From contig NZ_CP045915.1 in NCBI RefSeq assembly GCF_009650095.1, forward strand, positions 1,302,001 through 1,366,000: 64,000 nucleotides of DNA, read 5' to 3'. Within the stretch, counting starts at the first letter, position 1, and the number at the start of each line of letters is the position of its first letter. The position numbers and the translations under genes are program-made. The DNA comes from Gracilibacillus salitolerans (GTDB lineage: Bacteria; Bacillota; Bacilli; Bacillales; Amphibacillaceae). The notes beneath the pieces were generated by a model, which saw nothing but the letters and a program-made list of their open reading frames with translations, made no database searches and was not told the DNA's origin. Shown here one piece after another: positions 1 to 64,000 of this stretch.

Positions 1-1
1 C

Positions 2-2152
2 GTTAGACAAGGTCTATATGGGCAGCGTTATTTCCAAGAAAAGTTCGGTGTTACAGCAAAGGTTGGTTATAACGTTGATAGCTTTGGACATAACGGCATG
101 CTCCCACAAATTTTGAAAAAAAGTGGAATGGATAATTATGTAATGATGAGGCCGAATCCGCAAGAAAAAGGACTACCAGGTCGTGTGTTTTGGTGGGAGT
201 CGGATGATGGTTCAAGAGTTCTAGCATTTCGTATCCCATTTGAATATTGCACATGGGGTAAAGATTTAGAAAAGCACGTAACTAGAACAGCTGGTGAATT
301 AAAAGCACCATTTAATGATTTAATGTGCTTTTATGGAGTAGGGAATCATGGTGGTGGACCAACTAAAGAAAATATTGAAAGCATAGCGCGTCTAAATGCT
401 GATGAAAATTTTCCAACATTAAAGTTTAGTACACCGAATGAATTTTTCGAAAAGATAAAGGTAAAAGATTTACCATTCCCAGTTGTACATGATGACCTAC
501 AACACCATGCAAGTGGTTGTTATTCTGTTCACTCAGGTATCAAAAAATGGAATAGAGAAGCAGAAAATATGTTAATAAAAGCGGAGAAATTTTCATCATT
601 AACAAACTGGATAACTGGTCAACCGTATCGTTCAGAAGAATTATATACTGCTTGGAAAAATGTCTTATTTAATCAATTCCACGACATTTTAGCTGGAACC
701 TCATTAGAAGAAGCATATAATGACGCTAGAAATATGCATGGGGAAGCGATGTCGATCGGTGAGAGAAGTTTGAACTATGCGATTCAGTCTCTTTCTTGGC
801 GAATTAATATTGAGGAAGAAGAAGGAATGAAGCCTATTGTTGTGTTTAATCCACATGCATGGAGAAGCGAAATTAACGTGGAAATTGAAGTTGGTGGCAT
901 GAGAGATTCTGATATATTAGTGGATGATCAAGGTAATCATATTCCAATGCAACTAGTGCAATCACATGCTACTTCAAATGGTCGCTACCGTGTAAGCTTT
1001 ATTGCTGATTTACCTCCATTGGGTTATCGAGTTTACAAAATATTAAAAAACGAAAAATCTAAATTATCTGATGATCAAAAACAAACGATTAAAGCAAATG
1101 ATCATGTGTTAGAAAATGATAAATATCGTGTTGAAATTAATCCTGAAACAGGTTTTGTCGAAAGTCTATTTAACAAAACAGGCAATGTAGAATTATTATC
1201 TGGCCCTGCTAGTTGGCCAGTTGTGATGGAAGATCATAGTGATACATGGTCACATAATGTGTTGCGCTATGACGAGGAAATTGGACAATTTAAGGCGAAA
1301 TCGGTAAAAAGGGTTGAACATGGCCCTGTAAAAAGTGTGATTCGAGTGGTGAGTGAATATGGAAAATCAACAATGACACAAGACTTTACCATGTATAAAA
1401 CACAAGAACAAATAGACGTACATGTCACATTGAATTGGCAAGAACAGTTTAAAACATTAAAACTACAATTCCCTGTAAATCTAATATTTAGAAAAAATAC
1501 GTATGAAATTCCGTATGGAACGATTGTTAGAGAGTGTAATGGAGAAGAAGAGCCAGGTCAAAACTGGGTTGATGTATCTGGTACACATGAGAAAACAGGT
1601 AAAATGTATGGTCTTAGTTTATTAAATGACAGTAAATACAGCTTCGATATCCTTAATAAAGTGATGAGTATGACCGTGCTCCGAAGCCCAATTTATGCAC
1701 ACCATGATCCGAAACAACCGAATGAGAATGAACACTATACATTTATCGATCAGGGTATTCAAAAGTTTACCTATTCCTTGTTACCGCATCAAGGGAATTG
1801 GGAAGCAGCAGATACTGTGAAGAAGGCTTCCGAACTAAATCAGCAACCTGTAAGCATTATAGAAACATATCATGATGGAGATTTACCTCAGAGCGATTCT
1901 TTCTTAGAGGTTGATCAAGATAATGTGATTGTAAGTGTTGTAAAGCAAGCAGAAGATAATGATGATTTAATTCTTCGCGTCTATGAAACAACAAATGATG
2001 CAACGGAAGCAACGATCACTTTACCAAAATGGAATAGAACGATTACGGCATCGTTTAAACCTTCAGAAATTAAGACATTTCGAATTCCAAAGGATAAAGG
2101 TCAATCCATTGTTGAAAATAATATGCTGGAATGGGACGACGATGCCAAATAA
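2..2152 (+). CDS. GH38 alpha-mannosidase, 5' end cut by window edge
   Basis: Retaining alpha-mannosidase of glycoside hydrolase family 38, probably cytoplasmic and active on alpha-mannosides brought in as oligosaccharides. The reading frame is open to the left edge, so the N-terminus with the first metal-binding HxD motif is missing. The first residues visible carry the nucleophile motif NVDSFGHNG (Asp codon 77-79). Further on come the FYGVGNHGGGPTKEN region, the metal-binding NQFHDILAGTS motif (around 670-700) and the beta-rich C-terminal GH38 domains, ending TFRIPKD...MLEWDDD. It is very similar along its whole length to the complete 807-residue GH38 at 32393, so the two are recent paralogues. 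A sugar isomerase follows 29 bp downstream in the same direction. Family assignment is firm; exact linkage specificity cannot be read from sequence. Confidence 0.93.
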   Translation, partial: VRQGLYGQRYFQEKFGVTAKVGYNVDSFGHNGMLPQILKKSGMDNYVMMRPNPQEKGLPGRVFWWESDDGSRVLAFRIPFEYCTWGKDLEKHVTRTAGELKAPFNDLMCFYGVGNHGGGPTKENIESIARLNADENFPTLKFSTPNEFFEKIKVKDLPFPVVHDDLQHHASGCYSVHSGIKKWNREAENMLIKAEKFSSLTNWITGQPYRSEELYTAWKNVLFNQFHDILAGTSLEEAYNDARNMHGEAMSIGERSLNYAIQSLSWRINIEEEEGMKPIVVFNPHAWRSEINVEIEVGGMRDSDILVDDQGNHIPMQLVQSHATSNGRYRVSFIADLPPLGYRVYKILKNEKSKLSDDQKQTIKANDHVLENDKYRVEINPETGFVESLFNKTGNVELLSGPASWPVVMEDHSDTWSHNVLRYDEEIGQFKAKSVKRVEHGPVKSVIRVVSEYGKSTMTQDFTMYKTQEQIDVHVTLNWQEQFKTLKLQFPVNLIFRKNTYEIPYGTIVRECNGEEEPGQNWVDVSGTHEKTGKMYGLSLLNDSKYSFDILNKVMSMTVLRSPIYAHHDPKQPNENEHYTFIDQGIQKFTYSLLPHQGNWEAADTVKKASELNQQPVSIIETYHDGDLPQSDSFLEVDQDNVIVSVVKQAEDNDDLILRVYETTNDATEATITLPKWNRTITASFKPSEIKTFRIPKDKGQSIVENNMLEWDDDAK

Positions 2153-2181
2153 TAATATTTGAAATTTAATGAGGTGCTAAT

Positions 2182-2958
2182 ATGAAGATCGCTTTTCAAA
2201 TGGCAAATTATTTTGCTAGAGCGACAAATTATCAAACAACTACAGACCAATGGGGAGAGGCAGAACGACTGGTAATTGAAAATTTTAGCTTACAAGAATT
2301 TGATCGAATTTGTTCCGATATATCTGAAGCTGGCTTTCGATATATTGAAGTTTGGATGGGACATGCTTTTCCAAAATTCATGACGAAATATAAGGCTGAA
2401 GAATTGCAACATATCTGGAAAAAATATCAGTTATCACCGATTAGTTATTCTTGTTCTTTAGGTGACCCAATAGAAGCTCCACATTGGACAAGAATGTGTT
2501 TTGAAACAGCAAGCATGTTAGGAATTAACATGATTACGAGTGGGATTTCTAAAGAATCAGCTCCATTAGTATATGAGATGTGCAAGGAATTTGATATGAA
2601 AGTAGCTGTTGAGAATCATCCCGAAAAACATCCAGATATCATTAGAGAGATCATTGGTGAATACAGCGATATGCTAGGTGCAGCAGTGGACACCGGTTGG
2701 TTTGGTACACAAGGGTTTCCAGCAGATGAAGCGATCCGCCAATTACAGGATGTTCTAATTCATGTCCACTTAAAAGATGTACAAGAACCTGGAAGCCATC
2801 ATACTATTGCGTTAGGTGAAGGCATTGTACCCATTCAAACTTGTGTAGATGTATTAAAGGAAATCGAATATGATGGTCCACTCGCGATTGAACATGAAGC
2901 AGGTGATCATGATCCTACTGAGGATTGTAGAAAAGCTTTAGAGTGGCTGAATGAATAG
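2182..2958 (+). CDS. TIM-barrel sugar isomerase/epimerase (AP-endonuclease 2 family)
   Basis: A 258-residue xylose-isomerase-like TIM-barrel protein. Family hallmarks are visible: the early segment FRYIEVWMGHAF, the glutamate strand VAVENHPE (around 140), the AAVDTGWFG strand with the metal-binding Asp, the VHLKDV motif (around 195) and the final catalytic glutamate in PLAIEHEAGD. These give the usual Glu/Asp/His/Glu divalent-metal set. The start has a GAGGTG ribosome binding site 7-8 bases upstream. It lies between a GH38 gene and a Gfo/Idh oxidoreductase. Members of this family act as ketose epimerases, inosose dehydratases or 3-keto-glycoside cleaving enzymes; pairing with Gfo/Idh fits the last of these, but this is inference. 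Confidence 0.85.
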   Translation: MKIAFQMANYFARATNYQTTTDQWGEAERLVIENFSLQEFDRICSDISEAGFRYIEVWMGHAFPKFMTKYKAEELQHIWKKYQLSPISYSCSLGDPIEAPHWTRMCFETASMLGINMITSGISKESAPLVYEMCKEFDMKVAVENHPEKHPDIIREIIGEYSDMLGAAVDTGWFGTQGFPADEAIRQLQDVLIHVHLKDVQEPGSHHTIALGEGIVPIQTCVDVLKEIEYDGPLAIEHEAGDHDPTEDCRKALEWLNE

Positions 2959-3060
2959 CGATAAAAGATTAAGGGGAAGAGTGGAGTAAGCGAAGGTGTA
3001 TCCTTATTACTCACTTTCAATAGCGAAGAAAATAATGAAATAGAAAGGTTGTTTATTTGC

Positions 3061-4035
3061 ATGGTACGTATGGCGCTAATAGGCACTGGGTGGCAAGGAC
3101 AAGGATTATTAAATTTTTTAACTCGAATTGATGATGCTGATGTGGTTGGGATTTGTGATTTAAATGAGGAAATGCTAAACAAAGCAGCAAATAAATTTAA
3201 TGTTGCTGCCTATTCGGACTATGAAAAAATGCTCGATGAGACACATCCAGAGGGTATTATCATTTGTACTCCCCCAACTGTAAGAGTACCACTTGTTCGA
3301 GCTGCAGCAGAAAGAGGAATCCATTGTTTCATCGAAAAACCACCTGCTAAAACAATAGAAATGGCTAATAAAGTAATGGATATATTAGAAAAAAACAAGG
3401 TGATGAATAGTGTTGGTTTTATGTACCGCTATTCGAAAGCTGTAGAGCAGTGTACAGCATTGCTAGAAGGAAAACAAGTAAGCCAAGTACGTAGTGCAAT
3501 GCTAGATGGATTAGCATTAAGACCAAATTGGCCTAAGTGGTTTTTTGATAAACATAGATCTGGTGGACCAGTGTTTGATCAGGCTATCCACATTATGGAT
3601 TTATCACGATACATATTAGGTGAAGTGAAACAAGTGGTTGGTTTTCAAGGAAATTTAGTTAAGCCAAAAACAGATGAATTTACAGTAGAAGATAGTATTA
3701 GTTATCTTGTGCAATATGAAAATAATATACTGCAAACACATACGCATTCATGGGTTTATTCTGACCATGTAGCCGAACTTGAATTTATTTCAGATCAGTT
3801 CCATTTAACTTTAGATATTGGTGAAGGTCGATTAACTGGGACAATGGATGGAGAAAATGTTTCATTTGAATCAGAGGACGTTCTCTACTATTTAGAATTG
3901 GAAGCGTTTATTCAAGCTATAAAGGAAAATCGCCCTGAACTAATTAAATCAACTTATGCGGATAGTGTAAAGTCTTTAAGAGTTGCGCTAGCTGTATCTG
4001 ACGCTTTAGAATCTGCAAAAATCATAGCTTTATAA
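3061..4035 (+). CDS. Gfo/Idh/MocA family NAD(P)-dependent oxidoreductase
   Basis: A 324-residue sugar dehydrogenase-type protein. An N-terminal Rossmann domain begins immediately (VRMALIGTGWQGQG, GxGxxG motif) and runs through VVGICD (acidic residue binding the adenosine ribose) to the conserved FIEKPPA motif with the catalytic Lys. The C-terminal alpha/beta domain contains GGPVFDQAIHIMDLSRY, with the Asp and His expected in the sugar pocket. The ATG at 3061 is chosen because the Rossmann strand starts at once; a GAAAGG site lies 13 bases upstream, and a TTG at 3049 is a weaker alternative. It follows the isomerase at 2182 by about 100 bases. The family oxidises or reduces a sugar hydroxyl, often at C3; the substrate here is unknown. 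Confidence 0.86.
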   Translation: MVRMALIGTGWQGQGLLNFLTRIDDADVVGICDLNEEMLNKAANKFNVAAYSDYEKMLDETHPEGIIICTPPTVRVPLVRAAAERGIHCFIEKPPAKTIEMANKVMDILEKNKVMNSVGFMYRYSKAVEQCTALLEGKQVSQVRSAMLDGLALRPNWPKWFFDKHRSGGPVFDQAIHIMDLSRYILGEVKQVVGFQGNLVKPKTDEFTVEDSISYLVQYENNILQTHTHSWVYSDHVAELEFISDQFHLTLDIGEGRLTGTMDGENVSFESEDVLYYLELEAFIQAIKENRPELIKSTYADSVKSLRVALAVSDALESAKIIAL

Positions 4036-4132
4036 AGAAGATAAAAGGAGTCTTAAAAAAAAACTGAAAAAACGTAAAGTGTACGGAAACGAACGATCAT
4101 AATAATTTTTTTATAGAGGTGTATTCATTTTT

Positions 4133-7100
4133 ATGTTATTCACGATCGAAAAAATTCAAAATCAATTGGAAGAGATACAACAAACGATATATCGTGAGAG
4201 AAAAAGCATTAACACATTTAAATATTTGGAATCGGAATGTGATGGAGCTCATGATCCTAACTTTAATGATTCCAATTGGAATGATTTTCAGTTAGATGAA
4301 TCATGGGGAGGTTATGATAAAACAGCATGGTTTCGATCAACTGTATCTATACCTTCTGAGTGGAAAGACCAACGAGTGGTTTTAAGGTTTTTAGTAGGTC
4401 CTCGTGATGGTGGTGGTTCTACAGCGGAGACATTGCTATATGTGAATGGAAAACCATTACAAGCGATTGATATTTGGCATGAGGAAGCATGGTTACCTGA
4501 AGAGTTGGTTCAGTCAGGTGAAATCCATATTGCACTGAAGGCCTGGAGTGGTGTGCTTCATGTCCCTGAAGTTAGAAGATTCAAAGTGGCAGAACTAGCA
4601 TTATCGGATGTTCCAACTGAGAAATACTACTATTTAGCAAATACTTTAATCAAAACAGTTAAAGAATTAGATGAAAATGATTATAGACGGGAGAAGATTC
4701 TTCAAGCTGTTAATCAATCCATTTATAAAATTGATTTTTTAGAAAAGGGTTCATCTGCTTATTATGACTCACTTAAAATAGCACATACTTTTCTTCAGGA
4801 ACAAGTAGATAAACTTTTCGAAATAGACAATATAAAACCAAAAGTTGTTACAATTGGCCATTCCCATATCGACATGGCTTGGCTATGGAGGTTGAAAGAT
4901 ACAAGAGAAAAAGCATCAAGAACTTTTGCTACAGTATTGCATTTGATGAGGCAATATCCTGAGTATCGTTTTCTTCATACCTCACCACAGTTGTATAAGT
5001 TTTTAAAGCAAGATTATCCAGAAATTTATCAAGAGGTGAAAGAGAGGATAAAATCTGGTGAATGGGAGATCACAGGTGGTATGTGGATAGAGCCAGATAC
5101 GAACTTGCCTAGTGGAGAATCGCTAGTGAGGCAACTCCTATTCGGAAAAAGGTTTATGAAGGAAGAATTTGATGTTGATTCCAAAGTGGTTTGGCTACCA
5201 GACGTATTTGGTTATTCTTGGGCATTACCACAAATCATGAAAAAGAGCGGTATAGAGTATTTTATGACATCTAAAATGAGTTGGAGTCAATATAACCGAT
5301 TTCCATATGATACGTTTAACTGGCGGGGAGTAGATGGAACAGAAATGCTAACACATTTTATCACTACTCCTGAACATGAAAGTGGCCCACCGTATACATA
5401 TAACGGTGTAATTGAGCCTAAAAGTATTAAAGGAACGTGGGATGAATACCAACAAAAGGAAATTAATGAAGAGTTAATTGCTGCCTTCGGTTGGGGGGAT
5501 GGTGGTGGCGGACCAACGAAAGAAATGATTGAAACTGCTCGAGTATTGAAGAATGTTCCAGGTATACCAAAAGTGGAAATGGGACATGCAGAGCCATACT
5601 TTAAACGTCTAAAAGAAACAGTGAACGGCAAATCTATTCCAGTATGGGATGGAGAGCTATATCTAGAATATCATCGCGGTACATATACATCACAAGCATC
5701 TTTAAAACGAGCAAATAGAAAAGCGGAAGTGATTTATCATGATGCAGAATTATATAATTCGGTGGCCGATATATTAAACAAAACAGCCTCCTACCAACGA
5801 GAAACATTAAATAGAGGTTGGGAGAAAATGCTGTTAAATCAATTCCACGATGTATTACCAGGATCTTCTATTCGCCAAGTAAATGAAGATGCTAGAGAAG
5901 ATTATGAGGAAGTACAAGACATTGGTCAATCTGTATTATCTAATGCCCAGCAAATGATAGTTGATAAGATAAAAGTGGAGAAAGATAGTTTGGTCGTTTT
6001 TAATTCCCTAGCTCATAAAAGAGATGATTATATAGAGGTTACTCTAAATGATCAAGTAACGGACAAAACAACAATCCTCAATGAAGAGGGAGTGGTAGTA
6101 CCTGTACAAAAAGTAGGTTCAGCGCATGAAAAGAAACTTTTAGTACATGCCGCTGGTATTCCAGGATTAGGTTACAAAACATTTTCTCTTGAACAGTCAC
6201 AGACACCAGTAATAATAACCAATACATTGAAGGTTCAAAAGGATTATTTGGAGAATGAATTTTATAAAATTACCCTACATGAAAACGGCCAGTTTACCTC
6301 TGTATGGGATAAACGGGTTAATCGTGAAGTTCTTGCATCAAGTAGAAAAGCAAATGTTCTTCAAGCATTTGAAGATAAGCCGATGAAATTTGATGCATGG
6401 GATATCGATCTATATTATCAAGAAAAGATGAAGGAAATTAGTGAAGTAAAAGACATTCAAGTAGTAGAAGAGGGACCATTAAGAGGTCGACTTAAGGTTA
6501 CTTGGTCCTTCAACAAATCAACTATTACACAATTCATTACGTTATATGCTGATTCACCTCGAATTGATTTTGAGACAGAAGTGGATTGGCAAGAGAAGCA
6601 GGTCTTATTGAAGGTTGCGTTTCCTGTTAATATTCGATCAACTAAAGCTACTTATGACATTCAGTTTGGAAATATGGAACGTCCAACACATTGGAATACT
6701 AGTTGGGATTATGCGAAATTTGAGACCGTCGGACACAAATGGGCAGACTTATCAGAAGGGAATTACGGTGTAAGCTTAGTGAATGATTGTAAATATGGCC
6801 ATGATATCAAAGATAATGTCTTGCGTTTAACGTTAATCAAATCTTCCATTGCACCAGATGAGACAGCTGACAGAGGTAAGCATGTATTTACGTATAGTTT
6901 ATTGCCTCATGAAGGGGATTGGAAACAAGCAGATATAGTAAATGCTGCTTATCAACTCAATTATCCATTAATCTCAAAATCAATTCAAGTAAATCAGAAT
7001 GGTACCTTACCAGCTCAATATGAATTTGCAAAAGTAGATACAGACGGGATCATGATGGAGACCGTGAAGAAAGCAGAAGATGATGATGCTTATATTGTTC

Positions 7101-7282
7101 GTTTGTATGAGTATAAGCAAAATAGGTATCAAAATGTAAATCTGTCCTTTGGGCAACCACTTAAAAAAGCAATGGAATGTAATCTATTAGAAGAAGAAGA
7201 GCAAGAGATGTCCATTCAACAGGAAAAATTATCCTTTTCTATAGCACCATATGAAATTAAATCATTTAAAGTATGGTTTTAG
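4133..7282 (+). CDS. GH38 alpha-mannosidase, full length (1049 aa)
   Basis: A complete family 38 enzyme of the long bacterial type. About 230 N-terminal residues form a beta-rich domain (WFRSTVSIP...LRFLVGPRDGG...LYVNGKPLQ), as in class II alpha-mannosidases. The catalytic (beta/alpha)7 domain follows, with the metal ligands in HSHIDMAWLWR (His245, Asp247), the nucleophile in WLPDVFGYSW (Asp357) and NQFHDVLPGSS (His572, Asp573). The remaining half is the mannosidase middle and C-terminal beta domains. No signal peptide is present, so it is cytoplasmic. The start has GAGGTG 11 bases upstream. It is clearly diverged from the GH38 proteins at 2 and 32393, which lack the N-terminal domain, so it probably handles a different mannosidic linkage. 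It is in the same strand block as its neighbours. Confidence 0.95.
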   Translation: MLFTIEKIQNQLEEIQQTIYRERKSINTFKYLESECDGAHDPNFNDSNWNDFQLDESWGGYDKTAWFRSTVSIPSEWKDQRVVLRFLVGPRDGGGSTAETLLYVNGKPLQAIDIWHEEAWLPEELVQSGEIHIALKAWSGVLHVPEVRRFKVAELALSDVPTEKYYYLANTLIKTVKELDENDYRREKILQAVNQSIYKIDFLEKGSSAYYDSLKIAHTFLQEQVDKLFEIDNIKPKVVTIGHSHIDMAWLWRLKDTREKASRTFATVLHLMRQYPEYRFLHTSPQLYKFLKQDYPEIYQEVKERIKSGEWEITGGMWIEPDTNLPSGESLVRQLLFGKRFMKEEFDVDSKVVWLPDVFGYSWALPQIMKKSGIEYFMTSKMSWSQYNRFPYDTFNWRGVDGTEMLTHFITTPEHESGPPYTYNGVIEPKSIKGTWDEYQQKEINEELIAAFGWGDGGGGPTKEMIETARVLKNVPGIPKVEMGHAEPYFKRLKETVNGKSIPVWDGELYLEYHRGTYTSQASLKRANRKAEVIYHDAELYNSVADILNKTASYQRETLNRGWEKMLLNQFHDVLPGSSIRQVNEDAREDYEEVQDIGQSVLSNAQQMIVDKIKVEKDSLVVFNSLAHKRDDYIEVTLNDQVTDKTTILNEEGVVVPVQKVGSAHEKKLLVHAAGIPGLGYKTFSLEQSQTPVIITNTLKVQKDYLENEFYKITLHENGQFTSVWDKRVNREVLASSRKANVLQAFEDKPMKFDAWDIDLYYQEKMKEISEVKDIQVVEEGPLRGRLKVTWSFNKSTITQFITLYADSPRIDFETEVDWQEKQVLLKVAFPVNIRSTKATYDIQFGNMERPTHWNTSWDYAKFETVGHKWADLSEGNYGVSLVNDCKYGHDIKDNVLRLTLIKSSIAPDETADRGKHVFTYSLLPHEGDWKQADIVNAAYQLNYPLISKSIQVNQNGTLPAQYEFAKVDTDGIMMETVKKAEDDDAYIVRLYEYKQNRYQNVNLSFGQPLKKAMECNLLEEEEQEMSIQQEKLSFSIAPYEIKSFKVWF

Positions 7283-7335
7283 ATATTGTCTCATTTGGAC
7301 TCTAATGTGATATTTGTAGAATATGAAAAATTTAG

Positions 7336-7386
7336 GCCAGGTGTCAGTGTGAAAAAAGTAATCGCTTTTTGCCACTGACTTCTGGC
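7336..7386. repeat. Long imperfect hairpin between two GH38 genes
   Basis: Outer arms GCCAG/CTGGC, then GTCAGTG/CACTGAC, separated by GT and TT bulges, then an inner A-rich/T-rich pairing around TAATCG. The structure spans about 51 bases in the 155-base gap after the 4133-7282 gene. No strong T run follows, so a plain rho-independent terminator is doubtful; it could be an RNA-processing or stability element between operon segments. Confidence 0.5.
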
Positions 7387-7437
7387 ATTTATTTCATAGT
7401 GAGAAAAATAAAGAATAGCTAGATATGGAGGTTCATT

Positions 7438-10400
7438 ATGAAAGAAATTACTTTCTGGCAAATTGGTTCAACTGAAGGTAAATCTAATCAGTTAGTAGAT
7501 AATTATAAAGATCCAACTTTATTTGCAGACGTGGTATGGAATGTAGAAGATGCACACCATACCAATCAAAAATGGCCATTATTCCATCCAAGTGAAGCAG
7601 ACCCGGAATTTGGATATAAAAGAAGACCTTATACAATAAAGTTTAACTTAGACCACCAACCTCAAGGTTCTTATGTATTACGGATGCATTACTTAGTGAT
7701 AGCGCCACGATTAGCATTTGTCGAAATGAAGATAAATGGTACAAAAGGCAATGCCTATCTTCACCCTAATCCTTCACAATCTGGAGAAATAAATCTTCAT
7801 TCGGGTTTGCACACAACCATTTATTCGGATGGTGTCCTTGAAGTGGTCATCCCTGATGAGCAATTGAAACAAGGGGAGAATGTACTGGAGTTAGTTAGTC
7901 GAGATGGTGGAGATTATATAAGGGTAGATAATGTTGAAAAAATAAAGCGTCTAGACCGAATGGCTAATGGAGCAGGGTTTATCTATCAATCTATTTCACT
8001 ATTAAAAAAGGAAGTACAACCAGAATCAAGTGTAAAAAAACTAGCTATCGAGCCGACTGTACTTTATAAAAGAAATAAAAATGGCGAATTAGTGGAGCGT
8101 TGTTATGTCTATTTAGAAAGCAATCAAGCATTACATGCCACGTCTCTATCATTGGAGATCCAAGTGGCAGATGAAATGCAAATCTTAACTATTCCAATTC
8201 CGACTATATCGTTCGGTCACATCACACATACTTTTGATTTAATTGATGGAGAGGGTGTTGTGACGTATCGTATTCTTGGAAAGATTAATGGAGAAGATTT
8301 CGAGCAATCAGGTACTATCCAACGAAAGAGAAAATGGAAAGTCTATATTACTCCGCATTCGCATACGGATATTGGGTATACACATCGCCAATGGGAGGTA
8401 GGAGAGCGGTTATGTCGTAATATTGATACAGCTATTCAGTTTTTAGAATCAGGAAACGCAGGCGATACATTTTCATATCATTTGGATGCATCTTGGGTTT
8501 TAGAAGCATATATCGAGTTGAGAAGTGAACAACAAGTCGAAAAATTATTTCAATACGTGCAACAAGGCAAAATTGGTATTCCGCATTCCTATGGTGACTT
8601 GCTCACTCAATACGCCTCTTTAGAAGATTTGATACGGAACGGTGAATTTTCAGAATCTCTACTAAGACCAAGAGGTTTACGCTCAAAATTCACATCGATT
8701 GTTGATGTGCCTTCTATGACAGGATCATTACCAAAAGTATTGCAAGATTCTGGTGTGAAATTTTTAGTTCATGCTAATAATCAGGATCGAGGGCCATTTC
8801 GTTTAAATGGAGGTTTGCATAAAATATCCCCCTATTATTGGGAGGGAAATCACGGTGGAAAGGTACTTGTTTGGTTGGCTAAGATGTATTGTGAGTTGAG
8901 AAAAGTATGTGGCAGTCCGCCAGTAATAAGTAGTGCTGAACGAGGTTTGGAGCTTTGGTTAGATGAGTATGAAACAGAGTCTTACGCACCAGATGCTGTT
9001 TTATTATATGGACAGGAAGCTGATAATACTGACATGGATCCACAGCCAGTGGACTTTACCAAACAATGGAATGAAATGTATGAGTATCCGAAACTTATTC
9101 CAAGTAATGTAGAAGATTTCTTCGAATATGTAGAAGGCCAATTTTCTGATCATTTTCAGACTGTAAAAGGTGATGGTGGAGGATATTGGGAAGATGGCGT
9201 GGGATCAACTATAGAACCGGTTATTACGATTCGTAAAGCGCAATCGATGCTACCAGCTGCAGAAAAGCTAGAGTCCTTGGCAGCCATTCATAATCCAAAT
9301 TGGAAATATCCTAATAATCATTTTGATCAAGCATGGCATACTAATTTGCAATTTGTAGAGCATACTTGGGGAGCGTTTTTAAGTGGTACAGATCCAGATG
9401 CTTTATTACAACACGATCAATGGGCGATTAAACATCATTTTGCACGTGATGGTTTACAAAAAGCTAAGCGTTTACTCGACACAGCAGCCGTTAGACATAG
9501 CTTGAATTGGAACAATAATGGAAGGGAAGTCGTTGTTTATAATGCGCATAGTTGGAGGGTAAGTGGACCTGTTCAAGTGGAAATAGCCAAAAATGAAAAA
9601 GTATATAATGCAGTTACAGGAGAAGAAATGCAAACGAGAAAGGTAAAGGAGACAACGACTCAGGCTATTGTTGAGATATGGATTAATAACCTACCAGGCT
9701 TAAGCTATCAAAGAATGGTGTTAAAAAATGTAAGTAATCAAGCAGAAAATGATCGATCCATTGATCAACATAATCAGAAAGTGGTTGTTTTGGAAAATGA
9801 TTTTTATCGTATGGAATTAGTCACAGAAAGAGCATGCCTTGTGAGCCTACTAGATAAAGAGAATGAAACAGAATTGGTCGATAAGTCAGATGAATTTGGC
9901 TTTGGTCAGTTTGTCTACGCGAAAGGTGGAGAAGGCACTCGGTTAGTCGGAAATTCCAATGATTTAGCTGACGGAGATCCTGAGCTATTAACCGATTTTG
10001 AGTTATTTGATGTAAAGGTAGAATCCTTTGATTACGGACAATCGGTTCAACTTGTTGGAAAAGTTACTCATGGAGAGTTGAAAGTAGCGTGGACATTATG
10101 GGATCAACTAAAACAAATCGATGTCCAATATAGTTTAGATAAAGAAGAGAAATTAGAAAAAGAAGCGATTTACATTGCTTTTCCTACTAATTTGAAGCAA
10201 GCAACGATTAAATCTGACTCACAAATAGGTTGGGTGAATTGGGATAAGGATCAACTGCCAGGAGCATGTAAGGAATGGCTTCCTGTGCAATCTACGATGT
10301 TGTTAGCTAATGAGGAAGCAAGCATAGCTATTGCGACACCAGATATTCCACTATTTACTATTGGCAATGTTGTTAAAGGTAGATGGCCTAAGGAACTTGA

Positions 10401-10902
10401 TCTAACGGGAAATAGAGTGTTCTCGTATGTTCTCAATAATTATTGGCATACAAACTATAAGGCATCACAATCAGGTCAAATCGAGATTCGTTATTCTATT
10501 ACTAGTGCAAACCAGATTAAGCATGATCAAGCATATCGTTTTGGTTGGCAGCAGAGAAGACCAATTTATGGACATCGGATAAGCTTCCAGGATTTCCGAA
10601 CCGTTCACCCACCATATCAAAGTGAGGCTGGTGGTCAATTAGCTCAATTAGATACAGATCAAGTATCGCTAGTCACATTAAAAAAAGCAAAATGGGAAGT
10701 AAGTAGCTGGATCATTCGATTACAAGAAATTGCAGGTCAAACAAGCACGGCAACTTTTGAAGTGCCTAAACAAAAAATTCAGTTTGCAAAAGTAACAGAT
10801 TTATTAGAAAAAGAAACAGAGAAACTGGAAGTGAATGCTAATGGATCCTTAACCGTTCATATGGAACCATGGGAAGTGAAAACAATCCTGATCACTTTGT
10901 AA
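7438..10902 (+). CDS. GH38-type glycosidase with N-terminal beta domain (1154 aa)
   Basis: A large divergent member of the GH38 superfamily. Residues 1-170 are a beta-sandwich resembling the carbohydrate-binding domain of rhamnogalacturonan-lyase-like proteins (KINGTKGNAYLHPNPS...VIPDEQLKQGENVLELV). The catalytic region starts near residue 300 with PHSHTDIGYTHRQW (His309, Asp311) and the nucleophile lies in SIVDVPSMTG (Asp423). The usual NQFHD motif is replaced by FVEHTWGAFLSGTD. The C-terminal half is beta rich. There is no signal peptide. The start has GGAGG seven bases upstream. It sits 155 bases after another GH38 and before a GH32-like gene. The departures from the mannosidase consensus suggest a substrate other than simple alpha-mannosides. 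Superfamily call sure, specificity open. Confidence 0.87.
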   Translation: MKEITFWQIGSTEGKSNQLVDNYKDPTLFADVVWNVEDAHHTNQKWPLFHPSEADPEFGYKRRPYTIKFNLDHQPQGSYVLRMHYLVIAPRLAFVEMKINGTKGNAYLHPNPSQSGEINLHSGLHTTIYSDGVLEVVIPDEQLKQGENVLELVSRDGGDYIRVDNVEKIKRLDRMANGAGFIYQSISLLKKEVQPESSVKKLAIEPTVLYKRNKNGELVERCYVYLESNQALHATSLSLEIQVADEMQILTIPIPTISFGHITHTFDLIDGEGVVTYRILGKINGEDFEQSGTIQRKRKWKVYITPHSHTDIGYTHRQWEVGERLCRNIDTAIQFLESGNAGDTFSYHLDASWVLEAYIELRSEQQVEKLFQYVQQGKIGIPHSYGDLLTQYASLEDLIRNGEFSESLLRPRGLRSKFTSIVDVPSMTGSLPKVLQDSGVKFLVHANNQDRGPFRLNGGLHKISPYYWEGNHGGKVLVWLAKMYCELRKVCGSPPVISSAERGLELWLDEYETESYAPDAVLLYGQEADNTDMDPQPVDFTKQWNEMYEYPKLIPSNVEDFFEYVEGQFSDHFQTVKGDGGGYWEDGVGSTIEPVITIRKAQSMLPAAEKLESLAAIHNPNWKYPNNHFDQAWHTNLQFVEHTWGAFLSGTDPDALLQHDQWAIKHHFARDGLQKAKRLLDTAAVRHSLNWNNNGREVVVYNAHSWRVSGPVQVEIAKNEKVYNAVTGEEMQTRKVKETTTQAIVEIWINNLPGLSYQRMVLKNVSNQAENDRSIDQHNQKVVVLENDFYRMELVTERACLVSLLDKENETELVDKSDEFGFGQFVYAKGGEGTRLVGNSNDLADGDPELLTDFELFDVKVESFDYGQSVQLVGKVTHGELKVAWTLWDQLKQIDVQYSLDKEEKLEKEAIYIAFPTNLKQATIKSDSQIGWVNWDKDQLPGACKEWLPVQSTMLLANEEASIAIATPDIPLFTIGNVVKGRWPKELDLTGNRVFSYVLNNYWHTNYKASQSGQIEIRYSITSANQIKHDQAYRFGWQQRRPIYGHRISFQDFRTVHPPYQSEAGGQLAQLDTDQVSLVTLKKAKWEVSSWIIRLQEIAGQTSTATFEVPKQKIQFAKVTDLLEKETEKLEVNANGSLTVHMEPWEVKTILITL

Positions 10903-11060
10903 GAAAGAGCCTGCAAGTTGGAGCTACAAAAAGAGAGCAGAAAACAGGTCTTATTTTACCTTCTTGAGCTAAGCCAAAAAGTAATGAGTTAGTTTTAGAT
11001 CTCGTCAGATCAACAGTTTACAAATAAGATATATCAAAGAATATATGGAGAGGAATCATT

Positions 11061-12560
11061 ATGCATACCAATGATCAAAAAAACCAATATCATCAAGAGA
11101 TGATTATGAAGGCGGATAAAGCGATTAAGGAGTTAAGTGCGTTATCTAATCAATGTAACTTTCGAATGAAGTATCATTTCATGCCTGAAGCTTCTTGGAT
11201 TAACGACCCAAATGGACTTATCTACATTAATGGGGAATATCATATGTTTTACCAGCAACATCCTTATAGTGCTGAAAATGGACCAAAGCACTGGGGACAT
11301 GCCAAAAGTAAAGATCTAATCCATTGGGAACACTTGCCAATTGCACTAGCACCAACTGAAGATTATGAAACACATGGTTGTTTCTCAGGTACATCAGTTT
11401 ATCATAATGACAAATTTATCATTTTTTATACAGGTAATGTGATAGAAGATCGTCGAGTCAAAAAACAAGTTCAATGTATGGCAACAAGTCAGGATGGCGT
11501 AAGCTTTGAAAAAGATGAGAATAACCCTATTATTGGAAATTTTCCTGAGGAAGGATCACAAGATTTTAGAGATCCCAAAGTCTGGCGACATGAAGATAAA
11601 TGGTATATGGCGATAGGTTCAGGAAAAAACGGCAAAGGAAATGCACTCTTATATCACTCAGAAGATCTTCGCTCATGGAAGTATATGGGGAAAATGGCGG
11701 AAAGTCGTGATACATTACACGGTAAGATTTGGAATTGTCCAGACTTTTTTGAAATAGATGGAAAAGATGTTTTTATCTTTTCTCCGGCTATTTCTAAAAG
11801 TGAGAAAGGTCAGGAAAATAGACAAGCAATATATTGGGTTGGGAACATGGATTATCAGACAGGTAAGTTCCAAGAAGAAGTGGATGGAGACGTTGATTTA
11901 GGTAAAGATTTTTACGCACCTCAAACTTTAGTGGGTGATCAAGGTCGGGTTATTTTAATAGGCTGGTTAGATATGTGGTGGAATGCTATGCCGACACAGG
12001 AAAAAGGATGGGCTGGTATCATGACAATACCTCGTCTCGTTTCTATATTGGATGATGGAAGTTTAACTTTTAATCCGGTACCAGAATTACAAGAACTGAG
12101 GGAGCATCATCTTGAGTGGAATGAATTAACAATTAGCGGAGCGGATAAGCATGTGTGTTTAACCAATGGAGGTGCCCTTGAAATTATAGCGGACTTTGAC
12201 TTAAAAGTAAGTGATGCCAAAGAATTCGGCCTTGAAGTAAGAAGTTCAATTAATCGAGAAGAAAAAACTGTTATTAGTTTCAGGCAGGAACAAAATGAAT
12301 TAAGTGTCAATCGCAAGCAATCAGGATTAAGTGAGAATGGTGAAACAACTTGTGAACTCATTCCGCATGCAGAAGACTATTTAAAACTTCATCTGTTCAT
12401 AGATTCTTCTTCGATTGAAGTGTTTGCAGATGACGGTCGGACAGTGATGTCACATCGTATTTACCCTGATATAGAAAGTACAGGAGTACAATTATTTGTA
12501 AAATCTGGTGTAGTGAAAGCGAACTATATCGATATCTGGTCGTTGAAATCAATTTGGTAG
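11061..12560 (+). CDS. GH32 beta-fructosidase-like protein with Asn at the acid/base position
   Basis: A 499-residue two-domain GH32-type protein with a five-bladed propeller and a C-terminal beta-sandwich (SSSIEVFADDGRTVMSHRIYP). The nucleophile motif WINDPNG (Asp49), FYQQHP, the CFSGTS motif and the transition-state RDP motif (170-172) are intact. The normally invariant ECPD motif reads WNCPDFF: Asn225 (codon AAT at 11733-11735) replaces the catalytic acid/base Glu. Ordinary sucrose or fructan hydrolysis should therefore be weak unless the substrate has a good leaving group or the protein is a transferase or binding protein. There is no signal peptide. The GGAGAGG-like ribosome binding site is good. 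It is followed 18 bases later by an SDR gene. Confidence 0.86.
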   Translation: MHTNDQKNQYHQEMIMKADKAIKELSALSNQCNFRMKYHFMPEASWINDPNGLIYINGEYHMFYQQHPYSAENGPKHWGHAKSKDLIHWEHLPIALAPTEDYETHGCFSGTSVYHNDKFIIFYTGNVIEDRRVKKQVQCMATSQDGVSFEKDENNPIIGNFPEEGSQDFRDPKVWRHEDKWYMAIGSGKNGKGNALLYHSEDLRSWKYMGKMAESRDTLHGKIWNCPDFFEIDGKDVFIFSPAISKSEKGQENRQAIYWVGNMDYQTGKFQEEVDGDVDLGKDFYAPQTLVGDQGRVILIGWLDMWWNAMPTQEKGWAGIMTIPRLVSILDDGSLTFNPVPELQELREHHLEWNELTISGADKHVCLTNGGALEIIADFDLKVSDAKEFGLEVRSSINREEKTVISFRQEQNELSVNRKQSGLSENGETTCELIPHAEDYLKLHLFIDSSSIEVFADDGRTVMSHRIYPDIESTGVQLFVKSGVVKANYIDIWSLKSIW

Positions 12561-12578
12561 TAAAGGTGTTGAGCAGGC

Positions 12579-13367
12579 ATGCAAATGGAACAAAAAACGG
12601 CTTTGGTGACAGGAGCTAGTCGAGGTATTGGAAAACAAGTGGCAATACGGTTAGCGGAAGAGGGCTATGATATTGCTTTTTGTCATTTTCAGGATGAACA
12701 AAGAGCAAAGCAAACGAAACAGCAAATTCAGGAACAATTTAATCGAAGATGTTTCGTGTTTAATGTGGATCTTAGACAAACGAATTTGCTTGCTACTTTA
12801 GTTAAGGAAGTAATTTCAAACCTTGGATCAATTCATACACTTGTTAATAATGCTGGTATTACCATTTTTCATCCTATTACAGAAATGGAGATAGATGAAT
12901 TAGATCACTTAATAAATCTGGATTTAAAAGCACCGTTAACATTAATGAGTTTAATCGGCCAACATATGAAAGAGTGTCATTTCCCTGGTAATATCATCAA
13001 TATTACGTCAACGAGGGCTGAGCGAGCTTATCCGGATGATGCAGTGTACGGTGCGGTGAAAGCTGGATTAAGACGAGCTACCGAATCTGTTGCGTTAGAG
13101 TTATCTGATTATGGCATTCGAGTAAATTGTGTGGCACCGGGTGCTATTCAAGTGTATTCTAGTAGGGATGAATATTATCAAAACTTTGGTCAGAAAGTCC
13201 CATTAGCAAGAGCTGGCCAACCAAATGATGTCGCTGAAGCTGTATGCTTTCTTGTATCTGAACGTGCATCCTATATTACGGGAACAACGGTGAGAGTAGA
13301 TGGTGGGCTTATTTTACCAGGCATGCCAGAAACAAGTGATAAACAAAGTGGTTGGAAACAGGATTGA
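12579..13367 (+). CDS. Short-chain dehydrogenase/reductase (SDR)
   Basis: A 262-residue classical SDR. The cofactor-binding TGASRGIG motif (11-18), the NNAG motif (around 90), the catalytic Ser in NITSTRAE and the YGAVK Tyr/Lys pair (around 158-162) are all present, as is the C-terminal signature YITGTTVRVDGG. The family oxidises or reduces sugars, sugar alcohols or ketoacyl groups with NAD(P). Lying between a GH32-like gene and an acid-sugar dehydratase, with 12 bases to the latter, it is likely to act on a sugar or aldonate. 3-oxoacyl-ACP reductase would be the automatic annotation but is less likely in this context. Confidence 0.88.
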   Translation: MQMEQKTALVTGASRGIGKQVAIRLAEEGYDIAFCHFQDEQRAKQTKQQIQEQFNRRCFVFNVDLRQTNLLATLVKEVISNLGSIHTLVNNAGITIFHPITEMEIDELDHLINLDLKAPLTLMSLIGQHMKECHFPGNIINITSTRAERAYPDDAVYGAVKAGLRRATESVALELSDYGIRVNCVAPGAIQVYSSRDEYYQNFGQKVPLARAGQPNDVAEAVCFLVSERASYITGTTVRVDGGLILPGMPETSDKQSGWKQD

Positions 13368-13379
13368 AGGAGGATGGTT

Positions 13380-14585
13380 ATGGGACGAAGTATAACGATT
13401 AAAAATGTCCGAACAATCTTAACAGCGCCAGCAGGTGTGAATCTGGTTGTGGTGATAGTGGAAACAAATGAACCAGAGCTATATGGATTGGGATGTGCTA
13501 CTTTTACACAAAGACATCGAACAGTGGCGTCAGCCATTGATGATTATTTAAAGCCGTTTTTAGTTGGAAAAGACCCCGAACGTATTGAAGATATTTGGCA
13601 ATCTTCAATGGTTAGTGCCTATTGGCGAAATGGCCCTGTTTTAAATAATGCAATTGCAGGAGTGGACATGGCGCTCTGGGATATTAAAGGGAAATTGGCT
13701 AACATGCCTGTATATCAGCTATTAGGAGGAAAATGTCGTGAAGCTGCTGCAGTATATCGACATACTGATGGACGAGATATGCAGGAAGTTGGAGAAAAAG
13801 TTTTAGAAATGAAGGAACAAGGATACCGGTATGTAAGATGTCAGCTTGGTGGATATGGTGGGAGAGGGCATCACATGCAATCGCCAGAGAATGCATTATC
13901 AGGCAAATACTATGATCCGGTTACCTACGCCAAAAGTGTTCCAAAGCTATTTGACTATCTACGGGCAAATATTAGTGAAGACTTAGAATTTATTCATGAT
14001 ATTCATGAGAGAGTTTCACCGATAGAAGCCGTTCGGATGGCCAAAGAATTAGAACAATATCGATTGTTTTATTTAGAAGACCCACTAGCTCCAGAACATT
14101 TAGAATGGTTCGAAACATTAAGAAATCATAGTGCTATCCCTATCGCGATGGGAGAACTATTTGTACATCCAAAAGAGTGGACATCATTAATTACGAATAG
14201 ATTAATAGATTTCATTAGGTGCCATATTAGTGCAATTGGTGGAATCACCCCTGCGAGAAAACTAGCGATAATAGCAGATAATTTTGGTGTGAAAACAGCA
14301 TGGCATGGTCCGAATGATATTTCTCCAGTTGGTCAAGCAGCGAATATCCACTTAGATTTGAGTAGTCCTAATTTCGGTATTCAAGAATGGAGTGCTGTAA
14401 ATGACCAAATACGTGAAGTTTTCCCTGGGACGCCGGAAATTCGAGGTGGTTATGTGTATGTAACAGATAAACCAGGACTAGGAGTAGAAATTGATGAGGA
14501 AAAAGCAAGACAATACCCTTGTCATGATAACCTACCTGAATGGACGGTGTCTCGCATTACAGACGGCACTATCGTTCGACCGTAG
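13380..14585 (+). CDS. Enolase-superfamily acid-sugar dehydratase, ManD/RspA type
   Basis: Mandelate racemase/muconate lactonising enzyme superfamily, most like the D-mannonate dehydratase (ManD/RspA) subgroup, which removes water from D-mannonate or D-gluconate to give 2-keto-3-deoxy-gluconate. The N-terminal capping domain contains VDMALWDIKGKLANMPVYQLLGG. The barrel has EFIHDIHER and YLEDPLAPEH (metal ligands), then AMGELF, and AWHGPNDISPVGQAAN with the conserved His. The length of 401 residues matches the subgroup. The ATG at 13380 is preferred over one at 13374 because AAGGAGG (13367-13373) is directly adjacent to the earlier codon but six bases from the later one. It forms an operon with the SDR 12 bases upstream. 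Confidence 0.85.
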   Translation: MGRSITIKNVRTILTAPAGVNLVVVIVETNEPELYGLGCATFTQRHRTVASAIDDYLKPFLVGKDPERIEDIWQSSMVSAYWRNGPVLNNAIAGVDMALWDIKGKLANMPVYQLLGGKCREAAAVYRHTDGRDMQEVGEKVLEMKEQGYRYVRCQLGGYGGRGHHMQSPENALSGKYYDPVTYAKSVPKLFDYLRANISEDLEFIHDIHERVSPIEAVRMAKELEQYRLFYLEDPLAPEHLEWFETLRNHSAIPIAMGELFVHPKEWTSLITNRLIDFIRCHISAIGGITPARKLAIIADNFGVKTAWHGPNDISPVGQAANIHLDLSSPNFGIQEWSAVNDQIREVFPGTPEIRGGYVYVTDKPGLGVEIDEEKARQYPCHDNLPEWTVSRITDGTIVRP

Positions 14586-14596
14586 AAGAAGTTTAA

Positions 14597-14797
14597 ATCA
14601 TATTTACTAACAAAATTCCTAAAGAGCAAGAATTATCCAGAGATGCTGTAATTACATTAACTATACAAGGTTTATTTATGCTTGGGACGACAATGTCCGA
14701 AATGTTTGGATTATTCATGTATGCGAAAACTAAAGTGGATGTGGAGAAAATCCGTAGAATCAATGAAGGTAAATCTTTGATTGATAGCAAAGGATGA
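14597..14797 (+). pseudogene. Possible membrane-protein remnant upstream of nagA
   Basis: An open frame of 66 codons follows a stop at 14594 and ends at TGA 14795-14797. It encodes a hydrophobic stretch (AVITLTIQGLFMLGTTM, then MFGLFMYAK) followed by a basic tail (KTKVDVEKIRRINEGKSL). There is no ATG near its beginning and no ribosome binding site, so it looks like the C-terminal leftover of a membrane protein, perhaps a transporter once located between the dehydratase and nagA. I do not recognise the family. It could also be a chance frame. Confidence 0.3.
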
Positions 14798-14804
14798 ATC
14801 AATT

Positions 14805-15950
14805 ATGGCGAAACAACGAATTATCCATGCAAATATTGTGTTGGAAAAAGAAATATGGAAGAATGGATCGGTCTTAATAGATAATGGAACCATTATAGAG
14901 GTTAGTGATAACAATGATGTGTCAGAGAACGTAACGATAATAGATGCCAAGAATAAATTATTAATTCCTGGCATGGTGGATGTGCATATCCATGGGGCTA
15001 ATGGATTTGATATGATGGATGGAACAACAGAGAGTGTTCAGGAAGTATCCAAGCAATGTGCCAAAACAGGGTGTACATCCTTTTTGGCTACGTCAGTAAC
15101 TTCATCCCTGGATGCATTAGAAGAGATGATAGATTCAGTGAAAAAAGTGAAGGGACAAGAGCAAGGAGCAAGTATTGCAGGCATACATCTAGAGGGTCCT
15201 TACTTAAATGAAAAACGCAAAGGCATGCAAAATCAAAAATATTTAAGGGAACCAAACGTATCTGAAATCGATAAACTATTAGTCCGTGCGGAATCGTTCA
15301 TTAAAATGGTAACCGTAGCTCCTGAGTTAGATGGTGGTTTAGAATTAGTCAAATATTTAGTGGAGAAAGAAGTAATCGTTGCGATTGCACATTCAGATGC
15401 AACGTATGAGGAAGCAAAGGAAGCATTTCAGCATGGAGCAAGTCATGTGACACATTGTTTTAATGCTATGTCTCCTATTCATCACCGTAAACCTGGAGTT
15501 GTGACTGCTGCTTTTGAACAAGAGCATGTGAGTTTACAAGCAATTGTAGATAATGTACATTTACACCCTGCAATAGTCCGGTTAATGCATCGAATAAAAG
15601 GCTCAGAAAAGTTAGTACTTATTACTGATGCGTTGCAAGCAATGGGGCTAGGGGATGGTCAGTATCATTTTGGAGGTCATCATGTAACAGTCAAAGACGG
15701 AATAGCAACATTAAGTGATGGCACACTGGCTTCTAGTACAGTCACCATGAACCAAGCACTTAAAAAAACCTTTGAAAATGGTGTACCACTTGTTGATGCG
15801 GTGAGAATGGCCGCTACAACTCCAGCAGAATTGCTGGGATTAATGCGTAAAGGAAAAATTGCAGAGGGTTATGATGCTGATTTAGTATTATTAGATGAAG
15901 ATTTTCATGTAAGTAAAACGATGAAAGAAGGGCATATTATTTCATTGTAG
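14805..15950 (+). CDS. nagA: N-acetylglucosamine-6-phosphate deacetylase
   Basis: Cytoplasmic amidohydrolase converting N-acetylglucosamine-6-phosphate to glucosamine-6-phosphate and acetate. Diagnostic motifs occur in order: VDVHIHGANGFD, HLEGPYLNEKRKGMQ with the metal-binding Glu, AHSDATYEEA, THCFNAMSPIHHRKPG, the catalytic Asp in LITDALQAMG, and GTLASSTVTM. The ATG at 14805 with AAAGGATG about nine bases upstream gives 381 residues, the usual family length. It is the last gene of the first + strand block. The partner nagB (deaminase) is not in the window. Its presence implies that HexNAc is released from the imported glycan, which agrees with the GH20-like gene at 46036. Confidence 0.95.
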   Translation: MAKQRIIHANIVLEKEIWKNGSVLIDNGTIIEVSDNNDVSENVTIIDAKNKLLIPGMVDVHIHGANGFDMMDGTTESVQEVSKQCAKTGCTSFLATSVTSSLDALEEMIDSVKKVKGQEQGASIAGIHLEGPYLNEKRKGMQNQKYLREPNVSEIDKLLVRAESFIKMVTVAPELDGGLELVKYLVEKEVIVAIAHSDATYEEAKEAFQHGASHVTHCFNAMSPIHHRKPGVVTAAFEQEHVSLQAIVDNVHLHPAIVRLMHRIKGSEKLVLITDALQAMGLGDGQYHFGGHHVTVKDGIATLSDGTLASSTVTMNQALKKTFENGVPLVDAVRMAATTPAELLGLMRKGKIAEGYDADLVLLDEDFHVSKTMKEGHIISL

Positions 15951-15969
15951 GAAAAGAAAATTTGCGTAA

Positions 15970-16288
15970 TGTCTAGCGCCCAGAAACAAGGCGACTTCAC
16001 GAATCGCCCTACGATAAAGGAGACTTGCCGACTGGTGAAACCAGAGGCCTAGTCGCCCTTTCATCGACTAACTTCAGTCACGTCCTGTGACCAACGTCGA
16101 TACTAGAACTTCCTGTTCGTCGTGGCCTTGGGCGAAAGTCATCATCGGCTCGCTTTTCTCAGTGCTTCCTTTATCTCAGTTGTAGGAATGATCGATTAAA
16201 GCCGTCACTTTGCGTGACAATATCGATCTACCCGTGTTGTACAGGCACAGTCGCTACCTTTCTAAGCGGGCGCTATGCGCTTTTCTTA
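15970..16288. repeat. Dispersed intergenic repeat family 1, long copy
   Basis: The same family as 57674-57822. Both copies begin TGTCTAGC, share GGCGACTTCACGAATCGCCC and CTACGATA, then GTCATCATCGG, CCTTTATCTCAGTTGT and AGTCGCTAC, and end GGGCGCT..GCGCTTTTCTTA. The ends are inverted relative to each other (GCGCCCAGAAA near the left, TTTCTAAGCGGGCGC near the right). This copy is about 170 bases longer, with extra internal hairpin-forming sequence. It fills the convergent gap between nagA and the AraC gene, is GC richer than its surroundings and has no coding potential. Confidence 0.8.
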
Positions 16289-16323
16289 ATTTGAAAGGTA
16301 TACCTGTCCATAATATGCTTATT

Positions 16324-16367
16324 AGGCTGCTATTCCCCAAATCTTAAGAGGGGGGATATGCAGCCTG
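16324..16367. terminator. Hairpin terminator between convergent genes
   Basis: AGGCTGCTAT-CCCC pairs with GGGG-ATATGCAGCCT around a short AAATCTTAAG loop, with modest T-rich sequence after it. It lies between nagA (+) and the AraC gene (-), where a bidirectional terminator is expected. Confidence 0.6.
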
Positions 16368-16441
16368 ATTTAGTTTCATCTATTGTTAAAAAATAAGCTT
16401 AGTGATCTAGAAGGAAGGATGGCATATACCACTTTATTATT

Positions 16442-17158
16442 TTATTCCTTTGATGGTATATAACCTCTTTTTAACACTCTGAAATGTCCTGGTGTGATAC
16501 CTGTATTCTTTTTGAATACTTGATGAAAGTGTGTGTCGCTTTTGTAGCCAATTTGGCTTGCTATCTGTTCCATTGTGTAATTAGTCGAAGACAATAGATA
16601 TTTAGCTACTTCCATCCGTCTGTAAATCAGGTATTGACCAGGTGACCAGCCAGTTTTTTGTTTGAACTGACGACATAAATGATGTGGGCTCAAATATACT
16701 TTTTTTGCTAACCTGTCCAATGTCCAATTTTCTTTATATCTTTGTTCAATCAACTTTTTCACAGTTAAAATTGAATTTTTGGAAGATGAATATTTTCTTT
16801 TATTGACACTGTTAGGTTGATGGTGAAATTGTTGAATAAGCCGTCCAATAAGTGCGGATAACAAGCCATTCGTAATAATGTTCGATTCTGGCAAATCACT
16901 CTGTATTTCATGGATGATTTGAAGTATAAGATGTTGAAAATCTGAAACCTCTTCTTCTAATTGTAGAATAGGTTTTTCTTTCTCATCAATAAGATGATTG
17001 TCAGGTAAACCTTTGATTTGTAAGGAACAAAAACCTAAAAACAAAGCTTTAAATGAACGATTTCTATCAATAAACTCCTGATGGGAAACATTTTTGTTGA
17101 AAATAAAGAGATTTCCTGTTTGTACGGTACATTGCTGACCTCCAATCCCTTTACACAA
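16442..17158 (-). CDS. AraC-family regulator with damaged or truncated 5' end
   Basis: A 238-residue protein with two intact C-terminal helix-turn-helix motifs (LDRLAKKVYLSPHHLCRQFK and MEQIASQIGYKSDTHFHQVF, then the FKKNTGITPGHFR signature). The N-terminal cupin sensor starts abruptly at the strand QTGNLFIFNKNVSHQEF, so some 40-50 residues normally found before it are absent. The only start in frame is a TTG at 17156-17158 without a good ribosome binding site. A textbook GAAAGGAG site plus ATG lies at 17191-17193 but is out of frame with the domain, and a stop in the regulator frame separates the two. A deletion plus frameshift at the 5' end is the simplest reading. Likely once a regulator of neighbouring sugar genes; function now doubtful. 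Confidence 0.72.
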   Translation of the reverse strand: MCKGIGGQQCTVQTGNLFIFNKNVSHQEFIDRNRSFKALFLGFCSLQIKGLPDNHLIDEKEKPILQLEEEVSDFQHLILQIIHEIQSDLPESNIITNGLLSALIGRLIQQFHHQPNSVNKRKYSSSKNSILTVKKLIEQRYKENWTLDRLAKKVYLSPHHLCRQFKQKTGWSPGQYLIYRRMEVAKYLLSSTNYTMEQIASQIGYKSDTHFHQVFKKNTGITPGHFRVLKRGYIPSKE

Positions 17159-17353
17159 TGTGGATTGTTTATAATTATGCTTCTTTTAGTCATTGATAAA
17201 CTCCTTTCATAAGCAATAATCAATAGTCTCTCCGCATTTTTTATTCTTTTTTTAAAGTGTGCTTGTTATAACATTACTACTAGATATTCTTCATGGTAAG
17301 AATCTTGTATTTTTAGCCTAGGCTAAACACCATCAAAATTAAGGAGGAACGAA

Positions 17354-18202
17354 ATGAATAATCAATCAAAATGGAGACTAGATTTTGCTACACAACTTCA
17401 TTCCAAACTACGTCATTTTTCAGGGGTTCACGCTATACTTGTTGGAGGTTCTGTTGCACGAGGTTATTCCGATGTATATTCAGATCTGGAACTGATTCTA
17501 TACTGGGATGAATATCCATGTGAGGATACAAAATATTCGATTATTAATGACTTAAACGCTAAATTTAGCTACCCTAAATTAGATCATGGGCATGAAAGTG
17601 CTTTACTGATAAACGGATTTCCTGTTGATCTTTGGCATAGAACGATTGCTGAAGAAGAAATAACGATGAACAAAGTTTTGCATGAATATAGTTTGGATCT
17701 GAATGCAAATAACACACTAGATACCATTAGAAATGGAATTCCGTTGTATGGAAAAAATCTTATGCAAAAGTGGAAGAAGGATGTGACAAAGTATCCCGAA
17801 GAACTTTCTATTCAATTTTTAGAAGAGTATCTCCCTCATTTCCATCTTCGTCAACTGAATTTTGCGGTACATCGTGATAATCCAACAGCAATATACGCGA
17901 TGATTAGTGCTATTCAATCTAGCTTATTTTTGATACTACTTGCTTTAAATCAATCTTATTTTCCCACTTATAAATGGATATATAAGAGGCTATATGAATT
18001 AGCTTATGTACCAACACAGATTGAATCAAAATTAAGAAATATCTATAAACTAGAACCACTTGAAGCGCTAGAACAACTTCATAGCATACTTACAGAAACG
18101 TTAACTATGGTCGAAGAAATGTTTCCTCAAGTGAACACAGCATTTGCTAAATATGGATTAGACCAAAAAATACCAAAGCCATACTATCATGCACCATTAT
18201 GA
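17354..18202 (+). CDS. Nucleotidyltransferase-domain protein
   Basis: A 282-residue protein of the polymerase-beta-like nucleotidyltransferase superfamily. The N-terminal signature VGGSVARGYSDVYSDLEL (around residues 32-49) contains the GS motif and an acidic Dx[DE] pair, and is followed by a helical C-terminal half, as in aminoglycoside adenylyltransferase-like proteins. The usual second Asp is Glu here. Start preceded by AAGGAGG. It stands alone, divergent from the AraC gene and convergent with the GH3 gene. Possible roles are nucleotidylation of a small molecule such as an aminoglycoside; no specific substrate can be assigned. Confidence 0.7.
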   Translation: MNNQSKWRLDFATQLHSKLRHFSGVHAILVGGSVARGYSDVYSDLELILYWDEYPCEDTKYSIINDLNAKFSYPKLDHGHESALLINGFPVDLWHRTIAEEEITMNKVLHEYSLDLNANNTLDTIRNGIPLYGKNLMQKWKKDVTKYPEELSIQFLEEYLPHFHLRQLNFAVHRDNPTAIYAMISAIQSSLFLILLALNQSYFPTYKWIYKRLYELAYVPTQIESKLRNIYKLEPLEALEQLHSILTETLTMVEEMFPQVNTAFAKYGLDQKIPKPYYHAPL

Positions 18203-18218
18203 TAGTTAGAAAAAGAAG

Positions 18219-18253
18219 GCAACGGCAAAAGGTCTGATATGTTTTGCCGTTGC
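18219..18253. terminator. Bidirectional hairpin terminator
   Basis: Perfect 12-bp arms GCAACGGCAAAA and TTTTGCCGTTGC flank an 11-base loop in the gap between the nucleotidyltransferase (+) and the GH3 gene (-). The A/T-rich inner arms allow termination from either side. Confidence 0.75.
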
Positions 18254-18300
18254 GGTAATTAATCTCATTTACATAGTTCCTACCATAACTTACGATATTT

Positions 18301-20472
18301 TCAGTATGACAATACATTCCTTTCTCCAGTAATATTAACCTCGTAAGTTAAAATATTACTGTCTGTTAAGTGTACACTTCGTTTGTCAGGTTGGCTTCCA
18401 CCAATAAAAATTTGGTAATGACCTGGTTCTATTACTCTTATTCCTTCTTCAGTTATAAGTGACAAGTCGCGAGGTGTTACAGTAAACTCTATAACCTTTT
18501 CTTCTTTCGGTTTTAATTTAATCTTTTTAAAACCTTTTAATTCTAAATTCGGTACACGTACACTAGCTTCTATGTTTCTCACATATATTTGAATGGCTTC
18601 CTCTGCTTCCATCTCTCCGGTATTTTGGATTGATAGTTGAATATTAATGTTTTCGGAAGTTGAGAAGCTATGATCTAATTGATTAACAGGCTTATAGATA
18701 AACGATGTATAAGACAATCCATAACCAAATGAATAAAGTGCTTCGTTTTCCATATATCTATAAGTCCTATTTTTCATTGAATAATCATGAAAATCAGGTA
18801 ACTCTTCGCTGCTTTTATAAAAAGTAACTGGTAACCTAGCGGATGGACTATATTCACCAAATATTAAGGAGGCGATAGCCTTACCACCTTGTGCTCCAGG
18901 GTACCATGCTTGTACAACTGCTGGTAAATGTTCGTCCGCCCAATTTAATGCAATGGCACTACCCGAAAGATTGACAAGAACGATTGGCTTTCCAGTTTCG
19001 TGAAGCTTTTTCATAAGGTCTCTCTGAAGGCCTGGTAATTCAAGGGTTGGCTTATCCCCACTTCCAAATGTGTTCGATTCGTGCATTTCTTCGCCTTCAA
19101 TTGTTGCGTCAAGCCCTAAACATAGGACAACTACATCAGATCTTTCTGCAATAGAGATAGCTTCTGAAATTCTATCTTCTGGATGATCAAGCGCACTTTG
19201 TTTCTTATTGTACAGTTCGCAACCCTCTGCGTAATAAATTCTTGAGTCGGGAAGAGCGGAGCGGATACCATCCAGAACAGTAATATATTGAGAAGCTGTC
19301 CCTTCATAGTTACCAATTAGTGCTTCTCTACTATTGGCATTTGGTCCAATGACTGCAATAGATTTTGTTTTTTCTTTGTTGAGTGGTAGAAAGTTATCTT
19401 TGTTTTTCAGTAAAACTAAACTTTTCTTAGCTGTCTCTAAAGCTAACTCATTATGCTCTTTACTGTCATTTACTTCAAATAGGATATTCGCATAAGGTAC
19501 ATTACTTTCCTCATCAAACATCCCTAGCTTCATGCGAGTCATCATTAATCGTTTTACAGACGTATCAATGGTTTCCTCCGATATAAGGCCTTCCTCTACG
19601 CCTCTTACTAAGTATTTGTACATAGAACCACAATTCAAATCACAGCCGTTATTGATGGCTAGGGCTGCAGACTCTTGTTTAGTGCTGGTTACACGATGTC
19701 CTTCATGGAAATCGACAACTGCCCAACAATCAGATACAACATGTCCTTGAAATTCCCATTCCTGTCGCAAAATTTGTTCTAATAATGTTTCACTACCACA
19801 ACAAGGCTCGCCATTAACGGCATTATAGGCACCCATGATGGCTTCTACATTCCCATCTTTAACAGCATCACGGAATGCAGGTAAATAGGTTTCATATAAG
19901 TCTTTTTTATTAACTTGCGCATTGAATTCATGTCTTAGCTCTTCCGGTCCACTATGAACAGCGAAGTGTTTAGCGCAAGCTGCTGCTTTTAAATATTTTG
20001 GATCATTACCTTGAATTCCGTTAATATAGGCAACTCCCAACTTACCGCTTAGATAAGGATCTTCTCCATATGTTTCATGCCCTCTCCCCCAACGAGGGTC
20101 GCGAAAAATATTAATGTTAGGTGCCCAGAAAGTAAGCCCTTTATAAATACCGCGGTCATTTTTTCGGGCAAACTCATGGTGTTTCGCTCGTCCTTCTGTT
20201 GCGATGACATCCCCAACTTCCTCTAGCAATTCAGTATCAAAAGTTGCAGCAAGACCAATCGCCTGTGGGAACATAGTTGATACACCAGCTCTTGCCACAC
20301 CGTGTAAACTTTCGTTCCACCAATTATAGGACGGGATCCCGAGACGCGGAATAGCACAAGATTTGTGTATGAGTTGTGCTGCTTTTTCTTTTAAAGACAT
20401 TTGAGCAACTAGATCGTTAACACGTTCTTCAAAACTTAATGATGTATCTTTATATTTCGGTACATTTACCAT
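18301..20472 (-). CDS. Glycoside hydrolase family 3 beta-glycosidase
   Basis: A 723-residue cytoplasmic GH3 enzyme of the beta-xylosidase/beta-glucosidase type, cleaving terminal non-reducing beta-sugars. The N-terminal barrel has WWNESLHGVAR, PNINIFRDPRWGRGHETYGE, KHFAVHSGPE and the nucleophile in VVSDCWAVVDF (Asp248). The second alpha/beta domain carries SLVLLKNK and VIGPNA, and the acid/base Glu is likely in the TIEGEEMHESNTFGSGDK loop. A C-terminal fibronectin-III-like domain ends the protein. No signal peptide. A GGAGGG site precedes the ATG. The SDCWA form is typical of the xylosidase-like subgroup. It is on the strand opposite the mannosidase operons and may belong with the broken acetyltransferase upstream. 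Confidence 0.93.
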   Translation of the reverse strand: MVNVPKYKDTSLSFEERVNDLVAQMSLKEKAAQLIHKSCAIPRLGIPSYNWWNESLHGVARAGVSTMFPQAIGLAATFDTELLEEVGDVIATEGRAKHHEFARKNDRGIYKGLTFWAPNINIFRDPRWGRGHETYGEDPYLSGKLGVAYINGIQGNDPKYLKAAACAKHFAVHSGPEELRHEFNAQVNKKDLYETYLPAFRDAVKDGNVEAIMGAYNAVNGEPCCGSETLLEQILRQEWEFQGHVVSDCWAVVDFHEGHRVTSTKQESAALAINNGCDLNCGSMYKYLVRGVEEGLISEETIDTSVKRLMMTRMKLGMFDEESNVPYANILFEVNDSKEHNELALETAKKSLVLLKNKDNFLPLNKEKTKSIAVIGPNANSREALIGNYEGTASQYITVLDGIRSALPDSRIYYAEGCELYNKKQSALDHPEDRISEAISIAERSDVVVLCLGLDATIEGEEMHESNTFGSGDKPTLELPGLQRDLMKKLHETGKPIVLVNLSGSAIALNWADEHLPAVVQAWYPGAQGGKAIASLIFGEYSPSARLPVTFYKSSEELPDFHDYSMKNRTYRYMENEALYSFGYGLSYTSFIYKPVNQLDHSFSTSENINIQLSIQNTGEMEAEEAIQIYVRNIEASVRVPNLELKGFKKIKLKPKEEKVIEFTVTPRDLSLITEEGIRVIEPGHYQIFIGGSQPDKRSVHLTDSNILTYEVNITGERNVLSY

Positions 20473-20497
20473 TATTTTCCCTCCATGAAATGATATG

Positions 20498-20985
20498 TTA
20501 TTGAATATTCTTTTCGAATGTTTGATACTGTTTCCAGGGTTTAAACCCTAATTTTTGATAAAAATGAATATGTGTAGTCCCGTTGGTGGCATTCGTTGGT
20601 ACTCCTGGGAAATAGTGATTGAAATCTTGTCCTGCGATAATTTTTTTGGCGTTGGACTGCTTAAATACTTGTTCAGCAGTCTCTAGCAAATACTTTGCGG
20701 TTTTTTTATTTTGCTGTTCTGGATCAACGACAATGGATTGAATAAAGCCATTTTGATCAGAGATATCTAATGTAGGTGATTGCACTCCTTTTTAAAAATG
20801 ATGAATCCGGTTATTTCCCCAGATCTGTTGATCATCATTTGAGATGCTTCGGAATAAAGGTGTGGATCATTGAATGTGTTCTGCATAAAAAGTTGATCAT
20901 ATATAGGAAAGTTTTTTCCCATTGCTTTATTCCAGAGTGCAATCATTTCTGCCTTCTTGGAAACATCAATTGGAGAAAATAACAT
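20498..20985 (-). pseudogene. GNAT N-acetyltransferase split by a frameshift
   Basis: Two adjoining frames together make one acetyltransferase of about 160 residues. The first part (20985 down to about 20780) encodes MLFSPIDVSKKAEMIALW...GEITGFIIFKK. The second (from about 20782 down to 20498) continues in the -1 frame with SPTLDISDQNGFIQSIVVDP, the Q-x-x-K acetyl-CoA loop region and HIHFYQKLGFKPW. The break coincides with a run of five A (T on the + strand) at about 20785-20795, so a one-base slip is the likely cause. The intact gene would have a GGAGCG ribosome binding site before the ATG at 20985. A sequencing error is possible. Confidence 0.75.
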
Positions 20986-21151
20986 TTTTATCGCTCCATT
21001 TCATTCAATTAAATATGCACATAAAAACCACAAAAAAACAACAATTCACTTTGAGTGGTGTTGTGCCTTATGAAACCAAATGATATCAGTAATATCATTA
21101 ATTGTCTAGCTATTTATTATAGGGATAGCTAATGAAAATCTGCAAAAAACA

Positions 21152-21202
21152 TTGACGTTTCTGCTGAATTAAGCCATAATAATTACATAATCATTCGTAA
21201 TT
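21152..21202 (+). promoter_or_regulatory. Sigma-A-type promoter with inverted repeat for the block C operon
   Basis: TTGACG (21152-21157), a 17-base spacer and CATAAT (21175-21180) form a near-consensus promoter ahead of the operon starting at 21245. Immediately downstream AATTAC and GTAATT (21181-21202) form an inverted repeat over the start site, a plausible operator for an unknown repressor. Confidence 0.7.
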
Positions 21203-21244
21203 ATATCAAAAATCCACACAAAACAACATAAAGGAGGCGTTGCT

Positions 21245-21904
21245 ATGAAAACGTTAGCTATCGTTCATACCACACCTGTAACGATTGAACCTTTGAAAGC
21301 TTTAGCAAGGGAATTACTGCCCGATCATCAGGTGATAAATTTTGTTGATGATTCTATTCTTCCTAAATTAATAGAAGATCCAAGTCATATGTCATTTGTT
21401 AGGAAGAAAATTATTCAATATATGAAATTTGCTGAGAAGACAGGAGCAGATATCATTCTAAATGCATGTTCTTCGGTGGGAGAAGTCGTAAAAGATGCTA
21501 AAAAAGAAGTTAATATACCTGTAATTCGAATTGACGAAGCGATGGCGGAAAAAGCAATTTCAGAGGGAAATAAAATAGGCGTAGTGGCCACATTAGCGAC
21601 GACACTAAATCCAACAATGGCATTATTGGAGTCAAAAGCAGCGGAATCAGGTAAAGAAATTCAATTAGAATCCAATGTAGCCTCTGAAGCTTATCAGAAA
21701 TTAATGAATGGCGAAAAAGAAAAGCATGATCATATACTAAAAGACTTATTAGAGAAAATGGCTAATGAGGTAGATATAATCGTGTTAGCTCAAGCTTCGA
21801 TGGCAAGAGTTGTAGCTCAATTACCGAAGTCTTCACAAAGTAAATTTCTATCAAGCCCTAAATTAGGAATGCTGCGTGTTCGAGAAATAGCAGAAAGGGC
21901 TTAA
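21245..21904 (+). CDS. Aspartate/glutamate-racemase-superfamily protein
   Basis: A 219-residue protein of the Asp/Glu/hydantoin racemase fold: N-terminal KTLAIVHTTPVTIEPL, the first catalytic-cysteine motif ILNACSSVGEV (Cys75), then IGVVATLATTLNPT. The second half has VDIIVLAQASMAR, where racemases normally carry the second cysteine; here it is Ala184. One-cysteine members of this superfamily include decarboxylases and isomerases, so simple amino-acid racemisation is unlikely. The AAGGAGG site is strong and it is the first gene of a seven-gene operon for an acid or keto sugar, so it may isomerise or decarboxylate a sugar-derived acid. That role is inferred. Confidence 0.75.
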   Translation: MKTLAIVHTTPVTIEPLKALARELLPDHQVINFVDDSILPKLIEDPSHMSFVRKKIIQYMKFAEKTGADIILNACSSVGEVVKDAKKEVNIPVIRIDEAMAEKAISEGNKIGVVATLATTLNPTMALLESKAAESGKEIQLESNVASEAYQKLMNGEKEKHDHILKDLLEKMANEVDIIVLAQASMARVVAQLPKSSQSKFLSSPKLGMLRVREIAERA

Positions 21905-21908
21905 CCAT

Positions 21909-23402
21909 ATGAGCTTATTAGGTATAGATATAGGAACTACAAATTTAAAGGTAGGGCTTTTTAATCGTGATGGCAATTTGATTGATGTTCGAACAGCACC
22001 TAACAGAGTGTATTACGACAAACATTCCTTTCCTTATTACGAACCAGCGGTCTTAGTTGAATCAGTAATAGGGCTAATAAAGGAACTACAGGAACAAAGT
22101 ACACACGAAATAGAGACGATTGGGATTACTAGCATGGCCGAAAGTGGTCTATTAGTAAACCAAGAAACGGGAGAATATATATCTCCAATCCTTCCTTGGT
22201 TTGATAGAAGAACCAATAAAATTGCAGATCAATTGAGATTGGAAATAGATGAAATCGATCGATTTAAAAAAACTGGAATTAAACATAGCTATAAGCATGG
22301 TTTAGCAAAGATATTGTGGTTAAAGGAAGCAGGATATCAAATCAAAAAAGGTGTGAAATGGTTATCAACAGCAGATTTGATTGCTTTTCATTTAACAAAG
22401 GTAGTAGCGACTGACTATACACTAGCAGCTAGAACTTATGTTTATCGGATTGATACAAAAGAATGGGATGAATCCTTTATTCAAAAATGTGGCTTAGATA
22501 AGGAACTTTTTCCAGAAGTCAAAGCGAGTTATGAGCCAGTCGGTGAAGTTAGTGAGGGATTCGATGACTATGGAATCAAAGAAGGTACTCCTGTAATAGT
22601 AGCGGGTCATGATCATGTATGTGCAGCATTAGCTGTAGGTGTGGTAACTCCTCAAGTGGTACTTGATTCGATAGGTACTGCAGAAACATTAGTTGGCTCT
22701 GTTGCAGAACGGACTATTACAGAAGAGGATTATCGATCAGGTTTAAATTTTGGGGTTCATGTTTTGCCTAATCGTTTATTTTGGATGGGGGCCATTCAAT
22801 CCTCAGGTGGATCGATAGAATGGCTTCGTAACCTTTTAGCAGATGATAAGCTATCATATGACAGATTACTATATTTGCTAGAAGGTGTTGATCATCAGCC
22901 TACTGGGATTTTGTATTTCCCATATATAACAGGCAGTGGAGTACCAATGCCTGATACAGATGTTAATGGAGCATTTATTGGGCTTAAAGCTTCTCATAGT
23001 AAAGAAGATGTAATAAAAGCTGTGTTAGAAGGTTTGTCATATGAATTTGAATGGATGAGAAACACTGTAGAAAAAATCCTGTCAACAAAACTCGACCAAA
23101 TTACTTCAGTTGGTGGTGGGACGAAAAATAGGCATTGGATGCAATTAAAATCGAATGTGTCGAATTGCCCCATAACCATCCCTGAAATAAATGAGGCGAC
23201 CTTGATGGGAGCCGCAATGTTAGCTGGACTAGCAAAAGGAATCTATCAAGATGAAGCAGACATGTTAGATGTCATTGACCAAATCAAAAAAGAAGAGATT
23301 CAACCAAACTCATCTTTATATAAGAAGTATAAAAATGTTTATCAAAACGGCTATCTGAAATTGCAAGACCCGATAAGGCAAATATACACAAATAATGAAT
23401 AA
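21909..23402 (+). CDS. FGGY-family carbohydrate kinase
   Basis: A 497-residue sugar kinase of the FGGY (xylulokinase/gluconokinase/glycerol kinase) family, with the actin-like ATPase fold. Phosphate-1 motif LLGIDIGTTNLKVGLF at the N-terminus; LPWFDRRT in the first domain; catalytic-base region GHDHVCAAL (around 235); FGGY signature region and adenosine motif TSVGGGTKNRHWMQLKSN (around 400); ATLMGAAMLAG near the end. It transfers ATP phosphate to a sugar, ketose or acid sugar. It starts four bases after the racemase-like gene and is followed by a class II aldolase, so its product may be split by that aldolase. The sugar cannot be named from sequence. Confidence 0.9.
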   Translation: MSLLGIDIGTTNLKVGLFNRDGNLIDVRTAPNRVYYDKHSFPYYEPAVLVESVIGLIKELQEQSTHEIETIGITSMAESGLLVNQETGEYISPILPWFDRRTNKIADQLRLEIDEIDRFKKTGIKHSYKHGLAKILWLKEAGYQIKKGVKWLSTADLIAFHLTKVVATDYTLAARTYVYRIDTKEWDESFIQKCGLDKELFPEVKASYEPVGEVSEGFDDYGIKEGTPVIVAGHDHVCAALAVGVVTPQVVLDSIGTAETLVGSVAERTITEEDYRSGLNFGVHVLPNRLFWMGAIQSSGGSIEWLRNLLADDKLSYDRLLYLLEGVDHQPTGILYFPYITGSGVPMPDTDVNGAFIGLKASHSKEDVIKAVLEGLSYEFEWMRNTVEKILSTKLDQITSVGGGTKNRHWMQLKSNVSNCPITIPEINEATLMGAAMLAGLAKGIYQDEADMLDVIDQIKKEEIQPNSSLYKKYKNVYQNGYLKLQDPIRQIYTNNE

Positions 23403-23423
23403 ACAAAGAGAGGATTTATTACC

Positions 23424-24341
23424 ATGAAAACTTACAAATTATCTAATGTTATAACATTAAAACAAGCGCTAGAACAAGCTGAAAAGAGAAATTACGCAAT
23501 CGGATCATTTTCACCTCGTTATACGGATATGATATTGCCAATTCTTCGAGCAGGACAAAAAAAGAATTCACCAATTATTGTACAAATTTCTCAAAAAGAA
23601 CTAGAACGTTATGGAGTATCACCATATGAAATAGGGGAAGTTTTCTATAGAAAAATGCAAGAAGAAAACATTACCGTTCCTACTGTTTTACACTTAGACC
23701 ATACAAAGGACTTTGAGGTAATCGAACAGGCTATTGAAGCAGGTTTTACTTCTGTGATGATTGATGCTTCGGAACATCCATTTGACAATAATGTTGTGAT
23801 TAGTAAAAAAGTCGCTGAGTATGCTCACTCAAAAGGTGTTTCTGTAGAAGCAGAATTAGGAATGATTGGAACTACTGATTTTGTCGAAACAGATAAAGAT
23901 GAAGAGCTTTATACAGACCCAGATGAAGCGCTTGAGTTTGTTAATCAAACAAAAGTAGATGCATTGGCTGTTTCCGTGGGAACGGCTCACGGTGTATATA
24001 ATGTAAGAAAACCAACAGTAGATCTCGAGAGGCTAAAAGCTATTAGAGCACTTACACCTGTACATCTTGTATTACATGGGGGATCTGGTGTACCTTCTGA
24101 AATGATTCAAGCCGCTATGGAAATTCCGGGTGGCGGTGTTAGTAAAGTGAATATAGCAACAGATCTAGAGTTAAGTCTTTTGGGAGCGATAGGTCGTGAA
24201 GAACGTATGACAAATGCAGAATGTAAAGCATTGTCTGAAGATCTTAAAGCAAAAGGCCAAGCAGCTGTTCAGAAGACGGTGGAAGATAAAATGGAAAACT
24301 TTTTATTAAGTGCAAATAAGGTGGATAGCTTTAAATATTAA
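23424..24341 (+). CDS. Class II ketose-bisphosphate aldolase (FBA/GatY type)
   Basis: A 305-residue zinc-dependent aldolase of the fructose/tagatose-bisphosphate aldolase family, which splits ketose phosphates into DHAP and an aldehyde. Visible motifs are HLDHTKDFEVIEQAIEAG (zinc His and catalytic Asp), SVMIDASEHPFDNN, the EAELGMIG zinc Glu, AVSVGTAHGVY (zinc His), LVLHGGSGVP (zinc His) and VSKVNIATDLE (phosphate loop). All metal ligands are therefore present. It lies 21 bases after the FGGY kinase, fitting kinase-then-aldolase order. The true substrate could be a six-carbon ketose bisphosphate or a related sugar acid. Confidence 0.9.
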   Translation: MKTYKLSNVITLKQALEQAEKRNYAIGSFSPRYTDMILPILRAGQKKNSPIIVQISQKELERYGVSPYEIGEVFYRKMQEENITVPTVLHLDHTKDFEVIEQAIEAGFTSVMIDASEHPFDNNVVISKKVAEYAHSKGVSVEAELGMIGTTDFVETDKDEELYTDPDEALEFVNQTKVDALAVSVGTAHGVYNVRKPTVDLERLKAIRALTPVHLVLHGGSGVPSEMIQAAMEIPGGGVSKVNIATDLELSLLGAIGREERMTNAECKALSEDLKAKGQAAVQKTVEDKMENFLLSANKVDSFKY

Positions 24342-24379
24342 ATAGCTGGTTTGAAATATAGGAAATGAGGTGAACTCAT

Positions 24380-25042
24380 ATGAGCGATACAATGACGATC
24401 AACAAACAATTACAAGATATTGGTCGTTACATGATGCGTAACGACCTTGCTTGGGGCAATGCAGGAAATATTAGTGCGAAAACATCAGATGATAGCTTTT
24501 TGATCACAGCAAGTGGTACGTATTTGGGAGAATTACATGATACAGATTTTGCTGCATGTGATTTAAAGGGTAGAACTATTTCTACTACTAATAAACCATC
24601 TAAAGAAGTTCCGATGCATTTAGCTGTATATCAAGAGCGACCTGAAATAAATGCGGTGTTACATGCTTCGCCCTTTTATAGTACCTTAGTAGCTTGTTCC
24701 AATTTAGAAATCCCATCAGAATGGTTTGTGGAATCTATGTATTATCTTGAAAAAGTGGCTAGAGTACCTTACCACCATCCAGGATCAGGCGATTTAGGTG
24801 ATGCTGTTCGCGAAAAAGCGAAGGATGCCAATATCTTGCTTTTAGAAAATCACGGTGTTTTAGTTTATGATACAAGTGTGAAAGAAGCTCGAATGGCTTT
24901 ACAAACATTAGAATATACATGCAAAATGCTTGTTACAGCAAAGCAAGCGTCCATTGATTTAACAAAACTATCAGACGAGAGAGTACATGATTTTCTTCAT
25001 CATGCTGGGTATAAACCACGGAGAGAGTGGGGGAACGTATGA
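24380..25042 (+). CDS. Class II aldolase/adducin-family protein (OtnC/FucA-like)
   Basis: A 220-residue protein of the L-fuculose-phosphate aldolase / 3-oxo-tetronate-4-phosphate decarboxylase family. It shows WGNAGNISAK, LITASGTYLGEL, the catalytic-region Glu in SKEVPMHLAVYQ (Glu76) and LLLENHGVLVYD with a zinc His. The usual His-x-His zinc pair reads HAS (His95, Ser97), so one metal ligand seems substituted. Overlap of its stop with the start of an acid-sugar kinase (ATGA at 25039) suggests coupled function: kinase then decarboxylation or aldol cleavage of a 3-oxo-tetronate phosphate, as for OtnK/OtnC. The changed ligand makes the exact reaction uncertain. Confidence 0.85.
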   Translation: MSDTMTINKQLQDIGRYMMRNDLAWGNAGNISAKTSDDSFLITASGTYLGELHDTDFAACDLKGRTISTTNKPSKEVPMHLAVYQERPEINAVLHASPFYSTLVACSNLEIPSEWFVESMYYLEKVARVPYHHPGSGDLGDAVREKAKDANILLLENHGVLVYDTSVKEARMALQTLEYTCKMLVTAKQASIDLTKLSDERVHDFLHHAGYKPRREWGNV

Positions 25043-26331
25043 TAGGAGTAATTGCAGACGACATTACCGGAGCTAATGATATCGGTGTTATGTTTAATAA
25101 TGGGGGTTTTATATCGGATGTATATAGTTATGACTCAAATGTTTTACAGGAGTTATCATCCACGATGTCGGATGTACTAATTTTCGATACAGATTCTCGC
25201 CTAAATAAAATAGAGAAAGCCTATGAAAAAGTTTTTCAAGCTACGAAGAATATAAAACAGGCGGGGGCAACTCAGTTTTTCAATAAAACCTGTTCTGTGT
25301 TTAGAGGGAATATAGGAGCTGAATTTGATGCAATGCTTGATGCATTAAATGAAGAATTTGCTGTTATTGTATTAGGATTTCCGAAAAATGGTCGTAAAAC
25401 GATTCATGGGATTCACATGGTACATGACGAAAAATTAGAAAACTCTCAATTTAAAAATGACCCTGTTCACCCAATGACAGAGTCTAATCTAGTCGATATT
25501 TTACAAAAACAAACCAATCGTAAAGTAACATTAATCAATATTGAGACGATAAAACAGGGAGCACAATCGATTCGAGCAAAACTAGATAACCTGAGGAAAG
25601 AAGCGTTTCATTACGTTATTCTGGACGTAGAGGAACAAGCGGATTTGCATATTATTGCCCAAGCTATTTATGATCAAAAAATCATTTGTGGTAGTTCCGC
25701 CATTGCTGAAGAAATTCCAAAAGTGCAGTCCAAATCCTCTCGACTAGCACAAGGTGATATCCAGGTTCCTGAGAGTGATTCAAGTAAAGGTTTATTCTGT
25801 GCTGTAGGTAGTTTAACGCCACAGACAATTAATCAAATCCGATATGCTCGAGATAAAGGTATAAAAACCATTGAACTAAAAACCCTTGGTTTAATCTCTA
25901 CAATAGATAGGGAGGAAATGCAGGAAGAATTAGCGGAGATGGTTATCCAAACTATCCTTAGCGGTGACGATGTCATTGTTCATTCTACTAATACGCCAGA
26001 CCTCGTACATGAAACAAAGCAACAAGCAAAAGAATTAGGAATGGATAATACAGCAGTATCGAAGCTAGTTTCAAACGCAATAGCATTTATTTCAGAGAAG
26101 GTGATGAAAGAAACGAAACAATATCGATTTGTCATAGCGGGTGGAGATACATCAGCAACCGTTTGTCAGAGGCTAAATATAAGAGGGATGCGTGTTTGGG
26201 AGGAAATCCAAACTGGTTTACCGTCTTGTATCTCATTAAACAAACCTTCCTACTTGTTTATATTAAAATCAGGTAGTTTCGGAGATGAAACATTTTTAGA
26301 AAAAGCATTCGACCATTTGCGTTCACAGTAA
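25039..26331 (+). CDS. Four-carbon acid sugar kinase (DUF1537 family)
   Basis: A 430-residue kinase of the DUF1537 family, known for phosphorylating D-threonate, D-erythronate or 3-oxo-tetronates. The N-terminal substrate domain begins IGVIADDITGANDIGVMF, with DTDSR and FNKTCSVFRGNIGAE. The C-terminal nucleotide domain includes AVGSLTPQTINQI, VIAGGDTSATVC and LKSGSFGDETFLEKA. The ATG at 25039 overlaps the stop of the preceding gene (ATGA), a sign of translational coupling. Linked with the class II aldolase/adducin gene it matches the OtnK-OtnC arrangement, but the operon has extra kinases and an FBP-type aldolase that the known tetronate pathway does not need. Confidence 0.9.
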   Translation: MIGVIADDITGANDIGVMFNNGGFISDVYSYDSNVLQELSSTMSDVLIFDTDSRLNKIEKAYEKVFQATKNIKQAGATQFFNKTCSVFRGNIGAEFDAMLDALNEEFAVIVLGFPKNGRKTIHGIHMVHDEKLENSQFKNDPVHPMTESNLVDILQKQTNRKVTLINIETIKQGAQSIRAKLDNLRKEAFHYVILDVEEQADLHIIAQAIYDQKIICGSSAIAEEIPKVQSKSSRLAQGDIQVPESDSSKGLFCAVGSLTPQTINQIRYARDKGIKTIELKTLGLISTIDREEMQEELAEMVIQTILSGDDVIVHSTNTPDLVHETKQQAKELGMDNTAVSKLVSNAIAFISEKVMKETKQYRFVIAGGDTSATVCQRLNIRGMRVWEEIQTGLPSCISLNKPSYLFILKSGSFGDETFLEKAFDHLRSQ

Positions 26332-26356
26332 TGGAAGGATGAGAAGGAGATAGGTT

Positions 26357-26992
26357 ATGCATAATGAAATAGAAAAATTAATCAAGAAATATCCTGACTT
26401 GCAGCAATCAGTAGACACGATTGAAAAAGCATTTAATCTGTTGGTTGAAAGTTATCGAACACAAGGGAAGCTATTATTATGTGGTAATGGAGGAAGCGCA
26501 GCGGACTGTGAGCATATTGTTGGAGAATTAATGAAAGGGTTTACCCTCAACAGACCTGTCGATAGGGAGTTTGAACGGAAACTGAATGAAATGTATCCAG
26601 AGGATGGGGAATATGTAGCTCAACATTTGCAACAGACACTGCCAGCAATTTCTTTAGTTAGCCATTCTGCCTTGTCGACCGCCTTTATTAATGATGTAGC
26701 AGCAGACATGTTATTTGCCCAACAGGTGTATGGATATGGACAGGTTGGTGATGTAGTAATAGGTTTAAGCACTTCTGGCAATTCCGATAATGTAGTAAAG
26801 GCGATGAAAGTAGCCAAAGCATTAGGTTTAAAGACGATTGGTTTCACAGGTGAGTCAGGTGGAAAAATGAATGATATTTGTGATGTCTGTATCCGCGTGC
26901 CTTGGAAAGAAACATTAGATATACAAGAGCGACATCTCCCTATTTATCATACGTTATGTATCATGTTAGAGAAGGAGTTTTTCCAATCATGA
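26357..26992 (+). CDS. SIS-domain sugar isomerase (GmhA-like)
   Basis: A 211-residue phosphosugar-binding SIS-domain protein resembling sedoheptulose-7-phosphate isomerase. The LLLCGNGGSAADCEHIVGEL motif holds the phosphate loop; VVIGLSTSGNSDNVVKAM is the second signature; the C-terminal helix IQERHLPIYHTLCIML carries the conserved acidic and His residues. It follows the acid-sugar kinase by 25 bases with an AAGGAG site, and its stop overlaps the next start (ATGA). GmhA proteins act in heptose synthesis, but no other heptose genes are nearby, so an aldose-ketose phosphate isomerisation inside this catabolic operon is more likely. Confidence 0.86.
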   Translation: MHNEIEKLIKKYPDLQQSVDTIEKAFNLLVESYRTQGKLLLCGNGGSAADCEHIVGELMKGFTLNRPVDREFERKLNEMYPEDGEYVAQHLQQTLPAISLVSHSALSTAFINDVAADMLFAQQVYGYGQVGDVVIGLSTSGNSDNVVKAMKVAKALGLKTIGFTGESGGKMNDICDVCIRVPWKETLDIQERHLPIYHTLCIMLEKEFFQS

Positions 26993-27957
26993 CTATATTA
27001 GCCGGATTAGATATAGGTGGAACAAAGTGTGCAGTATTATTGGGAAAAACAATTGGCGATGATATGGAAGTAATAGAACGAGTGCAATTTCCTACGCCAT
27101 CTACACCAGATGAATCAATTGAGAAAATGGCTTTGACATTAGATCAACTTCAAGAAAAACACAATGTGGAAAAAGTAGCTGCTATCGGTATCAGTTGCGG
27201 TGGACCATTGAATAGTAAAACAGGTACAATAATTGCACCACCAAATCTACCTGGGTGGGAAAATATCGAAATTGTGAAGCTGCTAGAAGAACGATATCAG
27301 ATTCCCGTCGCCTTACAAAATGATGCAAATGCTGGTGCTATGGCAGAATGGCGTTGGGGAGCTGGTAAAGGAACGGAAAATATGATGTTCTTAACATTTG
27401 GAACAGGTATGGGTGCAGGTCTCATTTTAAATGGACAGCTGTACTCGGGTACGAATGATTTAGCAGGTGAGGTCGGACATATTCGTTTAGCGGAGGATGG
27501 TCCGATTGGATTTGGTAAAGCAGGTTCCTTTGAAGGCTTTTGTAGTGGTGGAGGTATTGCTAAATTAGCCGCACAAAAAGCATTAGAGGCGCTTCAAAAA
27601 GGCAATCCACCAACGTATTGTTCATCGATGGATGAATTGAGTACCATTACAACCAAAAGTGTAGGGGAAGCAGCTCAAGCTGGAGATCATCTAGCACTAG
27701 AAGTTTTTTCGATGGTAGGGTTTCAATTAGGTAGAGCATTATCACTTTTTGTCGATATACTAAATCCCGAAAAAATTGTGATCGGAAGTATCTATGGCAG
27801 ACAACAAGATATTTTGGAACCTATTGTATTAGAGGAATTGAAAAAAGAGGCGATTCCTTTATCTTATTCAGTGTGTGACATTATACCAGCTGGTTTAGGG
27901 GAAAAAATCGGGGACTTAGCAAGTTTTTCTGTTGCGTTACTCGCACTTAAAAACTAA
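26989..27957 (+). CDS. ROK-family sugar kinase without the zinc cysteines
   Basis: A 322-residue ROK protein with no DNA-binding domain, thus a kinase rather than a repressor. The N-terminal phosphate motif GLDIGGTKCAVLLG, the sugar-binding LQNDANAGAMAEWRWGAG, FLTFGTGMGAG and LAGEVGHIRL are intact. The zinc motif normally written CxCGxxGCxE reads GFGKAGSFE, all three cysteines being replaced. The ATG at 26989 overlaps the upstream SIS stop and has GAAGGAG 11 bases before it. It is the last gene of the block C operon and probably phosphorylates a hexose, N-acetylhexosamine or related sugar that the SIS protein then isomerises. Confidence 0.88.
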   Translation: MTILAGLDIGGTKCAVLLGKTIGDDMEVIERVQFPTPSTPDESIEKMALTLDQLQEKHNVEKVAAIGISCGGPLNSKTGTIIAPPNLPGWENIEIVKLLEERYQIPVALQNDANAGAMAEWRWGAGKGTENMMFLTFGTGMGAGLILNGQLYSGTNDLAGEVGHIRLAEDGPIGFGKAGSFEGFCSGGGIAKLAAQKALEALQKGNPPTYCSSMDELSTITTKSVGEAAQAGDHLALEVFSMVGFQLGRALSLFVDILNPEKIVIGSIYGRQQDILEPIVLEELKKEAIPLSYSVCDIIPAGLGEKIGDLASFSVALLALKN

Positions 27958-28055
27958 ATTATTTCTTTGATAAAAGAGAGGAATTCGATTGGTATGAGAA
28001 CAATTAGCGGAGAGTAATGGATAAAAGTAACTATTGTTAAAACAAGGAGGAACTT

Positions 28056-29129
28056 ATGAGTACTTTAAGTGTTGGTTTAATCGGTTGTGGGAATATTAGC
28101 AGAATTTATTTTGAAAATGCCAAAAAGTTTAAAGCAATAGATATTGTTGCATGTGCAGATTTAGATCTTGATCGTGCAAAAGAAAAGGCGGAAGAGCACA
28201 ACATACAAGCCTATACGGTAGATGAATTACTAAATGACCAGAGTATTGACATTGTTTTAAATTTAACCATTCCAGCTGCCCATAGCGAAGTGGCGAAAGC
28301 TGCACTTGAAAATGGGAAACATGTGTATACAGAAAAACCATTATCTATTTCATTAGAAGAAGGAAAAGAAGTCATCCAATTAGCAAAGAAAAAAGGTTTA
28401 AAAGTTGGTGGAGCACCAGATACATTCTTAGGTGGTGGTATTCAAACAAGCTTAAAACTTATACAAGATGGTTGGATTGGTCGTCCTATTGCAGCAACTG
28501 CGTTTTTTATGAGTAATGGTGTAGAACAATGGCACCCTAATCCAGATTTTTTCTATAAAAAAGGTGGTGGGCCAATGTTTGATATGGGACCATACTATAT
28601 CACAGCACTTGTATCCATTCTAGGATCGGTGAAGAGGGTAACCGGCTCTACGAATATATCATTTCCGGAACGGTTCACACCTGATGGAAGAAGCATTCCT
28701 GTAGAAATACCAACACACATTTCTGGTGTGTTAGATTTTGACAATGGAGCTGTCGGTACCATCATTACAAGCTTTGACTCCTGGGGAAATAATTTACCGA
28801 GAATCGAAGTTTACGGGGAATCGGGAACGTTAAGTATACCTGATCCAAATACGTTTGGTGGACCTGTAAAATATCGTAGAAAAGGCGAGAAAGAATTTGT
28901 GGATGTGCCATTGACGTACGATTATATTGAAAATAGCCGAGGATTAGGGTTAGCTGATATGGCAGAATCAATAATAGATAATAGAGATCACCGAGCAAAT
29001 GGTGAATTAACGTATCATGTTTTAGAAGTTATGCACGGATTCCATACTGCCTCAGATGAAGGAAAGCATTACCAGTTAAAAAGTAAGATAGAAAAGCCAG
29101 CTATATTAGAAATGTGGAAGACATTTTAG
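28056..29129 (+). CDS. Gfo/Idh/MocA family oxidoreductase, second copy
   Basis: A 357-residue NAD(P)-dependent sugar oxidoreductase. The Rossmann domain opens SVGLIGCGNISRIYF, has VACADLDLDRAKEKA for cofactor choice, and the HVYTEKPLSIS motif with catalytic Lys. The C-terminal domain contains GGGPMFDMGPYYITAL, where the usual His is Tyr-rich, and a long beta sheet. AAGGAGG precedes the ATG. It is only distantly like the Gfo/Idh protein at 3061. It sits just upstream of the LacI operator at 29164, so it may end one transcript while the FAD gene starts another. Substrate unknown. Confidence 0.88.
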   Translation: MSTLSVGLIGCGNISRIYFENAKKFKAIDIVACADLDLDRAKEKAEEHNIQAYTVDELLNDQSIDIVLNLTIPAAHSEVAKAALENGKHVYTEKPLSISLEEGKEVIQLAKKKGLKVGGAPDTFLGGGIQTSLKLIQDGWIGRPIAATAFFMSNGVEQWHPNPDFFYKKGGGPMFDMGPYYITALVSILGSVKRVTGSTNISFPERFTPDGRSIPVEIPTHISGVLDFDNGAVGTIITSFDSWGNNLPRIEVYGESGTLSIPDPNTFGGPVKYRRKGEKEFVDVPLTYDYIENSRGLGLADMAESIIDNRDHRANGELTYHVLEVMHGFHTASDEGKHYQLKSKIEKPAILEMWKTF

Positions 29130-29163
29130 AACTTGGAGTTTTTCCGGGTTTTATAAACTAAAA

Positions 29164-29177
29164 TGGGAACGTTCCCA
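29164..29177. promoter_or_regulatory. LacI-family operator upstream of the FAD oxidoreductase
   Basis: A perfect 14-bp palindrome TGGGAACGTTCCCA located 20 bases before the FAD oxidoreductase start. The same core, TTGGGAACGTTCCCAA, occurs in front of the LacI gene. The central CG and two-fold symmetry are typical for LacI-family repressors, so the adjacent LacI protein probably controls this gene and the following GH38. Confidence 0.85.
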
Positions 29178-29197
29178 AAGATGATAGGGTGGTATTG

Positions 29198-32100
29198 ATG
29201 AATAATCATTCAACTAACGCGCATATTCATTTGGATCAAAAAAAATTACCAATTTTATTTGATGTAGACGTAGCTCTTGTAGGAGGATCTATTGCTAGTG
29301 TAACAATGGCCTTAGAGTTAGCTAAAGCTGGTAAAAAAGTCGTTTTAATAGAATCGCGAACATATTTAGGACGTGAAATCACAGCAACATTAAGACCATG
29401 GATAAGCGAAAAAGCAGTTGATCATATAAATACTGATCTAATCAAGAAAATAGCTGCAGATGGCATTGGAAAAAATAATGAAATAGCGCTTTCGATGGAT
29501 AAAGTAAAACTAACGTTAGAGGAAGAATTATTTGAACAAGGTGTTGAAATGTTGTATGCGAGCTATCCTCTAGCAACCTTTAAAAAAGGTGAAAAGCAGT
29601 ATTTAGAAATTGGTAATAAGTCAGGGCGCCAGCTTGTCAGTGCAAGTGTAGTGATTGATACGACAGAAAATGCGAGTCTGCTTAGACAGACAAATGAGGT
29701 AATGGTAGAGCAAGTAGAGTCAGACAAAAAAATTCGCTTTTCTATCGAATTTTACCGTACCGAGGGACTTACAAATGAGTATATTTCAATTTTAAACACG
29801 AATGAAAAAAAGACTCAACCATTAAAAGTGCACCAAGGCTATTTAGATCGTGGTCATGTCATATTAGAAGGAGAATTCATTTCTTCCAAACTTTATTCAC
29901 AGGATCCTTTTGCTGATCGAATGGAGGATGAGTTTCAAGCTAAGAAAGAAATATTTAATATATCAGAATATTTATTGCATGAACATCAAGCATTCTCCAA
30001 TGCTTATTTAGCTGCAACTTCTTTTGAACTTCAAGATGTAAATAGACAAATGAAGTGTAAGCAAACAGAAAATTTTAAAGGGAATATAAGCACAGAGATC
30101 AACGGAGTTAAAGTTGACTTAAATAAATTCCAAACGTCAAATCCTTCGATATGGTATTTGGGGGAATATATAGAGGATGAGACTATTGCTGAACTATTGT
30201 TTGATCCGGTGATGGGTTCTCGAGTTGGCTCGTTTGTCGGATTAGCAATACTTGAAAATTGGGAAGAAATATTGGAAAAAACATCGAATAAAACCATTAC
30301 AGAGCACCCTAGTAAAGCAAACTACGTTATACCAGGTGTACGTGTGAAGGAACAGCCACAGCCACAAAATGGACGAATATATACAAAAGAAATAGTGGAA
30401 GAAAGACAAATACCTATTTTACATCAATCAGATGTACTAATAGTTGGTGGGGGCACGAGTGGTGCAACAGCAGGAATTGTATCGGGGCGAGAAGGGTTAA
30501 ATACCGTCTTATTAGAGATGAACCCGGGACTAGGTGGAACCGCTACATTTGGTGCGGTGGATAGTTATTGGTTTGGTCGTCGAGTAGGTTTCAATCAATG
30601 GATTACGGAAAGAGTAAATCAAATGCAAGAGCGAGTTCGTCATTATAGTCCTAAATGGAATATAGAAGCGAAAATGTATGCTTTATGGAATGAAGCGTAC
30701 AAAGCAGGGGTTCAACCGTATTTTGGCTCAATTGTTATTGGAACTATTATGGAAAATAAACGTGTGCGTGGTGTTGTGGCAACCTCTAGATGGGGAACAT
30801 TCGCAATATTAGCTAATACAGTTATTGATGCGACTGGAGATGGTGATGTAGCAGCATTTGCTGGAGCTGAGTATGTATATGGTTCCCAGAGAGATCATAT
30901 TGTGATGTGGTATTCTTTAGCGCAATTTGCAAAACCAGGTCGTTCACAAAATAACTTTACAAGTGCTGTAGATGTTTCAAATATTATGGACTACACCAGA
31001 GCGATTTTAGATGGAAGAAGGCGTAAAAGAAAACGAGATGTGCATGATCACGGTATCTATGTGGCTTCTAGAGAAACACGCCATGTGCTAGGTGAATATG
31101 TGATGACGCTGACAGATCAGTTAAGACAACGTAAATGGGATGATGTTGTAAATATTCACTTTAGCAACCATGATATGAAAGGGAAAAATGGTGCTGATTG
31201 GATGCATCTAGGGTTAATTCCACCTAACTTAGAAATCGAAATACCTTATCGGTTATTATTACCAAAAGGTTTAGAGGGAATTATCGTTACAGGAAAGGCG
31301 ATATCTGCGACGCATGATGGCTTTGCTGCTATACGAATGCAAGCCGATTTAGAAAATTTAGGTGGTGTTTCTGCTTTAGCAGCAAAACAATCTATCCAAA
31401 ATAATGTACCTCCATCTCAAATAGATATTCGCCAGTTGCAAAAAAGATTAGTATTAGAAGGTTTATTACCTACAGGAATTGAGGAACGTGCTATTTCTTC
31501 TGAATATTACCAAGATAGTGAATTAGAAGAATTAGTAGAACAATTAACAGGTGAAGAACCTCTTTACATGTATGCTGACATGGAGATGGAGGAAGTGTAT
31601 AAAGATAAAATTCCGATTGTTGAAATATGCACGGTTGGAGAACGCATTCTTCCATTTTTAGAGAAAGGATTAGATCAAGCAATACAAAATAATGATATAA
31701 AGCGTCAGGTCGCATTAGCTCAAGCTTTAGCAATGTACGAATCATCCTATGGAGTACCGATATTAATTGATGAGATTGAAAAAGAATTAGATCGTTATGA
31801 AGGACTACCAATCCGAGACAATGTTATACGTCATACCCAACTACCTCCTGATCAAGGAGCAATGCCAGATGTTGTTTATTTACTTTACACTTTAGGTATG
31901 ACTCGTGATGAACGAAGTATTGATATTTGGAAACGAATTGTATCGCAAATAGATCCATCTGAGGAAAGCTTGAAGGATATGTTTACAGGAACTTTTTATT
32001 ATGTTGATGCGGTTTGTTATGGAATCGAGAGGCTTGCAACAAAAGGGTGTATCACCATTCTTGAGGCCTTATATACTCATAAAAACCTTAGAGATCAGTT

Positions 32101-32380
32101 GCGTCAATCAGGAATCGTAGCAGATTATTTTAAAGAAAGGCAAGCAATGCTGGATTTAGCGATTGCTCGTGCTTTAGCAAGGTGTGGTGATATTAGAGGA
32201 TATAGAGTCCTTATCAACTACTTAAAAGATGCTAGAGCTTTATTAGCAGAGCAAGCACATACAGAATTAAGGCGCCTAACAACTGAGGATTTTGGTAAAA
32301 ACGTACAAGAATGGAATTCGTACGTCTCTAATCAAGGAGAATTTCCTGAACAACCCCTTTTATTAAAATTAGATATATAG
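29198..32380 (+). CDS. Double FAD-binding-domain oxidoreductase (1060 aa)
   Basis: A large FAD-dependent oxidoreductase of the FAD_oxidored type. It has two Rossmann-like FAD modules in one chain: the first at about residues 22-50 (VDVALVGGSIASVTMALEL then VVLIES) and the second near 412 (DVLIVGGGTSGATAGIV then VLLEMNPGLGGTATFGAVD). The second looks canonical (GGGTSG), with NTVIDATGDGDVAAFAGAEY and a C-terminal FAD loop LPKGLEGIIVTGKAISATHDG. The last 250 residues are helical and HEAT-like (LARCGDIRGYRVLINYLKDA). The ATG at 29198 follows AGGGTGG; GTG at 29189 is too close to it. Operon with the GH38 13 bases downstream. It likely oxidises a sugar or sugar acid; the electron acceptor is unknown. 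Confidence 0.85.
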   Translation: MNNHSTNAHIHLDQKKLPILFDVDVALVGGSIASVTMALELAKAGKKVVLIESRTYLGREITATLRPWISEKAVDHINTDLIKKIAADGIGKNNEIALSMDKVKLTLEEELFEQGVEMLYASYPLATFKKGEKQYLEIGNKSGRQLVSASVVIDTTENASLLRQTNEVMVEQVESDKKIRFSIEFYRTEGLTNEYISILNTNEKKTQPLKVHQGYLDRGHVILEGEFISSKLYSQDPFADRMEDEFQAKKEIFNISEYLLHEHQAFSNAYLAATSFELQDVNRQMKCKQTENFKGNISTEINGVKVDLNKFQTSNPSIWYLGEYIEDETIAELLFDPVMGSRVGSFVGLAILENWEEILEKTSNKTITEHPSKANYVIPGVRVKEQPQPQNGRIYTKEIVEERQIPILHQSDVLIVGGGTSGATAGIVSGREGLNTVLLEMNPGLGGTATFGAVDSYWFGRRVGFNQWITERVNQMQERVRHYSPKWNIEAKMYALWNEAYKAGVQPYFGSIVIGTIMENKRVRGVVATSRWGTFAILANTVIDATGDGDVAAFAGAEYVYGSQRDHIVMWYSLAQFAKPGRSQNNFTSAVDVSNIMDYTRAILDGRRRKRKRDVHDHGIYVASRETRHVLGEYVMTLTDQLRQRKWDDVVNIHFSNHDMKGKNGADWMHLGLIPPNLEIEIPYRLLLPKGLEGIIVTGKAISATHDGFAAIRMQADLENLGGVSALAAKQSIQNNVPPSQIDIRQLQKRLVLEGLLPTGIEERAISSEYYQDSELEELVEQLTGEEPLYMYADMEMEEVYKDKIPIVEICTVGERILPFLEKGLDQAIQNNDIKRQVALAQALAMYESSYGVPILIDEIEKELDRYEGLPIRDNVIRHTQLPPDQGAMPDVVYLLYTLGMTRDERSIDIWKRIVSQIDPSEESLKDMFTGTFYYVDAVCYGIERLATKGCITILEALYTHKNLRDQLRQSGIVADYFKERQAMLDLAIARALARCGDIRGYRVLINYLKDARALLAEQAHTELRRLTTEDFGKNVQEWNSYVSNQGEFPEQPLLLKLDI

Positions 32381-32392
32381 GAGGAACAAAAG

Positions 32393-34816
32393 ATGTCAGA
32401 TAAAAAATTACACATGATAGGTAACGCACATTTAGACCCAGTTTGGTTATGGCAATGGCAAGAAGGATTCCAGGAGACTAAAGCAACCTTCCGCTCTGCT
32501 ATTGATCGATTAAATGAATATGATGATTTTGTCTTTACTTCTAGTTCAGCAGTAATGTATGAATGGGTAGAAAAAAATGACCCTAGTATGTTTGAAGAAA
32601 TTAAAGAAAAGATTCAAGAAGGTAGATGGGTGATTTGTGGTGGTTGGTGGTTACAACCTGACTGCAACATTCCAAGTGGTGAGTCCTTCGTTAGACAAGG
32701 TTTATATGGACAACGTTATTTCAAGGAAAAATTCGGAGTTACGGCAACGGTTGGATATAATGTGGATAGCTTTGGTCATAATGGCATGCTTCCGCAAATT
32801 TTACAAAAAAGTGGTATGGAGCATTACGTGTTTATGCGTCCGGGTCCACATGAGAAAGGACTACCAGGACGTCTCTTTTGGTGGGAATCTGATGATGGTT
32901 CGAGAGTGATGACCTTCCAAATTCCATTTGAATACACGACTTGGGGACAAGATTTGGATGAGCACATAAATAGATGTTCTAAAGAATTAAAAGAACCAGT
33001 TGATGAGTTGATGAGCTTCTATGGTGTAGGAAACCATGGTGGTGGACCAACGAAAGAAAATATTGAAAGTATTAAACGATTAAACAAAGAAGATGACTTG
33101 CCAGAGCTCTTATTTAGCTCGCCAAATCAATTCTTTGAAGAGATAAAGACAAAGAATATAAACCTTCCAAGTGTTCATCATGACTTACAAAATCATGCGA
33201 AAGGTTGTTATTCTGTTCACTCTGGTATTAAAAAATGGAATAGAGAAGCAGAAAGTTTGTTAGCAAAATCAGAAAAGCTGTCTGTTTTAGCAGATCATAT
33301 CACAGGCCAACCTTATCCAGCTGATTATAAATTAGCATGGAAAAATGTTATGTTCAATCAATTTCATGATATTTTAGCTGGGACAAGCTTAGAAGAAGCT
33401 TATGAAGATGCTCGTAATATGCACGGGGAAGCAATGACAATCGCTGAACGTAATTTGAATTATGCTGTACAATCTCTAGCGTGGAATATTGATATTGAGG
33501 AAGACGAAAACATGCTACCAATCGTTGTTTTTAATCCACATGCTTGGAGTGTCAAACAAAACATCGAAGTAGAATTCAAGAAATTAAAAGAAGATCAGAT
33601 TTTAGTTGATGAAAAAGGAAATCCTGTACCGCTTCAAGTGGTGCAATCTAGTGCAACAGCAAATGGACGAAATAGATTAAGCTTTATTGCAAATTTACCA
33701 TCAATGGGATATCGCGTTTATAAAGTGATTTCTAATCGAAAATTAGATCAAACACCTACAATTAAAGCGAATGACTATGTAATGGAAAATGACCGTTATC
33801 GATTAGAATTTAATCCAAAAACAGGCTTCATTAGTAGTCTATTTGATAAAAATCAAGAATATGAAATGTTTACAGGAGATGCAGGTAGAGCGGTTGTCAT
33901 TAATGATCATAGTGATACATGGTCGCACGACGTTGTAAGCTATAAGGATGTTGCTGGAGAATTTGATTTGAGAAGTATGAAGCTAGTCGAACATGGTCCA
34001 GTGAAATCAGTGATTCGAATAATTAGTGAGTTCGGGAATTCTAAATTAACACAAGATTTCACTATGTATCACGAACTTCACCAAATAGATGTAAAAGCAG
34101 TAGTTGATTGGCGTGAGAAATTTAAAATGCTGAAATTAACTTATCCGGTAAATTTGGTGCATAGAAAAGCAACATACGAAATCCCGTATGGACATATAAT
34201 TCGTGAGGCCAACGGAGAAGAGCAAACAGGTCAAAGTTGGATTGATGTCTCGGGTACAATTAAAGCTACGGGTGGTCGTTACGGGTTAAGTCTATTAAAT
34301 GATAGTAAATATAGTTATGACGTTGAAGGTAACGAAGTCAGTTTAACGGTATTGAGAAGTCCTATTTATGCACATCATGATCCATTGGTTCCAGATCCGG
34401 ATGGACATTATTCATTCATTGATCAAGGAATACAAAAATTCAATTATTCCCTGTTACCACATGAAGATAGCTGGGAAGAAGCGCAAACGGTGAGACGTGC
34501 TGCAGAATTTAATCAATCCTCAATCGCTTTAATTGAAACCTATCATAAAGGTGATTTGCCACAAATCAATTCTTTTATGGATGTGGATCAGTCAAACATT
34601 ATTGTGAGTGCAATTAAGCAAGCAGAGGATAATGAAGATATGATTATCCGTTTGTATGAAACAAACAAGATTACAACAAAAACCACAATTACCTTATCGA
34701 AATGGAATAGAAAGATCGAAGCCGAATTTGGACCTTGTGAAATTAAGACATTCCGGGTTCCAAAAGATCAAGATAAGGAAGTAATAGAAACGAATATGTT
34801 GGAATGGCAAGAATAG
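32393..34816 (+). CDS. GH38 alpha-mannosidase (807 aa), paralogue of the left-edge gene
   Basis: A complete compact GH38 enzyme without an N-terminal accessory domain. Metal ligands in GNAHLDPVWLWQW (His13, Asp15), the nucleophile in YNVDSFGHNGM (Asp125), FYGVGNHGGGPTKEN, and FNQFHDILAGTS (His325, Asp326); then the mannosidase beta domains. No signal peptide. AGGAGG lies 11 bases before the ATG. It matches the partial protein at 2-2152 nearly residue for residue over long stretches (for example CYSVHSGIKKWNREAE and SLLNDSKYS), so one arose by duplication. With the FAD gene it is probably under the LacI operator at 29164. Confidence 0.95.
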   Translation: MSDKKLHMIGNAHLDPVWLWQWQEGFQETKATFRSAIDRLNEYDDFVFTSSSAVMYEWVEKNDPSMFEEIKEKIQEGRWVICGGWWLQPDCNIPSGESFVRQGLYGQRYFKEKFGVTATVGYNVDSFGHNGMLPQILQKSGMEHYVFMRPGPHEKGLPGRLFWWESDDGSRVMTFQIPFEYTTWGQDLDEHINRCSKELKEPVDELMSFYGVGNHGGGPTKENIESIKRLNKEDDLPELLFSSPNQFFEEIKTKNINLPSVHHDLQNHAKGCYSVHSGIKKWNREAESLLAKSEKLSVLADHITGQPYPADYKLAWKNVMFNQFHDILAGTSLEEAYEDARNMHGEAMTIAERNLNYAVQSLAWNIDIEEDENMLPIVVFNPHAWSVKQNIEVEFKKLKEDQILVDEKGNPVPLQVVQSSATANGRNRLSFIANLPSMGYRVYKVISNRKLDQTPTIKANDYVMENDRYRLEFNPKTGFISSLFDKNQEYEMFTGDAGRAVVINDHSDTWSHDVVSYKDVAGEFDLRSMKLVEHGPVKSVIRIISEFGNSKLTQDFTMYHELHQIDVKAVVDWREKFKMLKLTYPVNLVHRKATYEIPYGHIIREANGEEQTGQSWIDVSGTIKATGGRYGLSLLNDSKYSYDVEGNEVSLTVLRSPIYAHHDPLVPDPDGHYSFIDQGIQKFNYSLLPHEDSWEEAQTVRRAAEFNQSSIALIETYHKGDLPQINSFMDVDQSNIIVSAIKQAEDNEDMIIRLYETNKITTKTTITLSKWNRKIEAEFGPCEIKTFRVPKDQDKEVIETNMLEWQE

Positions 34817-34840
34817 AAATTGGAAGATTAAAGTTTATAG

Positions 34841-34875
34841 ATAGATTGGATGGGGGATTTTCTCATCTAATCTAT
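34841..34875 (+). terminator. Hairpin after the GH38 gene
   Basis: ATAGATTgGATG pairs with CATCtAATCTAT around GGGGATTTTCT. It lies 25 bases after the GH38 stop and before the LacI promoter. No clear T run follows, so it may be a weak terminator or a 3'-end stabiliser. Confidence 0.45.
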
Positions 34876-34959
34876 CAACAAAACATCATAAATAACACCA
34901 AAACTATTGATTTAATGTTGGTATTTTGTTGTTTCATGAATTATTTTAGCGAAAAACTA

Positions 34960-34988
34960 TTGCTTTTTTGTGTTAGATCAGTTATATT
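34960..34988 (+). promoter_or_regulatory. Probable promoter of the LacI-transporter operon
   Basis: TTGCTT (34960-34965), 17-base spacer and TATATT (34983-34988) precede the LacI operator. A TATAAA overlapping region offers alternative -10 placements. Its position just upstream of the palindrome fits an autoregulated promoter. Confidence 0.5.
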
Positions 34989-34999
34989 ATAAATATAAA

Positions 35000-35021
35000 G
35001 TTTTGGGAACGTTCCCAAAAC
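35000..35021. promoter_or_regulatory. LacI-family operator, extended 22-bp palindrome
   Basis: A perfect palindrome of 22 bases centred on GGGAACGTTCCC with TTTT/AAAA flanks. It shares its 14-base core apart from identical outer T/A with the operator at 29164. It sits between the promoter and the LacI start, so the repressor probably controls its own gene and the downstream ABC transporter genes. Confidence 0.88.
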
Positions 35022-35025
35022 TAAA

Positions 35026-35039
35026 TGAAAGCGATTAAA
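35026..35039 (+). promoter_or_regulatory. Candidate catabolite-response element (CcpA site)
   Basis: TGAAAGCGATTAAA matches the Bacillus cre consensus TGWNANCGNTNWCA at all but one fixed position. Its place just after the LacI operator suggests joint control by specific repressor and CcpA. Confidence 0.5.
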
Positions 35040-35083
35040 CTAAAGGTTTTAGGAGTTATTAAGTTGTGATGGAGATGTCTTAT

Positions 35084-36094
35084 ATGAAAAATCCAACAAT
35101 AAAAGATGTTGCTAGAGAAGCCAATACTTCAAAAAGCACTGTATCAAGATACCTCAACGGGGCGAAAGTAAAAAAGAAAACAGAAAAAGCATTAGAAGAA
35201 GCAATAAAAAAGTTGAATTATTTTCCAAATGCGAACGCGAGAAGACTAGTTAGTGACCGAGCCCAAGTTATAGGCATTATTGTTGATGATATTTCGAACT
35301 TTTTTTATTCCGATATTTTAAGAGGGATAGAAAATGTCATTAACAAATTTGGCTTTCACTGTGCTTATTACAGTAGAACATCTTATTATCAAGGTGAATG
35401 GGGTTTTATGGATTTAGCAAGAGAAAAACAAGTAGATGGTCTAATTTTGGTTAGCTTCTTAAAACGATCAAAAATATTTATGAAGCAGATAATGGAACTT
35501 CAGTTACCTGTTGCTTTAATTGGTGATGCTGAATTTGAAGATGATATTTTTTCTGTAGATGTCAACAATCAATTAGGTTTAGAAAAACTTGTCCATTACC
35601 TTGCAAAAATGGGTCATAAAAATATAGCTTATATAGAAGGTCCAGACGAATTTTCTGCGACATACTGGAGAAAACAAGGATTTGAAAGAGCCCTAGATCA
35701 AATAGGATTAAGTTATAACTCAGATTATGTGTTTAAGTCAGATTGGACAGAATCTGGTGGATATCAGACCATGGAGAGAATTTTAGAAAATAAGGATATA
35801 ACAGCTGTAATAGCTTCAAATGATGAAATGGCAATAGGATCTATACGATGTGCTCATGAACATAACTATCGAGTTCCTCAAGATGTGTCGGTCGTGGGGT
35901 TTGATGACATATTAGTTTCAAAATGGATTTATCCTGCCCTAACCACGGTAAAGCAACCACTCTATAAGATGGGACAAGCAGCAGCAAAACATATGGTTTC
36001 CCATTTAGTGGATAAAAATGATTGTACTAATAAACAGAAAAGATTGTTATTAGAGCCTGAAATAATAATTCGACAATCATGTAAACAGGTTTAA
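35084..36094 (+). CDS. LacI-family transcriptional regulator
   Basis: A 336-residue repressor. The N-terminal helix-turn-helix and hinge read PTIKDVAREANTSKSTVSRY and LNYFPNANARRL, followed by a periplasmic-binding-protein-like effector domain (VIGIIVDDISNFFYSDIL...VIASNDEMAIGSI...VVGFDDILVSKWIYPALTTV). The ATG at 35084, with GGAG nine bases upstream, places MKNPTIKDV at the N-terminus as is normal for the family; ATGs at 35069 and 35075 would add five or three residues. It is flanked upstream by its probable operator and downstream by ABC permeases 22 bases away. The inducer is likely the imported sugar or a derivative. Confidence 0.93.
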   Translation: MKNPTIKDVAREANTSKSTVSRYLNGAKVKKKTEKALEEAIKKLNYFPNANARRLVSDRAQVIGIIVDDISNFFYSDILRGIENVINKFGFHCAYYSRTSYYQGEWGFMDLAREKQVDGLILVSFLKRSKIFMKQIMELQLPVALIGDAEFEDDIFSVDVNNQLGLEKLVHYLAKMGHKNIAYIEGPDEFSATYWRKQGFERALDQIGLSYNSDYVFKSDWTESGGYQTMERILENKDITAVIASNDEMAIGSIRCAHEHNYRVPQDVSVVGFDDILVSKWIYPALTTVKQPLYKMGQAAAKHMVSHLVDKNDCTNKQKRLLLEPEIIIRQSCKQV

Positions 36095-36116
36095 ATGATA
36101 AAGGAGGTTTTAGTAG

Positions 36117-37007
36117 ATGTTTGGTACTAAAATTAATAAGGATCCACACGGCTATTACTTTATTGCCCCTTTTTTTATTAGTTTCTTTATATTCGGTTTA
36201 GGCCCAATACTTTATTCGTTCTACTTAAGTTTTACAAATTGGACAGGGTTTGATCAACCTGAATTTATAGGCCTTGCGAATTACGAGAGGTTAATACAAG
36301 ATACTGTATTTTTAAAATCGATATCCAATACTTTAATTATTTGGATATTCTCTATTATTCCACAGTTAACGATCGCTCTTACTTTAGCGTTAATATTGCA
36401 TGAAAAGTTTATTCGTGGAAGACATTTGTTCCATGCGATATTCTATTTTCCAAACATCATAACACCTATAACTATCGGTGTAATGTTTGCTTTGATGTTT
36501 GACTGGCAAACCGGAAGTATTAACCAATTTTTGTTATCAATCGGTATTATTAATGAGCCTATTTATTGGCTGAATGATCCTTGGCTAGCAAGAATAATTG
36601 TAGCTTTAACAATGATGTTTCAAAATTTTGGTTTTAACATGTTAGTCTTTTTGGCCGGTTTACAAGCAATCCCTAAAGATTTATATGAAGCAGCTGAAAT
36701 TGATGGAGCTTCAAGAGTCCAAACAGCACTTCGGATTACTATTCCATTAATTCGCCCTGTATTGATATTTACATTGATTACTTCTGTAATTGGTGGTCTT
36801 CAGATCTTTGATGCACCATTAATGATTGGTAAAGGACCAGATAATTCTACGTTAACTATGATTATGAACTTATACGAAGCTGCATTTGTTCGTTATGATT
36901 ATGGTTACGGTGCAACTATTGCATATGGTGCCTTTGTGGTTATTGCAATTGCCACTGCAATTACATTTATGATCCCTGGGGTCCGTAAGAAAAGGGAGGC
37001 GAAATAA
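36117..37007 (+). CDS. Sugar ABC transporter permease, MalF/UgpA type
   Basis: A 296-residue inner-membrane permease with six predicted membrane spans, starting FFISFFIFGLGPILYSFYLS. The cytoplasmic EAA loop YEAAEIDGASRVQTALRITI, which contacts the ATPase, lies in the usual place about 90 residues from the C-terminus. AAGGAGG precedes the ATG. With the next gene and the binding lipoprotein at 38094 it forms a carbohydrate uptake-1 family importer. No ATPase gene is in the window, so a shared MsmX/MsmK-type ATPase elsewhere is expected. Confidence 0.94.
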   Translation: MFGTKINKDPHGYYFIAPFFISFFIFGLGPILYSFYLSFTNWTGFDQPEFIGLANYERLIQDTVFLKSISNTLIIWIFSIIPQLTIALTLALILHEKFIRGRHLFHAIFYFPNIITPITIGVMFALMFDWQTGSINQFLLSIGIINEPIYWLNDPWLARIIVALTMMFQNFGFNMLVFLAGLQAIPKDLYEAAEIDGASRVQTALRITIPLIRPVLIFTLITSVIGGLQIFDAPLMIGKGPDNSTLTMIMNLYEAAFVRYDYGYGATIAYGAFVVIAIATAITFMIPGVRKKREAK

Positions 37008-37886
37008 ATGAGTCAAATGAAAAATAATCAAAATAGCTTCTCTGATGAAGAACTTAAAAAGAAGAAACGAATTAGCTTGATTAAAACATTAATCTGGATT
37101 GGTATCATCATCGCTGCGATTATATGTTTAATTCCATTTTACAGCATGATTATTACTTCAACACATGCCAATTCAGAAATTACGAGAAAATTATTGTTAG
37201 TGCCTGGTGACCGCTTATTAGCAAATTACGAAAGGTTAGTAGACGTTGTCCCAATATGGAGAGGTTTTGTAAACAGTTTGATTATTACAGTGATTTCAAC
37301 GATTATAGGACTCTATTTCTCGGCACTTGGTGGATACGGTTTCTCAAAATATAACTTTAAAGGGAATCCCATTCTTTTTGCGGCGGTATTAGCAACGATG
37401 ATGGTTCCAGGTCAATTGGGTATCATTGGGTTTTACAGATTAATGAATGAATTTGGATTACTCAATACTTACTGGCCATTAATATTACCTTCTGTAAGTA
37501 ATGCATTTGCATTATTCTTCTTTAAACAAGTAGCAGATGCATCTGTTCCAAAAGAAATGATGGAGTCTGCAAGAATAGATGGGTGTAGGGAGTTAAATAT
37601 TTTTCATCGAATTGCTTTACCTTTAATGGGGCCATCTTTAGCAACACTTGGTATTTTCCTGTTTATTAGTAAATGGAATGAATTTTTACAACCGATGATT
37701 ATCTTATTTGATCAAGAGCTACAGACATTACCAGTTTTGATAGCAAGTGTTAGAAGTCAATTTAACGTAGATTATGGTGCTCAATACGTTGGTATTGTAA
37801 TTTCTATCATTCCAATACTCATTGTATTTGCCTTATTCTCAAAACAGATTATTGGAAATGTAATGGCAGGTGCAATTAAAGAGTGA
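37008..37886 (+). CDS. Sugar ABC transporter permease, MalG/UgpE type
   Basis: A 292-residue second permease starting one base after the first ends. It has a charged cytoplasmic N-terminus (about 25 residues), six predicted membrane spans and the EAA loop MESARIDGCRELNIFHRIAL. The ending HAC-like tail SKQIIGNVMAGAIKE is typical of MalG homologues. It pairs with the upstream permease to form the channel. The stop codon lies in a short GTGACA/TGTCAC inverted repeat that opens the structured intergenic region beyond it. Confidence 0.94.
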   Translation: MSQMKNNQNSFSDEELKKKKRISLIKTLIWIGIIIAAIICLIPFYSMIITSTHANSEITRKLLLVPGDRLLANYERLVDVVPIWRGFVNSLIITVISTIIGLYFSALGGYGFSKYNFKGNPILFAAVLATMMVPGQLGIIGFYRLMNEFGLLNTYWPLILPSVSNAFALFFFKQVADASVPKEMMESARIDGCRELNIFHRIALPLMGPSLATLGIFLFISKWNEFLQPMIILFDQELQTLPVLIASVRSQFNVDYGAQYVGIVISIIPILIVFALFSKQIIGNVMAGAIKE

Positions 37887-37893
37887 CATTTTG

Positions 37894-37980
37894 TCACGGT
37901 GCTAATCGTCCGTAACCCTCTCACTTCAATGTTCAAGTAAATAGAAGAAGCCAAAGTTGAGGATAACGGACGCTATCACC
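37894..37980. repeat. Dispersed repeat family 2 copy within a large inverted repeat
   Basis: A 22-base core beginning TCACGGTGC and ending CGTCCGTAA is repeated identically at 54348-54369. In this copy the core plus CCCTC pairs imperfectly with GAGGATAACGGACG..ATCACC (37959-37980), giving a hairpin of about 20 pairs with a 38-base loop. It occupies the 207-base gap between the permease and binding-protein genes. It may set the relative level of the binding-protein transcript or be a small mobile repeat. Confidence 0.65.
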
Positions 37981-38093
37981 CTGATAAGTTTCGCTTGTCA
38001 TATAGATTTTTGGGGGTGATTTAGACTTCACAACATAACAAACGAATATTGTATGAGAATATCTCTGAAAAAAATTAATAGAGGAGAATTTAT

Positions 38094-39398
38094 ATGAAAA
38101 AAAGATTAAACATATTGTTTATAACTTTAATTTTAACTGCTGTATTAGCTGCTTGTTCATCTGATGCAGATAACGAGGGTGACAATAATGGTACTGATGA
38201 TAAAGTAAGTGAGGATATGTCTCCAGAAGATTTTGAAGGTGATTTAGATATTTGGACTTTTTTTGGTGACGTTGAATTGATGGCAGAAAGATTTGAAGAA
38301 AAATATCCTAATGTAAATGTCAATGTAGAGGTATTCCCTGGGGATCAATATCAAACAAAATTAATGAATGCGATTAACAGTAATACAGATGTTCCAGACA
38401 TTTTTGATTTAGAAAGAAGTTATATGGGTAAATTTATTAATCAAGAGTTTGTTGCAGATTTAACTGAATTAGGCGCAGATGAACTAGTAGAGGATTATAT
38501 TCCTTATGTAAAAGAATTAGGAATGGGAGAAGATGGTTCTGTTAGAGCTATATCTGACCATGCTTCACCGGGTGCTTTTTGGTACCACCGTGATTTAGCA
38601 GAGGAATATTTAGGAACAGATGATCCAGAGGAAGTTTCTGAAATGGTTAGTGATTGGGATTCCATTATAGAATTAGGTCAACAGGTTCAAGATGATAGTA
38701 ATGGAGAAGTTCATCTAATTTCTCATTTTGGTGATGTATATAATACCGAAAAAAATAACCCGGAATTATGGCTAGAAGATAATTCGTTAGTAATCGATGA
38801 CCAGTGGAACGAAATTTTTGAAAATATGAAATCGATTAGAGATCTAGGTATCGATGCTAAATTAGGATATCACTCTGGTGGTTGGGGTGACGCGCTTAAT
38901 GAAGGTGGAGTTATCATGTTTGCAAACCCAGCTTGGGCTAGTTTTATGGTAGGAAATGAAGATGGTGAAGCCGAAGGGAAATATGGTTTAGCAGAAACGC
39001 CAAGTGGTTATTACGAGGGTGGAACTTATCGAGCAATGTTTAATGGATCAGATAATAAGGCATTAGCTTATGAGTTTATCAAGTTTATAGCTGGAGAGGA
39101 ATGGCAACAATATAATCTTGAAGAAACTGGTAACATGCCTGCGCTCCAATCACTTTATGAAGAGAATGCAGATAGCTTTACACATGAATTTTTCGGAGAT
39201 CAAAAAGTTCTAGAAACTTATTATGAATTATTAATGGACATACCAGCAAATAGAGCAACCGAGAATAATAATGATATTTCAACTCTTTGGTATGATGCAA
39301 CTTCTGAAGCAATAGACAAGGGACAAAGCTATAACGACGCTATGGAAAGTTTTAAAGCTTCCGTTCAAAATAATTATCCAGAAATTGAAGTAGAATAA
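38094..39398 (+). CDS. ABC transporter sugar-binding lipoprotein
   Basis: A 434-residue extracellular solute-binding protein (family 1 type). A signal peptide ends in the lipobox LAAC (Cys21), so it is lipid-anchored on the outer face of the membrane; an acidic linker (SDADNEGDNNG) follows. The mature protein has features of sugar-binding proteins: LDIWTFFGD near the start, NVNVEVFPGDQYQTKLMNAI, DIFDLERSYMG, and GEEWQQYNLEETGNMPA near the end. AGAGGAG precedes the ATG. It delivers oligosaccharide to the two permeases just upstream and is the only evidently exported component of the catabolic region. Confidence 0.94.
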   Translation: MKKRLNILFITLILTAVLAACSSDADNEGDNNGTDDKVSEDMSPEDFEGDLDIWTFFGDVELMAERFEEKYPNVNVNVEVFPGDQYQTKLMNAINSNTDVPDIFDLERSYMGKFINQEFVADLTELGADELVEDYIPYVKELGMGEDGSVRAISDHASPGAFWYHRDLAEEYLGTDDPEEVSEMVSDWDSIIELGQQVQDDSNGEVHLISHFGDVYNTEKNNPELWLEDNSLVIDDQWNEIFENMKSIRDLGIDAKLGYHSGGWGDALNEGGVIMFANPAWASFMVGNEDGEAEGKYGLAETPSGYYEGGTYRAMFNGSDNKALAYEFIKFIAGEEWQQYNLEETGNMPALQSLYEENADSFTHEFFGDQKVLETYYELLMDIPANRATENNNDISTLWYDATSEAIDKGQSYNDAMESFKASVQNNYPEIEVE

Positions 39399-39410
39399 AT
39401 AATTATCATT

Positions 39411-39447
39411 TATAGACGGTTGCATGTTCTTAGCAGCCGTCTATTTA
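39411..39447 (+). terminator. Hairpin between binding protein and amidohydrolase genes
   Basis: TATAGACGGtTGC pairs with GCAgCCGTCTAT around ATGTTCTTA, followed by a short TTTATT tract. Lying directly after the binding-protein stop it can act as a partial terminator, giving more binding protein than downstream enzymes. Confidence 0.65.
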
Positions 39448-39464
39448 TTAAGGAGCGTGGAATA

Positions 39465-40733
39465 ATGACTGAAATTACAGATTATATAGACCAAATGCGT
39501 ATTATTGATGGACATGAGCACCTTATTCCACTCAAAGATAGGAAAAAAAATAATCATGGTTTTTTTGATCTATTACACTATTTAAAATCTGATATGACCT
39601 CTGCTGGCTTAAACTTACATTATTTTGACGCCAGCAAGAATGAAGATTCAATTGAAAAAAAGGCAGAGGTTTTCTTGGAATTTTGGGAAAAAACAAAAAA
39701 TACAACCTATGCCAAAATGCTTAAGTGGGCTGTAGAGGATTTATATGGAATGAAAGATTGGACCATTGAAGGTATTTGTGAGTTAGATAAAAAAGTAAAG
39801 CAAGCTTCTCAAGACCCAGATTTATATGAACGTATTCTTAAGGAGAAAGCAAAAATTGATGTGGCTTTTACACTCATTTTTACAACTAACGTTGATTTTC
39901 GATACTTCAGACCCGTTATGTGGATGGATCATACTTTCCGACTCCATTCCAGGGAACAAATACAAAAGTTAGCGAAAGAATCAGAGCGTTCGATTCATAG
40001 TCTTGATGATTTACGAGCAGCAGTGGAGAAGATTATGGAAAAGTATGTAGATGAGGGAATGGTAGCAACTAAAATCGGAGCTGCCTATTGGCGTTCGCTA
40101 AATGTAGAAAAACCAACATATGCGGAAGCTGAAAGAGTCTTTAATACTATTCAGTCCAATTATTTAAAGGAATCTATCTCGAGTGAAGATGCTAAACCAT
40201 TACAGGATTTTATGATCCATGAAGTGATTAAGAATTCCATTGTAAATGATATGCCAATTCAAATCCATACAGGTCACCAAGAGCCTAGTGTCTCGAGTAA
40301 TGGTAACATTCTTACGAATTCTAGGGTAACGGATTTAGTTCCGTTATTATTAGAATACTATGAGGCGAAATTTGTTTTATTACACGGTGGAATGCCTTAT
40401 CATCAGGAATATTTATCAATTATTAAAAATTTCCCTAATGCCTATGCCGATCTAACATGGTGTTATATTCTTTCACCGACTATGACAAAACAAATCCTGT
40501 TTCAATTAATTGAAATGGTACCACAATCAAAAATCCTAGGTTTTGGAGGAGATTATAGTCAAGTAGAAGGTACCTATGCACATGCGAAATTAGCAAAAAA
40601 AGTAATGGCGGAGGTATTATCTGAAAAAATAGTTCAAGGTGAAATGACGGAGAAAGAAGCACAAGGTTTTGCAAATCTAGTATTCCGCAATAATTTAATT
40701 GAATTATATAAATTAGACTTTAAAAAGTTATGA
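39465..40733 (+). CDS. Amidohydrolase-family metal-dependent hydrolase
   Basis: A 422-residue TIM-barrel protein of the amidohydrolase superfamily. Metal-binding motifs are IDGHEHLIP at the N-terminus (HxH), MPIQIHTGHQEP and VLLHGGMPYHQEY in the barrel, and LGFGGDYSQVEGTYAHA with the last Asp. The arrangement is like amidohydrolase-2 proteins and distant uronate isomerases, so lactone hydrolysis, decarboxylation or isomerisation of a sugar acid are all possible. The ATG at 39465 with AGGAG nine bases upstream is chosen over an upstream in-frame codon that lies inside the hairpin. It is followed 15 bases later by a GH36 gene. Confidence 0.75.
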   Translation: MTEITDYIDQMRIIDGHEHLIPLKDRKKNNHGFFDLLHYLKSDMTSAGLNLHYFDASKNEDSIEKKAEVFLEFWEKTKNTTYAKMLKWAVEDLYGMKDWTIEGICELDKKVKQASQDPDLYERILKEKAKIDVAFTLIFTTNVDFRYFRPVMWMDHTFRLHSREQIQKLAKESERSIHSLDDLRAAVEKIMEKYVDEGMVATKIGAAYWRSLNVEKPTYAEAERVFNTIQSNYLKESISSEDAKPLQDFMIHEVIKNSIVNDMPIQIHTGHQEPSVSSNGNILTNSRVTDLVPLLLEYYEAKFVLLHGGMPYHQEYLSIIKNFPNAYADLTWCYILSPTMTKQILFQLIEMVPQSKILGFGGDYSQVEGTYAHAKLAKKVMAEVLSEKIVQGEMTEKEAQGFANLVFRNNLIELYKLDFKKL

Positions 40734-40748
40734 TGCAGAGGTGGAAGC

Positions 40749-42878
40749 ATGTTTGAAATAGTAAATGAGAAAGAATTAATAGTAAAAAAAGATAAGAAAA
40801 AAGTGTTGGATCAGATAACCTTAGAGATAGCAACTGATCAATTAGGGAACATAACACTCGATTTAACAGATCTAAAACAGTCTAATCATAATGGTAATAA
40901 AGGGTCTTATGACAGATATGAATTTATCTATTCTTTAGAGAAAAAGGCTAATGTATCATTGATTTTTCACTGTTATGAAAAAACGATACAAGCATTCGTG
41001 GAAGCACGCCTAGAAAGTGAGCGTTTATTTGCGTTAAATGATTCGTTTCAAGCAAACGACGGTATAAGAATCCATGTCACAGATATACCTAACATGGAGA
41101 AAATGGTAGCACATTACCGACATAAAGATTGGTGGTCACGACCATACTTTGATACAAATTTAACAGATCTACCTAAGAGAACCACTTCTATTACGTGGAA
41201 AAAAACAGATTCTAATTACCAACTCATGACGATTGTTGGTGAAACCTTCAAAACTGAAATGCAGGGTGCTGAAAAAGGATTTACAATCACTGTATCGTCA
41301 AATGATCATGGAAGAGAATCATGTCAAACCCCTTTATTCGTTTTAACGGAAAATGAAAATACGTTTGATTTAATCAAACAAACAATCACAGAAATTGGTA
41401 CGATAATTCAAAAAGAACCATTCATTGAAAATAAGCGCTACCCGGAAAAGTTAGATTATTTTGGTTGGTGTAGTTGGGATGCTTTCTATCAGAAAGTAAA
41501 CGAAAAAGGTATTGTAGAAAAGATACAAGAATTGAACGAACAAAATGTCCCTGTAAAGTGGGTAATGATTGATGATGGGTGGTCTGAAATCAAAGATGAT
41601 CGATTGCATGCTTTTACACCAGATCAAGAGAAATTTCCAAATGGCTTCAAGTCACTTACTAAAAAGCTACGTCAAGATTATGGAATAGAATCGATTGGTG
41701 TTTGGCACACACTAGCTGGATATTGGGGTGGTGTAGATCCTAACAGTAAATTAGCCGACGACATGCAAGCATTTTTATATAAAACGACTGCTGACAAATT
41801 AATTCCTTACCCTCAAAAAGGAAAAGGTTTTTCATTTTGGGATGCTTGGCATCAATATTTAAAAGAACAAGGCATTGACTTTGTAAAAGTAGATGGTCAA
41901 AGCGCTATTCATAACTTCTTAAATAGCCAAAAGCCAATTGGTCAAGCTTCGACAGAAACACATAAAGGTTTAGAAGCATCTGTTGGTATTCATTTTGATC
42001 AAAACATCATTAATTGTATGGGGCTGGCTCCAGAAAATATTTGGAATCGTCCTATTTCAGCAGTTTCAAGAAGTAGTGATGACTTTGTTCCTGATGATGA
42101 ACAAGGGTTTGCTGAACATGCGGTTCAGAATGTCTATAATTCCTACTATCATGGTGAATTTTATTATGGTGATTGGGATATGTTTTGGACAAAGCATAAA
42201 GACGCAAAACGTCATGCATTACTTCGAGCAATGAGTGGTGGACCTATTTACACAAGTGATAAAGTTGGTGAAACAGATGCAAATATTATTCAGTCGCTTA
42301 TTTATCAAAATGGTCGAATTGTAAGATGTGATCAAGTTGGTCGTCCTACTGCAGATACATTAATGGTTAATCCAACAAATGATGAGGTGCCACTCAAAGT
42401 TTGGAATAAAAGTAATGGAGTAGGCGTTATAGCTGCGTTTCATATTCATCCTGAAGCAAATGAAGTCTCTGGAATAATTAGCCCGTCTGATATTCAAGAT
42501 TTGAATGCAGAACGTTATATTGTATTTGATTATTATAACCAAAAAGTGGAGCAGATGAATAAAACTGATAAGAAAATTATTTCTCTAAGCAAAGACGAAT
42601 ATGTGTTATATCATATAATTCCACTAAGAGAAAAAGTGACACCGGTAGGTTTAATCGATAAATATATTTCGTCACATACGTATAGGGTTTTAAGTGAGTC
42701 AGCAAATAAAATGATAATTCAATTAAAAGAAGCTGGGCGCTTTGCTTTCGTTTCAGAAGAAAGCCATTCGGAAATTATGATTAATGGAAAGCGAACTACA
42801 GCAATGAAAACAGAAGGCTTATACATCGTCGATTGTACAGATGAAGAGGGAGAATTTGTAATAGAATTAAATTATTAA
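40749..42878 (+). CDS. GH36-type glycosidase (raffinose synthase/Sip1-like)
   Basis: A 709-residue cytoplasmic protein of the GH36 Sip1/raffinose-synthase-like group. It has an N-terminal beta domain, then the barrel opening YFGWCSWDAFYQKV, VKWVMIDDGW, the nucleophile in FVKVDGQ (Asp382) and an acid/base candidate in SRSSDDFVPDD (Asp444/445), followed by FWTKHKDAKRHALLRAMSGG and a C-terminal beta domain. Family members hydrolyse or transfer alpha-galactose. GAGG lies nine bases before the ATG. Its place between a putative metal hydrolase and a sugar isomerase suggests it removes alpha-linked galactose or a similar sugar from the imported glycan. Confidence 0.88.
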   Translation: MFEIVNEKELIVKKDKKKVLDQITLEIATDQLGNITLDLTDLKQSNHNGNKGSYDRYEFIYSLEKKANVSLIFHCYEKTIQAFVEARLESERLFALNDSFQANDGIRIHVTDIPNMEKMVAHYRHKDWWSRPYFDTNLTDLPKRTTSITWKKTDSNYQLMTIVGETFKTEMQGAEKGFTITVSSNDHGRESCQTPLFVLTENENTFDLIKQTITEIGTIIQKEPFIENKRYPEKLDYFGWCSWDAFYQKVNEKGIVEKIQELNEQNVPVKWVMIDDGWSEIKDDRLHAFTPDQEKFPNGFKSLTKKLRQDYGIESIGVWHTLAGYWGGVDPNSKLADDMQAFLYKTTADKLIPYPQKGKGFSFWDAWHQYLKEQGIDFVKVDGQSAIHNFLNSQKPIGQASTETHKGLEASVGIHFDQNIINCMGLAPENIWNRPISAVSRSSDDFVPDDEQGFAEHAVQNVYNSYYHGEFYYGDWDMFWTKHKDAKRHALLRAMSGGPIYTSDKVGETDANIIQSLIYQNGRIVRCDQVGRPTADTLMVNPTNDEVPLKVWNKSNGVGVIAAFHIHPEANEVSGIISPSDIQDLNAERYIVFDYYNQKVEQMNKTDKKIISLSKDEYVLYHIIPLREKVTPVGLIDKYISSHTYRVLSESANKMIIQLKEAGRFAFVSEESHSEIMINGKRTTAMKTEGLYIVDCTDEEGEFVIELNY

Positions 42879-42902
42879 AAATAAATGAAAGGAGTGTCTT
42901 AA

Positions 42903-43733
42903 ATGAAAGTATCCTGTCATTTTATTACTTGGGGAGAAGAATTACTTACCGCATTGGAAGAGGCATCTGATTTAGGATATCAAGCCTGTGAAACCTTTAC
43001 ACATCTCGCATTAAATTATGAAGATCGTATCGAAGAGTTTCAAGAACTGATGAACAAGTACGGTTTTCAATTGTCTGCTTTATACGGTGGTGGCAACTTC
43101 ACAGACATTGAAAAACGAGACTACATTGTAAAACGTAATGCACAAGTTGCTCGCTTTATTAAAGCAAATGGAGGAGATCGGATTGTATTTGGTCCTGGAG
43201 GGCCAAGACGAGAGGGTGGTACAACCTTAGAAGAGTTGAAAATTGCTGCAGAAACCATGAACTTAGCCGCAAAGGCATGCGATGAAATAGGGGTAAAGGC
43301 TTGTTTACATCCACATATAAATACAGAGATTGAGACTGTATTCGAATTAGATACAATGATGGAATTGACTGATCCGAAGTATGTTCATTTTTGCCCAGAT
43401 ACTGCCCATTTAAAAAGAGGAGGTATGGATCCACTAGAAGTCATTAAACGTTATAGTGATCGAATTGCATATGTTCATTTAAAAGATATTTCTCCTGAAG
43501 AAGTAGATGAACAAACCTTTCCAATCTTATCCGGTAATGAGCAAATGCCAATCTTTTGTGAATTAGGATTAGGTACAATCTCAGATGAAATTGTGGATAT
43601 AGTAGGCTACTTAAAAGAGATTAATTATGACGGATGGCTTACAGTGGAAATTGACAAATCAACAAGTACTCCATATAAGAGTTTGGAAATCTGTCGTAAT
43701 TTTGTGCAAAATCGGCTCAAGTTAGAGCTCTAA
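42903..43733 (+). CDS. TIM-barrel sugar isomerase/epimerase, second copy
   Basis: A 276-residue xylose-isomerase-like protein. Metal-site motifs are KACLHPHINTEIET, HFCPDTAHLKRGG, AYVHLKDISPEE and the terminal WLTVEIDKS; the strand VFGPGGPRREGG is typical of IolE/Hyi-like relatives. AAGGAG is eight bases before the ATG. It is not closely similar to the isomerase at 2182. Within the operon it follows a GH36 gene and precedes a YesL-like gene, consistent with handling a keto-sugar or inosose-like intermediate, possibly made by one of the Gfo/Idh enzymes. Confidence 0.86.
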   Translation: MKVSCHFITWGEELLTALEEASDLGYQACETFTHLALNYEDRIEEFQELMNKYGFQLSALYGGGNFTDIEKRDYIVKRNAQVARFIKANGGDRIVFGPGGPRREGGTTLEELKIAAETMNLAAKACDEIGVKACLHPHINTEIETVFELDTMMELTDPKYVHFCPDTAHLKRGGMDPLEVIKRYSDRIAYVHLKDISPEEVDEQTFPILSGNEQMPIFCELGLGTISDEIVDIVGYLKEINYDGWLTVEIDKSTSTPYKSLEICRNFVQNRLKLEL

Positions 43734-43768
43734 TTACTACCCATTAATGTATGAGAAGGTGAGAGATA

Positions 43769-44404
43769 ATGGCTCAAGGATGGAAAAGTGGACTAACTCG
43801 GTTTGCGGAATGGTTTTCACGGTTAGCCTATATTAATTTGCTCTGGATTTTATTTACCATAGTCGGACTAGTCTTATTAGGATTTATTCCTGCAAGTGTT
43901 GCGATGTTTACAGTGATAAGGACGTGGCTAAAAGGTAACTTGAATCCTCCAAATACAGTGTTTCAATTATTTTGGAAGACGTATAAACAAGAGTTTATAC
44001 GTTCTAATCTAATTGCATTTATCCCTTTTATACTTGGGTATATATTGTATATTGATATTTTTGTATTTGAATTTCCAGATACCATGCTCATGCAAAGTGT
44101 TCAATTTATAATATATGTATTGAGTATATATTATTTACTAGCGATCTCCTTTTTCTATCCTATTTATGTTGAGTTTCAATTAAAATGGCTCCAATTTTTA
44201 AAGATGTTATTTTTAATGCCGTTTGTTGCCCCTTTTCGCGGGCTAACTATGGTAATTATCGGATATGGTATCGTATTTTTAATGAGCATGATGCCAGTCT
44301 TATACCTTTTCTTTGTTGGTAGTATTATAGCTTATTTATGGTTATTGATAGCTTTGCCAACTTTTTCAAAGCTACACGATCGTTTGGTGGGAAAAGATGA
44401 ATGA
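43769..44404 (+). CDS. YesL-family membrane protein (DUF624)
   Basis: A 211-residue integral membrane protein with about five hydrophobic segments. The N-terminal region GLTRFAEWFSRLAYINLLWI and the LVLLGFIPASVAMFTVIRTW segment are characteristic of the DUF624/YesL family. Such genes are common in carbohydrate ABC transporter operons of Bacillus and Paenibacillus, but their role is not known. The start has AAGGTGAGAG upstream. It precedes the sulfatase gene with a short gap. Confidence 0.85.
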   Translation: MAQGWKSGLTRFAEWFSRLAYINLLWILFTIVGLVLLGFIPASVAMFTVIRTWLKGNLNPPNTVFQLFWKTYKQEFIRSNLIAFIPFILGYILYIDIFVFEFPDTMLMQSVQFIIYVLSIYYLLAISFFYPIYVEFQLKWLQFLKMLFLMPFVAPFRGLTMVIIGYGIVFLMSMMPVLYLFFVGSIIAYLWLLIALPTFSKLHDRLVGKDE

Positions 44405-44426
44405 CACAGAAAGGGGTTCTTCTACA

Positions 44427-45878
44427 ATGAAAAATAAACAGCCTAACATGGTAATGATTATGGCAGATCAAATGGCATTTGATGTAATCGGTGCTTTAGG
44501 TCATCCAGCAGTGAAAACACCTAATATCGATAAATTAGTGGAAAGTGGTGTCACTTTCGATAATGCTTATTGTAATTCACCAATATGTGCTCCATCCAGA
44601 GCTTCTTTTGTTTCTGGGAAGTTAACAAGTAATATCGCTGTTTATGACAATGGATCTGAGCTATCAGCAGACACACCTACATTTTTACACCATTTACGGA
44701 ATGCGGGTTATGAGACAGTACTTGCAGGAAAAATGCATTTTATAGGTCCGGATCAGCACCATGGATTTGAAAAAAGAATTACTGGAGATATTCATACGAC
44801 AGGCTTTGATTTAACCCCAGATTGGACAAAAGGTGTATATCATAACCATGGTACAGGTGTGAAAAGATTAAAGAATCCAGGTGTTAGTGAGATCAATAAC
44901 AATTTAGATTACGATGCGAGGGTTTTAAATAGATCTTTGGAGCAAATTCGTAGCTTTAAGCGAAGGAAAGAAGAAGAGAAGAGACCATTTTTCTTATGTT
45001 CCTCCTTCTTCCATCCACATGATCCATTTCATATTACGGAAGAATATTGGAATATGTACGATGATGTAGAAATTCCATCCCCGGCTGTAGACGGACATGA
45101 TTTAGATGAAATGCATCCGTTCAATCAATGGATTCAAATACATCATGAACTAGATATTTGTCAATTAACCGATGAAGAAATAGAGAAAAATAGAAGAGCT
45201 TATTATGGAATGGTGACTTATTTTGATCGAATTGTTGGGGAGATTGTCAATGAGTTAGAACGATTAAATATGTTAAAAGATACGATTATAATGGTAACAA
45301 GTGATCATGGTGAAATGCTTGGTGAACATGGAATGTGGTTTAAAAGAACGTTTTATGATCCAGCAACCAAAATTCCTTTAGTAATATCTTGTCCTGAACG
45401 TTTTCAAGGAAATAGAACCGTATCAGAAGTTGTTTCATTAGTTGATTTAGCAGCTACTTGCATCACATTAGCAGAAGCTCCCGGTGCTGATGAATGGATT
45501 GAGGATATCGATGGTAATAGCTTCGAGGCACTCCTTTATGATAAACAAATAGATTGGAAGGATGAAGTAATTGCTGAATACTATGGAGAGGGAGCAATTG
45601 AACCCTTAATTATGATTAGGAAAGGCAACTACAAATTTGTTTATATTCATCAACAAGAACCATTACTGTTTGATCTGGAGACAGATCCTCATGAATTAAA
45701 TAATTTAGCTCAAGATGTAAATTATCAGAACATTTTACAACAGCTTAAAAAGAGAATTCATGATGAATTTGATGTAGATACGATCAAACAAGATATTATT
45801 AAAAGTCAAAAAGAACGTCTCTTCCTAGCAAAAACTTTGAATATTGGTGAAAAGACAGATTGGCAAGTGAAGAAGTAG
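44427..45878 (+). CDS. Type I sulfatase (formylglycine-dependent)
   Basis: A 483-residue alkaline-phosphatase-superfamily sulfatase. The N-terminal MVMIMADQMAFDVIGALGH supplies the first metal Asp; the sulfatase signature ICAPSRASFVSGK holds Cys54, which must be converted to formylglycine; VLAGKMHFIG and VTSDHGEMLGEHGMWFKR complete the metal and sulfate site. No signal peptide is seen, so it would act inside the cell, requiring cytosolic maturation. The ATG at 44427 with AAAGGGG about ten bases upstream is preferred to the one at 44397 that overlaps the YesL stop. No sulfatase-activating enzyme gene is in the window. It implies a sulfated substrate. Confidence 0.92.
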   Translation: MKNKQPNMVMIMADQMAFDVIGALGHPAVKTPNIDKLVESGVTFDNAYCNSPICAPSRASFVSGKLTSNIAVYDNGSELSADTPTFLHHLRNAGYETVLAGKMHFIGPDQHHGFEKRITGDIHTTGFDLTPDWTKGVYHNHGTGVKRLKNPGVSEINNNLDYDARVLNRSLEQIRSFKRRKEEEKRPFFLCSSFFHPHDPFHITEEYWNMYDDVEIPSPAVDGHDLDEMHPFNQWIQIHHELDICQLTDEEIEKNRRAYYGMVTYFDRIVGEIVNELERLNMLKDTIIMVTSDHGEMLGEHGMWFKRTFYDPATKIPLVISCPERFQGNRTVSEVVSLVDLAATCITLAEAPGADEWIEDIDGNSFEALLYDKQIDWKDEVIAEYYGEGAIEPLIMIRKGNYKFVYIHQQEPLLFDLETDPHELNNLAQDVNYQNILQQLKKRIHDEFDVDTIKQDIIKSQKERLFLAKTLNIGEKTDWQVKK

Positions 45879-46035
45879 CAGGTTAAAGGGAGCAAAAAAT
45901 TCCTAAAAAAGGGAGGCTATTATAATGGGAGGCCAAATAGATTAATTCATAAGGGCTCCTATGGAGAAACAAGTGCTTGTTTAATAGAAATAAATGTGGA
46001 TGATGTCTAAATCAAATTGTGATGAGGTGAGGATT

Positions 46036-47919
46036 GTGAAATTACTACTTAATGGAGATCTTGAAAAGATTGATAAAGGCATTCGTCTGTTACAAGAAGA
46101 GCTACACTTTGATCTAACAGACGATGGTTTTCCTATCGATGTAGTACAATCAAGTGGCAATCTAAAAGTCAGTTGTGATGGAGAGAGAGGCTTTATTCAA
46201 TTCGAGGAAAAAATTCACTTTTTCCGTGCACTTGGCTTGTGGTTGGAAAATTATCATAAACAAAAAATATTTAATATTACAGAAGAGCCACAATTTGATA
46301 TGAATGGAATCATGGTTGATGCTTCTAGAAATGGTGTTTTGAAAGTGGGATCGATTCAATTTTTGTTGAGAAAAATGGCAGTGATGGGTTTAAATGTTGT
46401 CATGATGTATACAGAAGACACTTTTGAAGTGGAAGAATACCCCTATTTTGGTTATATGAGAGGTCGATATTCCTTTTCGGAATTAAAAGCGTGTGATGAT
46501 TATGCACATGCTTTTGGGATTGAGATGATGCCGTGCATTCAATCATTAGCTCATTTAAAGGAAGCGCTTAAATGGAATTATGCGTCGAATATACGTGATA
46601 CGGAAGATATTTTACTGGTTGGAGAAGAAGAAACGTATCACTTTATTGAGAAAACTATTCAATCTGCTACCAAACCTTATCGTTCCAATCGGATTCATAT
46701 TGGGATGGATGAAGCACATCAGCTAGGATTAGGCCGATATTTAGAGAAAAATGGATATAAAGATCGTTTTTCAATAATGAGTGAACACTTGAAAAAAGTG
46801 TATGAAATAACAGAACGAAATCAATTAAAACCAATGATATGGAGCGATATGTTCTTTAGACTAGGATCTAAAACAGGAAATTATTATGACGAAAAAGCAG
46901 AGATACCACAAAAAGTAATTGATCAAATTCCGAAAGATCTACAATTAGTATATTGGGATTATTACCATACGGATAAGGATTTCTATAAAAATTTTCTAAA
47001 TATGCATAAAGAATTAGGATCAGATCCAATATTTGCGGGTGGAATTTGGACATGGAATGGTATCGCTCCAAATTATGGTAAGACTATTAAAACCACTCAT
47101 GCTGCACTACAAGCGTGTAAAGACACAGGTGTTAAAGAGGTATTTGCTACGATGTGGGGAGATAATGGTGCGGAAACAGATCCATTTACAGGATTAGCAG
47201 GTATGCAATTATTCGCAGAACATGGTTATTCAAAGGATTTTGATGAACAGAAATGGAAAGAACGATTTTCATTCTGTGGACAAGCTGAGTTATCCGATTA
47301 CTTAGAGTTAAATAAATTTGATGAAACACCAGGTGTAAGTTCAAATAATATAAAAGAATCACATCCAGCTAAATTCTTGTTATGGCAGGATGTATTGCTA
47401 GGACTATTTGATAAGAATATTGAAGGTTTACCAATGTCTGGTCATTACCAACAATTAGCAATTTGTATGCAAGAGGCAAAGGAACGAAACTCTGATTATC
47501 CATTAATGTTTGGCTACTACTATCAGTTGGCCAATGTATTAAGTGAAAAAGCAGAGATCGGTCTAGAGTTAAAAACAGCTTATGATGCCAAAGATCAAGA
47601 TTCTTTAACTCATTTGCGTGATCAATTAAAGAGTTTAGTAAAAAAGATAGATGATCTACGTAAAGCGCATCGCTCGCTTTGGATGGACAGATATAAACCA
47701 TTTGGTTGGGAAGTGTTAGACATTCGTTATGGTGGGGTAATTTCTAGAATGCATACTGCTATTGATCGTATTAATGATTGGTTAACTAATAAAATCTCTG
47801 TTATTGAAGAATTGGAACCAGAAAGGTTATGGCATGATGCTCCATGGGTAATGCCAGAAGGAGCTATTGGACGTAACGTATATCATCGTATAGTAACAGC
47901 GAGTGCATTTTCTGAGTAA
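46036..47919 (+). CDS. GH20-like beta-N-acetylhexosaminidase
   Basis: A 627-residue protein with a GH20-type barrel. After an N-terminal alpha/beta domain (residues 1-90) the barrel begins FDMNGIMVDASRNGVL. Its conserved IHIGMDEAHQLG carries the Asp225-Glu226 pair used in substrate-assisted catalysis, and FAGGIWTWNGIAPN and VFATMWGDNGAETDP line the pocket. The C-terminal part is helical. No signal peptide. GTG at 46036 has GAGGTG six bases upstream and is preferred to in-frame ATGs from 45994. It probably releases N-acetylhexosamine, giving NagA its substrate after phosphorylation. It is the Hex1C-like branch rather than classical chitobiase; exact sugar unsure. Confidence 0.85.
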   Translation: MKLLLNGDLEKIDKGIRLLQEELHFDLTDDGFPIDVVQSSGNLKVSCDGERGFIQFEEKIHFFRALGLWLENYHKQKIFNITEEPQFDMNGIMVDASRNGVLKVGSIQFLLRKMAVMGLNVVMMYTEDTFEVEEYPYFGYMRGRYSFSELKACDDYAHAFGIEMMPCIQSLAHLKEALKWNYASNIRDTEDILLVGEEETYHFIEKTIQSATKPYRSNRIHIGMDEAHQLGLGRYLEKNGYKDRFSIMSEHLKKVYEITERNQLKPMIWSDMFFRLGSKTGNYYDEKAEIPQKVIDQIPKDLQLVYWDYYHTDKDFYKNFLNMHKELGSDPIFAGGIWTWNGIAPNYGKTIKTTHAALQACKDTGVKEVFATMWGDNGAETDPFTGLAGMQLFAEHGYSKDFDEQKWKERFSFCGQAELSDYLELNKFDETPGVSSNNIKESHPAKFLLWQDVLLGLFDKNIEGLPMSGHYQQLAICMQEAKERNSDYPLMFGYYYQLANVLSEKAEIGLELKTAYDAKDQDSLTHLRDQLKSLVKKIDDLRKAHRSLWMDRYKPFGWEVLDIRYGGVISRMHTAIDRINDWLTNKISVIEELEPERLWHDAPWVMPEGAIGRNVYHRIVTASAFSE

Positions 47920-48113
47920 AATCGCAAAGAATTATCTTGGTGTGATAAGAATGAGTTACTTTGTGGCTAGAAGATTCTATATAATATACGGGTGAGTTTG
48001 TTCACCAAAAGATTTAAATAACTAATCCTAGAAGAATTAAGGAACGATCGAGTTTTTATAAAGATAAAGAATTATTTTCTAGAGGATCTTAAATGGAGGT
48101 AGTGTGATAACAA

Positions 48114-49580
48114 ATGGCTATAAAAAATAAAGTTCAACTAATAACTTATCCTGATTCATTAGGAGGGGATCTACGACATTTAAATCAAGTATTAACCAAT
48201 TGTTTTCATGGTTTATTTGAAGGTGGGATTCATATTTTACCTCCATTTCCTTCATCTGGAGATCGAGGATTCGCTCCTAAAAATTATTTAGAGATAGAGC
48301 CAGAGTTCGGTGATTGGAATGATATTCGAGCTATTGGTGAAAAAAATGATGTACTAGTAGATTTAATGGTGAATCATATTTCAAAGTTATCACCTTATTT
48401 TCAAGACTATTTAAGGAACGGCTCTGATTCAGAATATGCCGATTGTTTTATTACGTTGGATAAGTTGTGGGAAGACGGTATACCAAAACAAGATGATATA
48501 GACAAAATATTTTTACGTAGACCTGTTCCGTACTCTACATTTTCTTTTGAAAAAACAGGTGAACAATTCAAGGTCTGGACGACATTTGGCAAAGAAGATC
48601 CTTCTGAACAAATTGATTTAGATATTAAATCACCTAAAGTGAAGGAAATTTTGGCATCTTTCTTTGAAACTTTCAGTCAAAATAATATTAAGATTGTTCG
48701 ATTAGATGCTGTTGGTTATGTGATTAAAAAGCTAGGGACAAGTTGTTTTTTTGTTGAGCCAGAAATTTATCAATTTTTAGAATGGGTGAAAGAGTTAGCA
48801 GATCATTACGAAATTGAAATCCTTCCCGAAGTACATTCGAATTATGACATTCAGTTGAAGCTCGCTGAACAAGGTTATTGGATCTACGATTTCATACTGC
48901 CATATACAGTACTAGAAACGATGCTTACCAAAAGTAGTAAACGCTTGAAGGAGTACTTAAAAGACAGACCTGAAAAACAGTTCACCATGCTGGATTGTCA
49001 TGATGGTATCCCAGTGTTGCCTGATTTAGAAGGTAAAATCGATACAAAAAAAGCTAGTGAAATAACGCAAACTTGTAAAGATAGGGGAGCAAATTTTAGT
49101 GTAATTGTGTCAGATGAACACAAAGCGGCTGATGGTTTTGATGTACATCAAATAAATGGGACGTACTATTCATTATTGAATAGTGATGATGCCTATTTAG
49201 CATCAAGAGCGATACAATTTTTCGTTCCAGGAATTCCACAAGTTTATTATGTAGGGTTATTAGCAGGGGAAAATGATTTTCAATCTGTTGAAGAAACAGG
49301 AGAAAACCGTGCCATTAATCGGCATAATTATACGCAATCAGAAATTGAAGAATCTGTGGGAAAAGCAGTGGTAAAAAGGCTTTTGAAGCTTATTCAATTC
49401 CGTAATGAATATCCTGCTTTCGATGGGGAGTTCTCTGTTATGGAATCAAACGATAAACATATTAAACTTAAATGGGTAAAGAAAGAAAAATATTGTGAAT
49501 TACACATCGACTTAAACACTTATCGAACGGTCATACACTATTTAGATGAACAAGGGAAAGCTTCTGAATATGTACTGTAA
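48114..49580 (+). CDS. GH13_18 sugar phosphorylase (sucrose or sucrose-6'-phosphate phosphorylase)
   Basis: A 488-residue cytoplasmic enzyme of GH13 subfamily 18, which splits sucrose-type substrates with phosphate to give glucose-1-phosphate. Motifs are LITYPDSLGGD, HILPPFPSSGDRGFAP, the nucleophile in VRLDAVGY (Asp198), the acid/base in ILPEVHSNY (Glu239) and the stabiliser in LDCHDGIPV (Asp297). Several segments (LRRPVPYSTF, WTTFGKEDPSEQIDLD, KKLGTSCFFVEPEIY) resemble, from memory, the Thermoanaerobacterium enzyme characterised as sucrose-6'-phosphate phosphorylase rather than the Leuconostoc sucrose phosphorylase. No PTS gene to supply a phosphorylated sugar is nearby. It is the last gene of block D, separated by 194 bases from the GH20-like gene. 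Confidence 0.87.
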   Translation: MAIKNKVQLITYPDSLGGDLRHLNQVLTNCFHGLFEGGIHILPPFPSSGDRGFAPKNYLEIEPEFGDWNDIRAIGEKNDVLVDLMVNHISKLSPYFQDYLRNGSDSEYADCFITLDKLWEDGIPKQDDIDKIFLRRPVPYSTFSFEKTGEQFKVWTTFGKEDPSEQIDLDIKSPKVKEILASFFETFSQNNIKIVRLDAVGYVIKKLGTSCFFVEPEIYQFLEWVKELADHYEIEILPEVHSNYDIQLKLAEQGYWIYDFILPYTVLETMLTKSSKRLKEYLKDRPEKQFTMLDCHDGIPVLPDLEGKIDTKKASEITQTCKDRGANFSVIVSDEHKAADGFDVHQINGTYYSLLNSDDAYLASRAIQFFVPGIPQVYYVGLLAGENDFQSVEETGENRAINRHNYTQSEIEESVGKAVVKRLLKLIQFRNEYPAFDGEFSVMESNDKHIKLKWVKKEKYCELHIDLNTYRTVIHYLDEQGKASEYVL

Positions 49581-49675
49581 TAATTTTAGATTTAAGTTAG
49601 AGTAACTGATTGTCACAGGCAAACAATTTTACACCTCAATCACCGGTATTTTATAGGATAGTGTAAGTTAGGATT

Positions 49676-49720
49676 AAAACCTTATAAATGTTGTTAAATC
49701 AACATTTATAAGGTTTTTTT
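49676..49720. terminator. Strong bidirectional terminator
   Basis: An 18-bp perfect stem, AAAACCTTATAAATGTTG with its complement, around a six-base loop, followed on the + strand by a run of seven T. The brnQ stop codon (minus strand) lies in the loop, so the last brnQ codons are read through the hairpin. It separates block D from the housekeeping region. Confidence 0.9.
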
Positions 49721-51021
49721 ATGAAACTTAAAACGATACCGAGTATACCACCAGCAATCGCCGGAACAATCCAACCTAGTCCTACCGTATATAAAGGAAG
49801 TACAGCAGTAAAGAATTCGTTCACAACTTGTATTTTTATACCTGCTGCATTCAGTCCATCAAATAAAGCTACAATAAATGTGAATAGAATACTAACTTGA
49901 TATACTTCTTTCTTACCTTTGAAAAGAGGATTTAAGAATGTTAAAACCATTAAACACATTGCCAGTGGATAAAGCATAGATAACACAGGTACTGAAAATT
50001 CGATAATAGTAGTTAATCCAAAATTTGAAACGACCGCACTAAACAATGTGAAAATAATTGTCCATGCTTTATATGATACTTTTGGTACAATTTCATTAAA
50101 GTAGGATGCACAGGCCGTAATCAAGCCGATACTCGTCGTTAAACATGCAGCCACAACAATAATTCCAAGAATTAACTTCCCATATCCTCCAAAATAGAAT
50201 GCTGACGCTGCGGCTAAAATTGCACCGCCATTATCCATATATCCAATACCACTTACACTGATTGCCCCGAGATAGGCAAGGGAAGAATATACGATAGCTA
50301 AAAGTGCCGCTGCAATTAGTGCAGCTTTCATCGTAGAAACAAGGAGCTCTTTTTTGGAGACAGCACCTTGGTCTTTCATGGCGTTAATAATGATAATCCC
50401 AAAAACAAATGCCGCTAAGACATCCATGGTCAAGTACCCTTCCTGAAAGCCTTTGAAGAAACTGTTTGTCATGTAGGCTTCGGTTGGTTCTTGAATGGTA
50501 CCAATCGGATTAAAAAAGGCTGACAATATTAGTAAGGCAATAACAATTAACAGTAGTGGTGTTAGTAATTTACCGATAATATCTACGAGCTTTTTAGATT
50601 GTAATGAGAAGTATAGAGATACACCAAAGAAAATGATAGTAAAGATAAGCAGTGACCAATTGCTTCCGCTATCGTTTAAAAAAGGCATAATTCCCATTTC
50701 ATATGCGACTGTATTAGTTCTTGGCAACGCAAAAAATGGACCGATGGTTAAATACAATGCAACCGTAAAAATGAGACCGTACAATGGGTGAATTTGACTT
50801 GCAAGTGATTGTAAATTACTTTTGCCTGAAATGCCTAAAGTTAAAACAGCAAGGACAGGTAATCCAACTCCGGTAATGATGAAACCTAGGTTTGCTGCAA
50901 ATAGATTTTCCCCTGCTGCTTGACCTAATTGGGGTGGGAAAATTAAATTACCTGCACCAAAAAACAGAGCAAATAACATAAAACCTACTGTAATAATACT
51001 TAATGAATTACGTGATGACAT
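49699..51021 (-). CDS. brnQ: Branched-chain amino acid carrier BrnQ
   Basis: A 440-residue membrane protein of the LIVCS family, which imports leucine, isoleucine and valine with sodium or protons. The N-terminal signature FALFFGAGNLIFPPQLGQ, then LAVLTLGIS, and the TVALYLTIGPFFALPRTNTV segment are diagnostic; about twelve membrane spans follow. GGAGG lies before the ATG on the minus strand. It stands alone, divergent from the small membrane protein genes and convergent with the phosphorylase gene. No leucine-responsive leader or T-box is apparent upstream. Confidence 0.95.
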   Translation of the reverse strand: MSSRNSLSIITVGFMLFALFFGAGNLIFPPQLGQAAGENLFAANLGFIITGVGLPVLAVLTLGISGKSNLQSLASQIHPLYGLIFTVALYLTIGPFFALPRTNTVAYEMGIMPFLNDSGSNWSLLIFTIIFFGVSLYFSLQSKKLVDIIGKLLTPLLLIVIALLILSAFFNPIGTIQEPTEAYMTNSFFKGFQEGYLTMDVLAAFVFGIIIINAMKDQGAVSKKELLVSTMKAALIAAALLAIVYSSLAYLGAISVSGIGYMDNGGAILAAASAFYFGGYGKLILGIIVVAACLTTSIGLITACASYFNEIVPKVSYKAWTIIFTLFSAVVSNFGLTTIIEFSVPVLSMLYPLAMCLMVLTFLNPLFKGKKEVYQVSILFTFIVALFDGLNAAGIKIQVVNEFFTAVLPLYTVGLGWIVPAIAGGILGIVLSFIKKPYKC

Positions 51022-51381
51022 ACTAAACCTCCGTTATTTATTATATGGAATATCAGATAAATGCTAAATATCAGACTTTTTCGTCGACATGTTTCGTCAA
51101 AATATTAACAGAATATCATGGAATTATCTGAAAAGCAATCTATTTTTAATAGCTGCTTCACAATTTGGAATAACAGTTCTCGTAATGGTAAGTGCAAACT
51201 CCGTCATCTACACCACGAAATAAATTTTATCCTCTAACTTCAGTCTCGTCTTTTCTTTATTTCCTACGGTTCAGTCAATTATGACAAAGTTCAAGGAAAA
51301 TTCTAAATACTTTAATGCTGAAATTTTGGAACATTATGCTAAGATAATATAATTAATGTAAACAGCTAATGGAGGCAAAGT
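51022..51381. other. 360-base divergent intergenic region
   Basis: Between brnQ (-) and a small membrane protein gene (+). It holds the brnQ ribosome binding site and an AT-rich stretch with TAATATAA at about 51345 that could be a -10 for the + strand gene. No open frame, repeat or riboswitch recognised. Confidence 0.4.
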
Positions 51382-51564
51382 ATGATCACTATTATGAGTA
51401 TTTTTTTCTATCTTATAATTCTTTTTAGTATATCTACACTGTTATTCTTTTCTTTGACTTTTGTATTAGGAACGCAAGACCCTATGATTGCATATCTTTT
51501 ATCTTTAATTGCGACTCATTTGGTATTAAATACTTTAGGGGGATTGAGGAAAAGCAAATTTTGA
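51382..51564 (+). CDS. Small membrane protein (60 aa)
   Basis: A 60-residue, almost wholly hydrophobic protein with two predicted membrane segments (SIFFYLIILFSISTLLFFSL and MIAYLLSLIATHLVLNTLG) and a basic end RKSKF. GGAGG lies seven bases before the ATG, which supports translation. Family not recognised. A second small two-span protein follows at 51809, so the pair may be related in role though not in sequence. Confidence 0.6.
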   Translation: MITIMSIFFYLIILFSISTLLFFSLTFVLGTQDPMIAYLLSLIATHLVLNTLGGLRKSKF

Positions 51565-51808
51565 GTTAAGGTTTAGACTTTGATAGTGAGTTGCATGTAT
51601 TATTCGTGACATCCAAACTGCAACTTCTTGAATATACGATTGTACATTTTGATCGGCATGTATCGCAGTCCTTTCTACTAATAAATCGATTAATTCTTCA
51701 GCAGCTATGGTTGATCACCCCATCAATATAAAATTATTTTTGTGTTTAATAGGAACAATCGTTCTTGTATCTATAATACTACAAACAAAAGGGGAGTGGA
51801 GGAAAGAA

Positions 51809-51985
51809 ATGAAATATTTAAGAAATTTATACATTATCATGATTGTCATAGTTTTTGTTAATCTAACAAGTGAATTTATGTTAAACGGGGATTATTCAGC
51901 CATTGCGAGTTGGATTATAGTCATGCTATTTCTCTTTGGAACAATATATTATTCTGTTGCAAGGTTTTATTTAACTGAGAAATAA
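51809..51985 (+). CDS. Small membrane protein (58 aa)
   Basis: A 58-residue protein with two hydrophobic segments (LYIIMIVIVFVNLTSEFML and IASWIIVMLFLFGTIYYSV) and charged ends. GGAGG (51798-51802) six bases before ATG 51809 decides the start. The frame is open upstream to an ATG at 51707, which would add a further hydrophobic segment, but that codon has no ribosome binding site. Family not recognised. It ends just before the thiamine riboswitch promoter. Confidence 0.6.
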   Translation: MKYLRNLYIIMIVIVFVNLTSEFMLNGDYSAIASWIIVMLFLFGTIYYSVARFYLTEK

Positions 51986-52014
51986 TTGCTTTTCCAATTA
52001 TTTGTTAGTATACT
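51986..52014 (+). promoter_or_regulatory. Promoter of the thiamine-salvage operon
   Basis: TTGCTT (51986-51991), 17-base spacer and TATACT (52009-52014), about 28 bases upstream of the TPP aptamer. Good match to sigma-A spacing. Confidence 0.75.
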
Positions 52015-52041
52015 AATTTTGAAACTAAATAATTTAACCAT

Positions 52042-52125
52042 TCGGCTAGGGGAGCATGTAGATGCTGAGAGAGGAATTCGACCCTTTGAACCTGATCTAG
52101 TTAACACTAGCGTAGGGAAGTGGAT
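52042..52125 (+). promoter_or_regulatory. TPP riboswitch (THI element)
   Basis: The conserved thi-box parts occur in order: GGCTAGGGGAGC, ATGCTGAGAGAGG, ACCCTTTGAACCTGATCTAG and CTAGCGTAGGGAAG. These form the P1-P5 scaffold that binds thiamine pyrophosphate. A terminator hairpin follows at 52167. Binding of TPP should cause early termination and shut off the tenA operon downstream. Confidence 0.96.
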
Positions 52126-52166
52126 TGGTAAGTCATATAGATTGATCGATTAGTCTGTATATTACT

Positions 52167-52199
52167 AACCCGTCTTCCTGCATTGGTGATGGGTTTTTT
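52167..52199 (+). terminator. Expression-platform terminator of the TPP riboswitch
   Basis: AACCCGTC pairs with GATGGGTT around a 13-base loop and runs into TTTTTT. It lies about 40 bases after the aptamer and is the regulated terminator of the switch. Confidence 0.88.
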
Positions 52200-52226
52200 G
52201 TTGTGCCAATGTTATTGATGCACAGG

Positions 52227-52300
52227 CAACTTCAACTGGTTTACTGGCAATTTTCAGGATTTATTGTCAACTTCACCTGATTTACTATCAACTCCCCTCC
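52227..52300. repeat. Short imperfect tandem repeat before tenA
   Basis: Three consecutive units of 20-21 bases beginning CAACTTCAACTGG, CAATTTTCAGGA and CAACTTCACCTGA, then a partial CAACTCCCC. Each contains a TTTA(C/T)T block. It is non-coding and lies between the riboswitch terminator and the tenA ribosome binding site. Confidence 0.55.
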
Positions 52301-52341
52301 AATACTTTACTACTATTTTTTAAAAAAAGGAGAATGTAAAA

Positions 52342-53025
52342 ATGAGTACATTGTTTACAGATCGTTTATGGAAAAGAGTGGAACCGATATGGAATTCGTA
52401 TTTGGAACATCCTTTTGTTAAGGGATTAGGTGACGGCACCCTCGAACAGGAGAAATTTAAGCACTGGTTAAAGCAAGACTATGTCTACCTGATTGATTAT
52501 GCAAGGCTTTTTGCGATTGGAAGTGCAAAAGCGGATGATCTGGAGAAAATGACGACCTTTGCCAAGCTATTACATGGTGTTTTAGATGTGGAAATGGATT
52601 TGCACCGTAAGTATGCAGCGGATTTTGGCATTTCAAAAGAGGAGCTTGAAGCAACAGAACCGTCTGCGATTACTACGGCCTATACGAGTTATATGTTGAA
52701 TTTGTCTCAGCGTGGCGGTATGGAAAATGTCGTGGCATCAGTGCTTGCGTGTGAATGGAGCTATAATTTTATCGGAAAGTCATTGGCAAATTGGCCGGGG
52801 GCATTAGACGATAATTTTTACAGTAGTTGGGTGGAGATGTATAGTTCTAATGAATTCACCGAATTAGCGGAAGAAACGAAACAGTTAATGAATCAAATTG
52901 CAGAAGGCAAGCCGGAGCAGGAACTAGTACGACTTGAAGAGATTGTGGTGAAGACGAGTCAATTTGAATATATGTTTTGGGATATGGTAGAAACGAAAGA
53001 AGATTGGCCGGTGAATGCTCAATGA
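52342..53025 (+). CDS. tenA: Aminopyrimidine aminohydrolase (thiaminase II)
   Basis: A 227-residue all-helical TenA enzyme that hydrolyses 4-amino-5-aminomethyl-2-methylpyrimidine (a thiamine breakdown product) to HMP for thiamine synthesis. Visible: DYVYLIDYARLFAIGSAKA near residue 46, LHGVLDVEMDLH, and the catalytic cysteine in VLACEWSYNFIG (Cys137); the C-terminal FEYMFWDM helix carries the remaining acidic residues. AAAGGAG precedes the ATG. It lies under the TPP riboswitch and its stop overlaps the start of the M20 deformylase gene, a tight salvage pair. Confidence 0.95.
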   Translation: MSTLFTDRLWKRVEPIWNSYLEHPFVKGLGDGTLEQEKFKHWLKQDYVYLIDYARLFAIGSAKADDLEKMTTFAKLLHGVLDVEMDLHRKYAADFGISKEELEATEPSAITTAYTSYMLNLSQRGGMENVVASVLACEWSYNFIGKSLANWPGALDDNFYSSWVEMYSSNEFTELAEETKQLMNQIAEGKPEQELVRLEEIVVKTSQFEYMFWDMVETKEDWPVNAQ

Positions 53026-54281
53026 GTACAGCACTAGCTAATCTAGTCGATGAAAGAAAAGATGAATTAAAGCAACTTTTATCTGATCTCATTAGTTTTC
53101 CAACAGTAAGTCCTCCTGCTAGGAATACGTCTGAAATTCAGAAATATATTGCGGATTATCTAGAAAAATTGGATTTTCAAACCGAACGATGGGATGTTTT
53201 CCCAAATGATCCTAACCTTGTCGGGATGAAGAAAGGAACACAATCTGATACATACAACAGCCTGATTATTAACGGGCATATCGATGTAGCGGAGGTAGGG
53301 GATGCTTCCGGTTGGTCAGTGCCTCCTTTTTCCCTTACTGAAAAAGGGAAACATCTGTATGGCCGTGGTGTCTCTGATATGAAGGGGGCTGTCGCCTGTG
53401 CTTTATTTGCGGCTAAACTATTACATGAAGAGGGAATAGCATTAAAAGGCGATTTGCAGTTGCAGACCGTGATTGGAGAGGAAGTCGGTGAGGCAGGAAC
53501 CCTTTCTTGTATTGAAAAAGGATATGATGCTGACTTTGCGTTAGTTGTCGATGGCAGTAATCGCGAAATCCATGGTCAAGGTGGTGTGATCACGGGTTGG
53601 GTTACGGTTAAAAGTAAGCAGGTTTATCATGATGCAATGCGAGCCGAATTAAATGAAACAGGTGAGGGTGCTAGTGCAATTGAAAAAATGACAAAAGTTA
53701 TCGACAGCCTTCGTGCATTAGAGAAGGAATGGGCGAAAACAAAGGAGTATCCAGGATTTAAAAAAGGTACAACTACTATTAACCCGGCTGTTATTGAAGG
53801 TGGGCGTCATCCAGCATTTGTAGCGGATGAATGTCGTCTTTGGATTACTGTTCATTTTTATCCTAATGAAGATTACCGAGAAGTTGCAAATGAAGTAGAG
53901 GAATACCTCAAACAATCTGTCAAAGACGATTCATGGTTTCAGGAAAATCCACTCCTTTTTGAATGGGGTGGGAAATCAATGATAGAGGATCGCGGTGAGA
54001 TTTTCCCTTCTGCTGAGGTAGATCCAGAGTATCCAGCTATTAAGCTCCTCGAGCAATCACATTACGCAGTTGAACAGGAAACCACTTCAGTTAGTATGTC
54101 AAAGACTGTGACAGATGCGGGTTGGTTTGATGACGCTGGTATTCCAACTGCGATTTACGGTCCGGGAAAATTAAATGAAGCACATTCTGTTGATGAAAAA
54201 ATAGAATTGGAAGAATTAATTAGATTCACGAAGACTTTGTTAACCTTTATTCCAGCTTGGTGTAATGTAACAAAACAGTGA
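53022..54281 (+). CDS. M20 peptidase-family deformylase, YlmB-like (thiamine salvage)
   Basis: A 419-residue M20/ArgE-DapE family metal hydrolase. Zinc-site motifs are IINGHIDVAEVGD, GRGVSDMKGAVACALFAAK and TVIGEEVGEAGT, with the dimerisation domain in the middle and the last ligand in LNEAHSVDEKIELEEL. The ATG at 53022 overlaps the tenA stop (ATGA). In Bacillus the related YlmB removes formyl from N-formyl-4-amino-5-aminomethyl-2-methylpyrimidine and feeds TenA, and the shared riboswitch and coupling strongly suggest the same job here. General names such as acetylornithine deacetylase would be misleading. Confidence 0.9.
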   Translation: MSTALANLVDERKDELKQLLSDLISFPTVSPPARNTSEIQKYIADYLEKLDFQTERWDVFPNDPNLVGMKKGTQSDTYNSLIINGHIDVAEVGDASGWSVPPFSLTEKGKHLYGRGVSDMKGAVACALFAAKLLHEEGIALKGDLQLQTVIGEEVGEAGTLSCIEKGYDADFALVVDGSNREIHGQGGVITGWVTVKSKQVYHDAMRAELNETGEGASAIEKMTKVIDSLRALEKEWAKTKEYPGFKKGTTTINPAVIEGGRHPAFVADECRLWITVHFYPNEDYREVANEVEEYLKQSVKDDSWFQENPLLFEWGGKSMIEDRGEIFPSAEVDPEYPAIKLLEQSHYAVEQETTSVSMSKTVTDAGWFDDAGIPTAIYGPGKLNEAHSVDEKIELEELIRFTKTLLTFIPAWCNVTKQ

Positions 54282-54303
54282 ATTCGTATACAAGAAGTTA
54301 TTT

Positions 54304-54346
54304 AGTACAAAGCTCAGAGGTGAAAAAACTCTGAGTTTTGTACTTT
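54304..54346 (+). terminator. Terminator of the thiamine-salvage operon
   Basis: AGTACAAAGCTCAGAG pairs with CTCTGAGTTTTGTACT around GTGAAAAAA, then TTTA. It lies 22 bases after the deformylase stop. Confidence 0.75.
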
Positions 54347-54347
54347 A

Positions 54348-54369
54348 TCACGGTGCTAATCGTCCGTAA
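54348..54369. repeat. Dispersed repeat family 2, second copy
   Basis: 22 bases identical to 37894-37915, beginning TCACGGTGC and ending CGTCCGTAA. Here the core is followed by AATCCCCACTGAGGG instead of the matching inverted half. It lies between the operon terminator and the convergent TPR lipoprotein gene. Confidence 0.7.
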
Positions 54370-54408
54370 AATCCCCACTGAGGGAAGTCACACTTTATGT
54401 TCATTTAA

Positions 54409-55383
54409 CTACAATTCCGTTAACTTAATAAATGTTTCGTTATTATAAATACTTGATAAAAGTGGATCAGAATAAGCTGTGTCTTTCAGAGCTTCATTTA
54501 GTTCGATTGCATTTTCTAACTCTTCTAAACCTTGATCAATTTCTCCAAGTTGTATCAAAGCTACCCCTTTTCCATAATAGCCGATTCCCTCATCTGGAAA
54601 TTCCTCAATGATGTTATCATAAATATCTTCTGCTTTTTGAAAATCGCCATTATATGTAAGCATCAGGCCTTTATAATCTAAAGCATCTAATGTCTGCTCT
54701 GGTTTTAGCTCAATAATCTTGTCTAAATAAGGAATTGTAGCACTATATTCCTCTAATAAATCATATGAGTAGACAAGATACCATAACGCCTCAGTATCAT
54801 TCGTATAATACGCTAAATACTCTTCTAAATAAGGAATACTTTCCTCGTATTCTTGTAAAAAGTATAGTGAAATACCTTTACCATATAAGGCATAAGGAGC
54901 ACTATCATCAATTTCTAAAGCCTTATCGTAATATTCTAATGCTTTTTCATCTCTTTCAAGCATAGAATGTGCATTTCCCATGTTGATAAATTGCTCAGGT
55001 TCTTGATCACTAATATCAATGGCTTTTTGGGCTGCAACGATGGCTTTCTCATATTCATTTGTCCTGTTCAATGATAATGCTTTATTACTGTAAGAACTAT
55101 CTAACTCGTCATCTAGTTCAATCGCTTTTTCTAAGGGTTCTAATGATTCTTCATATTGCTCCATATTAATAAGAATATAACCTTTTTCATTATATAATAA
55201 CGGATCTTTAGGGTATTTCTCTAATCGCTCATATACATGTTTTAACGCTTCATCATATTGGTTTTGTTCATACCAGCTGTCATATTTCTCTCGCGAAAAG
55301 TCAGGATCTGTTGTACTGAAAAGGGTACATCCAGAAAGAATCATCATTAATAAAATAAATATAATTCCTAAGTTTTTCTTCAC
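54409..55383 (-). CDS. TPR-repeat lipoprotein
   Basis: A 324-residue membrane-anchored protein outside the cytoplasm. A signal peptide ends in the lipobox LSGC (Cys19). The rest is about eight tetratricopeptide repeats, recognisable by recurring YDEAL, YEESLEPLEKAIELD, YEKAIVAAQKAID, EKALEYYDKALEID and AEDIYDNIIEEFPDEG units. TPR domains bind partner proteins; no enzymatic motif is present. Transcribed alone, divergent from the CPBP-family gene. Function not known. Confidence 0.88.
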   Translation of the reverse strand: MKKNLGIIFILLMMILSGCTLFSTTDPDFSREKYDSWYEQNQYDEALKHVYERLEKYPKDPLLYNEKGYILINMEQYEESLEPLEKAIELDDELDSSYSNKALSLNRTNEYEKAIVAAQKAIDISDQEPEQFINMGNAHSMLERDEKALEYYDKALEIDDSAPYALYGKGISLYFLQEYEESIPYLEEYLAYYTNDTEALWYLVYSYDLLEEYSATIPYLDKIIELKPEQTLDALDYKGLMLTYNGDFQKAEDIYDNIIEEFPDEGIGYYGKGVALIQLGEIDQGLEELENAIELNEALKDTAYSDPLLSSIYNNETFIKLTEL

Positions 55384-55561
55384 TGTATCATTTCCTTTAT
55401 GTGAATTTAGAATCAGTATACATTATAAGAGAAATGTTCAAAGATGTAACTGGGTCAAAAGTTCTAAATGGATAATTTTTCCGCAAAAGAGCTGTGAATG
55501 ATTGATTGGTGTGTATATAATTGGGGTAACGATAGATTTCTATGATAGGAGGAAACTAGGG

Positions 55562-56416
55562 ATGAAATGGATACTTCTTCTAATAGCTGGCTGGATAACC
55601 ATAACTGGTGGGTTATTCTTGGGCGCGTTATCTGGAAATATTGCGGAACAGTTTGGCTTAGCTAGAAATTATCAGTTATTGATTCAAGGTCTCGTGATGA
55701 GTGGAATCGTTGTACCTATTATTTTGTATCTGTATCGATACGTCTATCGGCTGACAGGTGAGCCCAATAGGCCGGTGTATTCATGGAAAAGCGCCTATCA
55801 TTTTTTTACTGGGGCTCTTCTGGCAATTGGCCTAGCTACTTTTGGTTTCATCATAGCAACTTCACTTGGCTGGATTACTATTGAACAATGGCATACACCA
55901 GATTATTGGTTTGCTGCACTACTTATCAACATGGTTATCGCCTTTTTGTATGAAGCTTTGCCGGAGGAACTGGCTTTACGAGGAATGGTATATGATGTAT
56001 TACGTTATCGCTTTGCAGCCTGGCTAGCTGTTTTATTGCAAACGATTTTATTTTTGCTTGTTCCTTTAGCAACCGTACAACTTCAGGTGTTCTTTGGACT
56101 TTCGCCAGGTAATACCATTAATGCAGAGTACATTGTGTTGATTTCTTGCTTCGGGATCTGTTTACAATTGCTTCGTCTCTGGACACAAAGTTTGTGGACA
56201 TCAATAGGTTTCCATTTGGCTTACCTAGAAATAACTAGAGTTGTAGTGATGCCTTCAAGTGATGCATCCATTCTAAGTTATAATGAAGTGGAGTCTGGTC
56301 TAGGTACAGTGTTTATTGCATTAGGAATGATTATAATTGGGGGTATTATTTTCTCTCTCTTTATTTTAGGTGCAAAGCGTTTTTTTGGAAAAGGATATAA
56401 GTTTAACAAACATTAA
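55562..56416 (+). CDS. CPBP-family intramembrane metalloprotease homologue
   Basis: A 284-residue membrane protein with about eight hydrophobic segments. The CPBP (Abi/CAAX-like) motif 1 appears as EALPEELALRGMVYDVLRYR, carrying the EExxxR glutamates; a later GFHLAYLEI segment may provide the His of the next motif. AGGAGG and AGGG lie before the ATG at 55562. Bacterial members are presumed intramembrane proteases or immunity proteins for bacteriocins. No bacteriocin-like gene is nearby, so the role is unknown. Confidence 0.78.
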   Translation: MKWILLLIAGWITITGGLFLGALSGNIAEQFGLARNYQLLIQGLVMSGIVVPIILYLYRYVYRLTGEPNRPVYSWKSAYHFFTGALLAIGLATFGFIIATSLGWITIEQWHTPDYWFAALLINMVIAFLYEALPEELALRGMVYDVLRYRFAAWLAVLLQTILFLLVPLATVQLQVFFGLSPGNTINAEYIVLISCFGICLQLLRLWTQSLWTSIGFHLAYLEITRVVVMPSSDASILSYNEVESGLGTVFIALGMIIIGGIIFSLFILGAKRFFGKGYKFNKH

Positions 56417-56615
56417 AAGGGTTATTTACAGCAGCCCTTCTAAAGGTTGGTGTTCTTCTAATCTACGTGAGCAGTAGAATTCGATGCAGACAATGAAGCT
56501 AGTACATATAACATCCGAATGAAGTTATTGTCGTATGGAGAATGCCGATTATTATTTTAAAATATTCTGAAAATATACTATAATTTCTAAGTATACATCT
56601 TAGAGGGGGAGTAAC

Positions 56616-57581
56616 ATGAAAGCATTAGAGAGAGTTAGTGGTTTTGTAGGGAGTACGTTTGCAATTTGGGTTGTTCTATTTGCGATCTTATCATTTCTTA
56701 TACCTTCAGGATTCACATGGTTGGCAGCCTATATCACACCATTATTAGGTATCATTATGTTTGGTATGGGACTTACGTTATCTGCAAGTGATTTTAAAGA
56801 AGCTTTTAAACGTCCGAAAGAGGTTGCGATTGGAGTAGCTGGTCAGTTCTTGATCATGCCATTGCTTGCCTTTGCGTTAGTAACGCTATTACCAGTTTCC
56901 AAAGAGGTGGCAGTCGGTGTTATCTTAGTAGGTTGTTGCCCTGGTGGTACTTCATCGAACGTTATGACGTACTTATCCAAGGGGGATACGGCATTATCGG
57001 TTTCTATTACTACGGTTTCTACGATTCTAGCACCATTTTTGACACCAGCACTTATTTTTCTTTTTGCTAGTCAGTGGTTAGAGGTATCTGCAGGATCCTT
57101 ATTCGTATCGATTGTACAAATTGTATTAGTGCCGATCGTGTTAGGCTTAATCGTTAAAGCGTTATTGAAGGACAAAGTGGAAGCGGGAGTAAAGGCGATT
57201 CCGTTAGTATCGGTAATTGGTATCGTAGCAATTGTTGCTGCAGTAGTAAGTGTTAACCATGAACAAATTGCGAAGACTGGTTTACTCATTTTCTTAATTG
57301 TTGTACTTCATAACGCGCTAGGCTATCTAGTTGGTTATGGGCTAGGAAAAGTAACGAAAATGGGTTCGAAGCAACAAAAAGCCGTTTCTATCGAAGTAGG
57401 CATGCAAAACTCTGGACTTGGTGCCACACTAGCCGCTGCACACTTTAATCCACTAGCAGCTGTACCAAGTGCGATTTTTAGTGTCTGGCATAATATTTCA
57501 GGACCGGTTATAGCAACTATTTTCAGGAAGCAGCAGGAGAAAGAAGATAAAAATGATGTAGAGAAGAGTCAAAGTGCATAA
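56616..57581 (+). CDS. Bile acid:sodium symporter (BASS) family transporter
   Basis: A 321-residue membrane protein with about ten hydrophobic segments, of the BASS/YocS type. The conserved regions ITPLLGIIMFGMGLTLSASD, LVGCCPGGTSSNVMTYLSKG and VEVGMQNSGLG-like (SIEVGMQNSGLGATLAAAH) mark the sodium- and substrate-binding crossover helices. AGAGGGGG precedes the ATG. Prokaryotic relatives import organic acids such as pantoate or keto acids with sodium; the substrate here is not known. Single gene with its own terminator-like hairpin downstream. Confidence 0.92.
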   Translation: MKALERVSGFVGSTFAIWVVLFAILSFLIPSGFTWLAAYITPLLGIIMFGMGLTLSASDFKEAFKRPKEVAIGVAGQFLIMPLLAFALVTLLPVSKEVAVGVILVGCCPGGTSSNVMTYLSKGDTALSVSITTVSTILAPFLTPALIFLFASQWLEVSAGSLFVSIVQIVLVPIVLGLIVKALLKDKVEAGVKAIPLVSVIGIVAIVAAVVSVNHEQIAKTGLLIFLIVVLHNALGYLVGYGLGKVTKMGSKQQKAVSIEVGMQNSGLGATLAAAHFNPLAAVPSAIFSVWHNISGPVIATIFRKQQEKEDKNDVEKSQSA

Positions 57582-57590
57582 TGAGAGGTA

Positions 57591-57644
57591 AGGGTCGGAT
57601 TTTTCAAATGGACTTTTGTTCATAAGAGGGAGCCGGCCCTTTTC
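57591..57644 (+). terminator. Terminator-like hairpin after the BASS gene
   Basis: AGGGTCGG pairs with CCGGCCCT (one G-T pair) across a 34-base loop and is followed by TTTTC. Long loop lowers confidence. Confidence 0.5.
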
Positions 57645-57673
57645 ATTGTTAGAAAGTATAAAATTTTGGTATT

Positions 57674-57822
57674 TGTCTAGCTCCGAGCACTCAGAAACTA
57701 GGCGACTTCACGAATCGCCCTACGATAAGTCATCATCGGTTCGCAAAGCTCACCGTGATTCCTTTATCTCAGTTGTTTCTGAAGTCGCTACGTTTCTAAA
57801 CGGGCGCTCTGCGCTTTTCTTA
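57674..57822. repeat. Dispersed intergenic repeat family 1, short copy
   Basis: A 149-base copy of the element at 15970-16288, lacking most of the internal part. It shares the TGTCTAGC left end, the GGCGACTTCACGAATCGCCC block, CCTTTATCTCAGTTGT and the right end GGGCGCT..GCGCTTTTCTTA. GC content is above its neighbours and a frame across it has no protein-like features. Confidence 0.8.
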
Positions 57823-57908
57823 GTTTTACTTTAAGAACATTTAGACTGTAGGAGCTCTTATTTAGAAGGGAATAGATCACCTAATCTTGAAAAAGAGGAG
57901 AGCTCTTA

Positions 57909-58408
57909 TTGCAAACGTTATTTCGATATAACTGGATGGTCAGAGAAGAATGGATCGTTGGTGTCAAGAGTTAAGCCAAGAAGAACTTCTTCGCAATTAA
58001 ACGGGTGGAGTAGGTAGTATAGTGCATACACTGTTCCATATAGTAGTTGTAGAATGGAGTTGGTTACGTCTCTTACAAGAAAAAACAGACTTTGAAGGAA
58101 GTTTTGTTGATTATAAGAGCTTGAAACAGGTTCGAAAATTGGACGTTGAATTTAAAAAGGAAGTGGAGAACTTTGTGAACAACTGAGCTGGGAGTATGGA
58201 AAATCAATTATTTTACGATACGCTACCAAATGGAAGAATGGTAACGGATACCTGGGGTGAAGTGATACGACATGTTATTGCTCACGAAATTCACCATATA
58301 GGGCAATTATCAATTTGGGCAAGAGAAATAGGGAAAAACCTGTGTCAGCAAACCTTATTGGACGTGGGCTTTCCCCTCATTCGACTAATTAATCAGAGAA
58401 TATTTTAG
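57909..58408 (+). pseudogene. Decayed DinB-family gene
   Basis: Joined across breaks, the frames read as a DinB/YfiT-like four-helix protein: QTLFRYNWMVREEW, then WCQELSQEELLRN, TGGVGSIVHTLFHIVVVEW, and finally TWGEVIRHVIAHEIHHIGQL with the metal histidines. There is a frameshift near 57955 and two in-frame stops, TAA at 57998-58000 and TGA at 58184-58186. A GAGGAG site precedes the old TTG start at 57909. The gene is therefore inactive. An intact but different DinB protein lies at 61357. Confidence 0.8.
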
Positions 58409-58474
58409 TTTGTATTTCTCGTTATTAATTTGAATACTGGTGAATTGTTATAGGACGGATCGAAAGAATTACTG

Positions 58475-58480
58475 TATAAT
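58475..58480 (+). promoter_or_regulatory. -10 element for the leader-MFS transcript
   Basis: A consensus TATAAT with a poor -35. It places the transcript start about ten bases before the leader ribosome binding site (AGGAGG, 58498-58503). Confidence 0.6.
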
Positions 58481-58511
58481 TAATAATAGAATAAGGAAGG
58501 AGGAATTTCAT

Positions 58512-58568
58512 ATGTCTAAAACTTTAGCTGTTAACTCCACAAAACTAGCAGGGGTGAGAGCAAGTTAA
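58512..58568 (+). CDS. 18-codon leader peptide of the MFS exporter
   Basis: A short frame encodes MSKTLAVNSTKLAGVRAS and stops at TAA 58566-58568. An excellent AGGAGG (58498-58503) eight bases before the ATG, a TATAAT box just upstream, and the structured RNA behind it leading to an MFS gene 78 bases later indicate a genuine regulatory peptide of the kind found before erm, cat and mef resistance genes. Its codons 12-15 (CTA GCA GGG GTG) contain the RNA segment that can pair with the downstream anti-Shine-Dalgarno sequence. The peptide itself matches no leader that I recognise. Confidence 0.7.
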   Translation: MSKTLAVNSTKLAGVRAS

Positions 58569-58646
58569 AATTTAATAATCTAGCGTTAGCATGCTTTACT
58601 CCTGCTTTAACAATCCGTAATTGATTTTATTAGCAGGAGGTACACA
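58534..58646 (+). promoter_or_regulatory. Ribosome-mediated attenuator hiding the MFS Shine-Dalgarno sequence
   Basis: Four segments can pair alternately: ACTCC (58534-58538) with GGGGT (58551-58555); AGCAGGGGT (58547-58555) with ACTCCTGCT (58598-58606), nine pairs with one G-U; and CTCCTGCT (58599-58606) with AGCAGGAG (58632-58639), eight perfect pairs. The last stem buries the AGGAGG of the MFS gene (58635-58640). A ribosome held early on the leader would free the second segment, form the middle stem and expose the site. The sequence shows the pairing; the mechanism is inferred from known erm/cat systems. Confidence 0.68.
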
Positions 58647-59831
58647 ATGAAGAAAAATACTTTAGCGGAACATAACATTAAGTATTTATTTTGGTCTCAA
58701 ATATTTGGAAGTATCCTATTTATTACACCAGTTTTGACTTTGTTTTATTTTTCGCGTGGACTAGATGAAACGCTTATCCTATTGATCATGGTTTTTTTCA
58801 GTTTAGGAGTCCTTATAGGTGAAGTGCCTACAGGAATATTTGCAGACCGATTTGGAGCTAAGATGTCTTTCTTAATCGGCTCGTTACTAGGAATTGGTAG
58901 TCATGCATTATTATTATGGGCTTACGAACCTTGGGTGTTCTTTTTAAGTAGCTTATTAACTGGATTTGCAGCTACTTTTTTTAGTGGTTCAGATGAAGCT
59001 CTAATATATGAGTCATTAATCTTATCTAGCGAAGAGAACAAAATGGATAAGGCAATGGGACAAATTGGTTCAGCAAAATTCTTAGTCACGATCATTGTAG
59101 TAATAATAGGAGCGATTCTAGCAAAAGACCTATCTGATGGACAATTTAAACTGTTAATTGTTTTAAGTTTATTTTTTATGTCCATTCAATTTGCTTTATT
59201 ATTGTTTATTAAAAATCCGCCTAATCAAGGCACATATAACAATGATATTAGAACACAACTTAAAGAAGGATTTTATGCCATAAAGAAACATCCTCAAGTT
59301 TTATGGATGTTTATGAATATTACTCTTGTATTTATACCTGCGACTGCAATTTTTGAAAAATTTGACCAAAAACTATTGGTAGATGCAGGTCTTCCTGTTT
59401 ACTTGATAGGCATTGTTTATGCAATTGCTGCTTTAATAGGGTTTACAGCGTCTCGTACAATTGGTTGGATGACAGAAAGAATAAACCGTGTACACCTTTT
59501 GTTTATTACTGGCTTACTGGCTGTGCTAAGTCTTATAGGGGTTGCAATGTTCACTTCCTATTTGGGGACATTATTGGGAATTCTATTAATCCTCAAACTT
59601 GTAAGTGCTATTAGATATCCTGTTTACTCGCAACTATCCAATGAAATCATTCCTTCTAATGTTAGGGCGACTACTATTTCCCTCTTATCGATATTAGATT
59701 CAGGATTTGATATTATTATTTTCCTAACTGTGAGTGGTATGGCGATAACTGGTTTTTCAACGATGTTTCTTGTTTGTGCAGGTATTGCTTTAATCGGCAC
59801 ATTCATTCCAGTTGTACCCAGAAAAGCGTAA
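58647..59831 (+). CDS. MFS transporter, probable drug exporter
   Basis: A 394-residue major-facilitator protein with twelve predicted membrane spans. The motif-A loop GEVPTGIFADRFGAK follows the second span, and the central charged loop around residues 185-210 separates the two halves. It ends in PVVPRKA. AGGAGG precedes the ATG but can be sequestered by the upstream attenuator. Motif A and the leader-type control suggest antibiotic or toxic-compound export, possibly of a ribosome-targeting drug; the compound cannot be named. The nearby fosB supports a small resistance region. A strong terminator follows. Confidence 0.88.
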   Translation: MKKNTLAEHNIKYLFWSQIFGSILFITPVLTLFYFSRGLDETLILLIMVFFSLGVLIGEVPTGIFADRFGAKMSFLIGSLLGIGSHALLLWAYEPWVFFLSSLLTGFAATFFSGSDEALIYESLILSSEENKMDKAMGQIGSAKFLVTIIVVIIGAILAKDLSDGQFKLLIVLSLFFMSIQFALLLFIKNPPNQGTYNNDIRTQLKEGFYAIKKHPQVLWMFMNITLVFIPATAIFEKFDQKLLVDAGLPVYLIGIVYAIAALIGFTASRTIGWMTERINRVHLLFITGLLAVLSLIGVAMFTSYLGTLLGILLILKLVSAIRYPVYSQLSNEIIPSNVRATTISLLSILDSGFDIIIFLTVSGMAITGFSTMFLVCAGIALIGTFIPVVPRKA

Positions 59832-59847
59832 ATATTAATACCATTGT

Positions 59848-59880
59848 AGATCATACATGCTAATATGTATGATCTTTTTT
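59848..59880 (+). terminator. Rho-independent terminator after the MFS gene
   Basis: Perfect 11-bp stem AGATCATACAT / ATGTATGATCT with a six-base loop, then at least six T. It separates the MFS gene from convergent fosB. Confidence 0.92.
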
Positions 59881-59897
59881 TAAAATCTTTTAAAGGT

Positions 59898-60320
59898 TTA
59901 ATCAAAAAACTCCATATGTGTTTTTTCTTGTTTGTAGTAATCCAATCTATCTTGTAAAGTACCTGTATGAAACTCGAACTTATGACCATCAGGATCAGTA
60001 AAATAAATAGATTTCTTATCTCTTTTATCCCTAGGACGACCTGACAAAATGTTAACATTCAATTCCTTTAGTCTTTTGTACATTCTATCAAAATCTTCTT
60101 CATCGATTGAAAAAGCAATATGTGTGTACGATTCATTTATTTCATTGCGTTGTATATCTTTCTCTACATTAAGCGCAAGCCACATACCATTCAAATCAAA
60201 ATAAGCAGTGTTCCTTCCTTTAACTAATAACTTAGCGTCAAATACTTTTTTGTAAAAGTCAATAGAATTTTCTAAGTCCGAAACAGAAAACAAAAAATGA
60301 TTAAGCCCTTTTATCGACAC
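59898..60320 (-). CDS. fosB: Metallothiol transferase FosB (fosfomycin resistance)
   Basis: A 140-residue vicinal-oxygen-chelate protein that opens the fosfomycin epoxide by adding bacillithiol or cysteine. The N-terminal [20 protein letters not shown] supplies the first metal His (His8), SYTHIAFSI the second, and [20 protein letters not shown] the metal Glu and substrate residues; [17 protein letters not shown] is also conserved. The sequence follows Bacillus FosB closely from end to end. GTG at 60318-60320 has GAGGTG six bases upstream and gives the same N-terminus as known FosB; an upstream GTG at 60329 overlaps the ribosome binding site. Single gene, convergent with the MFS gene. Confidence 0.94.
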
Positions 60321-60494
60321 GTTTATCACCTCACGTATATTATAGTAATGATATGACTATGTGCAAATTTTTGATCTCGAACGTAGCGCTAATCGATCAC
60401 ATTATCAAGCATAATGATGTTAATCATGACAAACGCATAAATCTGCTCCAGTTTCATATAAATGAATTAATCATAACTGACTGGGGGAATATTG

Positions 60495-60911
60495 ATGTCA
60501 AAGGCCATAGAGATTGAAGAAGAGGTTTCTGAACTTACGGAAGAAATGTTAAAGGAATACTATGATTTAAACAATCAGAAAAAAGAATTAGAGAAAGAAA
60601 TGAATCAGATTAAAAAGCAAATCCACAACTATCTGGATGTAACCTTTGGGAAAGAACAAAAAGGTGAAGTGCAAAAAGGGAAATATAAGGCACAGCGTAT
60701 TATTCGTTCTTCCGTTAATTACGATGAAGAAAAGACAGTACAAAAATTAGAAGAATTAAATTTAGAAGACTTTATCCTACAAGTAAAACAGCCAGACACT
60801 GAAAAACTAGAAGCAGCAATGAAGATAGATATAGTCAAAGAAGAAGAGTTCAAGGATTGTAAAATGAATAAACTGTCTCAAGCCATTACGGTTAAGGAAT
60901 TAAGGATATAG
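60495..60911 (+). CDS. Hypothetical coiled-coil protein (138 aa)
   Basis: A highly charged, soluble protein. Residues 10-50 form a likely coiled coil (EEVSELTEEMLKEYYDLN and KKELEKEMNQIKKQI), followed by a small alpha/beta part with KYKAQRIIRSSVNYDEEKTV and LEELNLEDFILQVKQPDTEK. The overall layout (helical hairpin, then a short strand-rich domain) recalls phage-type single-strand-annealing accessory or Gp157-like proteins, but I cannot assign a family. GGGGGA precedes the ATG at 60495. It stands alone with a terminator behind it. Confidence 0.65.
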   Translation: MSKAIEIEEEVSELTEEMLKEYYDLNNQKKELEKEMNQIKKQIHNYLDVTFGKEQKGEVQKGKYKAQRIIRSSVNYDEEKTVQKLEELNLEDFILQVKQPDTEKLEAAMKIDIVKEEEFKDCKMNKLSQAITVKELRI

Positions 60912-60921
60912 ATATGACAAT

Positions 60922-60953
60922 GTTTGGATTTCGATGATCCAAACGTTTTTTTA
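60922..60953 (+). terminator. Rho-independent terminator
   Basis: GTTTGGAT / ATCCAAAC stem with a seven-base loop and a run of seven T, ten bases after the coiled-coil gene. Confidence 0.9.
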
Positions 60954-61356
60954 TTGTCAAAGAAATATTAACTTATGTAAAGAATATTCTAGTAATTGTC
61001 TTGTTTTTTCCAGGTTCAATTGCTTCATGCAAGACGATCTCGAATGTTGGATCATCAAATTACCACCTTTTTAGAATATAAGTGATTACATAGCAAGAAT
61101 ACACTTGTATTATTATACTATATATTCAAGAGAAATGGATGATAATAGAGTAATATGGAATTACATGGTAAAATAGATGTGACAATTAATAAAAATGTAA
61201 CATATTCTCAATGTCTGTATCCCTTTTACAGATTGGTAGAAAGGGAAACCAGTTGATAACTGGACATTTCAATGAAGATTTCCGAAGACAAGCAGTTCAA
61301 GATTTGAATCAATCAAGCGAACAATTTGTTTAGCAAAATAATAAAGGAGTGACAAA
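60954..61356. other. Non-coding gap of about 400 bases
   Basis: AT-rich sequence with no convincing gene. Near the end (61262-61334) a short frame reads HFNEDFRRQAVQDLNQ, faintly like the start of an IS3-type transposase OrfA, then stops; too short to call. The ribosome binding site AAAGGAG of the next gene is at its right end. Confidence 0.4.
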
Positions 61357-61860
61357 ATGAAAGAGATAGATAATTTAATTGAACAATTTGAACAGTTTAA
61401 CAGTTGGGTGAATTCTTTAGAAAAAGTAGATGATGCCCTTTTCTTTACACCGATTAACGAAGGAAAATGGACACCGGCTGAAATTATTACTCATATCACT
61501 TACTGGGATCGATACATATTAGAGGAATTAATGCCTAAAATGAAGAAGGACGCCAAGATTGCCAGTGTTGCTTTTGATGTGATTAATCAACCTGCTTCCA
61601 AACATGCCTTATCTGGAGTCACCAAAACACAATTGATACAAGAACAAATAGAAGCAAGAAATTATTTGGTACGAACCCTTGAAGAAAAATCAGAGGAAGA
61701 ATTTTTTGCCACATTTATTTTAAATGGGGAAGAAATTGACCAATATTCCGGCTATCCACACTCACTTCTCAACTACATTAGCGCCTTCGTTTGGCATGAT
61801 AATCATCATAAAGAACAAATAGAAGAATATTTAAATAGGAACCAAGTATCGAATTTGTAA
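61357..61860 (+). CDS. DinB-superfamily protein
   Basis: A 167-residue four-helix-bundle protein of the DinB/YfiT superfamily, possibly a metal-dependent thiol transferase. The second helix has KWTPAEIITHITYWDRYILE with one metal His, and the last helix has WHDNHHKEQIEEYL with the other two; the central region is GVTKTQLIQEQIEARNYLV. AAAGGAG lies before the ATG. In Bacillus many DinB homologues use bacillithiol, which would suit the fosB neighbour, but there is no direct link. A different, broken DinB gene lies at 57909. Confidence 0.86.
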   Translation: MKEIDNLIEQFEQFNSWVNSLEKVDDALFFTPINEGKWTPAEIITHITYWDRYILEELMPKMKKDAKIASVAFDVINQPASKHALSGVTKTQLIQEQIEARNYLVRTLEEKSEEEFFATFILNGEEIDQYSGYPHSLLNYISAFVWHDNHHKEQIEEYLNRNQVSNL

Positions 61861-62052
61861 TTATACATAAAGAGGAAGTCTCACTTTATAGGGAATGCTT
61901 TTGCGACCTTAGGTTGTGCTATTTGTAGTTTTATCTTTTAAACCTTCGAGAGTTAATTTGTGAATGTTGCGCAGTGTAATTGTTTGTAAAAATAGAATTT
62001 GTTTTACAATCCTAAGCTTATTACTGCTTGTCCTCTCATGCATCTAAACAAA

Positions 62053-62094
62053 TAGAGAAGATGACTCCTTGGTATACAGAGATCATCTTCTCTA
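62053..62094. terminator. Bidirectional terminator
   Basis: A 12-bp perfect inverted repeat, TAGAGAAGATGA and TCATCTTCTCTA, around an 18-base loop, in the convergent gap between the DinB gene and the right-edge glycosidase-like gene. Confidence 0.7.
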
Positions 62095-62158
62095 AAATGT
62101 TTATTATCTAAAAAGTTAGTCTTAAATCAGCACAGTAAATCGAACAAGATACGCTCTT

Positions 62159-64000
62159 CTATTTTTCTTCAAGAACGGTCATGCCAAGAAGTCCAGTTAA
62201 CACTTCGTTACTAAGTGTCTCAAGTTTTACACTTTCTATTTGCTTTGCTTCTCCAAGGTCTATACTCAATATATTTCCATGAGCACCGTCACCTAGATCC
62301 TGGATGAATCCACTTTGAGCATAGGAACTGGATGTATTCTCCTTTAACCAGTCATCTAAATTTTCTGGATTAACAAGAGGAAGTCTTTTTTGTTCACCAT
62401 CACTAAGGTTTACTGTAATTTCTGCGTTCTCTATGCGGCTTTGCATGTGATTTGTCGCTGCTACTACGAAGAAATAAAGTTTATTTCCCTTAACATTAAC
62501 TGGGATTTCAATACTGTCAGGGAAATTATCGTAAAGAGATGTAAATACCGCATTTTCTTCCTCCTTAGTAATAGAGAATGGGATCCCCATATCCGATATA
62601 AAATTCTCGCTTTCATAATCCAATTGGGTCAAATTCGGTTTAACCTTATCTTGTCCGTCTCGATATTGCCACCAATTCAGTCCATATTCCGTAACTGTAC
62701 TCGGGATATTATCCCAGTAAAACAAGTCGGGCTGAGGAGAATATTTATTCTGGTGTAAATATTCTAAATCTTGATTTGTGTGATCACTTATATCTATCAT
62801 GTGAGTGTCGAAAGAATTTTCATATGCACTGGTAAGCTGCTCTGTCAATTCCCAGTTTACAAGATTGGTAGATATTTCAATCTCAGGTTTATCTTCTGCT
62901 TCAAAAGTCAAGAGATTTTCACCAGGTGTCAGTTTTGATGGGTCATTGATTTTAAATGTAATGAGATCTGACTTATCATTAGCTTTTATAGGAGTATGCA
63001 AATCATAGGTTGTTCCCGCAATGTTTCCGGTTCCTTTTAAATTAATATTTTGCTGACTATTATTTTCTATCGCAAACTGAGCAAATGCCTCTCCGTCCTT
63101 CACTACCAAATCTTCATCGACTATTTCCAGCGACTGCTTGAGTGTGAGATCAACAGGTAACCACATTTCACTATTACCGGACTCAACTAAAACAAAGAAA
63201 GTATGGGTACCAGGTTTATTTTTTAACATTACTGACGCTTTTGATTTCTTTACAGTTGATTGATCTATGTCAAGGATTCCTTGAGGATCGTGCAAACGGA
63301 TAATATTACTATTATTTACGGAGAAGGTATATTCTTCACCAACAGCCCCTACAGAGCTAGCCTCTATCTCTGGCATATTATTTGTTTGACCATTGTTATA
63401 AATAACTTCTATCTTTACATCATTGCTTTCAGATGTTTCCATTTCTAGCCATGAGTGACCTATGCCTGGATTCAGCGAGTAGTCCATATCTTTTCCATTT
63501 ACTTTCACAGACTTTATCTTCGTGCTGCGGGCTATAAGATTTACTTTATATTCTAACGCTTTTTCACTATTAATTATAATCGTTTCCTTGTCGCCCTCAT
63601 AGCTATAGTCATATCCCAAGTAGTCTGTTTCGATAGAAGCGTGTTTCCAATCACGAGGGAAAGCAGGCTGAACAGTTGCTTGATTATTCGGTACATCCAT
63701 TTTAATTCCGAATAATCCTTCCACAGTAGTTCTTACATACATGGAAGTTACATCCGTAAAGTCTACGTGCCCGGATTGTGAGCCATCTTGATTTTGAACA
63801 TACGAGAGGACACCAGGTCCTGGACCTTCAAATAGATTAGCATCAATGCCAGCTTGCAAGTCTTTCGCTTGTTCCACGAGACCAAGTTGATAGTAATTAA
63901 GCATTAGATTAGTAGATTCAGCCGTGTATAGGCCTCTACTTGAATATACGTTAGGTAACCAGTTTGAAGACCATGGTAAGCGGCCATCTCTAGGGGTTGT
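62159..64000 (-). CDS. C-terminal part of a large glycosidase-like protein, cut by window edge
   Basis: The frame is open to the right edge, giving at least 613 residues of a longer protein whose start lies outside. The N-terminal visible part (PWSSNWLPNVYSSRGLYTAE, NYYQLGLVEQAKDLQAGI, DFTDVTSMYVRTTVEGLFGI) looks like the end of an (alpha/alpha)6 barrel such as in glycan-active families and DUF4450-type proteins. It is followed by several beta-sandwich domains (VNLIARSTKIKSVKVNG, then repeated immunoglobulin-like strands) with a conserved-looking C-terminal region ending SNEVLTGLLGMTVLEE. Catalytic residues are not identifiable in this part. Expect a large secreted or cytoplasmic glycosidase; exact family unsure. 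Confidence 0.6.
   Translation of the reverse strand, partial: TTPRDGRLPWSSNWLPNVYSSRGLYTAESTNLMLNYYQLGLVEQAKDLQAGIDANLFEGPGPGVLSYVQNQDGSQSGHVDFTDVTSMYVRTTVEGLFGIKMDVPNNQATVQPAFPRDWKHASIETDYLGYDYSYEGDKETIIINSEKALEYKVNLIARSTKIKSVKVNGKDMDYSLNPGIGHSWLEMETSESNDVKIEVIYNNGQTNNMPEIEASSVGAVGEEYTFSVNNSNIIRLHDPQGILDIDQSTVKKSKASVMLKNKPGTHTFFVLVESGNSEMWLPVDLTLKQSLEIVDEDLVVKDGEAFAQFAIENNSQQNINLKGTGNIAGTTYDLHTPIKANDKSDLITFKINDPSKLTPGENLLTFEAEDKPEIEISTNLVNWELTEQLTSAYENSFDTHMIDISDHTNQDLEYLHQNKYSPQPDLFYWDNIPSTVTEYGLNWWQYRDGQDKVKPNLTQLDYESENFISDMGIPFSITKEEENAVFTSLYDNFPDSIEIPVNVKGNKLYFFVVAATNHMQSRIENAEITVNLSDGEQKRLPLVNPENLDDWLKENTSSSYAQSGFIQDLGDGAHGNILSIDLGEAKQIESVKLETLSNEVLTGLLGMTVLEEK

Follow-up and report, generated by a model that had tools for sequence, protein, structure and literature searches.

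A 64,000-nucleotide stretch of the Gracilibacillus salitolerans genome (contig NZ_CP045915.1, positions 1,302,001 to 1,366,000; hereafter the window) contains an MFS transporter gene preceded by a short open reading frame, raising the question of whether translation of this frame controls the transporter and, if so, by what means. The initial annotation of the locus proposed a translational attenuator of the ermC type, with an RNA segment that can pair either inside the leader or over the Shine-Dalgarno (SD) sequence of the MFS gene. In a comparison of homologous loci we found, at the level of sequence, the leader, a layout of three pairing segments (A, B and C), its conservation, A:B covariation and association with the MFS gene. 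The leader in 64 of 79 loci, A:B covariation and B:C conservation support the proposal, and we consider it very probable that the MFS exporter is under the control of an ermC/cat-like translational attenuator, with arrest by an inducer and export as its presumed functional steps.

The leader, its ribosome binding site and the gap of 78 nt between its stop codon and the MFS start codon at 58647 were confirmed base by base as first described (Table 1). No good -35 box was recognised, and a promoter scan found no strong promoter at the -10 site of the leader. Among the 64 homologous leaders described below, a perfect TATAAT was present 18-60 nt before the start in 30, compared with 308 of 3200 shuffles (9.6%); 49 leaders had it with at most one mismatch, 32 of these at -34 to -38. 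The pattern scan for intrinsic terminators returned 3 such sites in 57800-60300, with 1.2 expected from shuffles, and none between leader and MFS gene. No Rfam family matched 57500-60500 at threshold, two weak snoRNA hits at 57680-57740 being below their gathering scores. Among the neighbours, a FosM/FosB-type fosfomycin thiol transferase gene (59898-60329, minus strand; NCBIfam FosM 278.3 against a cut-off of 255) adjoins the MFS gene. A 70-aa ORF at 58196-58408 (plus strand) matched the DinB family only in a C-terminal portion of the profile (positions 111-148 of 165) and is possibly a gene remnant just 5′ of the leader promoter.

Table 1. Features of the leader and MFS transporter locus, in window coordinates
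Feature	Position	Strand	Remarks
Probable -10 box, TATAAT	58475..58480	+	37 nt 5′ of leader ATG
Leader Shine-Dalgarno, AAGGAGG	58497..58503	+	Read directly
Leader ORF, MSKTLAVNSTKLAGVRAS plus stop	58512..58568	+	18 codons; ATG 58512-58514, stop 58566-58568
Proposed segment 1, ACTCC	58534..58538	+	Partner GGGGT at 58551-58555; both sequences present
Segment A (ermC segment 2), AGCAGGGGTGAG	58547..58558	+	Within leader; pairs with B
Segment B (ermC segment 3), TTTACTCCTGCT	58595..58606	+	Anti-Shine-Dalgarno; A or C as partner
Segment C (ermC segment 4), AGCAGGAGG	58632..58640	+	Includes MFS Shine-Dalgarno; B partner over 58632-58639
MFS transporter, 394 aa	58647..59831	+	Pfam MFS_1, E 4.3e-26
Intrinsic-terminator-like hairpin 3′ of MFS gene	59848..59875	+	Pattern scan

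The two alternative pairings of B, nine pairs in the leader and eight over the MFS SD, also held when checked base by base. Read directly, ACTCCTGCT (58598-58606) forms nine pairs, one of them G-U, with AGCAGGGGT (58547-58555), and eight Watson-Crick pairs with AGCAGGAG (58632-58639). Allowing G-U lengthens A:B to 12 pairs (58547-58558 with 58595-58606). In ermC terms, the predicted 2:3 and 3:4 pairings are mutually exclusive, and segment 4 holds the SD of the gene. Overall, the fold of 58470-58670 was no stabler than that of shuffled sequences (z -0.88; 46 of 200 shuffles at least as stable). We scored the layout with a script that requires an SD-led ORF containing A, then B, and C at the SD of the gene. 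The window scored 35, a value reached by none of 770 dinucleotide shuffles of homologous upstream regions. In a survey of 185 real genes with an SD, drawn from the window and 45 loci (MFS genes included), four non-target genes scored at least 20 and three at least 30, the best reaching 36. Within the window, this script also gave a score of 34 to the gene at 7438-10902 (plus strand), where the A/B/C layout accompanies a short SD-led ORF, probably by chance. The window alone thus offers moderate evidence against chance; what appears decisive is the clear signal of conservation and covariation in homologues.

We collected 79 loci with an MFS homologue, and searched them for cases in which the MFS gene is kept without the leader or the pairing. 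The leader occurred at the equivalent place in 64 of the 79, under 18 family labels, with A:B covarying and B:C conserved. Of these leaders, 55 were found by script and nine by eye (L064, L074, L075 and L077-L082); the latter have a weaker or equal SD or a shifted register, and the script itself demanded an SD. A 56th script hit, at L032, was removed as a poor match. A layout score of at least 30 was obtained for 41 of 77 loci (L017 and L018, with long spacing, are left out of this count) compared with 2 of 770 dinucleotide shuffles, a comparison that ignores the kinship of these related sequences and, like the other shuffle counts given here, overstates significance. The 15 leaderless loci comprise 12 in one MFS clade (100/100 support) together with L032, L036 and L050, and a tree of 66 of the 79 loci needs four changes of leader state. 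Rows dropped from the set were L010, in which the MFS match covers residues 88-394, L011 and L012, which duplicate the records of the window and of L001, and L030, identical to L007; the locus set does not extend to the regions upstream of the gene in G244, G331 and G500.

Several individual loci deserve mention. About 300 nt separate the leader from the MFS gene in L017 and L018, yet A:B still matches at 16 positions there and B:C at 9; additional sequence between the leader and B is apparently tolerated. In L010 (Pseudalkalibacillus salsuginis) the MFS match begins at residue 88 and no leader was seen in the preceding stretch, so that this is probably a truncated MFS copy without the switch. 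L032 (G347) has an MFS copy without a leader, and its SD region contains TCCCCA/TGGGGA repeats able to pair.

Covariation was assessed in a MAFFT alignment (A1) of 40 of the 64 leader loci, made with no use of structure, the A:B structure being taken from row L034. In A:B, 76.8% of cells were paired, compared with 69.7 +/- 1.0 in shuffles (0 of 500 as high) and 42-57% when the segments were slid against each other. Double-changed cells numbered 46, compared with 27.9 +/- 3.8, and the covariation score was 0.264, compared with 0.179 +/- 0.013; neither value was reached in 500 shuffles. In this alignment no excess was seen in the number of pairs with a double change (8 compared with 8.0) or of pair types (28 compared with 28.7). 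Covariation of A:B is therefore supported by three of five measures. For B:C, 76.9% of cells were paired, compared with 42-63% when slid, double-changed cells numbered 15 (11.1 +/- 2.6 in shuffles) and 28 of 500 shuffles reached the covariation score. The B:C pairing is thus conserved in these sequences but hardly covaries, as would be expected because C must stay a Shine-Dalgarno. Of the covariation among segments named as a check in the initial annotation, the A:B part was recovered, whereas for B:C conservation took its place.

Partners were also swapped between loci, using one representative for each of 13 clusters and 5000 swaps. The outer A:B pairs scored better with their own partners than with swapped ones (13 of 5000 swaps reached the own score), and pairs 12-15 of A:B did so more weakly (130 of 5000). 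Own partners were no better than swapped ones in the nearly invariant A:B core (1483 of 5000) or in the outer B:C pairs (570 of 5000); in the B:C core 34 of 5000 reached the own score. The register of the element is also largely constant: the core GG of A follows the leader start by 39 nt in 31 of the 43 loci aligned. These 43 come from the 52 loci with a score of at least 20, after dropping L041, L053, L057, L058, L061, L070, L071, L073 and L076, which the fixed register did not fit; for L043 and L026 the register was adjusted manually to agree with sister loci.

A covariance model (R1) was built from the 40-locus alignment and used to scan 394 genomes of the order. It matched 44 genomes, once each, and 43 of the matches were directly 5′ of the MFS gene. 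Fourteen matches lay outside the building set, 13 of them at an MFS gene. The fourteenth, in G406, scored 41 bits; there a leader-like ORF, MQKDFILILLLQGK, precedes a different MFS-like ORF, and the match was judged by eye to be probably false. Of the 65 genomes with the MFS gene, 22 had no R1 match; these correspond to 12 leaderless loci, eight leader-bearing ones missed by the model (G161, G174, G218, G250, G278, G379, G479 and G481) and two upstream regions outside the set. An exact A-B pattern, tried as a finder of the element at other genes, proved too strict (2 of 394 genomes).

The leader peptide itself appears to be constrained up to about codon 9. For codons 2-9, pN/pS was 0.46-0.62, depending on the limit set on pair distance (the pairs are not independent), and it was 0.96 at codon 10 and 0.99 at codon 11. 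Single-codon values were 0.92 at codon 6, 0.77 at codon 7, 0.74 at codon 9 and 0.67 at codon 12, so the signal of purifying selection is a partial one. Lys3 is present in 57 of 64 leaders and Ser9 in 35, encoded by three different codons; residues 6 and 7 are variable, and the C-terminal frame shows no conservation. Compared with L034, L016 has one extra base between codon 5 and the AAACC that follows codon 9; its residues through Ser9 fit the pattern (MQKRLSIFS), and the downstream frame is lost. In L073-L075 and L077-L081, A is read in another frame, giving RRE, RRD or GRD instead of GGV. These frames, together with pN/pS, suggest that what matters is the first part of the peptide and A as RNA, and not the C-terminal peptide. 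No run of a single amino acid, as in amino-acid attenuators, was seen in the listed leaders.

To predict how a ribosome on the leader would affect the MFS SD, we folded 52 loci while shifting a 32-nt mask, standing for the ribosome, along the leader (in L008, L026, L043 and L053 the six bases taken as target were not those of the SD core). The SD was predicted to be most open with codons 3-8 in the P site in 48 of the 52 loci, with codon 1 in three and codon 9 in one, and to be closed, with few exceptions, from about codon 9. In 50 of 52 loci an early ribosome gave a predicted opening more than ten times as large as a late ribosome did; for the window the values were 0.059 and 5e-5. The fold with a ribosome footprint, also named as a check at the outset, thus came out as the proposal would have it, an early stall favouring an open SD and a late ribosome closing it. 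In absolute terms the predicted opening was low, with a median by codon of no more than about 0.02, suggesting that the ON state probably depends on A:B having formed first, as the RNA is transcribed.

From these predictions the following mechanism can be proposed. The mRNA would begin just 5′ of the strong-SD leader, as the -10 box suggests. Ribosomes translating the leader to its end would cover A, leaving B to pair with C and the MFS SD hidden (OFF). Given the size of the ribosome footprint, an A core at 39 nt lies just beyond the front edge when codon 8 is in the P site. With an early arrest, at about codons 4-8 in the P site, the front edge of the ribosome would stop just short of the A core, A:B would pair and the MFS SD would be free (ON). 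Purifying selection up to about codon 9 suggests that the arrest is probably dependent on the nascent peptide, most likely acting together with a ribosome-targeting antibiotic that would also be the substrate of the MFS protein.

A fourth segment, proposed at first to complete the ermC layout, found less support. The ACTCC and GGGGT sequences are present, but the hairpin they would form gave no signal beyond a synonymous-codon control and is not established: its mean z was -0.99 against letter shuffles (n=57, 72% negative) and -0.18 against synonymous-codon randomisation (n=64; cluster mean z -0.03, 17 of 32 negative). This hairpin may exist; it is not needed for the switch, because a translating ribosome can keep A from B.

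A different account of the same switch is that it senses leader translation in general, through poor initiation, slow elongation or amino-acid shortage, with no drug-specific peptide arrest. The prediction that an early stall at any of codons 3-8 favours an open SD fits this account, as does the variability of residues 6 and 7; however, a pN/pS of about 0.5 over codons 2-9 and the conserved Lys3 and Ser9 point to a peptide signal, and with no single-amino-acid run in the leaders we regard general sensing as rather unlikely. It is very improbable that control is exerted on transcription, with B:C acting as a terminator instead of an SD-masking stem: such attenuation is documented for vmlR, bmrCD and mef/mel (in a portion of PMC5418344), but in the window no U-run follows C and the space between leader and MFS gene lacks a terminator-like site. 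Still less probable is a functional small protein with incidental pairings, which the frequency of the ORF (64 of 79 loci) might suggest, as codons 10 and 11 evolve neutrally, the C-terminal frame is shifted in L016, A is read otherwise in L073-L075 and L077-L081, and the RNA segments covary. Chance complementarity between SD-like purine and anti-SD pyrimidine tracts, for which the unexceptional window fold and the three non-target genes scoring at least 30 could be cited, is scarcely credible given the conserved and covarying layout and the specificity of the model across 18 family labels.

Translational attenuation, the reading we prefer, can be compared with known systems. The middle segment of ermC pairs with a leader segment or with the SD of the resistance gene; the present locus likewise has an SD-led short leader and a B segment with these two choices of partner, and arrest is predicted to free the SD. 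Unlike ermC, the gene is for an MFS protein and not a 23S methyltransferase, segment 1 is not established and this is not an erm locus; the window leader also lacks an IFVI-type motif. In trp-type attenuators segment 2 is covered by a ribosome that has reached the leader stop, which forces 3:4 pairing, as predicted here, but the present element has no run of a control amino acid and no terminator, and its 3:4 pairing would hide an SD.

As outlined in passages of PMC5418344, ribosome arrest in the SD-led short leader of ermC frees the SD of the resistance gene. Translational attenuation of an exporter gene is listed for fexA and cmlA (PMC5418344, Table 1), to which the present gene is probably similar in this respect; these are chloramphenicol exporters, whereas the window protein falls far below the Cmx/CmrA cut-off, a distinction based on protein score. 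The macrolide-efflux system mef/mel is also a leader-controlled MFS exporter of Gram-positive bacteria, but its attenuation is described as transcriptional in parts of PMC4335068 and PMC5418344, and the window has no terminator-like site. Chromosomal resistance genes of Gram-positive bacteria under an upstream ORF, the role predicted here, include bmrCD, vmlR and cplR. According to sections of PMC10201436 and PMC9226507, these are ABC-type genes under transcription attenuation (for vmlR also translation attenuation), and the upstream ORFs of cplR, vmlR, vmlR2 and lsaA have 3-4 codons; in contrast, the window has an MFS gene and a leader of 18 codons.

The MFS protein offers few clues to its substrate. 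Its gene shares 94% identity with a Gracilibacillus orientalis gene. None of the NCBIfam drug MFS families MdtH, HP1165, TetA(P) and Cmx was matched above cut-off (best 38.1 bits against 469), and Cmx/CmrA, the only phenicol-exporter family touched, scored 18.7 bits against a cut-off of 400. Weak sub-threshold matches recurred across 23 MFS members (HP1165 in 23, TetA(P) in 22, Tet(40) in 19). A single-sequence search of solved structures gave no match for the protein, and the six sequences matched in a profile search (E <= 0.1) were organic-cation transporters, aligned over about 59 residues. In recent open-licence PMC literature, searched also with six leader-peptide strings, no paper on the leader or the exporter was found, and the word MFS is absent from the main texts of PMC11109978 and PMC10219788. 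The element is probably a translational attenuator not yet described in that literature, widely conserved and with an unfamiliar leader, in a class in which attenuated exporters (cmlA, fexA) are already known.

A class-level search extended the comparison beyond the order. MFS homologues at E <= 1e-60 were present in 22 of 348 genomes and yielded 20 further loci, of which 19 are covered here (L156 is left out). L137 (G744), from another order and with 60% MFS identity, has a leader of the same kind, MQKNFTLLLNQQVGVENF, with A/B/C and a raw layout score of 49.5. Six loci of another order with 39-44% MFS identity (L151, L140, L157, L142, L148 and L141) have a different leader with [KNI][NI]PV, for example MKIPVAAL and MTVKNPVSEAAGK. 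Among them, L151 has a strong A/B/C layout (56.5; 0 of 100 shuffles) and a predicted change of the SD from open to closed between codons 5 and 6. Layouts were weaker in L140, L157 and L142 (reached by 2, 3 and 2 of 100 shuffles, respectively), and the best segments of L140 exclude the nearest SD. In L148 the layout was no better than chance (29 of 100 shuffles), and the script found none in L141 or in L150, which has another leader-like ORF. No such leader was seen by eye in the other 11 loci (L139, L143-L147, L149 and L152-L155).

These observations tentatively suggest, as a possibility somewhat short of an even chance, a new class of drug-sensing arrest peptides, approximately M-[QSL]-K-[TNI]-[LF]-x-x-[FLN]-S, usually placed 39 nt before an anti-anti-Shine-Dalgarno in many families of one order and in at least one genome of another, and acting through a three-segment switch on a chromosomal exporter. 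The [KNI][NI]PV relatives would have changed the sensor and kept the control, and the switch would manage without segment 1 because the translating ribosome itself does the job of that segment. Covariance model R1 locates the element in new genomes, and the 64 naturally diversified leader peptides are a set for studying context-specific arrest. An exporter tied to ribosome inhibition would also provide a lead to its own substrate, namely whatever stalls ribosomes early in the leader.
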